From NCBI GenBank assembly GCA_937902425.1, contig CALFNB010000539.1:1-64000 (forward strand): a stretch of 64,000 nucleotides of DNA, in the 5' to 3' direction. Shown one piece after another: positions 1 to 64,000 of this stretch. How positions within the stretch are numbered: position 1 is the first letter of the stretch; each line of letters opens with the position of its first letter. The translations under genes were made by a program, and so were the position numbers. The notes beneath the pieces were generated by a model, which worked only from the letters and a program-made list of their open reading frames with translations, searched no databases and was not told the DNA's origin. The stretch comes from an uncultured Acetobacteraceae bacterium (GTDB lineage Bacteria > Pseudomonadota > Alphaproteobacteria > Acetobacterales > Acetobacteraceae).

Positions 1-750
1 GTCAACTCGATCCGTCAGCGGGAAGGCCACGTGAAGCGGTGGCTGGAACGGGTGCGACCTGATCTGCTGTTCCTGCAGGAGATCAAGTGCGAGACAGCAG
101 CGTTTCCGGCGCTGACGTTTCAGTCGGTCGGCTACCAGTCCGATGCGGTGGGGCAGAAGGCCTATAACGGCGTCGCCGTGCTGTCGCGTGTGCCGTTTCA
201 GGTGGTGCATCGCACGTTGCCCGGCCTGCCGGAAGATGACGCCCAGTCGCGGTATATCGAGGTAGAGGCGGCGGGCCTGACGGCGATTGGGATATATCTG
301 CCGAACGGTAATTCGCGCGGTGACGAGGGCTTCGCTTATAAGCTCGCCTGGATGGACCGGCTGGCCGAGCGCGCGCAAACGTTACTTGATGCGGACGTTC
401 CACTGGTGATCACCGGCGACTTCAATGTCTGTCCCACGGATGAGGACCTCGCGCCGGGTGCGTTGTCGCCTGGCGATGCGCTGCTGCGGCCGGAGACCCG
501 CGCGCGGTTTCGCCGGCTGTTGTGGATGGGGTTGACGGACGCTGTCCGGGCGCTGGATCCGCATGGACGGGTGTTTACGTTCTGGGACTATCAGGGCGCG
601 GCGTGGGAGCGCGATTCCGGTCTGCGCATTGATCACGCTCTGCTTTCGCCCACGGTGGCGGAGCGGCTGATCGCCGCTGATCCGGACCGGGAGGAGCGCA
701 ATCAGGCGCAGCCGTCGGATCATGTGCCGGTGGTGATCGAATTGAGTTGA
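1..750 (+). CDS. xthA: Exodeoxyribonuclease III (5' end truncated by window start)
   Basis: The frame is open from base 1 (VNSIRQREGHVKRWLERVRPDLLFLQEIKC...). ExoIII/AP-endonuclease motifs: LQEIKC, GDFNVCPTDED, FTFWDYQ, LRIDHALLSP, SDHVPVV. Confidence 0.95.
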   Translation, partial: VNSIRQREGHVKRWLERVRPDLLFLQEIKCETAAFPALTFQSVGYQSDAVGQKAYNGVAVLSRVPFQVVHRTLPGLPEDDAQSRYIEVEAAGLTAIGIYLPNGNSRGDEGFAYKLAWMDRLAERAQTLLDADVPLVITGDFNVCPTDEDLAPGALSPGDALLRPETRARFRRLLWMGLTDAVRALDPHGRVFTFWDYQGAAWERDSGLRIDHALLSPTVAERLIAADPDREERNQAQPSDHVPVVIELS

Positions 751-753
751 GGG

Positions 754-812
754 AGCGCCGGGGCTTCCGCCCCTGACCCCGACCAGGGGGCAAAGCCTCT
801 GGTGGGTTCGAA
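754..812. repeat. Palindromic intergenic repeat, short version
   Basis: gcgccggggcttccgcccctgaccccgaccagggggcaaagcctctggtgggttcgaagg, just 3' of xthA. Both ends are shared with the element at 11972-12140. Confidence 0.65.
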
Positions 813-919
813 GGCCGAAGCTCTCGCGCTTACTGTTGCGCCGCCGGGCGATGCGGGACGCGCTTCGCGGGAAGTCGCGTTCCAACAATCAGGAGTTTCG
901 GACCGTCAGCATGTCCCCG

Positions 920-1456
920 CTACGGAACGGTGCGCCTCAGTTCGAAACAGAGCTCGCCTTTCGCATCGGTCGCGGTATGCCGCCAGCCGGCACGTTCGTA
1001 GAATCGCGCCGCGCGCGTGCCGGGACCCGTGGTCAGCCATATCAGGTCCGTGTGCTGGTCCCAAAGCCATCGCACGGCAGCAGCGAGCAATTGCCCGCCG
1101 AGTCCCCGCCCCTCATATTCGGGCAGCACGAACAACGCGAAGATGGAGCTGGCTTCGCCATCGGCGATCGAGAACGCGACGATGCGTCCGCTGTGCTCCG
1201 CGACCCAGCCGCGACACTCGGCCGTGAGCGACGCCGCGACACTCGCGGGTGTGATGCCAATGGCCATTAGCTGCTCCGGGGTTTGCAGGTTCTCCCGAAC
1301 GGACGCCCGGACAATGGAGATTCCGGCGATGTCTTCCGGCGTGGCCTGCCGTATTGGGATTTCCGCTGGCTGCATTTGTCCGTCCCCGGGCATTCGACGT
1401 CCCACATCGCTCGACGATATTCGCTTATCGTCTAACGCGGTTGTTGTCCTGATCAC
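920..1456 (-). CDS. GNAT family N-acetyltransferase
   Basis: FALFVLPEYEGRGLGGQLLAAAVRWLW ... TRAARFYERAGW is typical of GNAT motif A/B. Exact start uncertain. Confidence 0.85.
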   Translation of the reverse strand: MIRTTTALDDKRISSSDVGRRMPGDGQMQPAEIPIRQATPEDIAGISIVRASVRENLQTPEQLMAIGITPASVAASLTAECRGWVAEHSGRIVAFSIADGEASSIFALFVLPEYEGRGLGGQLLAAAVRWLWDQHTDLIWLTTGPGTRAARFYERAGWRHTATDAKGELCFELRRTVP

Positions 1457-1663
1457 AATTCAGGACTCCCAGAAAATCCACCGCTTCGAAGGCGTTCAAT
1501 GACTTACCATGTCAACGACCGAACGGATAACGAACACCGATAGAGGCGCCGCGATTGAGACTATCGACGTCCGTCGTTCTCCGGGCGGCATCGCTCGGAT
1601 GCGGTCGGCGATCAGGCCGCCGTCGGCACCGGAGCGCCCGCGGCGTGGTCAGCCCAGTGATCT

Positions 1664-1772
1664 GTCCGCGCGTTTGCGTGAGATCGGCGAGCATTGCGCC
1701 AGCCTCCCTGATGTCGATGCCCGCACGTCGGACGAGATCGTTGGCTATGATGAAACCGGCATGTGGACCTGA
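1664..1772 (+). pseudogene. VapB-type antitoxin C-terminal remnant
   Basis: LSARLREIGEHCASLPDVDARTSDEIVGYDETGMWT resembles the PSK/VapB antitoxin C-terminus. The upstream part of ORF 1509..1772 does not look like a VapB N-terminus. Stop overlaps the VapC ATG (tgatg). Confidence 0.55.
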
Positions 1773-2172
1773 TGGTCGTTGACACCTCCGCGCTGGTCGC
1801 GGTGCTGCTACGCGAGCCTGAGGCTGACCAGTTCACGCGAAGGTTGGCAAGCGCGCCGGTCCGCCTGCTGTCGTCGGTGACAAGGGTGGAGTTATCGTTC
1901 GTCATTGAAGGACGCAAAGGGGAGGCGGGCCGGATGCATCTTGAACGTCTGCTCCAGGTCGCGGCTTCGATGGGGTGAGCGTCACGCCACGGCACGCCGA
2001 AATCGCGATCGACCCGTTCCGGCGTTATGGCGAGGGCAGGCATCGGGCGGGACTGAACATCGGCGATTGTTTCTCTTATGCTCTCGCGATCGCCATGGAC
2101 CACGAACTGCCGTTCAAAGGTGATGACTTCATCCACACCGACGTTCGCCCGGTATCGCCGGCCGCGGCGTAG
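1772..2172 (+). pseudogene. VapC-type PIN-domain ribonuclease toxin, frameshifted
   Basis: MVVDTSALVAVLL...VELSFVIEGR... ends at 1978. The reading continues in the -1 frame from 1975: VSVTPRHAEIAIDPFRRYG..LNIGDCFSYALA..FKGDDFIHTDV. All PIN acidic motifs are present when the frames are joined at the GGGG run (1971-1975). Confidence 0.8.
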
Positions 2173-2175
2173 CCT

Positions 2176-2553
2176 CTACCAGTGCCGCTTCCAGCGGTTC
2201 CACGCGTAAAGCCCATCGGCGAACCGATCGTATCCGAAGCCCGCGATCCGCCGAATCCCCGGCACTCCCACGATCCGCGCGAGCCAGCCGTCTCCGGGAG
2301 TGCGGCGCCAGATTTCGACCGCGCAATCGATTCCGACCGAAAGTGTTCCGTTCTCGTCAACGGCGTGTAACCGGCGGCGCACATCGTCGACGCCGGCGCC
2401 GAAGCGGGAGAGCGCGTCAGGTTCGAGATTGATGTCGCGGAATTCAATCGCGCCCGCGCGGGCCGCGCGCAGCAGCCGATCGCGCTGCCAGTCGATGCCA
2501 GCCTTGCAGACTGGGCATTTTGTATTGTACCAGACAGTGAGTTTCGTGATCAT
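2176..2553 (-). CDS. DCC-family thiol-disulfide oxidoreductase (DUF393)
   Basis: VWYNTKCPVCKAGIDWQRDR CxxC motif, and RIAGFGYDRFADGLYAWNRW C-terminus typical of DUF393. Confidence 0.85.
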   Translation of the reverse strand: MITKLTVWYNTKCPVCKAGIDWQRDRLLRAARAGAIEFRDINLEPDALSRFGAGVDDVRRRLHAVDENGTLSVGIDCAVEIWRRTPGDGWLARIVGVPGIRRIAGFGYDRFADGLYAWNRWKRHW

Positions 2554-2653
2554 ACCGCGGTCTTGGCGGCATGCCCCGGCTCGATCGGACAGCTATCGAT
2601 GGCCCGGACGAACCGGGCCACCACGAATGTGCGGCCGGCCGGCGCGGCGCCCG

Positions 2654-4378
2654 TCAAATATCGGCGTAACAGTGGCTCTCCGCCTCGGTCCCGGGGTGCG
2701 TCAACGCGCCCAGATGCGCTGGTCCAACCAGTTGCGCGTATTTCCAGATCGCGCCGGAGTTGTAGTCGGTGCGGCGCGGCTTCCAGGCCTGCTTCCGTTC
2801 CGCCATCTCCGCGTCGGAAACCAGCATGTCGATCGTGCCCTTGGTCGCGTCGATGACGATCTTATCGCCGTTCTTCAACAGCGCGATCGGGCCGCCGACC
2901 GCCGCCTCGGGTCCGACGTGACCGATGCAGAACCCACGCGTCCCGCCGGAGAACCGGCCATCGGTGATCAGCGCGACTTTCTCGCCCATGTCCTGACCAT
3001 AGATCGCGCCGGTCGTCGACAGCATCTCGCGCATGCCGGGTCCGCCCTTCGGCCCTTCGTAACGGATCACCAGAACGTCGCCCGCCTTGTAGGCGCGCGC
3101 CTGGACGGCGGCGAAACATTCCTCCTCGGAATCGAAACACAGCGCCGTGCCCTCGAAGCGCAGGTTGTGCAGGCCGGCGACCTTCACGATCGCGCCGTCG
3201 GGAGCGAGATTGCCCTTCAGGCCGACCACGCCGCCGGTCGGCGAGATCGGCCGCGACACCGGATAGATCACGTCCTGATCGGTCGGGAACACCACGTCCT
3301 TGTGGTTCTCGGCCAGGGTTTTGCCGGTGACGGTCAGGCAGTCGCCGTGCAGCAGCCCACCATCGAGCAGCGCCTTGATGATCACCGGCATGCCGCCCAC
3401 CTTGAACACATCGAACGCCACATATTTGCCGCCGGGTTTGAGATCGGCGATGTACGGCGTGCGGCGCATGATCTCCACCACATCGTCCATGGTGAAGCGA
3501 ATCCCCGCCTCATGCGCGATCGCCGGCAGATGCAGACCGGCGTTGGTGGAGCCACCGGTCGCGCCGACCACCACGGCGGCATTTTGCAATGCCTTCAACG
3601 TGACGATGTCGCGTGGGCGGATGCGATTTTCCACCAGGTTCATCACCGCGCGGCCGGAGGAGACCGCGAACCGGTCGCGTTCCTCGTACGGCGCGGGTGA
3701 GCCGGCCGAACCGGGCAACGCCAGGCCGATCGCCTCGCTGACGGTCGCCATCGTGTTGGCGGTGAACTGACCGCCGCACGCACCGGCGGACGGGCAGGCG
3801 GCGCATTCCAGTTCGTGCAGGTCCGCGTCCGACATGTTGCCGGCGGAATGCATGCCGACCGCCTCGAACACATCGACGACGGTCACATCGCGGCCCTTGA
3901 ATTTACCGGGCAGAATCGAGCCGCCGTACATGAACACGCTCGGCACGTTCAGGCGCAGCATCGCCATCATCATGCCCGGCAGCGATTTGTCGCAGCCCGC
4001 CAGACCGACCAATGCGTCATAGCAATGACCGCGCATCGTCAGCTCCACCGAGTCGGCGATCAGATCGCGCGACACCAACGAGGACTTCATCCCCTGATGC
4101 CCCATCGCGATACCGTCGGTGACGGTGATGGTGGTGAACTCGCGCGGCGTGCCGCCGGTCTCCGACACGCCCTTTTTCACCGACTGCGCCTGCCGGCTGA
4201 GGGCGATGTTGCAGGGCGCCGCCTCATTCCAGCAGGTGGCGACGCCGACGAAGGGCTGATTGATCTCCTCCTCGGTCAGGCCCATCGCGTAATAGTACGA
4301 GCGATGCGGCGCGCGGCCGGGTCCCACGGTGACGTGGCGGGAGGGCATGCGGGACTTGTCCCAGGACCGGGTCGTCAT
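2654..4378 (-). CDS. ilvD: Dihydroxy-acid dehydratase
   Basis: 574 aa; motifs CDKSLPGMMMAMLRLN, CPSAGACGGQFTANTMA, ALITDGRFSGGTRGFCIGHVGPEAA. Confidence 0.97.
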   Translation of the reverse strand: MTTRSWDKSRMPSRHVTVGPGRAPHRSYYYAMGLTEEEINQPFVGVATCWNEAAPCNIALSRQAQSVKKGVSETGGTPREFTTITVTDGIAMGHQGMKSSLVSRDLIADSVELTMRGHCYDALVGLAGCDKSLPGMMMAMLRLNVPSVFMYGGSILPGKFKGRDVTVVDVFEAVGMHSAGNMSDADLHELECAACPSAGACGGQFTANTMATVSEAIGLALPGSAGSPAPYEERDRFAVSSGRAVMNLVENRIRPRDIVTLKALQNAAVVVGATGGSTNAGLHLPAIAHEAGIRFTMDDVVEIMRRTPYIADLKPGGKYVAFDVFKVGGMPVIIKALLDGGLLHGDCLTVTGKTLAENHKDVVFPTDQDVIYPVSRPISPTGGVVGLKGNLAPDGAIVKVAGLHNLRFEGTALCFDSEEECFAAVQARAYKAGDVLVIRYEGPKGGPGMREMLSTTGAIYGQDMGEKVALITDGRFSGGTRGFCIGHVGPEAAVGGPIALLKNGDKIVIDATKGTIDMLVSDAEMAERKQAWKPRRTDYNSGAIWKYAQLVGPAHLGALTHPGTEAESHCYADI

Positions 4379-4528
4379 GGCGGTTTTCCTTCTGTGATCC
4401 GTGGCGTACTTGGTGCGCGGTTATAGCGCCTGGCCGATACGGGCCAAGCCCCAGGAAGCGCTTCCTCGACGACTGGGCGGGATGCTTCGCTCCGGGATCT
4501 CACGGCGTCACGACGCGGTCGCGTTCGA

Positions 4529-5209
4529 TCAGTTGCGCAGCCGAACCAGAGTGAAAATTCCAAACGGCGGCATCGGGCTGGTCGCGATCCCGGCGATTTC
4601 CTCGGGCTCGAACAGCGCCTTCACGGCGAAGTCCGGGTGCCAGCCCAGTCGTCGCGACGCCGGTGCCATGGCGCGTTCGACCCACCATCTGGGTCCGCCC
4701 TCGGCGGCGAAGTGGTTGGCGAACAGGATCTTGCCGCCGGGCCGCACCACCCGGCGCAGTTCCGCCAGCAGCCGTCGCGGATTGGGTACGACCGAGGCCA
4801 CGAACATCGCCACCGCGATGTCGAACTGCCCATCGGCGAACTCGGTCGCCTCGGCATCCATCTCCAGCAGGCCGTCGACGTTACGCAAGCCAAGATCGGC
4901 GACCCGGCGGCGGGCGAGGGCGAGCATGTCGGCCGACAGATCAATTCCCACGATTCGCTTGTCGGAGGTGTAGCGCGGCAACGCGAGGCCGGTACCGACT
5001 CCGACCTCCAGCACGTTTCGGCCCGGCAGTTGGTTGACCAACGCGGCCGCGCGTTTGCGCGCGACCGACGAAACGGCCCCGAAAACCACGTCATAAAAGG
5101 AAGACCATCGCCTGTATGCGTCCCGGATCGCCGCCACGTCGAGTGCGACCTCAGGTGTGGCGCCTGGCAACCGCCGCGAGCGGGCGCGTTCTTCCAGGGT
5201 TTGACTCAT
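4529..5209 (-). CDS. Class I SAM-dependent methyltransferase (phospholipid N-methyltransferase/PmtA-like)
   Basis: RNVLEVGVGTGLALPRY, VGIDLSADMLALARRR, RRVVRPGGKILFANHF. Start chosen at MSQTLEERARS (5209). Confidence 0.85.
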   Translation of the reverse strand: MSQTLEERARSRRLPGATPEVALDVAAIRDAYRRWSSFYDVVFGAVSSVARKRAAALVNQLPGRNVLEVGVGTGLALPRYTSDKRIVGIDLSADMLALARRRVADLGLRNVDGLLEMDAEATEFADGQFDIAVAMFVASVVPNPRRLLAELRRVVRPGGKILFANHFAAEGGPRWWVERAMAPASRRLGWHPDFAVKALFEPEEIAGIATSPMPPFGIFTLVRLRN

Positions 5210-5500
5210 CACGACCCGTCCCCGTTGCGCAGCCTGCGTAATTGACGAATCACCATCATGCAAGCCCCGCTTGCGGCCGGACATACGCATATCTGCCCCA
5301 TGCCCCGCGATTGGGACATGGTGGTCACATCGTGGTCGCCAAGCCTCGACCCATTAACACGCGGTTCCCGGCTCCGGAATTCCCGGGAGACACACAGTTT
5401 TGGCCCCATTTTGGGAAATGCCCCAGATGCGGTACCCCGGACACGGTGTCCCTGGGACGCGATGCTCCCCAGTGCCGTGCGCCGGTGCCGTGTGCCGCGG

Positions 5501-5710
5501 TCAGCCCGTTTCGGCCAAATTCACCGCGGCGGCGCGGCCATTGGCCTGCTGTTCAATCTCAAACGCGAGTTTCTGCCCCTCGTTGAGCGTTCGCATCCCC
5601 GCTTTCTGGACGGCACTGATATGGACGAAGATGTCCTTGCCGCCCTCTTCGGGGCCGATGAAGCCATAGCCTTTGGTTGCGTTGAACCACTTCACGGTGC
5701 CTGTGGGCAT
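5501..5710 (-). CDS. Cold-shock protein (CspA family)
   Basis: [69 protein letters not shown] (RNP1/RNP2). Purine-rich SD upstream of ATG at 5710. Confidence 0.95.
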
Positions 5711-6036
5711 CGTCTTCTCGCCTTTCCGGTCACGGGTGGTCCGTTCCGGACCTCCAGCCAGACCACCCTGTTGCACAGGGGCGCGACGGCGAACCGCGAC
5801 GCCCTCCCTTGGGAGCATTCCCGGCGTTATTCCGTCGACCGGGATGTGCCTCCGAGAAGACGATATCCTGTCGGCGGGCCGACGGCAACGAATCGCCGCG
5901 GGGAATCGTGAGGGAGGCCGGCACAAGATTGCTTGCATCCCGTCGCGCGCCGGGCCATGTGTGCGCGAACCGGCTGGTGAGACCCAACACTGGGTAAAGG
6001 CGCGGCGGGTAAAGGCGCGGTTGGACGGAGGATTGA

Positions 6037-6282
6037 ATGGGCAGCTTCAGCATCTGGCACTGGATGGTCGTGCTGCTGGTCGTGTTGCTGCTGTTCGGCG
6101 GCAACAAGGTCAGCGGCCTGATGGGCGATTTCGCCAAGGGCATCAAGTCGTTCAAGAAGAACATGGCGGAACCCGACGATGCCTCGATGGAGGACAGCGC
6201 GGCCAAGCCCGGCGGTTCGATCTCCGGTCCGGCCGGCGAGGCCGCGCCGCGTTCAACGCGGGAAACAACGTCCGCGCATTGA
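6037..6282 (+). CDS. tatA: Twin-arginine translocase subunit TatA
   Basis: [43 protein letters not shown]: short TM, hinge and amphipathic helix typical of TatA. Confidence 0.93.
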
Positions 6283-6286
6283 ACTT

Positions 6287-6340
6287 CATGCGTCAGTAGA
6301 CAGGCATGCGTCAGTAGGCAGGCATGCGTCGGTAAACCGG
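6287..6340. repeat. 18-bp tandem repeat, three copies
   Basis: catgcgtcagtagacagg / catgcgtcagtaggcagg / catgcgtcggtaaaccgg, starting at 6287, 6305 and 6323. Confidence 0.9.
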
Positions 6341-6528
6341 GACGGCGTATCGTGGGTCGCCGCCCGACCATGCTGGGCGGCGCGCCTGGAAAGCTTCAGC
6401 ACAACCGCGGATCCGAGCGCGCCCTGGCACGGTGTCATTGGCGCCGGTCCGACCCTGCCGCATGCACACATCCCGAACGAGACCGGCGCGCCACGCGCGA
6501 AGTTCAGCAAGCAAGTCAGCAAGCGATC

Positions 6529-6670
6529 AACGCAGAGGGCGCGGAGGCCACCGGAGCACACGGAGCAGAAAGATTTCCCGGCGCTTCGTGCGAGCTTGCG
6601 ACCCGGTACCGCGCGAAGCGCCATACCTACCTCCTCCGTGCGCTCCGGTGGCCTCCGCGCCCTCCGTGTT
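6529..6670. repeat. Long nested inverted repeat (outer 37-bp arms, inner 13-bp arms)
   Basis: Outer arms 6529-6565 (aacgcagagggcgcggaggccaccggagcacacggag) and 6634-6670, reverse complement with ~3 mismatches. Inner arms 6580-6592 (ggcgcttcgtgcg) and 6610-6622 (cgcgcgaagcgcc). Confidence 0.9.
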
Positions 6671-6980
6671 ACAACCTTGCTTACCTGGTCGCGGATCGGC
6701 GTGGACCGCACCATCACGGCCGTGATGTCGGCGGTGCCAGGATCTGGGTGGCCTCAGGATGTGTGGCTCTTGTAGGGTCCGACCTGGGAGTACGCCTCGC
6801 CGATGCCCCGCGCCCGTTCTGGTGAGATTGCCTCGCACGGCCAATTCTTTGGACCTCGATTGCCGGCCACCATCGCGTGGCAGCCTGGCGGCCCCCACCG
6901 CGCGGCCCCAAGGCGCGGATTGTATGCTTCCGGTTACCCGCACGCGAATATCGTCGCGTTGGCGAATCAAGGTACGAAGC

Positions 6981-7853
6981 ATGGTCGAGTATCTCACGCA
7001 ACACCTTCAAACCGTGGCGATCGACCTGTTCCGGCTGTGTCTGTGGCTGGCGATCCTGTCGGTCATTTTCGTGCCGCTGGAGCGTCTGTTCGCCCTCCAT
7101 CGAGCGGCGGTCTTCCGCGACGGGATCGGCACCGATCTTGCTTGGTACTTCATTAATGCTTTGCTTCCCACCCTGCTGCTGAGTGCGCCGTTGGGCCTCG
7201 TGGCCGGAGCGGTTCACGGTCTGGTTCCGGCGGGTTTCCACGCGACGGTCGCCGCGGCGCCGTTCTGGGCACGCACGCTCGCGGCATTGGTGGTGGCCGA
7301 AACCGGCTATTACTGGGGCCACCGCATGATGCATGAGCTCCCCGCGCTGTGGCGATTTCATTCGGTTCATCACAGCGCCGGACATATCGACTTCCTGGTC
7401 AACTCGCGCGCTCATCCCATCGATATCGTGTTCGGCCGGCTCTGCGGCACGATCCCGCTGTATGTCGTCGGTCTGGCCGGACCGGTGGGGACCACCGCCG
7501 GCACCATGCCGCTGCTGATCACGATGGTCGGCACGATCTGGGGGTTCTTCATCCACGCCAATCTGCGCTGGCGCCTCGGTCCGCTGGAGTGGCTGGTCAC
7601 GTCCCCGGCGTTTCATCATTGGCACCACAGCCTCACCGCCCCGACGGACCGGAACTTCGCTTCGACCCTGCCGTGGCTCGATCGGCTCTTTGGAACGTTC
7701 CATTCGCCGAACGGGGAGTGGCCGTCGCGTTATGGCATCAAGGAGATGATGCCCGACTCTTTGGGGCAGCAGTTGGTGCAGCCGCTGCTCGAACCGCGGC
7801 CATGGCCGGTTGGGTATAGCCGGAGCACGGTTCAACGCGCCCGGTCACAATGA
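6981..7853 (+). CDS. Sterol desaturase / fatty acid hydroxylase family protein
   Basis: Histidine boxes HRMMH, HSVHH, HHWHH with hydrophobic helices. Start at ATG 6981. Confidence 0.92.
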   Translation: MVEYLTQHLQTVAIDLFRLCLWLAILSVIFVPLERLFALHRAAVFRDGIGTDLAWYFINALLPTLLLSAPLGLVAGAVHGLVPAGFHATVAAAPFWARTLAALVVAETGYYWGHRMMHELPALWRFHSVHHSAGHIDFLVNSRAHPIDIVFGRLCGTIPLYVVGLAGPVGTTAGTMPLLITMVGTIWGFFIHANLRWRLGPLEWLVTSPAFHHWHHSLTAPTDRNFASTLPWLDRLFGTFHSPNGEWPSRYGIKEMMPDSLGQQLVQPLLEPRPWPVGYSRSTVQRARSQ

Positions 7854-8074
7854 CTCGAGGTCACCGGAATGAGGTGATTGATCATAATTCTCTCCCGCGC
7901 GCGCCGCACAGGGATGTTCCAAAATTAATACATTCATCGCGGAAATCGGTTCGTAAGACTTTGATCGCTAAGCAGGCTCGCGCCTGCATGAAGCGATTGA
8001 ACGGCATCTCGGCGATCATATTCGCGATCGTTCCACAGTCTGAAGTCCACGGGGAATCCAGGGCCGTATCAAAT

Positions 8075-8839
8075 ATGTTGAAAATTCAATTTAAACGGTT
8101 ATGGCCCATACAGTTCCGGCATGCCTTAATGGTGCCCGCCCTGGCCGCCGTGCTGGCGAATGTCCCCGCCGGCGCCACGAACCTGGCGACCAACGGCAGC
8201 TTTGAAAATGTCGGAACCAACACGCAAAGTTATCAGGTCACCGCCAGCGGCAGCACAACGTTGCCGGGGTGGACCCTGGGGCCCTCCGGTATCGACTGCC
8301 TGGTGTACAACAAGCCCAGTACAACGATGTGCGGAAGCGGCTACTCGTCTCCCTACCAGAGCAGCAACGTGACATTCGCGATTTCTCCGGGCGTAAGCCC
8401 GAACGGCGGAAACTTTTTGGCGTCCGACTCGTCCGCCGCGTACGAGCAGTCGATATCGCAGACGATAACCACGGTGATCGGTAAGCAGTACATCGTCTCA
8501 TTCTATCAGGCCGGGGCGCAGCAATATGGCTACAGCGGCGCGACCACGGATCAATGGCAGGTCACCTTTGGCTCCTCCACGCAGACATCCGCGTTGATGA
8601 GCGTTGCCTCGCAAGGCGATGTGCCCTGGATGGGACAACAGATGATCTTCACCGCGACCTCGACGAGTTCGACATTGACGTTCCTGGCTCTGGGCACGCC
8701 ATCCAACTCCCAGCCGCCGTTCGCTTTGCTGGATGGGATCGACGTCGAGGTGCCGGAACCCGCATCGATCGGCCTGATGGGATTTGGCCTGGTTGGCGTG
8801 GCGGGTCTGCGCCGTCGCCGGGCGCGCCGTTCCGCCTGA
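8075..8839 (+). CDS. PEP-CTERM sorting-signal secreted protein
   Basis: Signal-like N-terminus, NGSFE start of mature domain, and C-terminal VPEPASIGLMGFGLVGVAGLRRRRARR. Start at ATG 8075. Confidence 0.9.
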   Translation: MLKIQFKRLWPIQFRHALMVPALAAVLANVPAGATNLATNGSFENVGTNTQSYQVTASGSTTLPGWTLGPSGIDCLVYNKPSTTMCGSGYSSPYQSSNVTFAISPGVSPNGGNFLASDSSAAYEQSISQTITTVIGKQYIVSFYQAGAQQYGYSGATTDQWQVTFGSSTQTSALMSVASQGDVPWMGQQMIFTATSTSSTLTFLALGTPSNSQPPFALLDGIDVEVPEPASIGLMGFGLVGVAGLRRRRARRSA

Positions 8840-8913
8840 TTTCCGCGCCGTATCGAACCGCGAACCGGGCTCCACGACGGGGCCAAGGCCGGATCCTCCG
8901 TTTCGTCGGCCCG

Positions 8914-9900
8914 CTATTTTATCGGTACATCCGGTTTCGCGCCGGGCGCCATTTTGATGTCCGCCAGCAACGACGTGATCGCGTCTCTGGCCGCTTGCGC
9001 TCGCAGTTCGCTTTCCAGTTTCGGACGCGCCTCATCGAACGTGGGCGTGGCGCGTTGCCGGCGTCCTTCGACGCGCAGAATAAAAAACCCGACGGCTGAA
9101 TTAACCGGGAACGACGACACTTGCCCAGGCCAGAGCTCGAACATGGCGGCACCGACCTCGGGAGAGATGGACTCGAGTGGCACGTAGCCGAGATCGCCAC
9201 CGTCGCTCGCGGTTGGGTCCTTGCTGAACTGGCGGGCGAGGTCGCCGAAATCGGCGCCATCCCGCACCTTGGCGATCAGCGCTTGTGCTTCGGCCTCGCT
9301 CGAAACCAGGATCACGCGGGCGCGCACCTCCGCCGGACCGGGCCTGCCGGCGATATCGCGATCGTATCGTGCGTGCAGCGCCGCATCGGTGACCGCCGCA
9401 TCTGACTTTTGGGTGAGCCACGCGTCGGCGAGGACTCGTTCGAACGCGACCTTACCTCGCAGAACAACGGCCGGATCTTTATCGAGGTGAAGTTTCTCGG
9501 CCTTCAGCACCATCACCTTCTGACGGATCATGATGTCCAGCGCGCGCCGAAACACCTCCGGCGGCCCCAGACTGGCGAAACTGACGGGCAACGTGCGTAC
9601 GACGCCGGCGACATCGCCCTGGGTGATTGGCATCGACTCGACCGTTACCACGACAGAGCCGGCGTTCCGGTCGAGGTGATTGGCGATGCTGGCCATTGCC
9701 GCGGCGGGATCGGACAGCAGCGATGAATTTCGCTTCGTGTCCGGTATCGGATCCGGCGATGAGGCCGCGCGCACCGGGTCGCGGAGCGCCAGCCCGTACA
9801 ATCCCAGTCCGAGCAATGCCGGCGCGACCGCCATGAGACGAGCGGCCTGGAGCCTGTCGCGAAGCGGCACCGTTCTGAAGGGCACCAGTCTGAACATCAT
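8914..9900 (-). CDS. Parvulin-type peptidyl-prolyl cis-trans isomerase (PpiC/SurA-like)
   Basis: DGADFGDLARQFSKDPTASDGGDLGYVPLESISPEVGAAMFELWPGQVS parvulin signature; N-terminal TM. Start chosen at 9900. Confidence 0.92.
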   Translation of the reverse strand: MMFRLVPFRTVPLRDRLQAARLMAVAPALLGLGLYGLALRDPVRAASSPDPIPDTKRNSSLLSDPAAAMASIANHLDRNAGSVVVTVESMPITQGDVAGVVRTLPVSFASLGPPEVFRRALDIMIRQKVMVLKAEKLHLDKDPAVVLRGKVAFERVLADAWLTQKSDAAVTDAALHARYDRDIAGRPGPAEVRARVILVSSEAEAQALIAKVRDGADFGDLARQFSKDPTASDGGDLGYVPLESISPEVGAAMFELWPGQVSSFPVNSAVGFFILRVEGRRQRATPTFDEARPKLESELRAQAARDAITSLLADIKMAPGAKPDVPIK

Positions 9901-9998
9901 CGTCTCGCCACTCCGCGGTCTGGCCGGTGCACAGGCCCGTGGCCCGATTGACCAAGGCCCGGGGCTTTCGCCGATGTAAGCAGGGCCGGAGTTCCGCC

Positions 9999-10058
9999 AA
10001 CGTTTCATTGGGCAACGTTTCATTGGGCATCGTTTCAATAGGCATCGGTTCGTTGGGC
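9999..10058. repeat. 15-bp tandem repeat, four copies
   Basis: aacgtttcattgggc x2, atcgtttcaataggc, atcggttcgttgggc, within the divergent intergenic region. Confidence 0.9.
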
Positions 10059-10262
10059 GCGGTATCGCGGCTTCCGGCCGTCGGTGCGGCTATCGCGGAC
10101 CGCGAGGTATCATCTCCGCCGGTCCGGACCTCAATTCGATACCCTGGGCCCCCGTCGTGGGCCCCCCTCGTGGATCGGTATCGTGGACCGGTTGCCAGGA
10201 CTGTTCGCCAGGGTGAAACTTCGCATTCGCACAATCGACCGCATGGCAACCGAGGACCCTTC

Positions 10263-11219
10263 ATGGCAACGCACCACATCGCCCCCACGCCGCGAACCGT
10301 TCGCTGGGGCACCTTCGATGCCGCCTACCCGGCTCTGCTCACCGTGAATTCCGGCGATACCGTCGTGCTGGAATGCGTCTCCGGTGCGCCCGAGGTGATG
10401 CCGCCTCCCGGCTCGGGCATGGCGATCCCACCGGCGTTGGCGGCGATCCACGCGTCGAACCTGCCCAGAGCCGGTGGTCACATCATCACCGGACCGGTCG
10501 GTGTGGCTGGCGCGGAACCCGGCGACATGCTGGAAGTCCGTATCGACAAGATCGAACTTGGCAATGACTGGGGCTATTGCGGTTTCCGCCCCCTGGCCGG
10601 CACGCTGCCGGAGGATTTCCCCGACCGTTTCCTGAGCCATATTCCGGTCGATCGGGAGCGTGGTACCTGCCGCTTGCCGTGGGGCACCGAACTGACGCTG
10701 GCGCCGTTTTTTGGCGTCATGGGCGTGGCGCCGCCGCCGCGCTACGGCACGATATCCACCATTCAGCCGCGTGAGCACGGCGGCAACCTGGACAACAAGG
10801 AACTGACCGCCGGTTCCATCTTGTATCTGCCGGTTTGGGCTCCCGGTGGCAATTTCTCCGCCGGCGACGGTCATGGCGTGCAGGGCGACGGCGAGGTCTG
10901 CATCAACGCGCTGGAAATCTGCCTGACCGGGACCTTCACCTTTGTTCTGCATAAGGGCGGCGGGGAACGCGCGCCGCTGCTCACCTACCCGCGCGCCGAG
11001 ACGCCGACCCACTTCGTCACCATGGGGATGAACGAGGACCTGGACCTCGCCATGAAGCAGGCCCTGCGGCAGATGATTTCGTTCATCACCGGCCGCACCA
11101 ATTTGTCGAAGGAGCAGGCCTATCAGTTTTGCTCGCTCGCGGTGGATTTCCACGTCACCCAGACCGTGAACGGGGAAAAGGGGGTGCATGGGATGCTGCG
11201 AAAGGGGCTGCTCTTCTAG
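10263..11219 (+). CDS. Acetamidase/formamidase family protein
   Basis: FmdA_AmdA motifs: PREHGGNLDNKELTAGSILYLPVWAPGGNFSAGDGHGVQGDGEVCINALE. ATG at 10263. Confidence 0.93.
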   Translation: MATHHIAPTPRTVRWGTFDAAYPALLTVNSGDTVVLECVSGAPEVMPPPGSGMAIPPALAAIHASNLPRAGGHIITGPVGVAGAEPGDMLEVRIDKIELGNDWGYCGFRPLAGTLPEDFPDRFLSHIPVDRERGTCRLPWGTELTLAPFFGVMGVAPPPRYGTISTIQPREHGGNLDNKELTAGSILYLPVWAPGGNFSAGDGHGVQGDGEVCINALEICLTGTFTFVLHKGGGERAPLLTYPRAETPTHFVTMGMNEDLDLAMKQALRQMISFITGRTNLSKEQAYQFCSLAVDFHVTQTVNGEKGVHGMLRKGLLF

Positions 11220-11339
11220 ATTTTGTGGTCGGGGACTCGGTTGTCCACAACTTTTTGTGGGACCGTGCCATTCTCCCATTGAGGCCAGCCCGGGGTCGCG
11301 ATACTGTATTTTGTGTCCAAACCGGAGGGGGGTCACAAG

Positions 11340-11945
11340 ATGGAGTGGAGCGACGATATCATCGGCCAGTTACGCGGGCTCTGGGCGGAGGGTCATTCCA
11401 CCGCCGAAATTGGGCGGCGCCTGGGTGTGACGAAGAACGCCATCGTCGGCAAGGCACACAGGCTTGACCTGTCGGCGCGTCCGTCGCCCATTCGCCGCGA
11501 TCCGGACGCCATGCCGGTGCGTCGCGCCGTCTTGCGCCGGGTTGAGGGGCCGACCTTGCCGCCGCTTCCGAGTACGGTCGCGGAGGCTGATTGTGGGCTG
11601 CCGGGGTTTGCCCAGGCGGTCACGGTCCAGGGACATCCAGATACTGTGGTGGCACCGGTCCCGCCGCGGCCACCGGTGATGGCCAGGCCGATCGTCGCCC
11701 CACCTCCGATGCCTCGGCCCGTGGTGCTGGCGCCGCGGCCGGCCGCCGCTCCGCCGCCCAGACCGGTCGCGGTGGCGCCGAGACCTTATGGGCGGATTGT
11801 CACTTGCTGTTGGCCGATCGGCGAGCCGGGCACCCGCGAATTTCATTTTTGCGATGTGCCGTCCGAGCCGGGCCGGCCGTATTGCGAGGATCACGTGAAG
11901 GTCGCCTACGTGAAGATCCGCGACCGCCGCGAGGACGCCGCCTGA
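11340..11945 (+). CDS. gcrA: GcrA family cell cycle regulator
   Basis: MEWSDDIIGQLRGLWAEGHSTAEIGRRLGVTKNAIVGKAHRLDLSARPSPI N-terminus and CCWPIGEPGTREFHFC...YCEDHVKVAY C-terminus. Confidence 0.95.
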   Translation: MEWSDDIIGQLRGLWAEGHSTAEIGRRLGVTKNAIVGKAHRLDLSARPSPIRRDPDAMPVRRAVLRRVEGPTLPPLPSTVAEADCGLPGFAQAVTVQGHPDTVVAPVPPRPPVMARPIVAPPPMPRPVVLAPRPAAAPPPRPVAVAPRPYGRIVTCCWPIGEPGTREFHFCDVPSEPGRPYCEDHVKVAYVKIRDRREDAA

Positions 11946-11971
11946 GGGTTTCGATCGGCTGGGATGGCACA

Positions 11972-12145
11972 GGCGCCGGGGTTTCACCCCGGACCCCGAC
12001 CAAGGGGCGCCGGCCCTTGGAACCATTAATTTGGTTGGCCCTCCTCAGAGAACCAACCAATGGACAGATTTCAAAGGGCCTCGCCCTTTGACGGAGGTCC
12101 AGGAGGCAGCGCCTCCTGGCGGGTTCAAGGGGGGCGCCCTTGCAC
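11972..12145. repeat. Composite palindromic intergenic repeat, long version
   Basis: gcgccggggtttcaccccggaccccgaccaaggggc, ttggttgg-n14-ccaaccaa (12031-12060), caaagggcctcgccctttg, ccaggaggcagcgcctcctgg, then gcgggttcaagg. Start and end match the 754-812 element. Confidence 0.75.
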
Positions 12146-12286
12146 TTGTCCTACCCCAGACGATCGAATCCTTTGACAGTCGCCAGCCGCGAGCGTAAGC
12201 GACGCCGCCCGATCCAGGGTGGTCGCTGGCGAGGTGGTGCGTGACATGATGAACGTAACGGTTCGGCGCCGGTCGCGAGGCCTGGC

Positions 12287-14179
12287 TTGAGCGCCACCGG
12301 AATCGAAGCGTCTTCGAAACATTCTGCATCCTCGGCGGGCCGGTGGCTCGGTGTTCTTGGCGTCGTATATGGCGACATCGGCACCAGCCCACTTTATGCA
12401 CTCAAATCGAGCATGCAGGTGTTCGAAGGCGTCCCCACCGGCGAAGTTGAAATCCTCGGCATCCTGTCGCTGTTCTTCTGGTCTCTGGTGCTCATCGTCA
12501 CGGTGAAATACGTGATGCTGATAATGCGCGCCGACAATCACGGCGAGGGAGGCATCCTCGCGCTGATGGCCCTGGCCCAGAGGGTCGCGGTCAACACGTC
12601 GATGCGCAACACGCTCGCGATGGTGGGCATCGTCGGCGCGTGCCTGTTCTTTGGCGATGGCATCATCACTCCGGCGATCTCGGTGCTGTCCGCCGTGGAA
12701 GGGTTGGAGGTGGCGGCGCCCACGCTGAAACAATACGTGCTGCCGATCAGCGTCGGCGTGATCATCGCGCTGTTCGCGATGCAGTATCGCGGCACCCACA
12801 GCGTTGGCCGCGTGTTCGGACCGGTCATGGCGGTGTGGTTCGTTGCCCTCGCGGTCCTGGGTATTGGCCAGATTGTCCACCGCCCGGATGTGCTGCTGGC
12901 GATATCGCCATGGCACGCGGTCAAGCTCTGCCTGGTTTACAAATATCTCGCCTTCGTCGTGCTCGGCGCCGTCGTGCTGTGCGTCACCGGGGCCGAGGCG
13001 CTGTATGCCGACATGGGTCATTTTGGTCCGCTACCGATCAGGCAAAGCTGGCTGTTTATCGTATTGCCCAGTCTGGTGCTGTGCTATTTTGGCCAGGGGG
13101 CGCTGCTGCTGCGCGATCCGGCGGCGGTGGAAAACCCCTTCTTCCTCATGGCGCCGGAATGGAGCCGGCTGGCACTGGTCATTCTGGCGACCGCCGCCAC
13201 GGTGATCGCGAGCCAGGCGGTGATCTCGGGCGCCTACTCGGCGACGCGGCAATGCATGCAGCTTGGCTTCCTGCCGCGGCTCACCGTGCGGCACACTTCG
13301 AACACCGAGGAAGGCCAGATCTACGTCCCGCAGGTTAACTCGGCGCTGTTGATCGGGGTGGTGGCGCTGGTGGTATTGTTCAAGACCTCGGACAATCTTG
13401 CTTCGGCGTACGGCATCGCGGTAACGGGTACGTTCCTTTGCACGGCGGTGCTGGCGATGGTGGTGTTTCGCCGCCAGTTCCATTGGTCGCGGACGAGCTC
13501 GGTCGCGGTGTTTGGCACGCTGTTCATGATCGATGGCGTGTTCTTCGCGGCGAACACGTTGAAGGTGGTCGAGGGCGGTTGGGTGCCGCTGATCCTCGGC
13601 ATCATGCTGATCGCGCTGATGACCTCCTGGAAACGCGGCCGCGATTTGTTGCTGGCGCGCTGGCGTCAGGACAGCATGCCGATCGCGCCGTTCCTCGCCC
13701 GTCTGCCGCAATCGCGCAGTATCATTCGCGTGCCGGGCCTGGCAGTATTCCTGACCGGCAACCAGGATTACGTGCCCACTTCGCTGCTGCACAACCTGAA
13801 GCACAACAAGGTGCTGCACGAGAAAGTGATGTTCGTGACGGTGCAGACCTCCGACAGCCCGGAAGTGCCCGCGAACGAACGCGCGACGGTCGAGGAACTC
13901 GCGCCCGGCATCCACCGCGTGATGCTGCGCTACGGCTTCATGGAAAGCCCCAACATTCCCCGCGCGTTGGAGGACCTGGGTCCCGAGAGCGGGTTCGACG
14001 CGATGCAGGCGAGTTACTTCCTCGGGCGCGAGGTGCTGGTGCCGGGAATGGCGCCGAACCTGTCGTGGTGGCGGCGCTGGCTGTTCCTTTGGCTGGCCCG
14101 GAACGCGGTCCCCGCGACCGAGTTCTTCCGCATCCCCAGCGATCGCGTCGTCGAACTGGGCGTGCGCATCGCCATCTGA
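12287..14179 (+). CDS. kup: Potassium transporter Kup
   Basis: 630 aa; [77 protein letters not shown]. Confidence 0.97.
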
Positions 14180-14257
14180 GCCGATTTGTCTCTGGGCCTT
14201 GTTTCGGCGCTCAACGGACGATAGCTTCCGGCCAAACACAATTCGGGGAGAGTGATC

Positions 14258-15205
14258 ATGGCGGTTATCAAGGTGCGCGACCTCGCCTACGGCCGGCTCC
14301 GGTCGCCCGATCTGGATGCGCAGGAAGCGTTCCTGAGCGCATTTGGCATGGTGCGAGCGGCGCGCACGCCGACGGCGCTCTACATGCGCGGCACCGATCC
14401 CGTCCACCACATCCATGTCACCGAAAAGGGCGATCCCGGTTTCATCGGTTTCGCCTGGGCCGCCGCCAGCGAGGACGATCTCAAAGCGATCGCGAAGTTT
14501 CCCGGTGCGTCGGGCATTGAGACCATCGACGAACCTGGCGGCGGCAAGCGCGTCCGTCTGACCGAGCCGAACGGCTACACGATCGAGATCGTGCATGGCA
14601 TCGAGACCGTGCAACCGATCCAGGTCGCCCGGCAGGCGATCAATTCCGCCGCCGCGCCGCTCAATCGCGCCGGTGAGGTCATTCGATTCCCCGAAGGCCC
14701 GTCCACGGTGAAACGCATTGGCCACGCCGTACTGGGCTCCCCGAAAAATCAGGAAACCGTTCGTTGGTTCCGCGAAACTTTAGGGCTCGTCGGATCGGAC
14801 GACGTCTACGCGGGCGAAAAGGAAAACATCATCGGCCAGTTCAGCCGGGTCGACGCGGGTGACGAATACGTCGATCACCACGCGTTCTTCTGCATGCGGA
14901 ATACCCGCGCCGGCCTCAACCATTTCTCGTTCGAGGTGCAGGATATCGACGATGTGTTCATGGGCCACGAATATCTGAACGGCCTTGGCAAATATGAACA
15001 TATGTGGGGCATCGGCCGTCACCTGCTCGGTAGTCAGGTTTACGACTACTGGGCTGATCCGTGGGGCCGTGTCCACGAGCATTGGGCCGACACCGACCGG
15101 CTGAACATTCACAACGGCGGCAATCTCGTTTCGGCGGAGGAAGGGCTCCGTTCGCAATGGGGCACGCGCCCGCCGGAGAAGTTCCTCGGCCACGTCAGTC
15201 CATAG
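14258..15205 (+). CDS. VOC family extradiol-type dioxygenase (2,3-dihydroxybiphenyl/catechol 2,3-dioxygenase-like)
   Basis: Two VOC modules with DPVHHIHVTEKGDPG, RIGHAVLGSPK, GLNHFSFEVQDIDDVFMGHEYL, WADPWGRVHEHWADTDRLN. Confidence 0.85.
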   Translation: MAVIKVRDLAYGRLRSPDLDAQEAFLSAFGMVRAARTPTALYMRGTDPVHHIHVTEKGDPGFIGFAWAAASEDDLKAIAKFPGASGIETIDEPGGGKRVRLTEPNGYTIEIVHGIETVQPIQVARQAINSAAAPLNRAGEVIRFPEGPSTVKRIGHAVLGSPKNQETVRWFRETLGLVGSDDVYAGEKENIIGQFSRVDAGDEYVDHHAFFCMRNTRAGLNHFSFEVQDIDDVFMGHEYLNGLGKYEHMWGIGRHLLGSQVYDYWADPWGRVHEHWADTDRLNIHNGGNLVSAEEGLRSQWGTRPPEKFLGHVSP

Positions 15206-15214
15206 GGGGCCCTG

Positions 15215-15661
15215 ATGCAAAGCCTCGGGACGGCGCCCGGCTTCCACCACGTCGCGATCCGCGCGGTGGATTTCGACGAAACGATCCGCTTCTATTCCGA
15301 AGGCCTCGGGTTCCGGGTGCATTACCGATTTTCGGTACCCGAGCGGATCGACCGCGCGGCGTTCCTGGATGCCGGCGATGGGCGGTTCATCGAAGTGTTC
15401 GGCGACGGCTCGACCGTTCAGTCGGAGGGACGCCGCCGTTTCCCGAACGAAGATCGGACCGAGGGAGCGGTGCTGCATTTCTGCCTGCGCGTGGCGGATG
15501 TGGCGGCATCCTATGCCAAGGCGCTGGCCGCCGGCGCGCAGTCGCGCGTCGCACCCAGGACGGGACAGTTGGGTACGGATCCGCTGGTCGAGGTGAGGAT
15601 CGCTTTCGTTACCGGACCGAACGGCGAGGTGATCGAGTTTCTGTGCAGCGAACAGCTTTAA
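15215..15661 (+). CDS. VOC family (glyoxalase-like) protein
   Basis: GFHHVAIRAVDFDETIRFYSEGLGFRV ... GDGRFIEVFG ... FVTGPNGEVIEFL. Confidence 0.88.
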   Translation: MQSLGTAPGFHHVAIRAVDFDETIRFYSEGLGFRVHYRFSVPERIDRAAFLDAGDGRFIEVFGDGSTVQSEGRRRFPNEDRTEGAVLHFCLRVADVAASYAKALAAGAQSRVAPRTGQLGTDPLVEVRIAFVTGPNGEVIEFLCSEQL

Positions 15662-15746
15662 GGAACCGCACCCGGCGACGCCGGACCGCTACCTGGGAGA
15701 GGGCCAGGCACCAACCCAAAGGCGCCCGCCAAAACAAGGACGTTCC

Positions 15747-17030
15747 ATGACCGGGTCGGTCCACGCGACAGAACTCCTGCTGTTCTTCGTCCTGCTGCAA
15801 TTGATCGTCATGATCGGTGTGGCGCGGCTGTTCAACAGCCTGGCGCGTCACCTCGGCCAGCCTGGTGTGATCGGCGAAATCGTCGCTGGTCTGGCGCTCG
15901 GCCCATCGCTGTTCGGACACCTCTTCCCGGACATGGCCACCATGCTGTTCGGCCGCGCGGCGAGCACGCCGATTGTCATAATCAGCCAGATCGGCCTCAT
16001 TCTGCTGATGTTTCAGATTGGCACCGACTTTGCCTTCAGCCATCTGCGATCCGGCCAACATCGCGCCACGACGATGTGGGTGGGCCTTGCCTCGGTGACG
16101 GCGCCGCTCATCCTTGGTATTTTGTTCGGCTGGTTTTCCGCTGACGCGCTGGCCCCCGGCATCGACAAGTGGGTCTATACGTTGTTCTGCGGCGTCGCTG
16201 TCGCCATCACGGCGATGCCCGTTCTCGGGCGTATCCTGGGGGATTTTGGCCTCACCCGCGACGTCGTCGGCGTTATCGCGATCTCCGCCGCGGCGATCAA
16301 CGACGTGGCGGGCTGGATGCTGCTCGCCTGCGTCTCGGCTTACGCGACCGCGCATTTCTCGGGCGGATTCGTGCTCTGGAGAATGGGTGCCTTATTGGCG
16401 GGCGCCGCGGTGCTGTGGTTCGTCTTGCGACCGCTGGTCGACTGGCTGATGCGGATGTTTCCGGTGACCGACGAGAGGATGGCTCCAGGCCTGATGGCGA
16501 TCGTGCTGTGCCTGACTTTCGCGCTTGGTATTTGCACCAACGCGATTGGCATCCTCACGATCTTCGGAGGCTTCGCAGCCGGTCTGCTGTTTCACCGACA
16601 CGCGTCTTTCGTTGAAGCGTGGCGGCGCCAGGTCGGGCAATTCGTGCTGGTATTTTTCCTGCCGGTGTTCTTCACCTTCACGGGTTTGCGCACGAACATA
16701 CTCGGCCTGACGTCGGCGGCGGATCTTGGCTGGCTCAGCCTCGTGCTTGTGCTGTCCGTCGTTGGCAAGATCGTGCCGGTCTACATCGCCGGCCGGATTT
16801 CCGGGTTCGACCATTGGCAATCGGCCGTGCTGGGATCGCTGATGAACACGCGCGGGTTGCTTGAGCTCGTCGTGCTCAATGTCGGCTACGATCTGGGGTT
16901 TGTCCCGCAAAAGACCTTCACCATGCTGGTGATCATGGCGGTGGCGACGACGGTCATGACGGGCCCGCTGTTGCGAGTCCTGCTGCCGCGTATCGGTCAT
17001 GTAATGAACGAACGGGTGCCAGCCTTGTAG
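15747..17030 (+). CDS. Cation:proton antiporter (CPA2/Kef-type)
   Basis: About 12 hydrophobic segments; LGQPGVIGEIVAGLALGPSLFG, NDVAGWMLLA, NTRGLLELVVLNVGYDLG. Confidence 0.92.
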   Translation: MTGSVHATELLLFFVLLQLIVMIGVARLFNSLARHLGQPGVIGEIVAGLALGPSLFGHLFPDMATMLFGRAASTPIVIISQIGLILLMFQIGTDFAFSHLRSGQHRATTMWVGLASVTAPLILGILFGWFSADALAPGIDKWVYTLFCGVAVAITAMPVLGRILGDFGLTRDVVGVIAISAAAINDVAGWMLLACVSAYATAHFSGGFVLWRMGALLAGAAVLWFVLRPLVDWLMRMFPVTDERMAPGLMAIVLCLTFALGICTNAIGILTIFGGFAAGLLFHRHASFVEAWRRQVGQFVLVFFLPVFFTFTGLRTNILGLTSAADLGWLSLVLVLSVVGKIVPVYIAGRISGFDHWQSAVLGSLMNTRGLLELVVLNVGYDLGFVPQKTFTMLVIMAVATTVMTGPLLRVLLPRIGHVMNERVPAL

Positions 17031-17126
17031 GCGACGACAGACCGGCTGCATTCGCGACGTTCGCGCCACGTGAGCTTGCCCCAGGCCGCAACCCTTGCTC
17101 CAATCCCGCCGCCAGCCCAGGAGGAA

Positions 17127-18872
17127 ATGAAAATGGCCGTGGAACGGATGCTGACCGAGGCCGAGCCCGCCGCCGAACTCGTCGGCCGCGTGCTGCACGA
17201 GGCGGGGATCGAATATGTGTTCGGGATTTCCGGCGGACACACCGGCCGTATCGTTTCGGGCCTGAGCAAGTATCAGAACTCCGTGAAAATGATGATGGTG
17301 CGCGAGGAATCGCTCGCCGGCGTGATGGCCGAAGTTTACGGCCGCCTGACCCGGCGTCCCGGGGTGCTGATCGGGCAGGGGCCATGGGTGCTTGGCAATG
17401 GACTGATCGGCACGATGGAGGCGTATCTGTCCAGCTCGCCCATGCTGCTGCTGACCGATTTCTCCGACGCCACCGGGTTCCATCTGCACGCGCCGTATCA
17501 ACAGGCGACCGGGGATTATGGCAGTTGGGACGCGCGGCGGGCGTACAGCGGCGTTACCAAGCAGGTGATGCAGGCGCACGATCCGGTTGCCGCGGTGCAG
17601 GCGACCCAACTGGCGATCAAGCACGCGATGGCCGGCCAGCCCGGCCCGGTGGTGGTGCTGTTCGCGCAGGATTCGCTCAGCGGTAACGTGGAGCCGGACT
17701 CGCGGCCGGTGTTGTATCCGACCCGGTTTTATTTGCCGCCGATGCCGCCGCCGGCCGATGCCGCTGCCGTCGAGGCCGCCGCCGAGGCGCTGCTGGCGGC
17801 GAAAAAGCCAGTGATTATCGCCGGCAACGGGGTGCGGATCGCTCAGGCTTATGACGTGTTGCACGCGCTGGCCGAGGCGGCGGGCCTGCCGGTGTGCACC
17901 ACCGCCGCGGGGAAAGGCACCTTCCCCGAAATTCATCCGCTCGCGCTTGGCGTGTTCGGCACCTTCGGCACGCCGGCCGCGAACGCCTGCCTCGCCGAGG
18001 CCGACCTGATCCTGGCCATCGGCACCAAGCTCGGGCCGAGCGATACGGCATGGGAGAACAAGGATCTGCTCGACCCGACCCGGCAGACGTTCATTCAGAT
18101 CGATGTCGAGCCGAAGAACGCGTCGTGGAATTTCCCGGCCGAGCACGTCCTGATCGGCGACGCCACGATCGTGCTGCGCCAATTGCTGCGCGCGGTGGAA
18201 CCCAAAGCGACCGGCCGGCGCGCGGTGGGTGTAGCGCGGGTCGCGGCCTGGCGGGCGGAAAAAGGTTACTTCGACGACCCGAAATACCAGTCCGATGAGG
18301 CGCCTCTGCTGCCACAGCGAGTCATCGGCGAAATCGCCAAAGCCTTGCCGCCCGAAGGGATCGTCACCTGCGATGCCGGTGAGAATCGCATTCTGATGAC
18401 GCACTACTATCAGACGAAGAAAGCCGGCGGCTTCCTGCAGGCCGCTGGCTCCGGGCCGATGGGGTTCGCCATTCCCGCGGCGCTCGCCGCCAAACTGGTC
18501 AATCCGAACAGCCCGGTCGTCGCGGTCTGCGGCGATGGCGGCTTCGCCATGACCATGAACGGCCTGATGAGCGCGATCGAACATGACATTCCGATCGTCG
18601 TCGTTGTATTCGACAATAACGCGCTTGGCTGGGTTTATCATGGCTCCGGATCGTTCGCCGCCGAGTTCAAGGATTTCGACCTCTCGGCCATCGCCCGCGC
18701 GATGGGCTGCGAGGGCGAGCGCGTGACCGAACCCGCGCAACTCGCGCCCGCGCTGAAACGCGCGATCGCCGCGCGCGTGCCAACCGTGATCGACGTGCGT
18801 ACTTCGATGTCGGTCAGTTTCGCGGACATCACCTCGCCGCTGGCGGTCGCGGCCTCACCGAGGCGGCGCTGA
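17127..18872 (+). CDS. Thiamine-pyrophosphate-dependent enzyme (acetolactate synthase/decarboxylase-like)
   Basis: Three-domain TPP enzyme. C-terminal TPP-Mg motif GDGGFAMTMNGLMSAIEHDIPIVVVVFDNN; central KKPVIIAGNGVRIAQA; VREESLAGVMAEVYGRLT. Confidence 0.9.
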   Translation: MKMAVERMLTEAEPAAELVGRVLHEAGIEYVFGISGGHTGRIVSGLSKYQNSVKMMMVREESLAGVMAEVYGRLTRRPGVLIGQGPWVLGNGLIGTMEAYLSSSPMLLLTDFSDATGFHLHAPYQQATGDYGSWDARRAYSGVTKQVMQAHDPVAAVQATQLAIKHAMAGQPGPVVVLFAQDSLSGNVEPDSRPVLYPTRFYLPPMPPPADAAAVEAAAEALLAAKKPVIIAGNGVRIAQAYDVLHALAEAAGLPVCTTAAGKGTFPEIHPLALGVFGTFGTPAANACLAEADLILAIGTKLGPSDTAWENKDLLDPTRQTFIQIDVEPKNASWNFPAEHVLIGDATIVLRQLLRAVEPKATGRRAVGVARVAAWRAEKGYFDDPKYQSDEAPLLPQRVIGEIAKALPPEGIVTCDAGENRILMTHYYQTKKAGGFLQAAGSGPMGFAIPAALAAKLVNPNSPVVAVCGDGGFAMTMNGLMSAIEHDIPIVVVVFDNNALGWVYHGSGSFAAEFKDFDLSAIARAMGCEGERVTEPAQLAPALKRAIAARVPTVIDVRTSMSVSFADITSPLAVAASPRRR

Positions 18873-18874
18873 GC

Positions 18875-20098
18875 ATGACGTCCGATCGCATCATCATCGC
18901 CGGTGCCGGTCACGCCGGTGGCTCCGCCGCCGCCATGCTCCGTCAACTGGGCTGGAAAACCGGCATCACGCTGGTGGGCGAGGAACCGTTGCCGCCGTAC
19001 CAGCGTCCGCCTCTGTCGAAAGCCTGGCTGAAAGGCGAGGCCGACGCGGACAGCCTCGCGTTACGTCCGCTCGGGTTTTACAACGACGCCGATATCGAAC
19101 TGAAACTCGGCATGAGTGTAACGAAGATCGATCCGGCAGCGCACCAGGTGACGTTCAGCGACGACGACTCGATGCATTACGCGCAGCTGATCCTGGCCAC
19201 CGGGTCACGCGCGCGGCGCATCCCATTGCCCGGGATCGACCAGGCGAACGTGCTGGAACTACGCACCGCCGCCGACGCCGACAAATTGAAGGCGGTGCTT
19301 GGGCCGGGGAAGCGTCTCGCCGTCGTCGGCGGCGGTTATATCGGGCTGGAGGCCGCCGCCTCGGCCCGCGCTCTGGGTGCCGAGGTCACGATTGTCGAAA
19401 TCGCGCCCCGTGTCCTGGCCCGGGTCGCCTGCGAGATCCTGTCGAACTTCTTCCAGGACTTTCATCGATCGCAGGGCGTGACGATCGAACTCGGCGCCGG
19501 AGTGCAGGCGCTGGAAGGGACCGGAACCGTGACCGGTGTGCGTCTCGCCGACGGTAGGGTCATCCCCTGCGATGCCGCCCTGATCGGCGTGGGTGGCGTC
19601 CCGAATGAGGAACTGGCGCGAGACGCCGGGATCGCCTGCGACGGCGGTATTGTTGTCGATCTGAGCGCGCGCACGTCGGACCCGGACATCTTCGCCATCG
19701 GCGACTGCACGAAACGACCGTTGCCGCTGTACAACCGCAGCATGCGCCTGGAGAGCGTGCCGAACGCCCTGGAGCAGGCGAAGCAGGCGGCCTCGGCGAT
19801 CTGTGGCCGCCCGCCACCTTCCCCCGAGGTGCCCTGGTTCTGGTCCGACCAATACGATCTGCGCCTGCAAATCGTCGGTCTCCCATTCGATGCCATCGAG
19901 ATCGTCGTCCGCGGCGATCTCGCCGCCGGTAAGTTCGCGCTGTTCCATCTGACCGCCGACGGCACCGTGCAGGCCGTGGAGGCGGTCAACGCGTCCACCG
20001 AGTTCATGGGCGGACGGCGGATCATCCAGCGCCGCAAGCAACTGACCGCCGCGCGGATCGCCGACCCGACCGTCACGATGCAGGAACTGGCCTCATGA
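18875..20098 (+). CDS. NAD(P)/FAD-dependent oxidoreductase, ferredoxin reductase type
   Basis: IIAGAGHAGGSAAAMLRQ, PYQRPPLSKAWL, VVGGGYIGLEAAA, IFAIGDCTKRP, WFWSDQYDLRLQIVGL. Starts 2 nt after the upstream stop. Confidence 0.95.
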   Translation: MTSDRIIIAGAGHAGGSAAAMLRQLGWKTGITLVGEEPLPPYQRPPLSKAWLKGEADADSLALRPLGFYNDADIELKLGMSVTKIDPAAHQVTFSDDDSMHYAQLILATGSRARRIPLPGIDQANVLELRTAADADKLKAVLGPGKRLAVVGGGYIGLEAAASARALGAEVTIVEIAPRVLARVACEILSNFFQDFHRSQGVTIELGAGVQALEGTGTVTGVRLADGRVIPCDAALIGVGGVPNEELARDAGIACDGGIVVDLSARTSDPDIFAIGDCTKRPLPLYNRSMRLESVPNALEQAKQAASAICGRPPPSPEVPWFWSDQYDLRLQIVGLPFDAIEIVVRGDLAAGKFALFHLTADGTVQAVEAVNASTEFMGGRRIIQRRKQLTAARIADPTVTMQELAS

Positions 20099-20503
<405 letters not shown>

Positions 20504-20519
20504 ACAGGAGAATACGCCC

Positions 20520-21791
20520 ATGAATGCCCCGGTTCATTATGACGCGGCGCTGGAAGCAGCGAAACTGAACGCACGCTCCCTGCCGTTGGGCGAAATCGAC
20601 GTCAGCGATCCGAAACTATATCAGAACGACGTGCATTACCCGTACTTTGAGCGGCTGCGCCGGGAAGCCCCGGTGCATTACCGCAAGGACGGGATGTATG
20701 GCTCGTTCTGGTCGGTGACCAAATTCAAGGACATCATGGCGGTCGAGACGCATCCGGAGATCTATTCGTCCGAGGCGAAGCTTGGCGGCATCTCGATCAC
20801 CGACCGGCCGATGCAGTACCGCCGTTCCAGCTTCATTTCGATGGACCCGCCGCGGCATGACGATCAGCGCAAGGTGGTCAGTCCGATCGTCGCGCCGGCG
20901 AACCTCAACAACATGTCGGACATTATTCGGCAGCGGGTTTGCCGCGTGCTGGACAACCTGCCGCGTAATGAAACCTTCGATTGGGTGAAGCTGGTCTCGA
21001 TCGAATTGACCACACTGATGCTGACCACGCTGTTCGACTTCCCGGAAGCTGAGCGGCACAAGCTGACCTACTGGTCCGATATCGCGACCCAGGACGTGAA
21101 CGCCGGCGGTGAGATTGATTCCGAAGAAAAACGCCTGGCGATATTGCAAGAGGCGCTGGCCGTATTCACCGGCATGTGGCATGAGCGTGCCGCCCGTCCC
21201 CCGGGGTTCGACCTGATCTCCATGCTGGCCCATGGCGAGGCCACCAGGAACCTCGTCAACGACCCACAGGAGTTTCTGGGCAACCTGACCTTGTTGATCG
21301 TTGGTGGCAACGACACCACGCGCAATTCCATGAGCGGTGGACTGTGGGCGTTGTGCAAGCACCCGGCTGAGTATCAGAAGCTGCGTGACAACCCGGCGCT
21401 GGTGACCAGCATGGTGCCGGAGATCATTCGCTGGCAATCGCCGATCGTGCACATGCGTCGCACGGCCGTGGCCGACGCGGAGCTTGGCGGCAAGCAGATC
21501 CGCGAGGGTGACAAGGTCGTGATGTGGTACATCTCGGGCAACCGGGATGAGGATACGATCGACGATCCGAACGACTTCATCATTGATCGCGCTCGCCCGC
21601 GGCATCATCTGTCGTTTGGTTTCGGCGTGCATCGTTGCGTCGGAAACCGTTTGGCGGAGATGCAACTGATCACGCTTTGGGAAGAAATCATGAAGCGCTT
21701 TCCGAAGATCGAGCTCATGGAGGAACCGGAACGGATTTACTCCAACTTCATTCACGGTATCAGCCGGATGATGGTGCGGATCCCGGCTTAG
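20520..21791 (+). CDS. Cytochrome P450, CYP153-like (alkane/terminal hydroxylase family)
   Basis: LIVGGNDTTRNSMSGG (I-helix), EIIRWQSP (ExxR), HLSFGFGVHRCVGNRLAEMQL (heme Cys). VVMWYISGNRDE and NFIHGISRMMV resemble CYP153 sequences I recall. Confidence 0.93.
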   Translation: MNAPVHYDAALEAAKLNARSLPLGEIDVSDPKLYQNDVHYPYFERLRREAPVHYRKDGMYGSFWSVTKFKDIMAVETHPEIYSSEAKLGGISITDRPMQYRRSSFISMDPPRHDDQRKVVSPIVAPANLNNMSDIIRQRVCRVLDNLPRNETFDWVKLVSIELTTLMLTTLFDFPEAERHKLTYWSDIATQDVNAGGEIDSEEKRLAILQEALAVFTGMWHERAARPPGFDLISMLAHGEATRNLVNDPQEFLGNLTLLIVGGNDTTRNSMSGGLWALCKHPAEYQKLRDNPALVTSMVPEIIRWQSPIVHMRRTAVADAELGGKQIREGDKVVMWYISGNRDEDTIDDPNDFIIDRARPRHHLSFGFGVHRCVGNRLAEMQLITLWEEIMKRFPKIELMEEPERIYSNFIHGISRMMVRIPA

Positions 21792-21863
21792 CCGCACCGG
21801 CTTTGCAACGCGCCACGCCGCCCGGTCGGGAGGCGTGGCGCGTAAACTTTTTCAAGGATCTTC

Positions 21864-22118
21864 ATGATCGAGAGCACATCGCTTGCCTTGCTGCCGTTGA
21901 TCGCCGGGATCCTGATTCTGACGGCGCGATTTTACGTGCGGGAAGGCGCGATCTCGATCTTCAGCATGAGCTTCATCCTGGCCACGATCGCCGTGGCGAT
22001 GTTGGTTGGCTACATGTTCCTGTCGGTACTGGGCTTGTTGCCACCCTACGCATGGGTCGTGTTTGGCGGCGTTGGAACGGTGATGAGCGTTGGCGGGATC
22101 TGGTCGTTTTATCGGTAA
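21864..22118 (+). CDS. Small (84 aa) predicted membrane protein
   Basis: Three hydrophobic stretches: LALLPLIAGILILTARFYV, FSMSFILATIAVAMLVGYMFLSVLGLL, WVVFGGVGTVMSVGGIWSFY. ATG start. Confidence 0.6.
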   Translation: MIESTSLALLPLIAGILILTARFYVREGAISIFSMSFILATIAVAMLVGYMFLSVLGLLPPYAWVVFGGVGTVMSVGGIWSFYR

Positions 22119-22170
22119 ATCGCGTCATGGCCCGCACCGGCCGGACCATGACGACTACGCGACCATTGCC

Positions 22171-23841
22171 TCAGAACAGGCCTTCGATTTCGCCGTCCTC
22201 CCGTAGATGGATCGCCTCGGCGGCCGGCACCCGCGGGAGCCCAGGCATGGTCATGATGTCACCGCAGATCGCGACGACGAAGCCGGCACCGGCCGACAGG
22301 CGGACCTCGCGGACGGGCAGTATGTGACCGGTTGGCGCGCCCATCACCGTTGGATCGGAGGTGAAACTGAATTGCGTCTTGGCGATGCAAACCGGGACGT
22401 TGCCGAAGCCGGCATCCTCGAACGCTTTCAACCGCCGCGCCACCGCGTCCGGGACCGCGATGTCCGCCGCGCGGTAGATTTCCTTGGCGATCGTCCGGAT
22501 CTTGTCGGCGAGTTTAAGTTCCAACCCATAAAGCGGCTTATACGCCGCCTTGCCGCTTTCAATGTGGTTCATCACCGCGTGTGCCAGCGCCTCGGCGCCC
22601 GCGCTGCCATGCGCCCAATGCGTGCAGGAGATGGCCTCGACGCCAAGCGCGGCCATGCCGTCGTTGATGGCTGCGAATTCGGCCTCCGTATCGGAGGTGA
22701 AGTGATTGACCGCCACCACGACCGGCAGGCCGAATTTGCCCAGGTTCTCGACGTGACGGGCGAGGTTGGCGATGCCGCGTTTCACCGCCTCGACGTTTTC
22801 CGGACCGAGCGCGTTACGCGCCATGCCGCCGTGCATCTTCAGTGCGCGCACGGTGGCGACGATGACCGCGCAGGACGGCGTCAGGCCGGCGGAGCGGCAC
22901 TTGATGTCCACGAACTTTTCCGCGCCCAGGTCGGCGCCGAACCCGGCCTCGGTCACCACCACATCGGAGAGTTTCAACGCGAGTTGTGTCGCCATCACGG
23001 AATTGCAGCCGTGCGCGATATTGGCGAACGGGCCGCCGTGCACCATTGCCGGCGAGCCTTCCAGCGTCTGCACCAAATTCGGTGCCAGCGCGTCACGCAA
23101 CAACACCGACATGGCACCGTCGGCCTTGATGTCGGAAGCCGTGACATTCGTGCCATCCCGCCTTTGCGCGACGATCATCTTGCCAAGCCGGGCCTGTAGG
23201 TCCGCCATGTCCTTGGCCAGGCAGAACACCGCCATCACCTCGGACGCGACCGTGATATCGAACCCGTCCTCGCGCGGGAAACCGTTGGCCACGCCGCCCA
23301 GACTGCCAACGATCGAGCGCAGCGCGCGATCGTTCATGTCGAGGCAACGCCGCCACGAGATCCGTCGCGGGTCAATGCCCAACGAATTGCTCCAGTAAAC
23401 GTGGTTGTCGATCATTGCCGCGAGCAGGTTGTTGGCCGAGGTGACGGCGTGGAAATCGCCGGTGAAATGCAGGTTGATCTGGTCCATCGGCACCACTTGC
23501 GCATAACCGCCGCCCGCGGCACCGCCCTTCATGCCGAAGCTCGGGCCGAGACTGGGTTCGCGCAAACAAATCGTCGCGCGTTTGCCGATGCGGTTGAGCG
23601 CGTCGCCCAGACCGACGGTGGTCGTGGTTTTTCCCTCACCGGCGGGGGTTGGGCTGATGCCGGTGACCAGCACCAGCGCGCCGTCCTTCCGGTCCCGCAC
23701 CGAGTTGATGTAGTCAAACCCAATCTTCGCTTTGTGGCGTCCGTATGGTTCCAGCGCGTCGGCGGGAATGTTCAGCCGCGCCGCGATATCCGCGATCGGC
23801 CGGAGCTTCGCCGCGCGGGCAATTTCAAGATCTGGGTTCAT
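22171..23841 (-). CDS. fhs: Formate--tetrahydrofolate ligase
   Basis: 556 aa; [24 protein letters not shown]-loop, [39 protein letters not shown], and C-terminal [15 protein letters not shown]. Confidence 0.97.
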
Positions 23842-24959
23842 TGGGTCTCTCCCGCTCGATTGTTGACGCCGATGTCGTTCAGGGCCTGATCCATCGCCGC
23901 GACCGCGCCCGCCATGTCGGTTGGGGATATCGCACCGATGCAGCCAACCCGAAAGCCCGGCGTTGGTGTACTGTAGAAGTTGCTGATCAGCACGCCGCGC
24001 GATTTCAGTGCGTCGACGAAACGCTGAAGATTCCAGGCCGGATCCGCCGGCGCGCGAACATTGACGATGATCGGCCCTTGATGCTCCGGCCGCACGTATG
24101 GCGTGACTCCGAGGCGGATCATGCCGTCATAAAGCGTGCGCATGTTGGCGGTATAACGCGTCAGCCGCGCCACGCGGCCACCTTCCAGATCGAAGAAATC
24201 GAGAGCTGTGTTCAACGCGTTGACAATTTGCGCGGGCGGTGTGAATCGCGGGCGGCCGTCGCCGCTTCTGACCACCTGCGCGTAAATATCCGCCAGATCG
24301 AACGACCAACTGCCCGCGAGCCCAGAGCATTGCTCCAGACGATCGATGCGCACGATCGCGTAGCCGATACCGGGCAGGGCTTCCAGGCACTTGTTCGCGG
24401 TAAACACCGCCGCGTCGATCTCGGGATGCGCGCTCATGTCCATCGGCAGCGCGCCAAAGGCGGACACCGCGTCCACGATCATGCGGCGTCCATGTACTCT
24501 GACAACCGCGCCGATGGCATCGGCATCGTGCACGACACCGCTGCCGGTTTCCGACTGCACAAGTCCGACATGGGTGATGGATTGATCTTGCTCCAGAGCG
24601 GCCGCGACCGCGTCCGGTGAAATCGTTTCCATCGCGGTGATTGGCATCGCCACTGGTTCACGGCCGGCCTCACGTGTCAGGCGGATCATCCGGTCGCTGT
24701 AACTGCCGGTCATTGGGATCAGCAATCGCCCGCCCGGAGGAATGAAGCTACGGATCGCCGCCTCGGTGATGAAATGGCCGCAACCCGGCAATGGCAGCGC
24801 GGCGTGTTCCCCCGGCACGCCGCCCGCGATGCGCAGTAACCGGTCGCGCACGCCCGCATAGACGTCGCGAAAGTCAAAGTCCCAGGGCGCGATGTCGACG
24901 CCAAGCGCGGCGCGCACTTCGGGGCGGGTCATGACCGGTCCGGGTATCAGCAACAACAT
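23838..24959 (-). CDS. Class V aminotransferase, 2-aminoethylphosphonate--pyruvate transaminase-like
   Basis: [50 protein letters not shown] (PLP Lys), [23 protein letters not shown] overlap with fhs. Confidence 0.85.
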
Positions 24960-25069
24960 GGGGCGAAGGCTTCGCATGCCATGGGCTGAAAATCCACCCA
25001 CCTCGCGCGTTGCTTGCCAAAACCAGCCGGATGGGGAACATACTCACCAGTATATCGGGAGGATACACC

Positions 25070-26266
25070 ATGATCACGAAATTCGACAGCCTCTACGCGG
25101 GCCACGTCGATCTCGAAAACATTGGCTACGGTGGGACGCCCATCAACGATCGCCGCCATGACAACGCCCATCTGTCCACCGCGTTGTCCAAAGCCGAGGC
25201 GATGGCTCGCAAAATGGACAGCCTGGGTTTCAACACCTTCTGGATGGCCGAGCATCACTTCCAACGCGAAGGTACCGAGTGCATTCCGAACGTGCTGCTG
25301 ATGGCGCTGCATCTGACGCACATCACGCGGGATCTGAAGATCGGCACCGGCTTCAACATTACCCCGATGTGGCATCCGCTGCGGCTCGCGGAGGACTACG
25401 CGGTCGCCGACATACTGACCAAAGGCCGTGTCGTGTTCGGTGTCGGTCGCGGTTATCACACCCGCGAGGTTGAAACGTTCGGCTCGCCGCTGATCGATCA
25501 GGACGCCAACCGCGAACTGTTCGAGGAACAGGTCGAGATCATCTTCAAGGCGTTCAACAGCGAGTCGTTCTCGCACAAAGGCAAGCATTACACGCTGCCG
25601 CCCGAGGTCCCCTATCGGGGTTACACGCTGAAGGAACTGACTCTGGTGCCACGGCCGGCGCGTCTGCCGGTGGAGTGCTGGCAGCCCATCCAGGGAGGCT
25701 CCGAGCGTGCCTTGGACTTCATGGCGAAGCATGGCATCCAGGGCATGATCGGCGGTGGCTCGGCCGACGGCGGCGCCATGCACAACGTCGTGTTGAAGTG
25801 GCAGGAAGCGCATCGCCGTATCGGTCAGGACATCGCACTGGGAGAACGGCTCTGCTTCGGCTTTCACGCTTACATCGGCGAAAGCAAGGAACAGTGTATC
25901 CGCGAGGCCGCGAAATATTACGAAGAGAACATGAAGATGTTCGGTGAACTGCGCCTGAACCGGGCGATGACCGACGAACAGATCGAGATCATGCGCGATC
26001 CCAAACGCGCGCCGACCGCGAAGCTGCCGCGGATCGAGGACGCGGTGAAATCGGGCGGCTTCCTGACCGGTTCGCCGGACGAGATCATCGAGCATCTGAT
26101 GAAGCTGGAAAAAGCCTATCCGGGCCTCGATCGGATCTCGATCAGCCTGTCCCTCGGCGTGCCCGAAGCGGTGGCGCTGGAGCAACTGGAACGCTTCGCG
26201 AAGGGGGTCATGCCCGCGTTCAAGAACCGCAAGATGGAAGCGAAGACTCCGGAACTGGCGAAGTAG
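25070..26266 (+). CDS. LLM class flavin-dependent oxidoreductase
   Basis: LGFNTFWMAEHHFQREG, KIGTGFNITPMWHPLRLAEDYAVADILTKGRVVFGVGRGYHTREVETFG. SD gggagga upstream of ATG 25070. Confidence 0.93.
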   Translation: MITKFDSLYAGHVDLENIGYGGTPINDRRHDNAHLSTALSKAEAMARKMDSLGFNTFWMAEHHFQREGTECIPNVLLMALHLTHITRDLKIGTGFNITPMWHPLRLAEDYAVADILTKGRVVFGVGRGYHTREVETFGSPLIDQDANRELFEEQVEIIFKAFNSESFSHKGKHYTLPPEVPYRGYTLKELTLVPRPARLPVECWQPIQGGSERALDFMAKHGIQGMIGGGSADGGAMHNVVLKWQEAHRRIGQDIALGERLCFGFHAYIGESKEQCIREAAKYYEENMKMFGELRLNRAMTDEQIEIMRDPKRAPTAKLPRIEDAVKSGGFLTGSPDEIIEHLMKLEKAYPGLDRISISLSLGVPEAVALEQLERFAKGVMPAFKNRKMEAKTPELAK

Positions 26267-26267
26267 C

Positions 26268-26666
26268 CTACCGCTGCACCAGTTCCACCATGATCCCCTC
26301 CGGCCCCCTCACGAACGCCAGCCTTAGCCCGGCGCTACGTGTCAGGGGGCCGATGGCGATGTCGGCGCCTTTGCGTCGCAGTTCCTCGCAGGCCTCGTCG
26401 ACGTTATCGACGGTCAGGCCGATATGTTCGAGTCCGTAATAAGGAAACGCGGGCGCCGGTGCCATCGGGTCATGCGGATGCGTCGGCGCGATGAGGATCT
26501 TTTGCCCGCCCAAGGTGAGCGAGATGCGGACCTGGCCAGGGTACAGGGTGCCGGGCGGGTAGGTGTCGCGCTTCGCCTCGGCGCCGAACATCGTTTCAAA
26601 GAATTTCGCCGTGGCGTCCGGGTTCGGGCTGCGCAGGTGAACGTGGTCGAAGCGAAAGTCACGCAT
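26268..26666 (-). CDS. VOC (glyoxalase-like) family protein
   Basis: FRFDHVHLRSPNPDATAKFFETMFGAEA ... GLEHIGLTVDNVDEACEELRRKGADI ... FVRGPEGIMVELVQR. ATG at 26666. Confidence 0.9.
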   Translation of the reverse strand: MRDFRFDHVHLRSPNPDATAKFFETMFGAEAKRDTYPPGTLYPGQVRISLTLGGQKILIAPTHPHDPMAPAPAFPYYGLEHIGLTVDNVDEACEELRRKGADIAIGPLTRSAGLRLAFVRGPEGIMVELVQR

Positions 26667-26712
26667 GGTGGTTACCTCACGAATTTTCGGGTGAAGCGAT
26701 CGACCGCGATAT

Positions 26713-27756
26713 TCAGGCGAGGTCGAGCCGATAGAACCGCGCGGCCGTTCCGCTGAACAGATCGGTCTTTTCGGTCGCGCTCGCGTCCTTGGCGAGCAGC
26801 TTGCACGCGTTCCAGAACGGTGCGTAGCCATAGGACCCTTTGTCGACCGGAAAATTGCTTTCGAACATGCAGCGATTGGCGCCGAACGCTTCGATGCAGG
26901 TATCGACGTAAGGTTTCCACGCGGCGGCGAGCGCTTCCGACGATGGCGGATCGGCTTTCTCATGGAAGTCCCAGCCGTTGATCCGCATCGCCATACCACC
27001 CACTTTAACGACGACGTTCGGGCAGGCGGCGAGTTCGCGAATGGATTTCGACCAATTCGAAAAAATTTCGTCGCGCCTGCCGGAATAATTGCCGATCGCC
27101 AGCGGTCCACCGATATGGTTCAGGCAAATGCCGGTGCCGGGAAACGCCCGCGCGAGGGCGGTCACGTCGCCGATCTGCGGATGATACAGCCAGGCGTCGA
27201 AGGTTAAATTCAACGGTGCGAGGCAGGCGAACCCTTCCCGGAACGTTTTATCGCCAGTCAAACCAGGCGGCGGGGCGTAGGCGGGGTTCATCAACGTCGG
27301 ATCGGCATCGTAAGCGGTGATGTGACGGATGCCGCGGAACCGGCCGCCGCCCGCCCGGATATGGGCTTCCAGGACGTCACGCGCGCGGCCGCCCAATCGG
27401 AGATCGACGTGGCCAACGATGCCGGCGCAGATTTTCGTCGCGCCGTAGCCGCCCGAGGCACTCATCGCCGCGACGCCGTTGACGAACTCGGTTTCGCCGA
27501 CCGGTCGGAATTCCTCGGGCCCGCCAGCGCGGTGCATCAAGCGGCATTGCGCGAACACGGTGGCGACGATGTTGTGGCCGCTGTTGGTGTCGGCCAGCAA
27601 ATCATCGAGCATGTAGCGCCAGCCTGGCCGTTCCCACAGATGGTGGTGCGGATCGACGATCGGCAACGTGGGCTCCAGGATCGTTTCCGTGCGCCGCGCG
27701 AGCCACGCGTCGCGGACCGGCAGATAGGGACTGGCTTGGGTCGTGGTGGTGCTCAT
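26713..27756 (-). CDS. Amidohydrolase family (TIM-barrel metal-dependent hydrolase)
   Basis: LPIVDPHHHLWERPGWRYMLDDLL, ICLNHIGGPL, NRCMFESNFPVDKGSYGYAPFWNACKLLA. Confidence 0.92.
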   Translation of the reverse strand: MSTTTTQASPYLPVRDAWLARRTETILEPTLPIVDPHHHLWERPGWRYMLDDLLADTNSGHNIVATVFAQCRLMHRAGGPEEFRPVGETEFVNGVAAMSASGGYGATKICAGIVGHVDLRLGGRARDVLEAHIRAGGGRFRGIRHITAYDADPTLMNPAYAPPPGLTGDKTFREGFACLAPLNLTFDAWLYHPQIGDVTALARAFPGTGICLNHIGGPLAIGNYSGRRDEIFSNWSKSIRELAACPNVVVKVGGMAMRINGWDFHEKADPPSSEALAAAWKPYVDTCIEAFGANRCMFESNFPVDKGSYGYAPFWNACKLLAKDASATEKTDLFSGTAARFYRLDLA

Positions 27757-27771
27757 GGTGCGGTTCCCTCG

Positions 27772-28578
27772 TTAGAACGTAAGCTTATCGACGCCATAGA
27801 AGGCGGCAACCTGATCCAGCCGCTGCTGGCCTGGCACCGAGTTGAACCAGCCCTGACGGCGGTGTTTGATGCCGGTGGCCTTTTGCAGATCGACCATCAG
27901 TTCGGCCATTTTCATGGTGGTGGCCAGACCATCGATGATCGGCACGTCATCGACCCGCGTGATACTGTTACGAGCCATCAACAGGTTCAACGGTACCTCG
28001 CCCGGAATGATGACGTCGGCGCCGGTGTCCTTGATGACGCGGCACGCGGCCTCCTGGAATTTCTCGATGACAGGCCCAGGATTGGCGTAGCCTGGCAACA
28101 CATCCTGAAATCGCAGGCCGGAGGCGATGACTCCGGCGCAGCGGTCGGCGAGGCCATAGTTCCTGACCTGCTCCTGATACAGCGGGATCATTCGTTCGAT
28201 AAACAGCATGATCGCGAAACGTTGACCGAACATGGTGGCGATATGGCAACAGGTTTCCCCCATGCCGACCACCGGAATGTCAACGATCGAGCGCACCTCC
28301 CGCAACATCGGATTCGGCAACGTACACATCGCGAACGCATCGTATCCCTGGGCTTCTGCCGCCCGTCCCGCCGCGACCCATTGATTGCCGTGGATCCAAT
28401 AAGTGTAGCCGTAGCCGATATCGTCCCCCGGGTACTCGCCGGGATATGTGCCGGGTGCCTGACCGTGAAACACCACCTCGGTATCCGGCCGGAGAACTTT
28501 CCCGAGATGCGCCCCCATCGCGTCCTCATAGCCGGGGAGATCGCCGAGCACAGTGAAACTTTGATGCCAGATGCGCAT
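27772..28578 (-). CDS. Aspartate/glutamate (hydantoin) racemase family protein
   Basis: MRIWHQSFTVLG, FAMCTLPNPMLREVRSIVDIPVVGMGETCCHIA, DVIIPGEVPLNLLMAR...IIDGLATTMKMAELM. Confidence 0.8.
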   Translation of the reverse strand: MRIWHQSFTVLGDLPGYEDAMGAHLGKVLRPDTEVVFHGQAPGTYPGEYPGDDIGYGYTYWIHGNQWVAAGRAAEAQGYDAFAMCTLPNPMLREVRSIVDIPVVGMGETCCHIATMFGQRFAIMLFIERMIPLYQEQVRNYGLADRCAGVIASGLRFQDVLPGYANPGPVIEKFQEAACRVIKDTGADVIIPGEVPLNLLMARNSITRVDDVPIIDGLATTMKMAELMVDLQKATGIKHRRQGWFNSVPGQQRLDQVAAFYGVDKLTF

Positions 28579-28590
28579 GTGCGATGTCCT

Positions 28591-29274
28591 TCAGAACCAG
28601 GCCCACAAATCTTCTTTTCGTTCCAGTTCGCGACTGGCGCCGTCGAACACCAGACGTCCCGATTTCAGCACGATCGCGCGCGAGGCGATCTTCAGCGTGG
28701 CGGGAATGTTCTGCTCCACGATCACCACCGTCGTGCTGGTTTCGCGATTGACCCGCACCAGGCTGTCCATCACGTCCCGCACGATGACCGGAGCGAGGCC
28801 GGTGGACGGTTCATCCAGCAGCAGAATACGCGGTTTGGTCATCAGCGCCATGCCCAGTGCGAGGATTTGCTGCTGGCCGCCGCTGAGCGAACTGGCCATC
28901 TGCGCGCCGCGCAGTTTCAGGATCGGGAACAGGCGGTAGATGTCCTCAACGTTGACATCGGGGTGATGCAGTCCGGCGATCGTCAGATTGCGCCGGACCG
29001 TCAGTTCCCGGAACACGTTGTGGCCTTGCGGAACGAAGCCGATGCCGAGACGCACATTGCGATGCACGGCTTTCGGAATGATCGTCTCACCGTGCCAGGT
29101 GATCTTCCCGGAAACTTCGGTTATGTCGCCCACGGCGCAGCGCATCAGCGTGGTCTTGCCCGCTCCGTTATGGCCGAAGATCGCAACCATCTCGCCGTCG
29201 GCGACCTGAAAGCCGATGTCTTTCAGCACCGGCACGCCGCCATATCCGGCTGAGACATTGCTGAACGACAACAT
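28591..29274 (-). CDS. livF: ABC transporter ATP-binding protein, LivF type
   Basis: GHNGAGKTTLMRC Walker A, LSGGQQQILALGMALMTKPRILLLDEPSTGLAP. Start 29274. Confidence 0.93.
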   Translation of the reverse strand: MLSFSNVSAGYGGVPVLKDIGFQVADGEMVAIFGHNGAGKTTLMRCAVGDITEVSGKITWHGETIIPKAVHRNVRLGIGFVPQGHNVFRELTVRRNLTIAGLHHPDVNVEDIYRLFPILKLRGAQMASSLSGGQQQILALGMALMTKPRILLLDEPSTGLAPVIVRDVMDSLVRVNRETSTTVVIVEQNIPATLKIASRAIVLKSGRLVFDGASRELERKEDLWAWF

Positions 29275-29276
29275 GC

Positions 29277-30035
29277 TCAGACCCCGAAGTACAATTCGGT
29301 CAGCGCGGAACTGGCGATAAGCTCCGCCACCGTGCCGTCCTGGAGAATCTTCCCGTTGGCCATGAACACCGCGCGAGAACACAGGTCGCGGATGAACGAC
29401 ACATTGTGTTCAACGACGCAGACGGCGCGACCGGCTTCGGCCTCCTCACGCACCACGCGCTGCATGGTTTCATAGGCGGCGCCTTCAACCCCCGCCATGG
29501 GTTCGTCCAGCAGCAGCACCGGGCCATCGTTCATCAAGGTGCGCGCGAGGCCAATGAGTTTCTGCTGACCAAATGGCAGATCGACGACCATCTCACTGGC
29601 GGTTTGCTCCAACCCCATGCGCGCCAGCGTCGTCATCGCCCGGTCCCGCGCGTGCCGCTCGGCTTCGCGCACAGCAGCGCGAGCGAACGCCACGCGCAGG
29701 ATCGACTCGCCGGGATACGACCGTGGTGCGATCAGTAGATTCTCCAGCACGGTCATGGTCCGAAACAGCAGCATGTTCTGCCAGGTCCGGGCGATGCCGA
29801 GCCGCGCGCGACGGTACAGCGCGGCGGCATCGATTGCCTCCCCATTTAAATAGATCGACCCGGAGTCAGGCCGCAGAACCCCGGAAATCAGGTTGAACAA
29901 TGAGGTCTTGCCCGCGCCGTTTGGGCCGATCAGACCAAGGATTTCGCCGCGGTCGATTGTCAGGTTCACCGAATCCGATACGACGATTCCGCCGAACCGC
30001 TTGCACAGATCCTCGGTACGAAGGACGGCGGTCAC
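29277..30035 (-). CDS. livG: ABC transporter ATP-binding protein, LivG type
   Basis: GPNGAGKTSLFNLISGVLRPDSGSIYLNG, LPFGQQKLIGLARTLMNDGPVLLLDEPMAGVE. Confidence 0.93.
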   Translation of the reverse strand: MTAVLRTEDLCKRFGGIVVSDSVNLTIDRGEILGLIGPNGAGKTSLFNLISGVLRPDSGSIYLNGEAIDAAALYRRARLGIARTWQNMLLFRTMTVLENLLIAPRSYPGESILRVAFARAAVREAERHARDRAMTTLARMGLEQTASEMVVDLPFGQQKLIGLARTLMNDGPVLLLDEPMAGVEGAAYETMQRVVREEAEAGRAVCVVEHNVSFIRDLCSRAVFMANGKILQDGTVAELIASSALTELYFGV

Positions 30036-30892
30036 AATGTTTTCCGGGAAAGGCCGACGATGCCGGCGGGCCGCAGAAACAGAAAGAGCAGCACGAGGAC
30101 CGTGAAGATGATGCCTTGCGTGGGTGCCATGATGCTCGGCGGCAGGTTAAGAAAGGTGATCGCCCGCGGGATCGCCAGCAGCAGGATCGCACCCACTACC
30201 GGACCGAATGTCGTGCCCATGCCACCCAGTACGACCATGGTCAGGATGGCGGCGGATTGCAGCACCTCGAACTGATCCGGGCTGATGTACTGGAAATAAT
30301 ATGCGTAGACGCCACCGGCGGTCCCCGCGATTCCGCAGCCAATGGCGAAGATCACGATTTTCATGCTGGTGGCGTCGCGACCCAGAGCGGTGAACGCGAG
30401 TTCCTCGTCACGCATGGCGGTGATGGCGCGGCCATACGGACCTGTCACGATGGCCCGAATACCCAGTACCGTCGCCACCGCCAGCAACCCGGAAACCACC
30501 AGGAAAAACGGCGTCCGCGCCGCCCCCGTTACCGTTCCGGGTATCGCCGTCAGTCCTCCTGGGCCTCCGGTAAAATCCAGGTTCTTGATTAACTGTAACA
30601 AACCAAGTTGGAAGCCAAGACTGGCGATCAGCAGATAATCGCCGGAGACTCGCAAGGCCGACGCGGCGAGCAGCACTGACGCGACCATCGCCGCCATGCC
30701 GCCAAGGATGACGTTCAACGGCGCGGGAAGGGAGGAATGGATCGCCAGCAGACCCGCCGTATAGGCACCAATCGCGAAGAAGATCGGATGCGCGACCGTG
30801 GACAAACCGCCATAGCCGATAATCAGGTCATAGCTGGAACTCAGGATCACATAGATCGCGATCAGCACGCCAATCGTCGCGAGGTATTCCAT
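30032..30892 (-). CDS. livM: Branched-chain amino acid-type ABC permease, LivM
   Basis: Polytopic; YDLIIGYGGLSTVAHPIFFAIGAYTAGLL, ITAMRDEELAFTALGRDAT, VVLGGMGTTFGPVVGAILL. Confidence 0.92.
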   Translation of the reverse strand: MEYLATIGVLIAIYVILSSSYDLIIGYGGLSTVAHPIFFAIGAYTAGLLAIHSSLPAPLNVILGGMAAMVASVLLAASALRVSGDYLLIASLGFQLGLLQLIKNLDFTGGPGGLTAIPGTVTGAARTPFFLVVSGLLAVATVLGIRAIVTGPYGRAITAMRDEELAFTALGRDATSMKIVIFAIGCGIAGTAGGVYAYYFQYISPDQFEVLQSAAILTMVVLGGMGTTFGPVVGAILLLAIPRAITFLNLPPSIMAPTQGIIFTVLVLLFLFLRPAGIVGLSRKTL

Positions 30893-30895
30893 CGC

Positions 30896-31795
30896 CTATC
30901 TCCCGGCCAGCAGAAGGCGAAAGCGCGGCAGCCGCACGCCGCGCGGGAACAGCAGGATGGTGACGAACAACACCCCGTACAGCAGCAGGTTTTGCCAGCG
31001 GGAGTCGATCACCAGGATCGAAAAACTCTGGATCAGGCCGAGGAACACCGCAGCCGCGGCGGCGGCGAACACACGTCCAATTCCACCCAGCAAAGTGCCG
31101 ATCACGGCGGTCAGGATCAGTTCAAGTGGCGAGTTCGGCACCACGCCGCCATGCGTGCCGATCAAATACATCGCCGCGACGATGAACAACGCGGCGATGG
31201 CCGATACCACGCGCCAGGCGCGCCGCGCGCTGATGCCGTACAGCTCGGCCAGCCGCGCGTTGTCCGCGACGGCGTTGAGGAACTGTCCCTCCCGCGTCCA
31301 GGTCAGGAACGCGTACAGCAATGCCAGGCCGCCGGCGGCGATCAGAACCGCCGCTTTGTCCCAGTCGCTGACCGCGACATCGCCGATGATGGTTACCGGT
31401 GACAGGATACTTTTGAACAACGTCTCCGGCTCGGTGCCAAACAGCAACGTGATCACGTAGATGATGAACTCGGACAAAATCAAGGTGAAGATGAAGAAGG
31501 TCAGGTTGCTGGAGCCGCGGTCGCGCAACACCTGAAGGCCGAATATCTCAATGACCAAGGATGCGGCACCGGTGACGGCGGCAGCGAGAAGCAACGCCAC
31601 CAAGACCGGCAATTCGAGGAAATCGATCGCGAAGAACATCGTGTAAAACGCGATCGCCATCAGGCCGGCATGGGCGAAGTTCCACAGGCCGGTGACCTTC
31701 AATGTCAACGCGAACCCGACGGTCATCAGGACATAAGGCGCCGATGTCGCGATCCCGGTCCACAGGATCTGCGCCAGGATGACCGGATCGAGCAC
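30896..31795 (-). CDS. livH: Branched-chain amino acid-type ABC permease, LivH
   Basis: Polytopic; LTLKVTGLWNFAHAGLMAIAFY, GVVPNSPLELILTAVIGTLLGGIGRVFAAAAAAVFLGLIQS. Confidence 0.9.
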   Translation of the reverse strand: MLDPVILAQILWTGIATSAPYVLMTVGFALTLKVTGLWNFAHAGLMAIAFYTMFFAIDFLELPVLVALLLAAAVTGAASLVIEIFGLQVLRDRGSSNLTFFIFTLILSEFIIYVITLLFGTEPETLFKSILSPVTIIGDVAVSDWDKAAVLIAAGGLALLYAFLTWTREGQFLNAVADNARLAELYGISARRAWRVVSAIAALFIVAAMYLIGTHGGVVPNSPLELILTAVIGTLLGGIGRVFAAAAAAVFLGLIQSFSILVIDSRWQNLLLYGVLFVTILLFPRGVRLPRFRLLLAGR

Positions 31796-31805
31796 GCTTA
31801 TTGCC

Positions 31806-32957
31806 TCAGGTCAGTGTCGCCAATGGAACGAACGCGCCTTTCTCGACCGTCAGCAGATAGACCGGCTTGTTCACGGTGTGCCCGTCGATGATCATCTTGC
31901 CGGTCATCGGCAGCTCGAACTCCTTGATCGTCAGCAGCGCTTCCTTCAGCGTATCGCCGGTCGCCGGCGTCGATTTCTTGTCGAGATATTCGTACAGCGC
32001 CTTGGTCAGCCAGACCATGTCGTATTGATATTGATCGTAGGGTAGTCCGTTGGGCACGCGGTTTTGCTCCGCTTTCCACCGATCGAGCAACTTTTGCACG
32101 TTCTTGTTGTCATTCACGCCCGGCGCCAGCGACGTCACGATCAGGCCTTCCGCCGCCGGACCGAGCTGCTCCAGGATCTTCGGATTATACGCCGCCGAAT
32201 AACTGGTGACCCGCTGCGCCATCCCGAGCTGGCGCATCTGCGCGATGACCTGCGGCGTGTCGGCGGTCAGGCCATGGATGTGCACGGTGTCGGGGTTCGC
32301 GGCGCGGGTCTTCAGCAACATGCCGGTAAACTCGGTGGCTTTCGGATCATAAGCCTCGAACGCGACGATCGTGCCGCCGGCCTTGGCGAACGTGTCGCGA
32401 TAAAGTTTCGCCGCGTCTATGCCGGTATCGTTATTGATATACAGCACCGCCGCGCGCCGCTTGCCAAGTGTGTCATACATGTAACGAGCCAACTTCGTAA
32501 CGTCCACGTCGGCGAGCGGGAACGTTGTGTAAACGTAATCGCCCAGGTGAGCGATTTCCGGCGCGTTCGCTCCATTATTCAGCGCGAGCACCTTATCCCG
32601 ATTGGCGATCGGCGCCACCGCCTTCACCACGGCGGACCAGGAAACAAAGAACATCGGCAGCTTTTCGACTTCGATGAACCGGTTCGCCGCGTTGATACCG
32701 AGTTGTGGTTCCGCCTGGGTATCGAGCGCGACAATCTCCACCGGCCGGCCCGCGATGCCGCCGGCGTCGTTCACGTCCTTCGCGCCCATCCGCATGCTGG
32801 TGTCGAAGTCTTTGCCATAGCCGGCCTGCGAGCCGGTCAACGGCAAGGCGCTGCCGATCTTGATCGGCTCCTTACCTTGCGCGCGGAGTATGGCGGGCAG
32901 GTTCAGGCTGGCCAACGTGGCCGCGCCGAGCACATTGCGACGAGTTGTGTACAGCAT
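31806..32957 (-). CDS. ABC transporter substrate-binding protein (LivK/Leu-Ile-Val-BP family)
   Basis: Signal-like RRNVLGAATLASLNLPAIL; IKIGSALPLTGSQAGYGKDFDTSMRMGAKDVNDAGGIAGRPVEIV. Confidence 0.93.
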   Translation of the reverse strand: MLYTTRRNVLGAATLASLNLPAILRAQGKEPIKIGSALPLTGSQAGYGKDFDTSMRMGAKDVNDAGGIAGRPVEIVALDTQAEPQLGINAANRFIEVEKLPMFFVSWSAVVKAVAPIANRDKVLALNNGANAPEIAHLGDYVYTTFPLADVDVTKLARYMYDTLGKRRAAVLYINNDTGIDAAKLYRDTFAKAGGTIVAFEAYDPKATEFTGMLLKTRAANPDTVHIHGLTADTPQVIAQMRQLGMAQRVTSYSAAYNPKILEQLGPAAEGLIVTSLAPGVNDNKNVQKLLDRWKAEQNRVPNGLPYDQYQYDMVWLTKALYEYLDKKSTPATGDTLKEALLTIKEFELPMTGKMIIDGHTVNKPVYLLTVEKGAFVPLATLT

Positions 32958-33029
32958 GACGTCTCCTTAGGTCCCTTTGCCGCGCCTCTGCGAGGGCGCA
33001 TCGACGATCCTATCATGCGAGTGGCCGCG

Positions 33030-34376
33030 CTACAGGTCCAGGCCCGCCAGTTCGCCAACCGTCAGTGGCCGCGCCGGGAAGCGCGTGCGATATGGTTCGA
33101 TCTCGCGTGAATGCACGCCGCGCGCGGCGGCGAGCACCTCCGCCGCGGACGGCCCACACATGCGACCCTGACACGGTCCCATCCCGCAACGCGTGAACGC
33201 CTTCAACTGGTTCAGACCCTGACAGCCAAGTTGCGCGGCATCGCGAATTTGCCCGGAGGTTACTTCCTCACAGCGGCAAATTAATACGGAGTCGTCAGGA
33301 TTGATTGGGCGTGGGGCGAACAACGCATCGATGAACGGTCGCGATGCCAGCGTCCTGGCGTGACGCGCGCGTAACGGATCGGCCTCGCGGTCGCGGGTGG
33401 CGGCGTCGATCGCACCCAGCGCGTGCGCGCAGCCCAGAGCGGCGATCTGGCCTGATAAAACGGCGGCGGCAGCACCGCCGACACCGGCGCCATCGCCGGC
33501 GACGATCACCCCCGGCACGGTCGTTTCGCCCCAGACATTGGTCTCCGGCCGCCAACAGCGCTGCTGTTCATGCCAAATGTGGGCACAGCCCAGGGCGCGC
33601 GTGATCTGGATGGAGGGGATGACACCGTCATGCAGAAGCAACGTATCGGCGGGTTCGGTGCGCTGTTCGCCGTTGACCCGGAACGAAATCCGCATAAGCG
33701 CGGCATCGCCGAGCGCGCGAAGATCGGCGGCGCGATGGATCGCGACACGCGCGCGGCGGATCTCCCGCAGCCAGCCAAGCCCTTTGCGGATATCGGCGAT
33801 CGCGGCTGGCGAATGCCGCATCGCTCGCCACCGCGCGGACGGCAGCGCCAGATCCACAATGCCGGCGATGCGGCCGCCGGCGCGGATCGCCTGCACGGCA
33901 TAAAGCACGACCAATGGACCCTGTCCGGCGATCCAGCACGCGCCATCCGGCACAAGGCCACCGGTCTTCAGCGCGATTTGCGCGGCGCCCACGGTCATCA
34001 CGCCGGGCAGCGTCCAGCCTGGGATTGGCATGGGCCGCTCGGTCGTTCCGGTCGCCAGCAGAATACGCCGTGCCCGTGACGTGTGAGCCGCGCCGTTCTG
34101 GGTCCAGAACACAGTTTCGTTTTCAACGCCCCAAACGCTCGCACCATACCGTGCATCGGCACCACTCGCGGCGAATTCGCGGATCAGCGCAAGCCCCGAG
34201 GCTTCATCCGGATCGCTGGCGCCGCGGGCTTCGAGCGCCTGCCAAATTCGCCCGCCCGGCGCCGGGTTCTCGTCCAACAGCATTGTGCGAAGACCGCGCC
34301 GCGCGGTCTCGATCCCGGCGGCGAGGCCCGCGGGACCGGCGCCAACGATGACGATGTCAGTCTCGCTGGGTATCAA
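33030..34376 (-). CDS. NAD(P)/FAD-dependent oxidoreductase with C-terminal BFD-like [2Fe-2S] region (HcnB/opine oxidase subunit-like)
   Basis: DIVIVGAGPAGLAAGIETARRGLRTMLLDENPAPGGRIWQ and C-terminal VLICRCEEVTSGQIRDA..GLNQLKAFTRCGMGPCQGRMCGP. Confidence 0.88.
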   Translation of the reverse strand: MIPSETDIVIVGAGPAGLAAGIETARRGLRTMLLDENPAPGGRIWQALEARGASDPDEASGLALIREFAASGADARYGASVWGVENETVFWTQNGAAHTSRARRILLATGTTERPMPIPGWTLPGVMTVGAAQIALKTGGLVPDGACWIAGQGPLVVLYAVQAIRAGGRIAGIVDLALPSARWRAMRHSPAAIADIRKGLGWLREIRRARVAIHRAADLRALGDAALMRISFRVNGEQRTEPADTLLLHDGVIPSIQITRALGCAHIWHEQQRCWRPETNVWGETTVPGVIVAGDGAGVGGAAAAVLSGQIAALGCAHALGAIDAATRDREADPLRARHARTLASRPFIDALFAPRPINPDDSVLICRCEEVTSGQIRDAAQLGCQGLNQLKAFTRCGMGPCQGRMCGPSAAEVLAAARGVHSREIEPYRTRFPARPLTVGELAGLDL

Positions 34377-34626
34377 CGCGCAGCCCTTCCCGTGCCGGGG
34401 TCATGCAGGTACGCACGCCGCGGCGCCCGTCCACGATCGCGACGCAATCGAAACAGGCGCCCATCATGCACCATGGCCCGCGCGGTGTCCCGGACACCGG
34501 TGTCTGCCGTGTGACCCGAACACCGGCGGCCAATAACGCCGAGGCGACACTGTCCCCGTCACGCGCGCGCAACGGCCGCCCATCGAAGACCATCGTCATT
34601 GGTCCTGCCGCGTCGCGCCGGAACAT
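34357..34626 (-). CDS. (2Fe-2S)-binding protein (HcnA-like small subunit)
   Basis: VFDGRPLRARDGDSVASALLAAG...RTPRGPWCMMGACFDCVAIVDGRRGVRTCMTP; overlaps the next gene. Confidence 0.88.
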   Translation of the reverse strand: MFRRDAAGPMTMVFDGRPLRARDGDSVASALLAAGVRVTRQTPVSGTPRGPWCMMGACFDCVAIVDGRRGVRTCMTPAREGLRVDTQRD

Positions 34627-35802
34627 TCAGTCGACCTGACCTTTCGGCAGCTTCTTCTCGACGATCGCTCCGTACAGCGCGACGCCGTACGGTATCGTCT
34701 CATCGTTGAAGTCGTACTTGTGATTATGCAGCGCCGCGCTGTCGCCGTTGCCGAGATTGATATGCGCGCCCGCCACCTGTTCCATCATGAAGCTGAAATC
34801 CTCCGAGCCCATGCCTGGCGGCGAATGGCGATCGAGATTTTCTTCCCCGACCAGTTCCGCCGCGGCGTCGCCATAAAGGCTCGCCTCGGCCTCATTGTTG
34901 ACCATGGACGCGAAGATGATCCGGAAATCGAGTTTCGCTTCCGCGCCGAACCCGGCGGCGACCGCGGTCGTCAGCCGTTCCATGTTCCGCTGGATCAGCT
35001 TCATCGTGTCGCGTTGCATGGTCCGCACCGTGCCGGCCATCACCGCACTCTGCGGAATGACGTTATACGCGTCACCCGATTGAATGCGGGTGATGCTGAG
35101 CACGGCGGTATCGCGCGCTGAAATGTTGCGGGAAACGATCGATTGCAGCGCGGTGCCCAGATGGCAGGCGACCAGCACCGGGTCGATGCTTTGTTGCGGA
35201 TGCGCGCCGTGCGCACCTTTGCCGGTGATCGTGATGTCAAAAAATGCCCCGCCGGCAGCCCGCGCCCCAGGTCCGGTGATGAATTTACCCACTGGCAATC
35301 CAGGACGGTTATGCATCCCGTAAACCGCGTTGCAGGGAAATCGCTCGAACAGCCCGTCCTTCAACATGGCGAGCGCGCCGCCGACGCCCTCCTCGGCGGG
35401 TTGGAAAATGAAATTGATCGTGCCGTTGAAATTGCGTGTCTCCGCCAGGTATTTCGCGGCCCCCAGCAGCATCGTCGTGTGCCCGTCATGGCCGCAGGCG
35501 TGCATCCGGCCGGGGTTTTGGCTGGCGTAGGGAAGCTCGGTCGCCTCCAGGATCGGCAGCGCATCCATGTCGGCGCGCAATCCGACCGAGGCCTGACCGT
35601 TGCCATTGCGCAATACGCCAACCACACCGGTGACACCGACGCCGCGATGGACTTCAATGCCCCACTCTTCCAGCTTCTTCGCCACCAGATCGGCGGTGCG
35701 GACCTCCTGCAATCCAAGTTCGGGATGCGCGTGGATGTCATGGCGGATGGCGACAAGTTCCTTTTGATAAGAACGGGCGCGGTCGAGGGCGGCCTTGGTC
35801 AT
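34627..35802 (-). CDS. M20 family metallopeptidase/amidohydrolase (hippurate hydrolase-like)
   Basis: IRHDIHAHPELGLQEVRTADLVAKKLEEWGIEVHRGVGVTGVVGVL, GRMHACGHDGHTTMLLGAAKYLAE, QPAEEGVGGALAMLKDG. Confidence 0.94.
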   Translation of the reverse strand: MTKAALDRARSYQKELVAIRHDIHAHPELGLQEVRTADLVAKKLEEWGIEVHRGVGVTGVVGVLRNGNGQASVGLRADMDALPILEATELPYASQNPGRMHACGHDGHTTMLLGAAKYLAETRNFNGTINFIFQPAEEGVGGALAMLKDGLFERFPCNAVYGMHNRPGLPVGKFITGPGARAAGGAFFDITITGKGAHGAHPQQSIDPVLVACHLGTALQSIVSRNISARDTAVLSITRIQSGDAYNVIPQSAVMAGTVRTMQRDTMKLIQRNMERLTTAVAAGFGAEAKLDFRIIFASMVNNEAEASLYGDAAAELVGEENLDRHSPPGMGSEDFSFMMEQVAGAHINLGNGDSAALHNHKYDFNDETIPYGVALYGAIVEKKLPKGQVD

Positions 35803-36938
35803 GCGGGGACTCCGAGTATTTCCGTGTTGTGTTGGCCCAGTTTGGGCGAATCGCCGCGAGGGTGCGGGCGGTGGCCGTCGAACGAGACCGGCAGACCGAC
35901 AACGCGCAAATCGCTGCCCGGCAGTGTGCGCATCATGTCCATCGCCTGCAACTGCTCAGTTTCCGCCAGCTCCGCGATGTTGTTGACGGGCGCGACCGGC
36001 ACGCCCGCCTCGCCGATGATCCCCAGCCAGTCGCGGCGGGTTCTTTCCAGCAATACCGGCTGCATGACGGATACCAGTGCCTCGCGATTCGCCGCGCGTA
36101 TCCGGCCATCGGAAAACCGCGGATCGTCACCCCATTCCGGGTGGTCCATCGATCGTGCGAGCTTCACGAACAGCCGGTCATTGCCGGCGGCGATGCAGAT
36201 CGGGCGATCGGCGGTCTCGAAGATCTGATACGGGGCGAGCGTCGCGCTGGCCGCGCCATGCCGCCGCGGCAGCATGCCCGTCACGCCAAAGCTGTTGAGC
36301 GGACCTTGCACCCACGCCACCGCGCTCTCGAACAATGAGGTATCGACCACGCATCCTTTACCGGTCGCCTCGCGCTGCTTCAATGCGGCGAGCGCGCCGA
36401 TCACGCACCACATGCCGGTCGCCGTGTCATTGATCGCCGGTGCGCAGAATGTCGGCGGATCCTCGGGCCGCCCGGTCAGCGAGACCACCGCGCCATAGCA
36501 TTGCAGCAACGGATCGAAGCCCGGCGCCAGCTTCAATGGTCCCTGGTTCCCGAAAGCCCAGATCGAGCAGTAGATCAGCCGCGGATTCACCGCCATCATG
36601 GCAGCCGGTCCGATGCCAAAATCGTCGACGATCCCGGGTCGTAGATTTTGGATCAGAATGTCAGCGTCACGCACCAGCGTCTTCAGCCGCTCGACATCCG
36701 CCGCGCTCTTGATGTCCAAAGTAATGGACCGTTTCGCACGGTTGTTGCTGTGGAAGCTGACGGAATCGCCATCGATGAACGGAGGCCCCCACAGTCGCGC
36801 GTCATCGCCTCCGTCGGGCTTTTCCACTTTGATCACATCGGCGCCGAGATCGGCCATGATCACGCCCGCCAACGGTCCGGCGAGCGCCTGACCGATTTCA
36901 ATGATCCGCACACCGTCGAGGGGGTTGGGCATGCTCAA
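35799..36938 (-). CDS. CaiB/BaiF CoA-transferase family protein
   Basis: PLDGVRIIEIGQALAGPLAGVIMADLGADVIKVEKPDGGDDARLWGPPF...NRAKRSITLDIKS. Confidence 0.94.
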   Translation of the reverse strand: MSMPNPLDGVRIIEIGQALAGPLAGVIMADLGADVIKVEKPDGGDDARLWGPPFIDGDSVSFHSNNRAKRSITLDIKSAADVERLKTLVRDADILIQNLRPGIVDDFGIGPAAMMAVNPRLIYCSIWAFGNQGPLKLAPGFDPLLQCYGAVVSLTGRPEDPPTFCAPAINDTATGMWCVIGALAALKQREATGKGCVVDTSLFESAVAWVQGPLNSFGVTGMLPRRHGAASATLAPYQIFETADRPICIAAGNDRLFVKLARSMDHPEWGDDPRFSDGRIRAANREALVSVMQPVLLERTRRDWLGIIGEAGVPVAPVNNIAELAETEQLQAMDMMRTLPGSDLRVVGLPVSFDGHRPHPRGDSPKLGQHNTEILGVPA

Positions 36939-37699
36939 CCCTCCAGCTTCAGGCGAGCGCGGAACGGTTCGTCACGCAGGCTGAACTCCTGACCGTTCAG
37001 ATCATCGGCCGCCGGTGTGCACAAATAGACAATGGCAGCGGCCGGGTGTGCGACCGGCGTCAGGTTCTCCCGCGGGATTTTGCTGATCATATTGATGCCG
37101 GAGGCGCGGATCGCGACCTGCATGTCGGTGTCGGTGGTGCCTGGCTGGAAACCGAAAACGCGAATGCCGTTCGCGGGATTTTCCAAAATGATCGCCCGCG
37201 TCAGCATCGCGAGACCGGCCTTGGCGGTGCAGTACGCACTCCAGCCCTCCAGCGGCCGGATCGCGGCGCCGGACGATACGTTGACGATCGTTCCTCCCCC
37301 GGCCTTGATCATGCGGGGCAGCAGCGCGCGGATCGGGTTGTAAGCGCCAATCAGGTTGATCTCGATGTTACGCGCCCAGATCGCGGGATCGCTTTCGGCA
37401 ATGGACGCGATCGGCTCGATCACGCCGGCGTTGTTGATCAGCGCGTCAATCTGGCCGAAGCGGCCTTCGGTTTCGCGGACCAACGCTTCGACCGCGCCGT
37501 AGTCCGAAACGTCGCAGGCGGTGGCACTGGCGCGGCCGCCCGACTCGATGATGCTCTGCGCGACGTTGGCGGCCAGCCTGCCGTTCCGGGCGGTCAGCAT
37601 CACGGTCGCGCCCTCTCGGGCCAGAGCGGCGGCGGCGGCGGCGCCGATGCCGCGGCTCGCGCCGGTAACAATGATGACCTTGCCTGCCAGGCTGACCAT
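36935..37699 (-). CDS. SDR family oxidoreductase
   Basis: GKVIIVTGASRGIGAAAAAALAREGATV, INNAGVIEP, YCTAKAGLAMLTRAI. Start at 37699. Confidence 0.93.
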   Translation of the reverse strand: MVSLAGKVIIVTGASRGIGAAAAAALAREGATVMLTARNGRLAANVAQSIIESGGRASATACDVSDYGAVEALVRETEGRFGQIDALINNAGVIEPIASIAESDPAIWARNIEINLIGAYNPIRALLPRMIKAGGGTIVNVSSGAAIRPLEGWSAYCTAKAGLAMLTRAIILENPANGIRVFGFQPGTTDTDMQVAIRASGINMISKIPRENLTPVAHPAAAIVYLCTPAADDLNGQEFSLRDEPFRARLKLEG

Positions 37700-37772
37700 G
37701 CGGTTTGACTCCTCTTCGCAACCCAGGTTTACGAGACCGTGCGGCGGGCCGCAAACCGGGAGGAGAAGGACG

Positions 37773-38813
37773 ATGCGCGTATCGATGGGGCTGCCGGTGC
37801 ACGACTGGTCCGCCTGCGCCAAGGCGGCGCGGCAGGCCGAGGACGACGGCGTGGATGTGGTCACCAGCAACGAATTGCGCCACGATCCGTTCACCCCCCT
37901 GGCATTCGCGGCCCTGGCGACAGAGCGGGTCGCCCTGGTTCCATCGGTCGCCATTGCCTTCCCACGCAGTCCGATGATTGTCGCCAATCACGCCTGGGAT
38001 TTGCAGCGCCACTCGAAAGGTCGTTTCGTTGTCGGACTGGGCTCGCAGGTGAAGGCGCACAACGAGCGCCGTTTCAGTGTCCCCTGGATCGCACCCGCCG
38101 CCCGTCTTGGCGAGTATGTCGAGTCGCTGCGCGCCATCTTTCGCTGCTGGGAGTACGGGGAGAAGCTGAATTACCAAGGCAAGTACTACAACTTCTCCCT
38201 GATGACGCCGGAGTTCTCGCCGGGTCCGCAAAAGTTGCGATTGCCGCCGATCGCGATGGCCGCCGTGGGGCCGCTGATGCTGAAGACGGCCGCGCGGGTG
38301 GCGGACAGTGTGCGGCTGCATAGTTTCGCGACGCGGAAATATGTCGATGAGGTGGTGCGGCCGCTGCTCGAAACCGAACTCGCCGCGGCCGGTAAGTCGT
38401 TTGATCATTTTGAAATGACCGGCGGCGGATTCATCGCGACCGGCCCGGATGAAAAAGCGGTGCGCGAGGCCGCCGAGAAAGTCCGTTACCGGGTGGCATT
38501 CTATGGCTCGACGCCCGCCTACCGAGGCGTCTTCGACCAGCATGGGGTGGGCGATCTCGGGATCAAACTGAACGCGATGTCGCGGTTGGGCCAATGGAAC
38601 GACATGGCGAAACAGGTGCCCGACGACGTGCTGGACCTGTTCGTCGCTCGCGCACCGTATGAGGGGCTCGCCGAAGCGGTGGAAAAGCGTTACGGCGGCA
38701 TCGTTGACGCCGTGTCGGTGGATTTCGTCGACGGCACGCCCGCGTCGGTACGCCGCGGCACGATCGAGGCGTTGAAGAAGATCCCAAGCCGGTTCAAGGG
38801 GTTTGCCGCGTGA
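37773..38813 (+). CDS. LLM class oxidoreductase (possibly F420-dependent subfamily)
   Basis: TERVALVPSVAIAFPRSPMIVANHAWDLQRHSKGRFVVGLGSQVKAHNERRFSVPW. SD aggagaagg upstream of ATG 37773. Confidence 0.9.
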   Translation: MRVSMGLPVHDWSACAKAARQAEDDGVDVVTSNELRHDPFTPLAFAALATERVALVPSVAIAFPRSPMIVANHAWDLQRHSKGRFVVGLGSQVKAHNERRFSVPWIAPAARLGEYVESLRAIFRCWEYGEKLNYQGKYYNFSLMTPEFSPGPQKLRLPPIAMAAVGPLMLKTAARVADSVRLHSFATRKYVDEVVRPLLETELAAAGKSFDHFEMTGGGFIATGPDEKAVREAAEKVRYRVAFYGSTPAYRGVFDQHGVGDLGIKLNAMSRLGQWNDMAKQVPDDVLDLFVARAPYEGLAEAVEKRYGGIVDAVSVDFVDGTPASVRRGTIEALKKIPSRFKGFAA

Positions 38814-39832
38814 TGGTCGGGCCGCGCCCATTCCGTGACTCGACCCCGCTGATCCCGGACGGTCCCGCGCTGGCGGCGCGGATGCGCTCGGACGGGTATC
38901 TGTTTCTGCGCGGCCTGCTGCCCGCCGATGCGGTGCATGACCTGCAACGCCAGGTGGGAACGATCGTCCGTGACGCCGGCTGGCTCAGGCGTGACCGCGA
39001 GATCGCCGAGGCGGTCGCCGACCCAAACGGCTTTTGTGTCGATCCCGATCCCGCGTATTTAACCACGCTCCGCGCCGTCAACCGGCTGGAGGATTACCAT
39101 CGGCTCAAGCACCATCCCGCGCTGATCTCGTTGTTCGAACGCCTGCTCGGCGGCCCGATCCTGCCGCATCCGCGCGTGCTGATGCGGGCCATCTTTCCGG
39201 AGCGCGAAATCTACACGACGAAGGCGCATCAGGATTTCCCCAACGTCCAGGGCACGACCGAGGTTTACACCGCCTGGTTCCCCTTGATCGATTGCCCCAT
39301 GCGAACCGGCCCGCTACAGGTCGCCGCCGGCTCGCACACCGGTGAGGTCTACGACTTCGACATCGGTCTGGGCGCCGGCGGCATCGAGATCACCGATGCA
39401 TTCGAAGATCGTTGGGTTTCCGGCGCGTTCTCCGTTGGCGACGTGCTGATCTTCCATGGTTTGCTGGTTCACAAAGGTGTGCCGAACCGCGATGACAGGC
39501 TGCGCATGTCGATGGATGTGCGATACCAACTGGTGTCCGAACCATTCAATCCGGATAACGCCAACGCGGATGGTCAACCGTTGGCCTGGGACGATATCTA
39601 CGCCGGCTGGTCGTCGGACGAACTGAAATACTATTGGCGCAAGCTGGATCTGACGATCAAACCGTTCGATCCGGTCTGGTTCAACAAGCGAGACGCCCGC
39701 GCATTCGAACTCGGTGAAACAGGCGATCCGAGAGCACGATCGGTTCTGCAACGAATCGTCGCCCGCGATCCCGATCCGGCGAAACAGGCGCGCGCGAAAC
39801 GGTTACTGGCCACCTTGCCGGACGCTGTTTGA
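38810..39832 (+). CDS. Phytanoyl-CoA dioxygenase family (PhyH) protein
   Basis: DGYLFLRGLLPADAVHDLQRQV ... TKAHQDFPNVQGTTEVYTAWFPLIDCPMRTGPLQVAAGSHTG ... LVHKGVPNRDDRLRMSMDVRYQ (2-His-1-carboxylate). Confidence 0.92.
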   Translation: MMVGPRPFRDSTPLIPDGPALAARMRSDGYLFLRGLLPADAVHDLQRQVGTIVRDAGWLRRDREIAEAVADPNGFCVDPDPAYLTTLRAVNRLEDYHRLKHHPALISLFERLLGGPILPHPRVLMRAIFPEREIYTTKAHQDFPNVQGTTEVYTAWFPLIDCPMRTGPLQVAAGSHTGEVYDFDIGLGAGGIEITDAFEDRWVSGAFSVGDVLIFHGLLVHKGVPNRDDRLRMSMDVRYQLVSEPFNPDNANADGQPLAWDDIYAGWSSDELKYYWRKLDLTIKPFDPVWFNKRDARAFELGETGDPRARSVLQRIVARDPDPAKQARAKRLLATLPDAV

Positions 39833-39833
39833 T

Positions 39834-40757
39834 TCAGGCCGGCAGTTTCGCGTGAAATTCCATCACGTCCTCAAGCCGCACGCGCGCGGTGCCAACGCGG
39901 GAAACCGTGGCGCTGCCGGTCGCGATAGCCCAACCCAGAGCTTCCTTCTTCGACAGTCCGCGCGACAAAGCCCAGGTCATGCCGGCGACGAAGGCGTCAC
40001 CGGCACCAACCGCACCTCGGAAGGGCACCGGAATGGCCGGCATGCGGATCACGCCCTCGGCCGAGGCCAGGATCGCACCTTGTTCGCCGAGTGTGACGGC
40101 GACCATGGCCGCGCGACCGGACTGAACCAGTGCCATCGCCTCGGTTTCCTGGTCCATTGCATCGGGTAACGCACGGCGGGCATAGATTTCCAGTTCACCA
40201 AGACTGGGCTTGACAAGGTCGACGCCGGCTTCGAGCGCGGCCCGCAACGGCGCGCCGGATGTGTCGACCGCGATACGAATGCCGCGACGGCGGGTCAACC
40301 GAGCAATCATGGCGTAGAGGTCTGGCGGCATACCGGGTTCCAGGCTCCCGCTGGCGACGATCCAATCGCACTCCACTTGCTCCAGAAGTGCCAGGATTTC
40401 GGTCCAGTCATGCGGTTCGGCGACCGGTCCTTGCGGTACGAACCGGTATTCTTGTTTCGTGGTGCGATCGAACACGGTGAAGCTGATGCGGGAGCGGCCA
40501 TGACAATGCACGGTCTGATGCGGCACGCCGGCTTCGGTCAGCAGGTCCTCGATCAGTGCCCCGCTCACGCCGCCCGCCACGATCAGCGCCAGCACATCCG
40601 CCCCGAGCGCATGCAGCACGCGGGCAACATTGATGCCGCCGCCGCCGGGATCGATATGTTCGTCGAATGTGCGGACTTTGTGGGTGGGCCGGACCTGCTC
40701 CGCCGAACAGGCGAGGTCGACCGCCGGATTTAACGTCACCGTGACGATACGGGTCAT
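39834..40757 (-). CDS. PfkB-family sugar kinase (1-phosphofructokinase-like)
   Basis: TVTLNPAVDLACSAEQVRPTHKVRTFDEHIDPGGGGINVARVL and VPFRGAVGAGDAFVAGMTWAL. Confidence 0.92.
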   Translation of the reverse strand: MTRIVTVTLNPAVDLACSAEQVRPTHKVRTFDEHIDPGGGGINVARVLHALGADVLALIVAGGVSGALIEDLLTEAGVPHQTVHCHGRSRISFTVFDRTTKQEYRFVPQGPVAEPHDWTEILALLEQVECDWIVASGSLEPGMPPDLYAMIARLTRRRGIRIAVDTSGAPLRAALEAGVDLVKPSLGELEIYARRALPDAMDQETEAMALVQSGRAAMVAVTLGEQGAILASAEGVIRMPAIPVPFRGAVGAGDAFVAGMTWALSRGLSKKEALGWAIATGSATVSRVGTARVRLEDVMEFHAKLPA

Positions 40758-41284
40758 GCCGGGTAGTCGATCGCCAGGATTTCCACCGCCTCGGCACCTC
40801 GCGGCATGCGCACCGCGACCTCATCGCCAACCTGAGCCCGCAGCAAAGCCAGCGCTACCGGCGATGCGATGCTGATTTTGCCAAGCGCCATGTCCGCTTC
40901 ATCGACGCCGACGATGGTCACGGTCAGTTCTTCGTCGCGTTCGTTCACGTAAGTGACCGAGGCGCCGAAAAACACGCGCGAGCGATTGGTCTGATGCCGC
41001 GGGTCGATGACCTCGGCGTGACGCAGCCGGCGCATCAGAAAGCGCATTCGCCCGTCGATTTCACGCAGACGGCGCTTGCCATACAGGTAATCGCCGTTTT
41101 CCGACCGGTCGCCGTTGCCGGCGGCCCACGAAACGATGTCGACGATACGGGGGCGCTCGACGGCGCGAAGTTGGTGCAGTTCCGCGGTCAGCACCGCGTG
41201 TCCCTCGGGCGTCATGTAAAACCTGCCGCCCGCCAGGCGGGGAGGGCCGTCGTCCTCGTCGTCAATGATCGTCGTTGTCCGCAT
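40754..41284 (-). CDS. greB: GreA/GreB-family transcription elongation factor
   Basis: MTPEGHAVLTAELHQLRAVERPRIVDIVSWAAGNGDRSENGDYLYGKRRLREIDGRMRFLMRRL and C-terminal FKBP-like Gre domain. Confidence 0.9.
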   Translation of the reverse strand: MRTTTIIDDEDDGPPRLAGGRFYMTPEGHAVLTAELHQLRAVERPRIVDIVSWAAGNGDRSENGDYLYGKRRLREIDGRMRFLMRRLRHAEVIDPRHQTNRSRVFFGASVTYVNERDEELTVTIVGVDEADMALGKISIASPVALALLRAQVGDEVAVRMPRGAEAVEILAIDYPA

Positions 41285-41399
41285 GATGGCCCTCTGGCAG
41301 GATCATAGAGCGTGGCGCGCCGGCCAGAAAGCGAAACCCGACTTGCCGGGTGCGGCCTTATGCCGCCAGATACCGGCGGAGCATGGAGGAAGCGTTAAG

Positions 41400-41534
41400 A
41401 TGCACGGGTTCCGCCTGGATGGGAGGGTCGCGCCGATCGCCGGCTCGGGCCGCGCGATTGCCGCTTGCTTCGCCGCCGGAAGCTACGTCACCGGTCAGGC
41501 GATCCACGTGAACCGCGGCATCGGTATGTACTGA
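41400..41534 (+). pseudogene. SDR oxidoreductase remnant with large internal deletion
   Basis: MHGFRLDGRVAPIAGSGRAIA (SDR N-terminus) joined in frame to ACFAAGSYVTGQAIHVNRGIGMY (SDR C-terminus); the ~200 aa core is missing. Confidence 0.8.
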
Positions 41535-41561
41535 ACATCACGCCGCGGCGGAGAACGGTCG

Positions 41562-41981
41562 TTGCATATTCCACGGGCCCAACGAGCTTTGGTGTTGTTC
41601 GCCGCGTTCCTGCTTTGTGCGAACCTCGGCGCACGGGCGCAACAGCAACCGCCAACGGTTGTGTCGCGGCCGCTCTCCGACACCGAAGCGGGCATCATCC
41701 TCGGCCGCGGCGTGGTCGATTCCGAAGGTGAGGATGTCGGCCCACTCGTTGACGTCATGGTGGACAACGCCGGCAAGCCAGTGGCCGGCGTCATCGATGT
41801 CGGCGGCTTTCTGGGCGTCGGCCAGCGCCGTGTCGCGGTGGCCTGGCGACTGCTTCATTTCGTTCCTGTCAGCGGCGGGACGCTTATCCATATGGACCTG
41901 ACATTCGATTCGGCTGCCGCCGCAGCGGAGTTTCAAGGTCCGGACAACACCTTGATCGTGATCGACCGCCCGCCGCCATGA
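41562..41981 (+). CDS. Secreted PRC-barrel domain protein
   Basis: Signal peptide ALVLFAAFLLCANLGARA; GRGVVDSEGEDVGPLVDVMVDNAGKPVAGVIDVGGFLGVGQRRVAVAW. Confidence 0.8.
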   Translation: MHIPRAQRALVLFAAFLLCANLGARAQQQPPTVVSRPLSDTEAGIILGRGVVDSEGEDVGPLVDVMVDNAGKPVAGVIDVGGFLGVGQRRVAVAWRLLHFVPVSGGTLIHMDLTFDSAAAAAEFQGPDNTLIVIDRPPP

Positions 41982-43198
41982 AGCCCGATCGTGGGATGGA
42001 CTGGCTCAACATGCTGGTCTCCGGCATGGGAGCCGCCTACGGCGCGTTCATTCCGGTCTATCTCACGACCCACGCCTGGACACAGACCAGTATCGGTCTG
42101 GTTCTGACCGTCAGCACCGTTGTGAGCATGCTGTGCCAGGTTCCGGCCGGCGTGTTCGTGGACATGATCGGCCCGCACCGCCGGGCCGTGCTGTACTGGG
42201 CTATCCTCGCGATGGGGATCGTGCCGGTGGTGTTCGTCATCCTGCCGCGCGGTCTACCGATCCTGCTGGCCATGACCCTCCAGGCGGCGGCCGGTAGTTT
42301 GCTCACACCCGCCATCGCCGCGATCAGCCTCGCACTGGTTGGCCGCGAAGGACTCGGGGAGCGCGTCGGCCGCAATGGGCGCTACGGGTCGATCGGTGCC
42401 GGTCTGGGCGCGGCGATCATGGGCGCCAGCGGGTATCTGGGCTCGCAACGCCTGGCGTTCGTGGTGGCCGCCGCGCTGACGTTGCCGGCCCTGTTGGCGG
42501 CGCGGGCGATTGGTCCGGACAAAGTGGCGATCGCGCACCCGGACGAGCAGCAACCGGGTCTGCTGGCGCCATTCCGGTTGCTGCGCGATCATCGCTTGTT
42601 GATTTACGCGTTGTGCGTCGCATTGTTCCAGGTCGCCAGCATCGCGGTGCTGCAGCTCGCGGCCGTCGATGTCACCGCCCGATTGGGTGCGCGCGGGGCG
42701 CTGGTGATCGCGGCGTTCCTCATTGTGCCACAGGTCGTTGTCGCCGTGTTATCGCCGTGGATCGGGCAGACGGCGGACCGCTGGGGGCACCGCCCGGCGC
42801 TGCTGGCGGGATTTGTGACAGTACCGATCCGCGGGGTGTTGTTCGCGATGGTGCGAAACCCGTATGTGCTGGTCCCGGTGCAGGTGCTGGAAGGGTTAGG
42901 CGGGGCGACGTTTGGCGTGATGATGCCTCTGGTCGCGGCCGATCTGACTGGCGGTAACCGGACTTACACGACCTGTCTGAGCCTGCTCGGGTTGGCGGCC
43001 GGGGCCGGCACCGCTGTCAGCACGGCCTTGGCTGGCTGGACGGCTGATCGGTTCGGGCGGAACACGGCATTCTGGGTGCTGGCCGCCGCGGGGATCGCCG
43101 CTGTGGCGCTGGCGGCATTCGCGATGCCTGAGACTCGAGCGCTGCCGAAGCCAACCGAAGCCGGCGGACCCGCGTCGAAAAAGCCAGTCAATCAGTGA
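41978..43198 (+). CDS. MFS transporter
   Basis: 12 hydrophobic helices; QVPAGVFVDMIGPHRRAVLYW and GQTADRWGHRPALLAGF loops. Confidence 0.9.
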   Translation: MKPDRGMDWLNMLVSGMGAAYGAFIPVYLTTHAWTQTSIGLVLTVSTVVSMLCQVPAGVFVDMIGPHRRAVLYWAILAMGIVPVVFVILPRGLPILLAMTLQAAAGSLLTPAIAAISLALVGREGLGERVGRNGRYGSIGAGLGAAIMGASGYLGSQRLAFVVAAALTLPALLAARAIGPDKVAIAHPDEQQPGLLAPFRLLRDHRLLIYALCVALFQVASIAVLQLAAVDVTARLGARGALVIAAFLIVPQVVVAVLSPWIGQTADRWGHRPALLAGFVTVPIRGVLFAMVRNPYVLVPVQVLEGLGGATFGVMMPLVAADLTGGNRTYTTCLSLLGLAAGAGTAVSTALAGWTADRFGRNTAFWVLAAAGIAAVALAAFAMPETRALPKPTEAGGPASKKPVNQ

Positions 43199-44754
43199 TC
43201 CGTCCTAAGCCGGCATGGCTGTATCTCGCGGCCCTGATCGGGGTACTTTGTGGTGCTCTGCCGTTGCTGGCCGGCCGGCCGGCGGCGCTGGAGGATTGGC
43301 CCGGTCATGTCGCCCGCGTGCAGATCCTGACGTGGTTGCGGGAGGGAAGCGATTTTTGGCCGCGGTTTTATCAGGTCAATACCTTCATGCTGCCGAACGT
43401 GTCAGTTGATATCAGCATCCTCGCGCTGCATGCGATTGGTCTGACGGTGCCGGTGGCGGCTCAGGTCGTGCTGGTTTTGACATACGCCCTGTTTGTCGGC
43501 GCGGCATTGGCTTTGGCCTGGGCGCTGCGGACCGCTGATCCATTCAAGCCGCTGCTCGCGGTCATCCTGTTCTACAACGGCGCGCTGCTGGATGGGTTCG
43601 TCAATTATATGATGGGCGCCGGAGTGGCTTTATTCTTCCTGGCGGCCTGGCTTGCCGTGAGCCGGCCCATGTGGCGCATGTTCCTCGCGATGTTCGGCGG
43701 CATCGTGGTGTTCTTTTGCCATATCGTCGCGGCCGGCTTCCTCCTGTCCGTGCTTGGATTGTTGGAGCTCGCGAGCCTGATGCGCGAGCGAACCTGGACG
43801 CTGTCGCTGTTGGTGCGTCACGCCTCGCCATTGGCCGCCTTCGTCCCGGTTGTGCTGCTTTTCGCGCTGTCGCCCACGGCCGATACGATGCGCGTTTTTT
43901 ACGGCGTGGATTTGTCCGTCCTGGGGATCGTGAAGCGAAAGCTGGCGCTGTTCGGACACCCCGTGCTGGATGGCAGCGGTCGATTGGGCGCGGCAATTCT
44001 GCTGATTGGAGCGGTGGCGTTCCTGGGTGTCATGGCCTTGGCCTGGCGGCGCGGGCAACTGATCCCGCGCGCGCTGCCGGGATGGTACTTTCTGGTGCCC
44101 GGCCTGATCGGGCTGTTCCTGATCGTGCCAAACGGTGTGGGTGAGGGTCTGGGCCTGGATTACCGCCTGCCGCCGCTGGTCTTCCTGCTGGCGGGGCTGT
44201 TCGTCCGATTGGAGTGGCACGACCGAGGCATGCGCCTGGCCTGCTTCGCGATATTGTTGGTGGTATCGCTGGCGCGTTCGGCGTCGTTCAGCCACGATGC
44301 GGCGGCGAACGCTGAAGTCTACCGCGAGTTCGCCGCGGCCGCGCGCACAATCCCGAGTCACAGCATGCTGCTGAGCGGCATTGGTACACCGCGCACCGCC
44401 ATTCCCTGGGACGAATTCTGGCGGCCGCCGGCGGAGTACATGGGAACGCAGGCGATCGCGGATCAGATTTTCGTGCCGTCCGTATTCGCGATGCGCTCAC
44501 AGCATACGTTGCGTTTGCACGAAGAATTTCGAAGCCTGCGCCGGCAGTTCGATGTTTCGAATCCGCTGGACGTGGCCGACATGCTCGACGCCGCGCCCGC
44601 CATTTGCGCCGACTGGCATCACCGGGGGCTCACGGGCTCCGTCTTCATGGTCGTCGTGTATCCGTCGGCGTTTTCCGATAATGCGTTTCCGCTGGCGGCA
44701 CGCCATGCGTCGGGCACCGGCTTTCGGCTGGTCGATCTCTGCGTGACGGGATGA
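43195..44754 (+). CDS. Polytopic membrane protein of unknown function (possibly GT-C-like)
   Basis: 519 aa with ~10 hydrophobic segments; GTG start overlaps the MFS stop codon; no firm family recognised. Confidence 0.75.
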   Translation: MIRPKPAWLYLAALIGVLCGALPLLAGRPAALEDWPGHVARVQILTWLREGSDFWPRFYQVNTFMLPNVSVDISILALHAIGLTVPVAAQVVLVLTYALFVGAALALAWALRTADPFKPLLAVILFYNGALLDGFVNYMMGAGVALFFLAAWLAVSRPMWRMFLAMFGGIVVFFCHIVAAGFLLSVLGLLELASLMRERTWTLSLLVRHASPLAAFVPVVLLFALSPTADTMRVFYGVDLSVLGIVKRKLALFGHPVLDGSGRLGAAILLIGAVAFLGVMALAWRRGQLIPRALPGWYFLVPGLIGLFLIVPNGVGEGLGLDYRLPPLVFLLAGLFVRLEWHDRGMRLACFAILLVVSLARSASFSHDAAANAEVYREFAAAARTIPSHSMLLSGIGTPRTAIPWDEFWRPPAEYMGTQAIADQIFVPSVFAMRSQHTLRLHEEFRSLRRQFDVSNPLDVADMLDAAPAICADWHHRGLTGSVFMVVVYPSAFSDNAFPLAARHASGTGFRLVDLCVTG

Positions 44755-44877
44755 CGGTTCCTCGCGCCATGAACCCAACCACGACCTGGCATGAGTTCGG
44801 GTCGGGCGGTGACGCATGAAGAACCGCGGTTTCGAGGGGCTCAACCGCTCGTGAATTCGTGCTATACGAACCATGCC

Positions 44878-45201
44878 ATGGCTCAGCGAATACCGCATGA
44901 TCCCGTGCTGAAGCGCTTCCGTGCCGCGGTGACCGAACTCTACGGGGACCGCGTGGAACGGGTGGTGCTGTTTGGCTCTCGCGCGCGCGGCGACCATCGC
45001 GCGGATTCCGATTACGATGTCGCGCTGTTCCTCCGCGATATACGCAGTCGGGCGGAGGAGATGACCCGGCTCGCGGAGGTCGAGACGGATATTCTTTATG
45101 ACACCGGATCTCTGATCAACGCATTGCCCTTTCCGGCTGGTGCTTACAAGGAGCGGACAGGATTTATGAGCGAACTGCGGCGCGACGGACTGGATCTGTG
45201 A
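44878..45201 (+). CDS. MNT-type nucleotidyltransferase (antitoxin of MNT/HEPN pair)
   Basis: VERVVLFGSRARGDHRADSDYDVALFL (GSxAxGxxxxxSDxD). Stop overlaps the HEPN GTG. Confidence 0.88.
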   Translation: MAQRIPHDPVLKRFRAAVTELYGDRVERVVLFGSRARGDHRADSDYDVALFLRDIRSRAEEMTRLAEVETDILYDTGSLINALPFPAGAYKERTGFMSELRRDGLDL

Positions 45202-45572
45202 AGCCCGAGACTGCCGACCATATCGCGAAAGCGCGAGAATGCCTGGACGCGGCGATCAAGATCAATACGTTTCCTCTCCCCCAGGTCGCGGCCAAGGAAG
45301 CTTATCTGGCGGTGTTCCACGCGGCCCATGCGTTTATCTTCGAGACCACTGGCAAGGTTGTGAAGAGCCATGGTGGCATGCGCACCATGTTTGCTCTGGT
45401 CGCGAAGGACGACCGCGTATCGATCGTGCGCTCGCCTCGATGTTAAGTCGTGGACCATGCTGTTGGCGCTGAAGGGGTCGTAACGGTGGCGGAGCCACGG
45501 GACGTGATCGATATCGCGCAGCGGTTTGTTGATACGATCATTGATTTACTGCCACCCGACACGGCCGTTTGA
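45198..45572 (+). pseudogene. HEPN-domain protein (toxin), disrupted
   Basis: Frame 0 AKARECLDAAIKI..AAKEAYLAVFHAAHAFIFETTGKVVKSHGGMRTMFALVAKDD. Then another frame gives PRIDRALASMLSR. Then frame 0 again gives DHAVGAEGVVTVAEPRDVIDIAQRFVDTIIDLLPPDTAV (stop 45570-45572). Confidence 0.8.
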
Positions 45573-45777
45573 TGATAACCGCCTCGCGCGCACCAGCATT
45601 GAACGCCTGAACCACCACGGTTCTTCGGTGCGGGAACCTGGCGCGGAAATGGTCCTCGAAGGCCAGTTTGGCGAGAGACAAGGCCCTGCCGCCGATATAA
45701 CAATCGCCCAAACCCCTGGCCTTGCCCGTCGGCCCGGCGCACAATCCACCACCAGCCCAGGAGCCGGAAAGCCAAAC

Positions 45778-46482
45778 ATGACCATCGATCGTCACCTCGC
45801 CAAAGCCTTCGCCGGCGTGTCGACCGCCACCATCACGACCGTCCTGCTGAAAAAGGGCCTCCGCAACGTCTGGATGCGCGGCACGAAGCCCATCCGCTCA
45901 CCGCAAAAGCGCCAGATCGGCCGCGCGTTCACCCTCCGCTTCGTCCCCGCCCGCGAGGACCTCGCAACCCCGGCATCCTGGGCGTCCCCCATCTCCACCC
46001 GCGCCGCGATCGAGGCGATGCCGGAAGGCTGCATCGCCGTGGTCGATGCGATGGGGGTGACCGATGCCGGCATCTTCGGCGACATCCTCTGCGCCCGCAT
46101 GGCGAAACGCGGCGTCTCCGCCCTGATCACCGACGGCGTCGTGCGCGACGTGGCGGGCGTGCTCGGCACCGGCCTGCCGGTCTGGTGCCAGGGAGTCGCC
46201 GCTCCGGCCTCGGTCGCCGGCCTGACCTTCGTCGGCTGGAACGAACCGATCGGCTGCGGCGGCGTCGCCGTGTTCCCGGACGATCTGGTCGTGGTCGACG
46301 ATGACGGCGCGGTCGTCGTCCCCGCCGCCCTGGTCGACGCCGTCGCCGCTGAGGCCGCCGAGCAGGAACGTCAGGAAGCCTGGATCATGTCCGAGGTCGA
46401 CAAGGGCGCCGCGCTGCCCGGCCTCTACCCGCCGAACGCCGAAAACAAAGCCCGCTACGAAGCCTGGGCCAAGGGACGGTAA
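45778..46482 (+). CDS. RraA family protein (RraA / 4-hydroxy-4-methyl-2-oxoglutarate aldolase-like)
   Basis: STATITTVLLKKGLRNVWMRGTKPI, GDILCARMAKRGVSALITDGVVRD, CGGVAVFPDDLVVVDDDGAVVVP. ATG 45778. Confidence 0.9.
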   Translation: MTIDRHLAKAFAGVSTATITTVLLKKGLRNVWMRGTKPIRSPQKRQIGRAFTLRFVPAREDLATPASWASPISTRAAIEAMPEGCIAVVDAMGVTDAGIFGDILCARMAKRGVSALITDGVVRDVAGVLGTGLPVWCQGVAAPASVAGLTFVGWNEPIGCGGVAVFPDDLVVVDDDGAVVVPAALVDAVAAEAAEQERQEAWIMSEVDKGAALPGLYPPNAENKARYEAWAKGR

Positions 46483-46485
46483 ACC

Positions 46486-47622
46486 ATGCCCGACAGTCTC
46501 CCCGTGCACGGCGACACGATCATCGTCGATATGATCCGCAAATTCTCTCAGGAGCGGCTGGCGCCATTCGCGGCGGAGCGGGAGAAGCGGGGGCGGATCG
46601 AGCCCGAAGTGATCCGTGAACTCGGCGAGCTGGGCGTGTTCGGCGCCACCACCCCGGCTGAGTGGGACGGCAGCGAAATCGACCCGGTCACCTACGCTTT
46701 GTTGCTGGAGGAGATCGCCGCCGGCGATGGCTCGGTCTCAACCATGGTGTCGGTGCATAACTCGCCCACCTGCATCGTGATCGCCAACTCCGGCACCAAT
46801 GCGCAAAAGGATCGTTGGCTGCGCAAGCTGGCGACCGGGGAGGCGGTGGGTTCGTTCGGGCTGACCGAGCCGCAGGCGGGCTCGGACGCGTCCAATCTGC
46901 GCACGCGGGCGGTGAAAAAGGGCGACCGCTATATCGTCAATGGATCGAAACAATTCATCAGCAATGCCACGCATCCCGGCAGCCTGGTGTTCTTCGCGGT
47001 GACCGATCCCTCGGCCGGCAAGCGCGGCATTTCCTGTTTCGTTATCGATAAGAGCCATCCCGGTTTCTCGGTCGTCCGCACCGAGGAAAAGTTGGGTCAA
47101 AAAGCGTCCGATACGTGCGCTCTGAGTTTTGACGACGTGGAAATCCCGGAAGACCAGCGCATCGGCGCCGAGGGTGAGGGTTACAAAATCGCGCTCTCCA
47201 CTCTTGAAAGCGGCCGCATCGGCATCGCGGCGCAAAGTGTTGGCATGGCGCGCGCGGCGTTGGATTATGCGATCAACTACGCCAAGGAACGGACCGCGTT
47301 CGGCGGCAAAATCATCGATTTCCAGGCGGTGGGATTTCGCCTCGCGGAGGCAAAGACAAAGCTGGAAGCGGCGCGCCAATTGACGCTGCACGCCGCGCGG
47401 CTGAAGGCGGAAGGGCGGCAATCGCTGGAAGCGGCGTGCATGGCCAAGCTGTTCGCGTCGGAAACCGCCGAAGCCGTCTGTACCGCCGCCATCCAGACCC
47501 TGGGCGGCTATGGCTTTCTGGCTGCCTACCCGGTCGAGCGAATTTATCGCGACGTCCGAGTGTGCCAGATTTATGAGGGCACCTCCGACGTGCAGAAACT
47601 GATCCTGCAACGAATGCTCTGA
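46486..47622 (+). CDS. Acyl-CoA dehydrogenase
   Basis: GSFGLTEPQAGSDASNLRTRA, GSKQFISNATHPG, YAKERTAFGGKIIDFQAVGFRLAEAKTKLEAARQL, RDVRVCQIYEGTSDVQKLILQRML. Confidence 0.97.
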   Translation: MPDSLPVHGDTIIVDMIRKFSQERLAPFAAEREKRGRIEPEVIRELGELGVFGATTPAEWDGSEIDPVTYALLLEEIAAGDGSVSTMVSVHNSPTCIVIANSGTNAQKDRWLRKLATGEAVGSFGLTEPQAGSDASNLRTRAVKKGDRYIVNGSKQFISNATHPGSLVFFAVTDPSAGKRGISCFVIDKSHPGFSVVRTEEKLGQKASDTCALSFDDVEIPEDQRIGAEGEGYKIALSTLESGRIGIAAQSVGMARAALDYAINYAKERTAFGGKIIDFQAVGFRLAEAKTKLEAARQLTLHAARLKAEGRQSLEAACMAKLFASETAEAVCTAAIQTLGGYGFLAAYPVERIYRDVRVCQIYEGTSDVQKLILQRML

Positions 47623-47742
47623 TCGCGGCGTCGCCGCGCGCCGTCACCGTGAATGGGCGCTGGTTTTTCATCGTCGGCGTTAGGGATTCGTTAATCCGGG
47701 GTTGCTAAACCGTGCACAGGCAATTGGGTCTGGTGCACGCGA

Positions 47743-48009
47743 ATGTTTCGATCCTTGGGCATTTTGGTTGCGATCGGTGCGATACTGGCATCACCTCTTC
47801 AGGCGTCGGCGCGTGGGTGGGGCGGTCGAGGCGGCGGTGGCGGTTCCCACTCGGCGAGTCATGCCGGCGAAGGTCGATCCCATAGCTCGGGGTCAAGAGG
47901 TCATGGTGGTTCCAGCGGTCGGTGGCACGCGGGTCCTGGCCCGGCCGTGATGTCGCGTATGGCATCCGCCACGGCGGACGCGCCACTCCAGCCAAGATTG
48001 AATTTGTAA
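47743..48009 (+). CDS. Secreted Gly/Ser/His-rich low-complexity protein (C-terminus may be frame-disturbed)
   Basis: Signal peptide SLGILVAIGAILASPLQASA followed by RGWGGRGGGGGSHSASHAGEGRSHSSGSRGHGG. Confidence 0.5.
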   Translation: MFRSLGILVAIGAILASPLQASARGWGGRGGGGGSHSASHAGEGRSHSSGSRGHGGSSGRWHAGPGPAVMSRMASATADAPLQPRLNL

Positions 48010-48101
48010 CGACGCCGGCAAGCCGAACCGCCAGCACGATATCGGCGTGGCCGCTTGTGTGGTCACGGCCAGACACATTCCCAGCACAGGAGCAGCGGAC
48101 C

Positions 48102-48659
48102 ATGTCCCGCCTTCCCATTTTCTCGCGCCTGCTCGCCGCCGTTTTGCTGAGCGGCTGTGCCACCACTCCGATGGGCCCGACCGCGCTGGTCATGCCGGCA
48201 CAGGGCAAGCCGTTTGAGGTCTTCGCGCAAGAACAGGAGATGTGCAAACAATTCGCCGGCGGAGAGGTGGATGGCGGCGCGACCATGTCCAATCTCAAAC
48301 AACTGGGAACCATGGCCATCAGCACCGCCTTGGGCGCCGGTCTCGGTGCGTCCGTTCGCGGGCGACGTGGTGCCGAATTCGGCGGCGCGGTCGGGGCGAT
48401 CGGCGGAGGTGCGATGGCGGGGCACGGGTCGGCCCGCGATCAGAACACTCTCCAGGGCCGTTACGATCTGGCTTACACCCAGTGCATGTATTCTCGTGGC
48501 AATCAGATCGCGACCGCGGCCCGGGCGGCACCACAGATCGCTTACGGGTCGCCACAGGGAAGCTCGCCGCCTGCCTATCGGGGCGGACCCGGCTACCCGC
48601 AAAGCCAGGGTTGGCCGTCGGGCGGGTATAACCCGCAAGCACCAGGGATGATCCGATAA
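48102..48659 (+). CDS. Lipoprotein with glycine-zipper segment
   Basis: Lipobox LLSGCATTP; ALGAGLGASVRGRRGAEFGGAVGAIGGGAMAG. ATG 48102. Confidence 0.8.
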   Translation: MSRLPIFSRLLAAVLLSGCATTPMGPTALVMPAQGKPFEVFAQEQEMCKQFAGGEVDGGATMSNLKQLGTMAISTALGAGLGASVRGRRGAEFGGAVGAIGGGAMAGHGSARDQNTLQGRYDLAYTQCMYSRGNQIATAARAAPQIAYGSPQGSSPPAYRGGPGYPQSQGWPSGGYNPQAPGMIR

Positions 48660-48680
48660 CCGGTCTGTTCGGGCGAATTC

Positions 48681-50771
48681 TCACGCTCCCTCGCGCCGCC
48701 AGCCCAATACCAGCAGCGCCAGGATCACCGGCAACGACAACCACGCCGGCAGCAAAGCCAACGAGGCAATGCCGGTCACGATATTGTCGTGCCGGCGTTG
48801 CATCCCGATCCAACTGCCGCCCGACGCTGGGCGATCCGGTTCGGTTCGCCGCAGCGCCGGGACGTCCATCGATGCAAGCGAGCCAAGCCAGTGCACGCCG
48901 CCGCCCGAATCACTCGCCAGCTTGCCAACAACCCCGGCGGTCGCCCGCAGATCGGCGATTTCCGGCGGATTGGCCGCCCCCGCCGCCGCGAACGCGGTGT
49001 GGGTGCCGTCGCTCGCCTGCCAGACGCCGGGTGTTGTCGCGGGCAGGCTTACAGTCCCCGCGCCTGAACCGGTCGGCGCCAGTTGAGCCGTCGTGGTCTT
49101 GCCATCCGGATCGGTAATGGTGACCGGCCCAGGAAGCGCCGGATCGGTGGAGCGGCGCAGAACCGTCAACCGTCCTTCATTCACATGGGCGGTCAGGGCA
49201 TTTTCCTCCAGCGCGGGCTCCTTCATCAGCCAATGCGCGATGCGACGCAGCAGCTCCGCCTGCGGTCCGCCGCCTTCATGCCCTCGCGACCAAAGCCAGA
49301 TCTGATCCGAGAGCAACAGCGCCACGCGTCCCTCGCCGACCCGATCCAGCGCCAGCAGAGGCTGGTCGTCCGGCGTGCGCAACAGCACGGAGCCGCGCAT
49401 ATCGCCGGGTTGGATCCGCCGATACCAGCGCCCCCAGGTGGGAACCCGTTCGGTCCCCGGTGGATTGGCGCCGGCGAGACCCTCGGTCACCGGATGACGC
49501 TGCCCCAGATCTGTCACCAGCGGCCGAAACTGTTCGTTCACCACCGCGTTGAACCGCGCCGGACCGCCTGGCAGCACACTCGCGAGCGGGGTGGAGGCGA
49601 GACTGGTTATCCCGGAAAACTCCGGCCCGACGCTCAGCAGCAAAGCGCCCCCCTGGCGCACCCGGTTGGCGATGTTGGCCAGATACGGGATCGGCAGCAG
49701 ACCGCGGTTCTGGAACCGGTCCAGGATAATCAGATCGAACTCGCCAATCTTGTCCTGAAACAGCTCCCGCACCGGAAAGGCGATCAGCGCCAATTCGTTC
49801 AACGGCGTCATGTCGTCCTTTTCCGGAGGACGCAGAATCGTGAAGTGCACGAGATCGACCGAGGGGTCGGATTTCAGCAACCGCCGCCACGCCCGTTCCC
49901 CCGGATGCGGCTCGCCGGAAATCAACAGCACGCGCAGGCGGTCGCGCACACCGTTGATCTCGACCACGGCGCGGTTGTTGATGGTCGACACCTCACCCGG
50001 CAGCGGACTGGCGGACAGTTCCACGACGGTCGGCCCGGCGCGGGTGATCGGGATCTCGATCTGTTGTTCGCGGCCGATGGAGACGGTGCTTTGGCGCGGC
50101 GGTTCGCCGTCTCGGCGCAGCGTGAGTGTCGCCTGGCCGCGGCCATGTGAGCCCAGATCATCGACGGCGACGCGCAGGGTGACGGGCTTGCCGACGATGC
50201 CGAAACCGGGGGCCTCAATGATCCGCAGCCGGCGGTCGGTTTCCTCGCCTTTCGCTGGGATCAGGACATTCAGGGGCACGTCGCCGGGCACGGTTTTGGG
50301 CACGTCGTGAATTTGGCCGTCAGTGATCGCGACGATACCGGCGAGGCGGGAGCGCGGAATTTCGCCAACCGCGCGCTCGATCTCGCCGAACAACAGCGTG
50401 CCGGCGTCGCCCTTTTCGGGGACGGTGAGGGTGCGCAGATCGAGATCGCGGAACTGCCGCGCCTGCTTGCGGATCGCCGTCTGGGCTGCCTCGGCCACGG
50501 CGGCGCGGTCGTTGACCTGCATCGACGCGGTCTGGTCGATGACCAGCAGCCCGATATCAGGCAGGGCTTCCCGCGTCTCCCGCACCAGCCGGGGGCCGGC
50601 GAGCCACAGCAACAGCATGGCGAACGCCAGGGCACGCAGCACCGCGCCCTTCGCCCGCCGCCACAACGCGAGCGCGCACACCAGAGCGGCGACAGTGGCG
50701 ATCGCGGCGATCAGCCAGATGGGCAGCAGTGGGTCGAAGCGAAGGGCCGCGATGACCTGTTCGGGACGCAT
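48681..50771 (-). CDS. Membrane protein with glutamine-amidotransferase-like/vWA-like region (BatA-associated type)
   Basis: 696 aa; two N-terminal TM helices, DIGLLVIDQTASM, RLRVLLISGEPHPGERAWRRLLKSDPSVDLVHF, NRVRQGGALLLSVGPEF, and a C-terminal TM. Confidence 0.8.
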   Translation of the reverse strand: MRPEQVIAALRFDPLLPIWLIAAIATVAALVCALALWRRAKGAVLRALAFAMLLLWLAGPRLVRETREALPDIGLLVIDQTASMQVNDRAAVAEAAQTAIRKQARQFRDLDLRTLTVPEKGDAGTLLFGEIERAVGEIPRSRLAGIVAITDGQIHDVPKTVPGDVPLNVLIPAKGEETDRRLRIIEAPGFGIVGKPVTLRVAVDDLGSHGRGQATLTLRRDGEPPRQSTVSIGREQQIEIPITRAGPTVVELSASPLPGEVSTINNRAVVEINGVRDRLRVLLISGEPHPGERAWRRLLKSDPSVDLVHFTILRPPEKDDMTPLNELALIAFPVRELFQDKIGEFDLIILDRFQNRGLLPIPYLANIANRVRQGGALLLSVGPEFSGITSLASTPLASVLPGGPARFNAVVNEQFRPLVTDLGQRHPVTEGLAGANPPGTERVPTWGRWYRRIQPGDMRGSVLLRTPDDQPLLALDRVGEGRVALLLSDQIWLWSRGHEGGGPQAELLRRIAHWLMKEPALEENALTAHVNEGRLTVLRRSTDPALPGPVTITDPDGKTTTAQLAPTGSGAGTVSLPATTPGVWQASDGTHTAFAAAGAANPPEIADLRATAGVVGKLASDSGGGVHWLGSLASMDVPALRRTEPDRPASGGSWIGMQRRHDNIVTGIASLALLPAWLSLPVILALLVLGWRREGA

Positions 50772-50870
50772 GACCGGAGTGTCGCATACGGCCCCGGGTC
50801 GAGGCCAGGAGTCATCTATGTCGCCGAGCCGAAGAAATTGTAACCGGCGTTCGCCGCGTGGCAGCCGGGC

Positions 50871-51833
50871 TCAGCGAGCGGCGAGACGCGGATCATCGCC
50901 GGCGATCGCGGCGCGGTGCTGGCGGGCCATGGGCTCTTCCAGACTGATCCGGTGGATCGTCAGTACGAGTTCGAACAGGCGGGGCAGGAAGTCGCGATCG
51001 TTTCGCATGTCGGCGCGGACCGCCGTGCGCAACAGGGGCGGATATGACTGTTCCGGCGACCCGCCGCGCAGAACCGGCAAAACGGTTCGAGCCAAAGCGT
51101 CACGTTTGGTTCTGCGCTCGTTGATGATTCGGATTTCTGCGCGCACGACGGCGTCCTCGGTCTGGTCGTCATATTTCCGGCGATAATCGGGCGTGCCGAT
51201 GGCGCAGATGAAATGGGCCGTCTCGATTTGTTCGATGAAACCGGGCAGTTCGGTGCCGACGACGCTGTGCCACTTGTCCAGCGTCACCGCGATCTCCGCC
51301 TGCCGCAGATGGTCGGCGAGATCCTCGACCCAGCGCTCGTGCTTCGGATCGCCCCAGGCGTAGCTAATGAAACAGCTCGGCGGCGTCGCATCGCCGCGCT
51401 CACGGCGAAAACTCTTCACCCAGGAAATCGCCACCTCGTAATCGGTGCGCCGGTCGGCGGTCTCTGTCGCTTCGCGCACTGCCTGGGCTTTGCCCTCCGG
51501 CGGCGTGCCGATCGCGTTCAGCGCCGGCGTCGGCAATTCCATGCCGCAAGCAAAACAGAACAGATGCGGTTGTTTCGCCTCGATCCGGCTACGCACGGCA
51601 TCGCGTCCTTGCAGCTGCTTGCAGCGAGGGCAGGTGACGGCGGGCAGGCGCGAGACCTGGACGCGGCGGCGAATCAGGAATCGTTCGAACACGCCCTGAA
51701 ACAACAGCCGTGTGTCCTCGCGCGAGCTCAGGCTGTAGGACAGCACCAGCTCGATCTCGCCCTCGGTTTCCGCGGTTCGGCGGAACCCGCAGACCTGGCC
51801 TTGCTCCAGCTCGTATTCCGCCTGGGTCTGCCA
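50871..51833 (-). pseudogene. 3' part of WD40-GTPase-TIR gene: COR-like end, zinc ribbon and TIR/SEFIR domain
   Basis: In frame from WQTQAEYELEQGQVCGFRRTAETEGEIELVLSYSL. Zinc-ribbon Cys pairs TCPRCKQ..FCFACG. TIR/SEFIR SCFISYAWGDPKHERWVEDLADHLRQAEIAVTLDKWHSVVGTELPGFIEQIETAHFICAIGTPDYRRKYD. Confidence 0.85.
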
Positions 51834-53409
51834 ATGATGTTTCCGTCGCGAACAGGCTCGTGTAACCCAGTTGGACGACCAGAGCGGGATAGACGGTTTC
51901 GATCTCGCCGATGACGCGGTAGCTGACGTCGTCGATCAGCGCGGTCGTGGCGACGGGCCGTTTCTCGTTGATCAGCGAGGGGAACACGAGGCAGGTGGCG
52001 CCGTTCACCGTCTCGCGGAAGCAGAGGTTGCGGCGCAGGAACAATCGCGCAGCTTCGTCCAGCAGCAGGCGCCGCTGCTCCGCGGTCAGCCCGGCGAGTT
52101 CCTGCAACGGATAATCGCCGCCGAGCAGCCGCGTTTCGTCCACGAGCCCGAGGCCGCGTTCCTGCCGTCTCGCCTCCAGAACGACTGAGGACGCGAGGTT
52201 CACGAGCAGGTCCGAGGCGAGCAGGACGGAATGCTCGCCGTCGGCGCGCTGGATCAGCGCGACATAGCCGTGATTGGCGAGGTGGCGTACCGCCGTCAGC
52301 ATCTCGGCGCTGTCGAAACGCCAGGCGGGGTCGGTAGCCTGTAGTTGTTGTCGAAGCGCGTCGGCTGGCAACAGGATGTCGGTCTGTCCGCCGCCGGCCT
52401 CCTTCAACCGCAATACGTGATCCTTGATGCGCTTGAAGGTGTCGGTGGTGACGGTCTGGGTCAGGCGATGCCAGGGGATCGCGGCTTTGATGCGCGCCAG
52501 CAGATCCTCGACGCCGACATTGTCGCGGGCGCTGGTGCGGATGTAGCCGGCGATGCCGTTGCGCTGGCAAAATGTCTCGATCTCGGCGTCGGTGAGTGTG
52601 GGCGTGCCGCGGTCGGAGCGGGCGGCGACCAGGATCGTCGGCGCGGTCGAGGCGAGCTTATCGCCAGCCCCGATCGGACCGGCGGCTGCCTGGCGCAGCG
52701 TGGCGGCGTGCAGGTGCTTTATCCAGTATTCGACGCCCGCCAGCGGTTTCTCGCGATTCGCCGGGTCGAACAGCAGCAGGCCGAGATCGACATCGTCGAG
52801 AAACAGCGCATGGATCAGCCGATAGTCGGGCTGCCCGGCAAGGTCCCAGAGAACCGTTTCGCATTGCGTGCCGTCCGACCGCGTCTCACCGAGCCTGTCA
52901 ACCACCCAGAATTGTTGACCATGAGTGGAGGGGTGTTCGCGGAATTCGCCATGGGCGATGCGCCAACCCAGGCCGGTCTTGCCGACTCCGCTGTCGCCAA
53001 GCAGGGCGACGCGGGCGGTGGTGTAGAGGTGATCGTCCGGCGCCACCTCGTCGATCTGCCAGACGCGGACCCATCCATCGGTGTCCGCCGCGAGGAAACG
53101 CTTGCCGTCGGGCAACAGGGCGATGGTGGTGACGGTTCCGCTGTGGCCCTCGATCCGTCGCAGTTCCCTTCCGGTTTCCAGGTCCCAGAGCTGGATCCCT
53201 CCGCGGCCGCCGGACAGTGCGCGCTTTCCGTCGGGGAGAATGGCGAGCGACCAGACAAAGCCTACCGCATCGAAACGGCGGAGTTCCCGCCCTGAAGCTA
53301 GGTCCCAGAGGCGGAGCGTTTCGTCCTCCGATCCGGACAGAGCCCGCATTCCGTCCGGCAACGCGGCGATGGCCATTACGTTATCCGTGTGGCCGTCGAA
53401 TGAAGGCAA
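51834..53409 (-). pseudogene. Central part of WD40-GTPase-TIR gene: three WD40 repeats, Ras/Roc-like GTPase, winged-helix/COR-like region
   Basis: DGHTDNVMAIAALPDGMRALSGSEDETLRLWDLASGREL etc. RVALLGDSGVGKTGLGWRI (G1), LWDLAGQPDYRLIHALFLDDVD (G3), LVAARSDRG, YIRTSARDNVGVEDLL. Confidence 0.88.
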
Positions 53410-53536
53410 TCGCGAAAACGTCTACACCGCCGGTTTCAAGTTCTTGGAGCGGCTCGCCGGAGACGAGATCGGACAACACTGCTTTGCCATCACTATGCCC
53501 GGTCAGGACATGCCGCCCGTCCGGAGACACGGCCAT
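53381..53536 (-). pseudogene. N-terminal WD40 fragment of the WD40-GTPase-TIR gene, out of frame with the rest
   Basis: MAVSPDGRHVLTGHSDGKAVLSDLVSGEPLQELETGGVDVFAIAF, then a frame break into IRRPHG*. Confidence 0.75.
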
Positions 53537-53787
53537 TGACCAGATTATCTCCGCCGCGACCCGGAACCCATTCGATCGCGATTCGTCCCTTCGCAGCTCC
53601 GCTTTCGCGTGATCGTCACCCGCCCGGGTTGGCGTTCGGCCGGACCTACCCGCATTCCCGCGTTTCACAGGTTCACGACCCACTCTCGCCATCCTCTCCG
53701 GAGCCCCCGAAGCCCCTCAAGCCTCGCCGCCTGCTGTGACCGACGGACTGGACGTTACGCGCGCGCACTTCTCCTGTCATCCACCCC

Positions 53788-54100
53788 TCACAACAACAAC
53801 ACTCCACGCACGCCGTCCTCGACCGCTCGCAGGTCCGCGCGCGACGGCACCCCGGCCGGCCGCCGCAACCGCGCGAATCTGGTCGCAAATGGCGACCGAA
53901 TCCTCGCCCTCCGACGGCACGGCCACAACGATGGGCGGACGAGGCTCTGGGTTGGTCGCCAATGGCACGACCCACGATTGTCCGCCGGACCCGGTTCAAC
54001 CCGTCCGTGCTCAACACCGCCGCTCGCCGGCTCTTGCGGATTTCTGCGCCCTGAGTCGGGTCCAAATCTACCCACCAGATTCAACCCCGTCGCGGCGTTC
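53788..54100 (-). pseudogene. MazF/PemK-type toxin, multiply frameshifted
   Basis: Pieces in three frames: IWWVDLDPTQGAEIRKSRRAAVLSTDGLNRVRRTIV, VPLATNPEPRPPIVVAVPSEGEDSVAICDQIRAV and RADLRAVEDGVRGVLLL. In order they form a MazF/PemK-like protein. Confidence 0.85.
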
Positions 54101-54121
54101 GGCCCTCACGCCCGGCGCCGC

Positions 54122-54386
54122 TCATCGCCCGGGTTTGGGAGGTTCCGGCTCGGCCAGGCCGTCATCGACGGTAGCCGTCTCCCACTCGCCCATCTCGGCA
54201 TTGAGTTGCGCGCGCCGCTCGACCTCCAGCGCGGCCCGGTAGAGCGGGTCATCGTCGCTATCCTCCGGCGGCAATGCCTGCTCGAGCAGTGTTGGATAAA
54301 CAAGCTCCGCTCCCGATGGGCACGGCGCGCCGAAAGCGCCGCACCAGTTCGGCAGGGAGTCGCAACAGCAGTTGCTCGGTCGGCAT
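54122..54386 (-). pseudogene. Ribbon-helix-helix/MazE-like antitoxin, frameshifted
   Basis: MPTEQLLLRLPAELVRRFRRAVPIGS in one frame and TLLEQALPPEDSDDDPLYRAALEVERRAQLNAEMGEWETATVDDGLAEPEPPKPGR in another; break at about 54295-54312. Confidence 0.8.
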
Positions 54387-54447
54387 CGCAACGTAATCCA
54401 AGGGAATTGCAATTGATATTGATAGCAACTCCCTTGCCTCGCCGCGA

Positions 54448-55545
54448 CTACCCTACCTTGAACGCCGCCACCGCCTTCTCGTCGAACTTCAAGCCGAGGC
54501 CCGGCTTCTCCGGCAGCACCAGCATGCCGTTCTCGATCGCCGGGGTTTCGTCATACAGCGCCAGCATCCACGGCATGTATTCGACGGTCAGGCCATGCGG
54601 GATCGCGGCGATAAGATGAACCAGGATCTCCGGCATGACATGGCTGACCACGGGAAGATTGAACGCCTCCGCCATGCCGGCGATCTTCATCCACGGCGTC
54701 ACCCCACCGGCGCGGACGATGTCGATCATCACGATGTCGACCGAGTGGTTCTGGATCATCTGCCGGAACGGCGCGATGCCGTAGACATACTCGCCGCCCG
54801 CGATCGGTGTTTTCAGCGCCGCCGTGACCCGGGCGAGCCCCTGGTAATCGTCAGCGGTCGTCACGTCCTCCAGCCAGAACAGCCCGACATCCTCGATGCG
54901 GGAGCCGATGTCGATCGCCTGCTCCGGCCGCCAGCGCTGGTTGATGTCGCACATCAATTTGATGTCGGGGCCGATCGCTTCCCGGACGACGCGCACCCGC
55001 CGCACCTCTTCCGCCGGCGTCGGATTTCCCGGCAGCGCCATCTGGGTTTTCATCTCCTTGAAACCCTTCTGCACCAGAATTTGCGCGGCTCGTTGCGCCT
55101 GGTTATCGGTCAGCCCGCGCCGCAGCGAGCCGGACGCGTACGTCGGTACCCGGTCGCGATGCCCGCCGAGCAACTTCCACAACGGCTGATCGAGCGCTTT
55201 GCCCTTGATGTCCCACAGCGCGATGTCGATCGCGGCGGCCGCCAGGGTAAAAATCCCGCCCGGCCCACAGGCATCGCCGGTGCCGGCGCGGAGTTTCGCG
55301 GTAATCGCCTCGATCCGCAGCGGGTCCATGCCAATGGTGAGTTCCGCCAGTTCGTCAACCGCTTTCCGCAGACTGCCGGTCATCTTGCCGCCATAGAACG
55401 AAATACCGATCCCCTCGATGCCGCTATCGGTGCGCAGCCGCAACGTGACCACGGGCCGTTTGCGGCCGGCCTCTTCCGGCATGTTGGCGAGCGGATCGTC
55501 TTCCGGAATGGCGAGCGTCGTCGCCTCGAAGCTGGTGATTTTCAT
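54448..55545 (-). CDS. Mandelate racemase/muconate lactonizing enzyme family protein (enolase superfamily)
   Basis: IDIALWDIKGKALDQPLWKLLGG, IKLMCDINQRWRPEQAIDIG, FWLEDVTTADDYQGLARV, PIAGGEYVYG, PVVSHVMPEILVHL. Confidence 0.93.
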   Translation of the reverse strand: MKITSFEATTLAIPEDDPLANMPEEAGRKRPVVTLRLRTDSGIEGIGISFYGGKMTGSLRKAVDELAELTIGMDPLRIEAITAKLRAGTGDACGPGGIFTLAAAAIDIALWDIKGKALDQPLWKLLGGHRDRVPTYASGSLRRGLTDNQAQRAAQILVQKGFKEMKTQMALPGNPTPAEEVRRVRVVREAIGPDIKLMCDINQRWRPEQAIDIGSRIEDVGLFWLEDVTTADDYQGLARVTAALKTPIAGGEYVYGIAPFRQMIQNHSVDIVMIDIVRAGGVTPWMKIAGMAEAFNLPVVSHVMPEILVHLIAAIPHGLTVEYMPWMLALYDETPAIENGMLVLPEKPGLGLKFDEKAVAAFKVG

Positions 55546-55563
55546 CGGGTGGTTTCCTCTGTT

Positions 55564-56790
55564 CTATGGACGGTGCAGTTCGGCGCGCGCCCGGGTCACG
55601 GTGCGCACGCCGCGCTTGAAGACAACCAGCGGGGCGGCGTTTTCCGCCACCGCCTGCTCGGGGGTCATCGCGTCGATCACCACGATATCGGCGGGATTGC
55701 CGACCGCGATGCCGTAATCCTTCAGGTTCATCAGCCGCGCGGATCGCTCGGTCAGCATGGCGAAGCACTCCCGCAGCCGTTTCGGATGACCGATCTGGCA
55801 GACATTCGCCTGAAGATTGGCCATCCGGATCAGCGAACAATCGCCAAGAGGCGTGAACGGATTGAGCACGTTGTTGGTGGAGATCGAGCAATTGACTCCA
55901 TGCTCCACGAGCGCGTTCACATCGACGACACCGCGGCGAACATTGTCGGTCTGATCGCGGCCTTGCATGAACAGATCGGTCGCCGGCAGTGAGGTAACCG
56001 CCACCCCGGCATCGGCGATACGCGAGGCCAGCTTATGGAACCCATCCACTTTCATCGTCGAATACTTGCACCCGTGCCCGATCGCGACGCGCCCGCCGAG
56101 CTTATATTTCTCGGTCAGCTCGCAAACGAGATGAATATCCATATCGTCGGGCGAGTTGCCGGAATCGAGATGCATATCGATATCGACATCGAATTCCCGC
56201 GCGAGATCGAACACGCGGCGGATTTGTCCCGCGTGATCCGGATCGAAATTGGGCGCGGCGCCGATCGCGCGGGCGCCACGTTTCAATGCCTCGACCAGAA
56301 GCTCATCGGCGCGCGGATTATTGGTCAGGCCTTCTTGCGGGAACACGCAAAGTTCGATGTCGATCGCCCATGCGTAATCGCGTTTCAGCGCGGCCACGGC
56401 ATCGAACGTGCGCATTTCGACACCGCCGTCCAGCTCGACATGAGGCCGCATCCGGGTGGCACCAAACTTAATGCAGCCCTCAAGCGTTTGCGCGGCGCGA
56501 CGATACGCGTCCTCGACCGTGAAAGTGTGCTTGACCGCCGAGACGCGCTCCATCGCCATGGGTAGGCGGCCTGTCTCGGGCGCGCAACGGTCGGCGATCC
56601 GCGACTTCTCCAAATGGATATGGGTCTCGACGAGGCCAGCGCAGGTCAGCCGGCCCTCCGCGTCGCAGGATGGAGCTTCGACGTGGAGTCCGGGCTGGAT
56701 GGCGACGATCTTGCCATCCGCGATGCCGATGTCGACCGGCGGCGCCTCGGGCGCGCTGGCGAGGCGCGCGTTACGAACAACCAGATCCAT
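55564..56790 (-). CDS. Amidohydrolase family protein (cytosine deaminase-like)
   Basis: LVETHIHLEKSRIADRC, RMRPHVELDGGVEMRTF, DIDMHLDSGNSPDDMDIHLVCEL, RVAIGHGCKYS, NCSISTNNVLNPFTPLGDCS. Confidence 0.9.
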   Translation of the reverse strand: MDLVVRNARLASAPEAPPVDIGIADGKIVAIQPGLHVEAPSCDAEGRLTCAGLVETHIHLEKSRIADRCAPETGRLPMAMERVSAVKHTFTVEDAYRRAAQTLEGCIKFGATRMRPHVELDGGVEMRTFDAVAALKRDYAWAIDIELCVFPQEGLTNNPRADELLVEALKRGARAIGAAPNFDPDHAGQIRRVFDLAREFDVDIDMHLDSGNSPDDMDIHLVCELTEKYKLGGRVAIGHGCKYSTMKVDGFHKLASRIADAGVAVTSLPATDLFMQGRDQTDNVRRGVVDVNALVEHGVNCSISTNNVLNPFTPLGDCSLIRMANLQANVCQIGHPKRLRECFAMLTERSARLMNLKDYGIAVGNPADIVVIDAMTPEQAVAENAAPLVVFKRGVRTVTRARAELHRP

Positions 56791-56856
56791 CAGCCCCAGC
56801 CTCCCGTTCTCGCGATCTCGGGACATGATGCACGCAATGCGGCCGGGATGTCACGG

Positions 56857-58179
56857 TCAGGTCAGCTTCAGGGCCTCCGTTACCGTCCCGCGGCATTCGC
56901 CGAATCCGATGGACAGGTAGCCGGAGCGGCGGGCCTGCCCAAGGAAGATGACCTCGTCGCCGTCTTGCAGCCAGGTCCGTGTTTCACCGTTGGACAACGT
57001 CACCGGGTTCCGGCCGCCCCGGGTCATTTCCAGCAAACATCCCGCCGAGCCTGGTTCGGTCCCCGACACGGTGCCGCTGCCGAACAGATCGCCAGCTTGC
57101 AGATTGCATCCGTTCGAGGTGTGGTGTGCCACCATTTGCGCCACCGTCCAGTACAAATCGCTGGCTTTGGAACGCGACATCACATGTGGCGCGGTGCCCG
57201 CCGAGCGCATTTTTGGCGTCAGCAACAACACCTCGAAGTCGATGTTGAAGCAGCCGGTCGCCTGGTCCGCCGGATCGTTCAGGTGCGGCAGCGGGGCCGG
57301 ATCACCCGCGGGCCGCGGCGGCTGCGCCATGCGGAACGGCGCCAAAGCGTCCGTCGTGATGATCCACGGCGACACGAACGTCGACAGACTTTTCGCCAGG
57401 AACGGGCCCAGAGGTTGCGACTCCCAACTTTGGACGTCGCGCGCCGACCAGTCGTTCAGCAGGCAAAAGCCGGCGGTATGGCTCGATGCTTCGGCGATCG
57501 GGATCGGCGTGCCGAGTTCGTTACCCGGCCCAACCCACACGCCCAGTTCAAGCTCGTAGTCGAGGTCGCGGCATGGCCCAAAATCGGGGGATGCCTGTTC
57601 TGGTGGTTTGCGCTGTCCGTTGGGCCGGCGAACCGTGCCGCCTGAGGGCCGGACCGAGGACGCCCGGCTGTGATACGCGACAGGCACATACTTATAATTG
57701 GGCATCAGCGGATTTTCCGGCCGGCTGATCGTGCCGGCGGTGCGGGCGTGATGAATGCCCGCGAAGAAATCCGTGAAATCGCCGACGCGTGCCGGCAAAT
57801 GCATCGTGCAATCGGCGGCGTCGTGCAGCAGCTGCTTCGCGATTCCCTGAAGCTGTCCGGCATCCGTCCCTTTGCTGTCCAGCAATTCCCCGACACGCCG
57901 CCGCAATGCTCGCCGCGCGCCCGCCCCGCATTCCATCCACGCATTCAATGAGCGGCCGCTCGCCGACTGGGCTGCCTCAAGTGCCGCACCGGAAAACAAC
58001 CCGGCCTCCAGCGCCGCGCTGATGTCGAAAATTTTGTAGCCGATCGCGATACCGCCGCGTGGCGCGCCGCCATTTTGGCTGAACACGCCGTGCGGCAGGT
58101 TTTGAATCGGAAATGCGTTGTGTCCGTTGGCGTACTCAACCCAGCTCGTGCGGCCGGGGTCATGCGTTTCGTCGATCAT
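56857..58179 (-). CDS. fahA: Fumarylacetoacetase
   Basis: HNAFPIQNLPHGVFS, DFTDFFAGIHHARTAG, YKYVPVAYHSRASSVRPSG, FCLLNDWSARDVQSWESQPLGPFLAKSLSTFVSPWIIT, NLQAGDLFGSGTVSG. Confidence 0.97.
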   Translation of the reverse strand: MIDETHDPGRTSWVEYANGHNAFPIQNLPHGVFSQNGGAPRGGIAIGYKIFDISAALEAGLFSGAALEAAQSASGRSLNAWMECGAGARRALRRRVGELLDSKGTDAGQLQGIAKQLLHDAADCTMHLPARVGDFTDFFAGIHHARTAGTISRPENPLMPNYKYVPVAYHSRASSVRPSGGTVRRPNGQRKPPEQASPDFGPCRDLDYELELGVWVGPGNELGTPIPIAEASSHTAGFCLLNDWSARDVQSWESQPLGPFLAKSLSTFVSPWIITTDALAPFRMAQPPRPAGDPAPLPHLNDPADQATGCFNIDFEVLLLTPKMRSAGTAPHVMSRSKASDLYWTVAQMVAHHTSNGCNLQAGDLFGSGTVSGTEPGSAGCLLEMTRGGRNPVTLSNGETRTWLQDGDEVIFLGQARRSGYLSIGFGECRGTVTEALKLT

Positions 58180-58330
58180 CGGTGTCCTCCCGTGAAAGCG
58201 TTGCCAAGGTCGTTCCAGACAGCATCATGATCGGCCCGCGGTCGCGAGTGGGCCAGGGAGTGCCGCGCTGGCCGCGGAATATGTCGGGTTTCGAACATAA
58301 TCGCCATCGAGCCGTCCATTTTCCGCGGCG

Positions 58331-58999
58331 TAGTGTCGTGCTCCAGATCTGGCCCTTGAATTTTCGCACGACCTCCGTTGGCTCGTCACGATCTTCGTAT
58401 TACTCGACCGGCGTCGTGAAGTCGCGCGGATTGGCGAGACCGTTGGCGCCGGTCGGGCGGAGATCCGGCAACCGCGGCATGGCACCGTGATTTTCGCGGA
58501 TGTAGCCTCGCGCCTGGCCATCATGCAGCGCGACGCGGAAGCGAATGCCGCGCTGGATGACGGCGATTTCGCGAGGTGAGACGGCCAGCCGGGCGAGTTC
58601 CATGTCAATCGCCTGTCGGCCAGGTTGTGGTACAATTGGTTACTCGCCAACCGCGTCCCAGAAGACGCGCCGCATGTCACGGTTCGCGTGATACTGGTGG
58701 ATCGTGACGCTTTGACTGCATTCCGTCTCGGAATTTGACAACGCAGTCACGAATCCGTCCAGAAAATCCGCCGCACTGTCGGGTCCCCGCGAGCACACCG
58801 TACACAGAGCGCAACTCAATACGACGGATACACTGCACATGATCGTATGCGGCACATCCAGACGCGCCGCGCCTCCCGATGGTGCACGGTATTTCTGATA
58901 ACTGTTCGGCACAAAGCCCAAACGCGAGTTGCCGTAGGGAGTTTTGTCCGACGGGAAGTGCGCCTTGGATCGATCCTGTTGCATTCTCGTTGCCGAACC
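58331..58999 (-). pseudogene. hmgA: Homogentisate 1,2-dioxygenase remnant
   Basis: [124 protein letters not shown] and YEDRDEPTEVVRKFKGQIWSTTL match HmgA blocks in order. One frame change, in-frame TAA at 58640-58642 and 58400-58402, internal and C-terminal loss. Confidence 0.88.
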
Positions 59000-59107
59000 A
59001 ACACAAACGGTCGATCATGTCAGGCATCGCCGCGAGCTCCCAATATTCGGCTTGATTTTCACCATGGCGATACTATACGGGGCTTCCACCCTTGAGGGGG
59101 GTAGTTC

Positions 59108-59590
59108 ATGCCGATCAAGAATCGCAACGACCGTGTGGCGGAGTTTCGTCTTGGGTCCTTTCTGCCTTTCAGACTGGTGGTGGTAACTGATTCGGTCTAC
59201 CGCATGTTCGCTGAAAATTATGTGGGGTCGTTCAACCTCACGATACCGGAAATTCGCGCGCTGAGTGTCATCGCCGAGCATGGCACGCTGTCGCCGACCG
59301 CTGTCGGGCAGCACGCTTTGATGGATAAGGTCAAAGTCAGTCGTGCCACGCAAAGTCTGGTCGCCAAAGGGTTGCTGCGGCAGCGCCAGGATCCGAATGA
59401 CGGGCGTAGCCGGCTGTTGCGGCTCACGCGCAAGGGCGCCGCGGTGCACGCCAAATTCGTGTCGCTGGCTACTAGGTTGGAAGCCATGCTGTTTGGCAAC
59501 CTCAGCCGTGCCGACCTGAACGCGCTCAACCGTATATTGACGAAAATTACAACTCGGCTTGAAACGACCGGCGAGATCGACCGCACCTGA
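59108..59590 (+). CDS. MarR family transcriptional regulator
   Basis: LTIPEIRALSVIAEHGTLSPTAVGQHALMDKVKVSRATQSLVAKGLLRQRQDPNDGRSRLLRLTRKG wHTH and wing. Confidence 0.93.
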   Translation: MPIKNRNDRVAEFRLGSFLPFRLVVVTDSVYRMFAENYVGSFNLTIPEIRALSVIAEHGTLSPTAVGQHALMDKVKVSRATQSLVAKGLLRQRQDPNDGRSRLLRLTRKGAAVHAKFVSLATRLEAMLFGNLSRADLNALNRILTKITTRLETTGEIDRT

Positions 59591-59729
59591 ACCGGTCTGG
59601 AAACGGCGGCCGAACGGGGACTCGCGTACGGTCGAATTGGCGCTACACTCTTTCGCGGGCGCTCCGGGGGCCCACGTACTTTGGGACGCGAACCTGGGCA
59701 GCGCTTCGGCGAATGAAGGAGGTGCGGCC

Positions 59730-61691
59730 ATGTCCAAAAGCAGAAACGGCGAAAATCCTCGATCCGTGGCCCTCGTGGGACCGCAGGGAAGCGGCAAGTC
59801 GACCCTGTTCGACGCGTTGATGGAGGCGACCGGCGCAACCGTCAAACGGCCCGCCGATCCACGCAACCGGCCCGCGACCACCACGATCCGCGTGGGACAT
59901 TGCAGCTTTCTCGATGAAGCATGGTCCATCCTGGATTGTCCCGGCTCGATCGAGTTCGCTCATGAGGTGCATGCCGCGCTGGCGATGGTGGATATCGCCA
60001 TCGTCGTCTGTGAGCCCGATCCAGCCCGCGCGACAACCATCGCGCCGCTGCTGCGCGCGCTCAGCGGCGAACTGGTGCCGCATATCGTCCTGATCAACAA
60101 AATCGATACGTTCGATGGGTCGGTCGCCGATGTGATCGCCTCCTTGCAGGCGTATGCCGGTTCGCCGCTGGTGTTGCGGCAGATGCCGATCACGGAAAGC
60201 GGCCGCATTGGTGGCTATGTCGATCTGATGAGCGAGCGCGCGTATCGCTATCGCAAAGGTCAGGCCTCCGAATTGATCCGCATCCCGGAATCCATGGCCG
60301 CCGAGGAAGCCGCCGAACGGGGCCGGCTGGTTGAGACGTTGGCTGATCGTGACGATGCGCTGCTGGAAAAAGTACTGGAAGATATCCGGCCGACGCCGGA
60401 GGAACTCTACCTCGACATGCGCAAGGATCTGCTGGCCGGCGCGGTGATCGAGGTCATGCTGGGTGCCGGTGAAGCCACCCATGGTGTGCGCCGGTTGTGG
60501 AAGGCGCTGCGCCACGAGACGCCGACCACGGCTGAAACCTGTGACCGCAAAGGGATCGACGCGGACGGCCCGCCTTTGGCGCAGATCTTCCGCACCGAGT
60601 ACGCCGGCCATACCGGCAAACTATCGTATGCCCGGATCTGGCGCGGCGAGATCAAGGACGGCGTGACGTTGGGCGGTACGCGCCTGGGTGGAATTTATCA
60701 TTTCGTCAACGGCGAGCTTTCCAAGTCTCCCGCCTGCGTCGCCGGCGACGTGGTGGCTTTGGGACGGTTGGATGGCGTGGCGACCGGCGCGACCGTCTCG
60801 CCAGGCGCGGTGCCGGAGCAATTGCCGTTCCCGCCGGCGCCCACTCCGGTCTATGCGCTGGCGGTGACCACGACCGACCGCAAGGACGACGTGCGGCTGT
60901 CGGATGCGCTGCGCAAGATGGCCGAGGAAGACCCGTCGCTGACCGTGACACAGGATCACGAAACCGGTGAGACGGTGATGCATGGCCAGGGCGAGATGCA
61001 CCTGCTGAATGCCATCGAGCACATGGCGAAGAACTACAATCTGAAGATGACCACGCGGCGTCCGTCGATCGCGTATCGCGAAACGATCAAAGCGCCGGTA
61101 CACGAACACGGCAGACTGAAACGGCAAACCGGCGGCCACGGTCAGTTCGCCGATGTGAAGATCAACCTCGCGCCACGGGAACGCGGTGCCGGCTTCCTGT
61201 TCGTCGATAAGGTGGTGGGCGGTGCGGTGCCACGCAATTTCATTCCCGTGGTGGGTGAGGCGGCGGAAGACGCGGCGAAAAAAGGCCCGTTCGGATATCC
61301 GGTCGTCGACATCTCGGTCACGCTGGTCGACGGCGGATTTCACGCGGTCGACAGTTCCGACATGGCGTTCCGCACCGCGACGCAGATCGCGATGCGCGAG
61401 GGCTTGGCGAAGGCCGACCCAGTGCTGCTGGAACCGATCGATCGCGTGACGATCAGCGTGCCGAACGATCTTACTCCGCGCGCGCAACGACTGCTGACGG
61501 GACGGCGCGGCCAGATCCTCGGGTTCGGCGAACGCGAGGGCTGGCCCGGCTGGGATGATGTCGAGGCGCTGGTGCCGGAAGCCGAACTGCACGACCTGAT
61601 CATCGATCTGCGTTCCCAGACTCAGGGTCTGGGCACCTACCGGCGGCAGTTCGACCACCTGGCCGAAACGAAGGCGCCGGCGAAGGTTTGA
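59730..61691 (+). CDS. Elongation factor G-like GTPase
   Basis: VALVGPQGSGKSTLFDALM (P-loop), DCPGSIEFAHEV (G3), INKIDTF (G4), EF-G domain III/IV/V-like GQGEMHLLNAIEHM, RQTGGHGQFADVKI, RRGQILGF. SD aaggaggt at ATG 59730. Confidence 0.92.
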   Translation: MSKSRNGENPRSVALVGPQGSGKSTLFDALMEATGATVKRPADPRNRPATTTIRVGHCSFLDEAWSILDCPGSIEFAHEVHAALAMVDIAIVVCEPDPARATTIAPLLRALSGELVPHIVLINKIDTFDGSVADVIASLQAYAGSPLVLRQMPITESGRIGGYVDLMSERAYRYRKGQASELIRIPESMAAEEAAERGRLVETLADRDDALLEKVLEDIRPTPEELYLDMRKDLLAGAVIEVMLGAGEATHGVRRLWKALRHETPTTAETCDRKGIDADGPPLAQIFRTEYAGHTGKLSYARIWRGEIKDGVTLGGTRLGGIYHFVNGELSKSPACVAGDVVALGRLDGVATGATVSPGAVPEQLPFPPAPTPVYALAVTTTDRKDDVRLSDALRKMAEEDPSLTVTQDHETGETVMHGQGEMHLLNAIEHMAKNYNLKMTTRRPSIAYRETIKAPVHEHGRLKRQTGGHGQFADVKINLAPRERGAGFLFVDKVVGGAVPRNFIPVVGEAAEDAAKKGPFGYPVVDISVTLVDGGFHAVDSSDMAFRTATQIAMREGLAKADPVLLEPIDRVTISVPNDLTPRAQRLLTGRRGQILGFGEREGWPGWDDVEALVPEAELHDLIIDLRSQTQGLGTYRRQFDHLAETKAPAKV

Positions 61692-61692
61692 T

Positions 61693-62439
61693 CTAACCCA
61701 CGAAGGCGCCCCCGTTCACGTCGATGACGGCGCCGGACAGGTAACTCGCGGCGGGCGTGCACAGGAACGCGATCGGCCATGCCAGTTCGTCGGCGCGGCC
61801 CATGCGGCGGAGCGGTAGATTGGGGCCCAGGTTGGAGCCGCGCGTCATCGGCGTTTCGACCGGCCCCGGAGCGACCGCGTTGACCATGACGCCCTGGGTG
61901 ACGCCCTGCCGCGACGTCCATTTCACCAGTGCGTGCACCGCACCTTTGGACGCGGAATAATCTGGTGGCGTATTGAGCGAGGTGCCGCCGGTCTTGCCCG
62001 CCACCGAACCGACCAGTGCGATATGACCGCCGCCGTGCGCCGCCATATGATCGATCGCGCGCATCGCGATCTCCAGCGGAACGCGAACGTTGATGTCCAT
62101 GACGCGATGGAACCGTTCGCGCCACGCGCGGTCATTGCGCCAGTCGCGGCTTTCGAGGATCGCGGCGCAATGCGCCATCGCGTGAAGCCTGGGACCGGCG
62201 AACAGACCGGCGAGGAAGCTGTCATCGGTCAGGTCGCCCTCGCTGACGTCGCACTGAACGCCGAGCGCTCGGACCTCGGCGGCCGTCGCGTCCAGCGGTG
62301 CGCGGTCCGTCAGTAACAGATCCGCGCCCAACTGGGCCAGCACCAGTGCGGTGGCTTTACCGATACCGCTTGCCGCGCCGGTCACCAAAGCGCGTTTGCC
62401 TCGCATGTCGAGGGCGGCCGGGAGAGTGAGTGAGGTCAT
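61693..62439 (-). CDS. SDR family oxidoreductase
   Basis: GKRALVTGAASGIGKATALVLAQLGADLLLTDR, GHIALVGSVAGKTGG, YSASKGAVHALVKW, SYLSGAVIDVNGGAFVG. Confidence 0.93.
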   Translation of the reverse strand: MTSLTLPAALDMRGKRALVTGAASGIGKATALVLAQLGADLLLTDRAPLDATAAEVRALGVQCDVSEGDLTDDSFLAGLFAGPRLHAMAHCAAILESRDWRNDRAWRERFHRVMDINVRVPLEIAMRAIDHMAAHGGGHIALVGSVAGKTGGTSLNTPPDYSASKGAVHALVKWTSRQGVTQGVMVNAVAPGPVETPMTRGSNLGPNLPLRRMGRADELAWPIAFLCTPAASYLSGAVIDVNGGAFVG

Positions 62440-62495
62440 TGGCGTTTCCTTCTGTTTCGCGCAGTCTGCCAGGAACAACCGCCGGAGGAAATTCG

Positions 62496-63257
62496 ATGAC
62501 CTTACGTCTGCGCCAGATCTGCCTCGTCGCGCCGCATTTGGAGCCGTCGGTTTCCACGATCTGCACCGTGCTCGGCACGATGGTGTGCTACGTCGACCCA
62601 AATGTCGAGAAATACGGTCTGGTCAATGCGCTGATGCCGATCGGCAATTCGTTCCTGGAGGTGGTGGCACCGACCCGGGACGGCACCGCCGCCGGCCGGT
62701 ATCTCGATCGGCGAGGCGGCGAAGGCGGCTACATGGTCATCCTCGATTGTGACGCCATCGAACCGTGGCTGACGCATCTGCCCGCGGTTGGGGTTCGTAT
62801 CGCCAACGATCTGGATTATCCGGGCGAATATCGCGGGTTGCAGTTGCATCCGCGGGATACCGGCGGGGCATTGCTGGAAATCAATCACTCGCATGGCGGC
62901 GCCTGGGACGGTCCGTATCACCCCGCCGGCCCGCGCTGGACCGGCGCGCATGGCGTTGAGGCCGAGGACATGATCGTGGCGGCTGAATTGCAGTCCGGCG
63001 ACCCCGCTCACCTCGCGGGCCGATGGTCGGAGATTCTGCGGCGGCCGGTGCGCGATGTTGCCGGGGTGCCAACAATTGACCTCGATATTGGAACACTGCG
63101 TTTCGTTCCGGCGAACGACGGGCGTGGCGAAGGCCTGGGGGGCATAGACGTGAAAATCCCCCGTCACGAACGGGCTCGTTTCGCGGCCCGGCAGAAAGAG
63201 GTGCCCGAGGCAGATGGCGCGCTGACGCTATGCGGAACGCGGGTGCGGTTGGTGTGA
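62496..63257 (+). CDS. VOC superfamily/glyoxalase-like protein
   Basis: LRQICLVAPHLEPSVSTICTVLGTMVCYVDPNVEKYGLVNALMPIGNSFLEVVAPTRDGTAAGRYLDRRGGEGGYMVILDC. SD ggagga, ATG 62496. Confidence 0.82.
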   Translation: MTLRLRQICLVAPHLEPSVSTICTVLGTMVCYVDPNVEKYGLVNALMPIGNSFLEVVAPTRDGTAAGRYLDRRGGEGGYMVILDCDAIEPWLTHLPAVGVRIANDLDYPGEYRGLQLHPRDTGGALLEINHSHGGAWDGPYHPAGPRWTGAHGVEAEDMIVAAELQSGDPAHLAGRWSEILRRPVRDVAGVPTIDLDIGTLRFVPANDGRGEGLGGIDVKIPRHERARFAARQKEVPEADGALTLCGTRVRLV

Positions 63258-63266
63258 GACGAGCAG

Positions 63267-64000
63267 TTAACCGCCCCGCGTTTCCAGCTTCTTCAATTCA
63301 TCCAGCAACACCGGCAATCCCATGCTGATCGTGTGAACGCCGAGCACGCTGACCAGGGCGAGGACTTCCATGATTTCTTCCGGCGTCGCTCCAAGTTTCA
63401 GCGCGTTCTCCATGTGAATACGCGTGCCTGGTTCGTACATGTGCGTCGTCGCGGCGTCGATCGCGACATAAACCAGTTCGCGGATCTTCGGTTCCAGCGT
63501 ACCCGTCTTCCACGGCACCGAGGAAAACTCGGCGTACGCTTCGAAGAAATCGGGCGACAGCGCCAGCACGCCATCCCACAGCGGCGACCAGTAACCGCGA
63601 TTGGCGATGAACGCGGCCTTTAGTTGTTCCTGACGCGGCGTCAGCGGTTTTCTGGTCACGTCAGGTTTGCCGGCCTGTCGCATGACATCCAGCAGTGCCG
63701 GCACGCCCATTGTCACGGAATGCACGCCAATCGAGGACGTCAACTGGTACACTTCCATGATCTCATCGCGGGTCGCGCCATGGCGCAAGGCATTGCGGAT
63801 ATGCACGCGCAATCCCGGCTCGTACATATGCGTCGTGGAGGAATCGATCGCGATATACAGCAGCTCCTTCACCTTCGGTGACAGCGTGCCGGTCTTCCAT
63901 GGCACCGAGGACAGCTTCGCGTAGGCCTCGAAGTAATCCGGCGCGATGTCCAACAGCGGGTCCCAACCGCGGCTCCAGTAACCGCGGGCGTCGATGAAAT
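63267..64000 (-). CDS. Carboxymuconolactone decarboxylase family protein, two tandem CMD modules (5' end beyond window)
   Basis: FEAYAKLSSVPWKTGTLSPKVKELLYIAIDSSTTHMYEPGLRVHIRNALRHGATRDEIMEV is repeated as FEAYAEFSSVPWKTGTLEPKIRELVYVAIDAATTHMYEPGTRIHMENALKLGATPEEIMEV. The frame stays open to the window end (FIDARGYWSRGWDPLL). Confidence 0.92.
   Translation of the reverse strand, partial: FIDARGYWSRGWDPLLDIAPDYFEAYAKLSSVPWKTGTLSPKVKELLYIAIDSSTTHMYEPGLRVHIRNALRHGATRDEIMEVYQLTSSIGVHSVTMGVPALLDVMRQAGKPDVTRKPLTPRQEQLKAAFIANRGYWSPLWDGVLALSPDFFEAYAEFSSVPWKTGTLEPKIRELVYVAIDAATTHMYEPGTRIHMENALKLGATPEEIMEVLALVSVLGVHTISMGLPVLLDELKKLETRGG

What the first reader, a model, noticed from the sequence alone, without database searches (positions are those of the whole stretch)
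50871..53692. WD40 - Ras/Roc-like GTPase - COR-like - zinc ribbon - TIR/SEFIR protein: a bacterial Roco/NLR-like signalling architecture
On the minus strand, WD40 repeats are followed by a small GTPase domain (GDSGVGKT, DLAGQPDYR, SARD). Then come a winged-helix/COR-like region, a CPRC...CFACG zinc ribbon and a TIR/SEFIR-type domain (CFISYAWGDPKHERWVEDLADHLRQ...DKWHSVVGTELPGFIEQIETAHFICAIGTPDYRRKYD). A sensor propeller, GTPase switch and TIR effector resemble eukaryotic Roco/NLR proteins and bacterial STAND/TIR anti-phage proteins, but the switch here is a Ras-like GTPase rather than an NB-ARC ATPase. A defence or cell-death role is inference; TIR NADase activity cannot be assigned from sequence reading.
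Basis: partly seen in the sequence, partly recalled or inferred. Interest (0 to 1): 0.78.

Follow-up and report, generated by a model that had tools for sequence, protein, structure and literature searches.

The report
Broken WD40-headed bacterial Roco immune receptor
This is a damaged copy of a rare bacterial protein that joins a sensor propeller, a Parkinson's-LRRK2-type (Roc-COR) GTPase switch and a TIR-like effector; intact relatives with interchangeable effectors in at least five other bacterial phyla look like GTPase-switched immune receptors.

Summary
The minus strand at 53692-50871 encodes WD40 repeats, a Roc/Ras GTPase, a COR domain, a CxxC...CxxC ribbon and a SEFIR/TIR domain, but the frame is broken twice and the propeller is short. 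The 'COR-like' region is a true COR domain: a COR-only AlphaFold model of the closest intact homologue (L010) matches solved Roco structures (C. tepidum Roco, LRRK2) as its top 22 PDB hits. So this is a Roco protein with a WD40 head, not the usual LRR. Intact homologues occur sparsely in Actinomycetota, Cyanobacteriota, Planctomycetota, Acidobacteriota and Chloroflexota. All keep WD40-Roc-COR-ribbon but swap effectors: SEFIR, TIR, N-terminal TIR + DUF4365, cyclase + TIR, metallophosphoesterase +/- CHAT/NACHT. Neighbours include Septu, NACHT and MoxR-type genes. Best reading: a GTPase-switched immune receptor whose effector kills or stalls the infected cell, here decayed beside a shattered PemK/MazF-like module. 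LRR-Roc-COR proteins with variable effectors were already predicted as counter-invader systems (Kaur 2021). I found no account of the WD40-headed, ribbon-bearing branch; a 2019 review assigns all prokaryotic Rocos to the LRR group. New variant of a known kind; function untested.

The parts
53396..53557 (-). First WD40 blade remnant, in a different frame from the rest of the propeller
   Evidence: PF00400 E=7e-4 in P0004; tblastn to L010 residues 23-71
53050..53409 (-). WD40 repeats, C-terminal three blades of the propeller
   Evidence: PF00400 1.6e-21, residues 3-120 of P0003
52480..53022 (-). Roc (Ras-of-complex) GTPase: GDSGVGKT, STHG, DLAGQPDYR, AARSD, TSA
   Evidence: PF08477 7.6e-16; motifs invariant or nearly so in 11 homologues
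51850..52480 (-). COR domain, COR-A and start of COR-B
   Evidence: Aligned to the L010 COR region; the L010 COR-only model matches solved Roco CORs; profile match to C. tepidum RocCOR over profile positions 3-349
51640..51845 (-). Rest of COR-B, in another frame
   Evidence: tblastn to L010 residues 708 onward
51540..51635 (-). Four-cysteine zinc ribbon CPRC...CFAC closing COR-B
   Evidence: Sequence; cysteine pattern shared by the family, with some single-Cys variation
50934..51380 (-). SEFIR/TIR effector domain; putative catalytic Glu at about 51132-51134
   Evidence: PF13676 1.3e-15, PF08357 3.7e-6; bSEFIR 2.2e-29; 5y8f 5.7e-10 with the Glu aligned
53381..53421 (-). First frame break, inside the propeller
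   Evidence: HSPs in two frames meet here
51845..51850 (-). Second frame break, inside COR-B
   Evidence: HSPs end at 51850 and restart at 51845 in another frame
53788..54090 (-). PemK/MazF-like toxin relic, shattered over several frames
   Evidence: PF02452 8e-7 and 0.0084 for consecutive profile segments 5-39 and 40-82 in two frames
54122..54386 (-). Likely MazE-type antitoxin relic, frame-broken
   Evidence: Reading of the three frames and its place before the PemK relic; no Pfam match, so inference

Best explanation
The gene is a recently broken copy of a WD40-Roc-COR-ribbon-SEFIR protein, a Roco family member in which an N-terminal WD40 propeller replaces the usual leucine-rich repeats. 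In intact relatives the propeller most likely senses an invader- or damage-derived ligand. Ligand binding lets the Roc GTPase change nucleotide state, and COR turns that into a change of dimer or oligomer state. This brings together or releases the C-terminal effector, a SEFIR/TIR domain that would cleave NAD+, so the infected cell dies or stalls. Shown here: domain identity, COR fold of the nearest homologue, conservation of GTPase motifs and of the putative catalytic Glu, effector swapping on a constant core, sparse multi-phylum distribution, defence-type neighbours, broken window copy. Inferred: ligand sensing, GTP-controlled effector activation, NADase activity, defence role.
For: Domains. 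COR fold: COR-only AlphaFold model (pLDDT 86.5) has its top 22 PDB hits all in Roco proteins, best E=1.4e-10; Roc-to-effector model best hits are LRRK1, LRRK2, CtRoco and M. barkeri Roco2; Roc-COR profile matches CtRoco 3dpu over positions 3-349. Invariant P-loop, DxAGQ and TSA-type motifs. Constant core with swapped effectors: SEFIR, TIR, TIR_N+DUF4365, cyclase+TIR, metallophosphoesterase, MPE+CHAT+NACHT. SEFIR, C-terminal TIR and DUF4365 types each form one fully supported group mixing phyla, as expected for horizontal transfer. Neighbours: PtuA/PtuB Septu genes beside L017, NACHT-NCH2 genes beside L013 and L018, a DUF559/AbiEi-like gene beside L010; MoxR, SAV_2336 and NACHT genes on conjugative Nostoc plasmids. 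Near-identical WD40 units in L045 (6.2 copies, 91%) fit a fast-changing sensor. SEFIR and TIR domains are listed among NAD+-depletion defences (PMC12774641).
Against: No activity or phage data exist for any member. No formal enrichment test of neighbours was possible; L012, L014 and the window's own intact flanks are not defence genes. TM-scores to solved Rocos are low (about 0.3-0.45, domain movement) and COR sequence alone does not reach solved CORs. One SEFIR relative (L048) has a degenerate SEFIR plus a second TIR, so the SEFIR need not be enzymatic. CtRoco becomes monomeric on GTP binding (PMC11052575), so simple GTP-driven clustering of effectors may be wrong.
Confidence: 0.62

Rival explanations
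1. The protein is a GTPase-controlled signalling scaffold unrelated to phage defence, for instance in development or kin recognition of multicellular bacteria, with the SEFIR/TIR used as a protein-interaction domain.
For: Several hosts are filamentous or complex bacteria (Nostoc, Calothrix); WD40 and TIR domains also serve as scaffolds (general knowledge); L014 has a sub-threshold TIR.
Against: Sparse, patchy distribution (at most about 1% of sampled genomes), multi-phylum groups, plasmid copies, exchangeable enzymatic effectors and Septu/NACHT/MoxR-type neighbours are typical of conflict systems, not of conserved development.
Confidence: 0.2
2. The frame breaks are assembly or consensus errors and the window encodes an intact protein.
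For: The genome is a 667-contig assembly of 89% completeness; no in-frame stop inside the long pieces; codon-position GC of the pieces is normal; the homologue L011, also on a short contig, is broken too.
Against: Flanking genes are open and of full length, while the stretch 50.9-54.4 kb holds both the twice-broken Roco gene and a PemK relic in several frames; the propeller is shortened by about 110 residues, which single-base errors cannot explain.
Confidence: 0.25
3. The protein guards a host component or senses phage through a partner gene that has been lost here, so it is one part of a multi-gene system.
For: MoxR/vWA-type ternary genes lie beside the L007 and L008 homologues; Kaur 2020 describes AP-GTPases inside MoxR-vWA systems (PMC7159879).
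Against: No common partner gene recurs next to L010, L013, L014, L017 and L018, apart from the NACHT gene shared by the two close Nostoc loci.
Confidence: 0.2

Closest known systems
Prokaryotic AP-GTPase (Roc)-COR counter-invader systems (Kaur et al. 2021, eLife 10:e70394, PMC8195603)
   Same: Roc-type GTPase plus COR as switch, repeat domain at the N-terminus, at least 24 interchangeable C-terminal effectors including TIR, several copies per genome with different effectors
   Different: Described with N-terminal leucine-rich repeats; here a WD40 propeller, a four-Cys ribbon after COR-B, and SEFIR, DUF4365 and cyclase effectors. Same-genome LRR-Roc-TIR protein L047 scores 78 bits over the Roc part only, against 568-735 bits for the three full-length WD40 Rocos of that genome
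Roco proteins: C. tepidum Roco, M. barkeri Roco2, LRRK1/LRRK2
   Same: Roc-COR tandem; top structural matches
   Different: CtRoco has an LRR head and no effector; LRRK2 has a kinase and carries its WD40 at the C-terminus
bSEFIR anti-phage protein (PADLOC bSEFIR)
   Same: SEFIR domain with conserved Glu
   Different: Match covers only profile positions 37-187 of 412; the rest is replaced here by WD40-Roc-COR placed before the SEFIR
STAND/NLR proteins (APAF1, NACHT-WD40, TIR-NB-ARC)
   Same: Sensor repeat, NTPase switch and TIR-type effector in one chain
   Different: GTPase of the Ras clade, no STAND ATPase

Membership tests
Roco family | Roc GTPase domain | tested here: met
   PF08477 7.6e-16 in the window; conserved motifs in 11 homologues
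Roco family | COR domain directly after Roc | tested here: met
   COR-only model of homologue L010: top 22 PDB hits are Roco proteins; profile match to 3dpu across Roc and COR. Pfam found no COR and the COR-only sequence profile failed
Roco family | Nucleotide-dependent dimer/monomer change | not testable with these tools
   needs purified protein
Prokaryotic LRR-Roc-COR group (group 1) | N-terminal leucine-rich repeats | tested here: not met
   WD40 in the window and in all homologues whose N-terminus was scanned or read
AP-GTPase counter-invader systems (Kaur 2021) | Constant switch with variable effectors, several per genome | tested here: met
   At least six effector combinations; G394 carries TIR and TIR+DUF4365 WD40-Rocos plus an LRR-Roc-TIR protein
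AP-GTPase counter-invader systems (Kaur 2021) | N-terminal leucine-rich repeats as sensor, as described in the paper's text | tested here: not met
   WD40 instead
TIR/SEFIR NADase | SEFIR/TIR fold and catalytic Glu | tested here: met
   Pfam and 5y8f matches with aligned Glu
TIR/SEFIR NADase | NAD+ cleavage | not testable with these tools
   bench assay needed
bSEFIR defence system | Full-length match to the single-gene bSEFIR model | tested here: not met
   profile 37-187 of 412 only
STAND/NLR | STAND ATPase (NB-ARC/NACHT) module | tested here: not met
   The central domain is Roc/Ras by Pfam and by fold; the L007 homologue carries an additional NACHT
Anti-phage defence system | Demonstrated protection | not tested
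   no experiment on any member found

The most novel reading that the evidence does not exclude
A previously undescribed, multi-phylum branch of bacterial Roco proteins, headed by WD40 propellers and closed by a zinc ribbon, works as a one-protein immune receptor in which a Ras-like GTPase does the job that the ATPase does in NLR/STAND receptors, firing interchangeable NADase, nuclease-like, cyclase or phosphoesterase effectors.
Probability: 0.45. Interest if true: 0.75.

Novelty: new variant of a known kind. Interest (0 to 1): 0.55.

Why it matters
Bacterial Roco proteins are the standard models for LRRK2, yet their natural function is not established in what I read. A family that joins the same Roc-COR switch to known suicide effectors and sits near defence genes gives a direct handle: turn the GTPase on or off and read NAD+ or phage survival. 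It also adds a second sensor type (WD40 instead of LRR) to GTPase-based bacterial receptors, parallel to the LRR/WD40 alternatives seen in NLR-type receptors.

Tried and rejected
Viral contigs: three scans found no relative, so it is not a common phage-borne gene. Pfam on the post-Roc region and a COR-only sequence profile (zinc-finger noise only) did not detect COR; structure and the joint Roc-COR profile did. The class search with the window protein alone and the order search with the profile found no second copy. Programmed frameshifting was considered and dropped: intact homologues are single-frame and a neighbouring gene is shattered as well. A membership claim for the bSEFIR system was dropped because of partial profile coverage. 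Whole-genome download was not available. The window protein itself was not mended or folded; the intact homologue L010 was used instead. A count of variable positions in the WD40 units of L045 failed on a script error and was not repeated.

Full report
OBSERVATION. On the minus strand, three overlapping open frames (53692-53381, 53409-51589, 51746-50871) together read WD40 - GTPase - linker - cysteine ribbon - TIR-like domain. Pfam confirms WD40 (1.6e-21), Roc (7.6e-16), Ras (1.8e-14), TIR_2 (1.3e-15) and SEFIR (3.7e-6). PADLOC gives bSEFIR at 2.2e-29, and the solved bacterial SEFIR 5y8f matches at 5.7e-10 with its Glu aligned to VVRAE. The frame is broken twice: tblastn with intact homologues runs in order through three frames, switching near 53.40 kb and at 51850/51845. 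The propeller is incomplete: blades equivalent to about residues 72-182 of L010 are missing.

COR TEST. Pfam does not see COR. A profile of 11 homologues matches the C. tepidum RocCOR structure 3dpu across profile positions 3-349, i.e. Roc and into COR. An AlphaFold model of the nearest intact homologue from Roc to the end (L010, pLDDT 77) finds LRRK1, LRRK2, CtRoco and M. barkeri Roco2 first. To remove the pull of the GTPase, the COR-plus-ribbon part was modelled alone (pLDDT 86.5): its 22 best PDB matches are all Roco proteins, led by CtRoco 3dpu/3dpt at about 1e-10. TM-scores are modest (about 0.3-0.45), probably because the subdomains move, but COR membership is well supported.

RELATIVES. 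A scan of one genome per species and whole-genome searches gave intact full-length members: L010 (Pseudonocardiales, SEFIR), L048 (cyanobacterium, degenerate SEFIR + TIR), L009, L013, L018, L043 (Calothrix/Nostoc, TIR), L015 (Planctomycetota, TIR), L061 (Planctomycetota, cyclase + TIR), L014, L065, L066 (Chloroflexota, TIR), L012 (SAR202, DUF4365), L017 (Acidobacteria, DUF4365), L040, L045, L062 (N-terminal TIR and C-terminal DUF4365, the latter degenerate in L040), L063 (metallophosphoesterase) and Nostoc plasmid proteins L007/L008 (metallophosphoesterase + CHAT, plus NACHT in L007). CHAT and some degenerate domains were read by eye, not scored. The core (WD40-Roc-COR-ribbon) is constant; the effector changes. 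In a maximum-likelihood tree of the Roc-to-ribbon core, the SEFIR, C-terminal TIR and DUF4365 types each form one fully supported group, each mixing phyla; the window groups with L048 and L010 at 100/100.

RARITY. Leaving out the centre genomes, matches were found in 1 of 245 Cyanobacteriota, 1 of 276 Planctomycetota, 2 of 276 Acidobacteriota, 0 of 297 Actinomycetota and 2 of 280 Chloroflexota, and in none of 199 other genomes of the window's own order. With the window protein alone as query, none of 386 other genomes of its class matched. Only the first 5-7 candidates of each genome were scored in the profile searches, so these are lower bounds.

CONTEXT. Divergent from L017 lie PtuB- and PtuA-like (Septu) genes; L013 and L018 lie beside NACHT-NCH2 proteins; a DUF559/AbiEi-like gene follows L010. 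L007 and L008 lie on conjugative plasmids with MoxR ATPase, SAV_2336-type and NACHT genes; L009 is on a mobilizable plasmid near an integrase. L014 and L012 show no defence neighbour. This is suggestive, not a statistical test. In the window the 696-aa neighbour (48681-50771) is conserved in three congeners at 69-72% but the Roco stretch is not next to it there; the gene on the other side is elsewhere or absent. So the locus is accessory. Directly upstream lies a PemK/MazF-like relic in several frames.

MECHANISM. Shown: domain identities, COR fold of the homologue, intact GTPase motifs, conserved Glu, effector exchange, patchy distribution. Inferred: propeller senses, GTPase switches, COR relays, SEFIR/TIR destroys NAD+. 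CtRoco is dimeric when nucleotide-free and monomerises with GTP, with its LRR swinging away (PMC11052575). By analogy the WD40 head may cap the Roc-COR core and its displacement may free the effector; direct GTP-driven clustering is the alternative. SEFIR and TIR domains are listed as NAD+-depleting effectors (PMC12774641). DUF4365 as a nuclease-like domain is my own knowledge, not tested.

PRIOR ART. Kaur 2021 (PMC8195603) predicted prokaryotic AP-GTPase-COR proteins with N-terminal LRRs and at least 24 effectors as counter-invader systems; Kaur 2020 (PMC7159879) placed AP-GTPases in MoxR-vWA systems. A 2019 review states that all prokaryotic Rocos known then belong to the LRR group (PMC6337361). 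The Nostoc genome G394 holds an LRR-Roc-COR-TIR protein (L047; read by eye) besides its WD40-Rocos: the family profile gives it 78 bits over Roc only, against 568-735 bits for the three full-length WD40-Rocos. The principle is therefore known; the WD40-headed, ribbon-bearing branch appears not to be described in the papers I could search. Figure 6D of Kaur 2021 could not be viewed and may include such proteins.

VERDICT. A real, decayed member of a rare WD40-headed Roco family, probably immune receptors; new variant of a known kind.

Noticed in passing
window 53788-54386 (-): Shattered PemK/MazF-like toxin relic with a probable antitoxin relic, directly upstream of the Roco gene; consecutive PemK profile segments lie in different frames.
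   Followed up: yes
window 44791-45443 (+): Nucleotidyltransferase (PF01909; PADLOC PDC-S09 3.6e-22) followed by a short HEPN-like protein (PF05168 2e-4): an MNT/HEPN-type pair.
   Followed up: partly
L061 490-4107 (+): Planctomycete WD40-Roco carrying a class III nucleotide cyclase domain and a TIR in one chain, possibly signal maker and killer together.
   Followed up: partly
L045 634-1419: WD40 repeats of a Nostoc member are a 126-bp tandem array, 6.2 copies at 91% identity, suggesting recent internal repeat amplification of the sensor.
   Followed up: partly
L063 1-4152 (+): Very divergent WD40-Roc-COR-metallophosphoesterase protein on a long branch (1.88) of the tree, with a long propeller of at least nine repeats.
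   Followed up: no
L011 3-1968: Bryobacterales SEFIR-clade relative of L010 (66% identity) is also broken into several frames on a short contig.
   Followed up: no
L020-L032: Asgard and other archaeal Ras-like GTPases picked up by the Roc pattern scan; weak similarity to the Roc part only, not followed.
   Followed up: no
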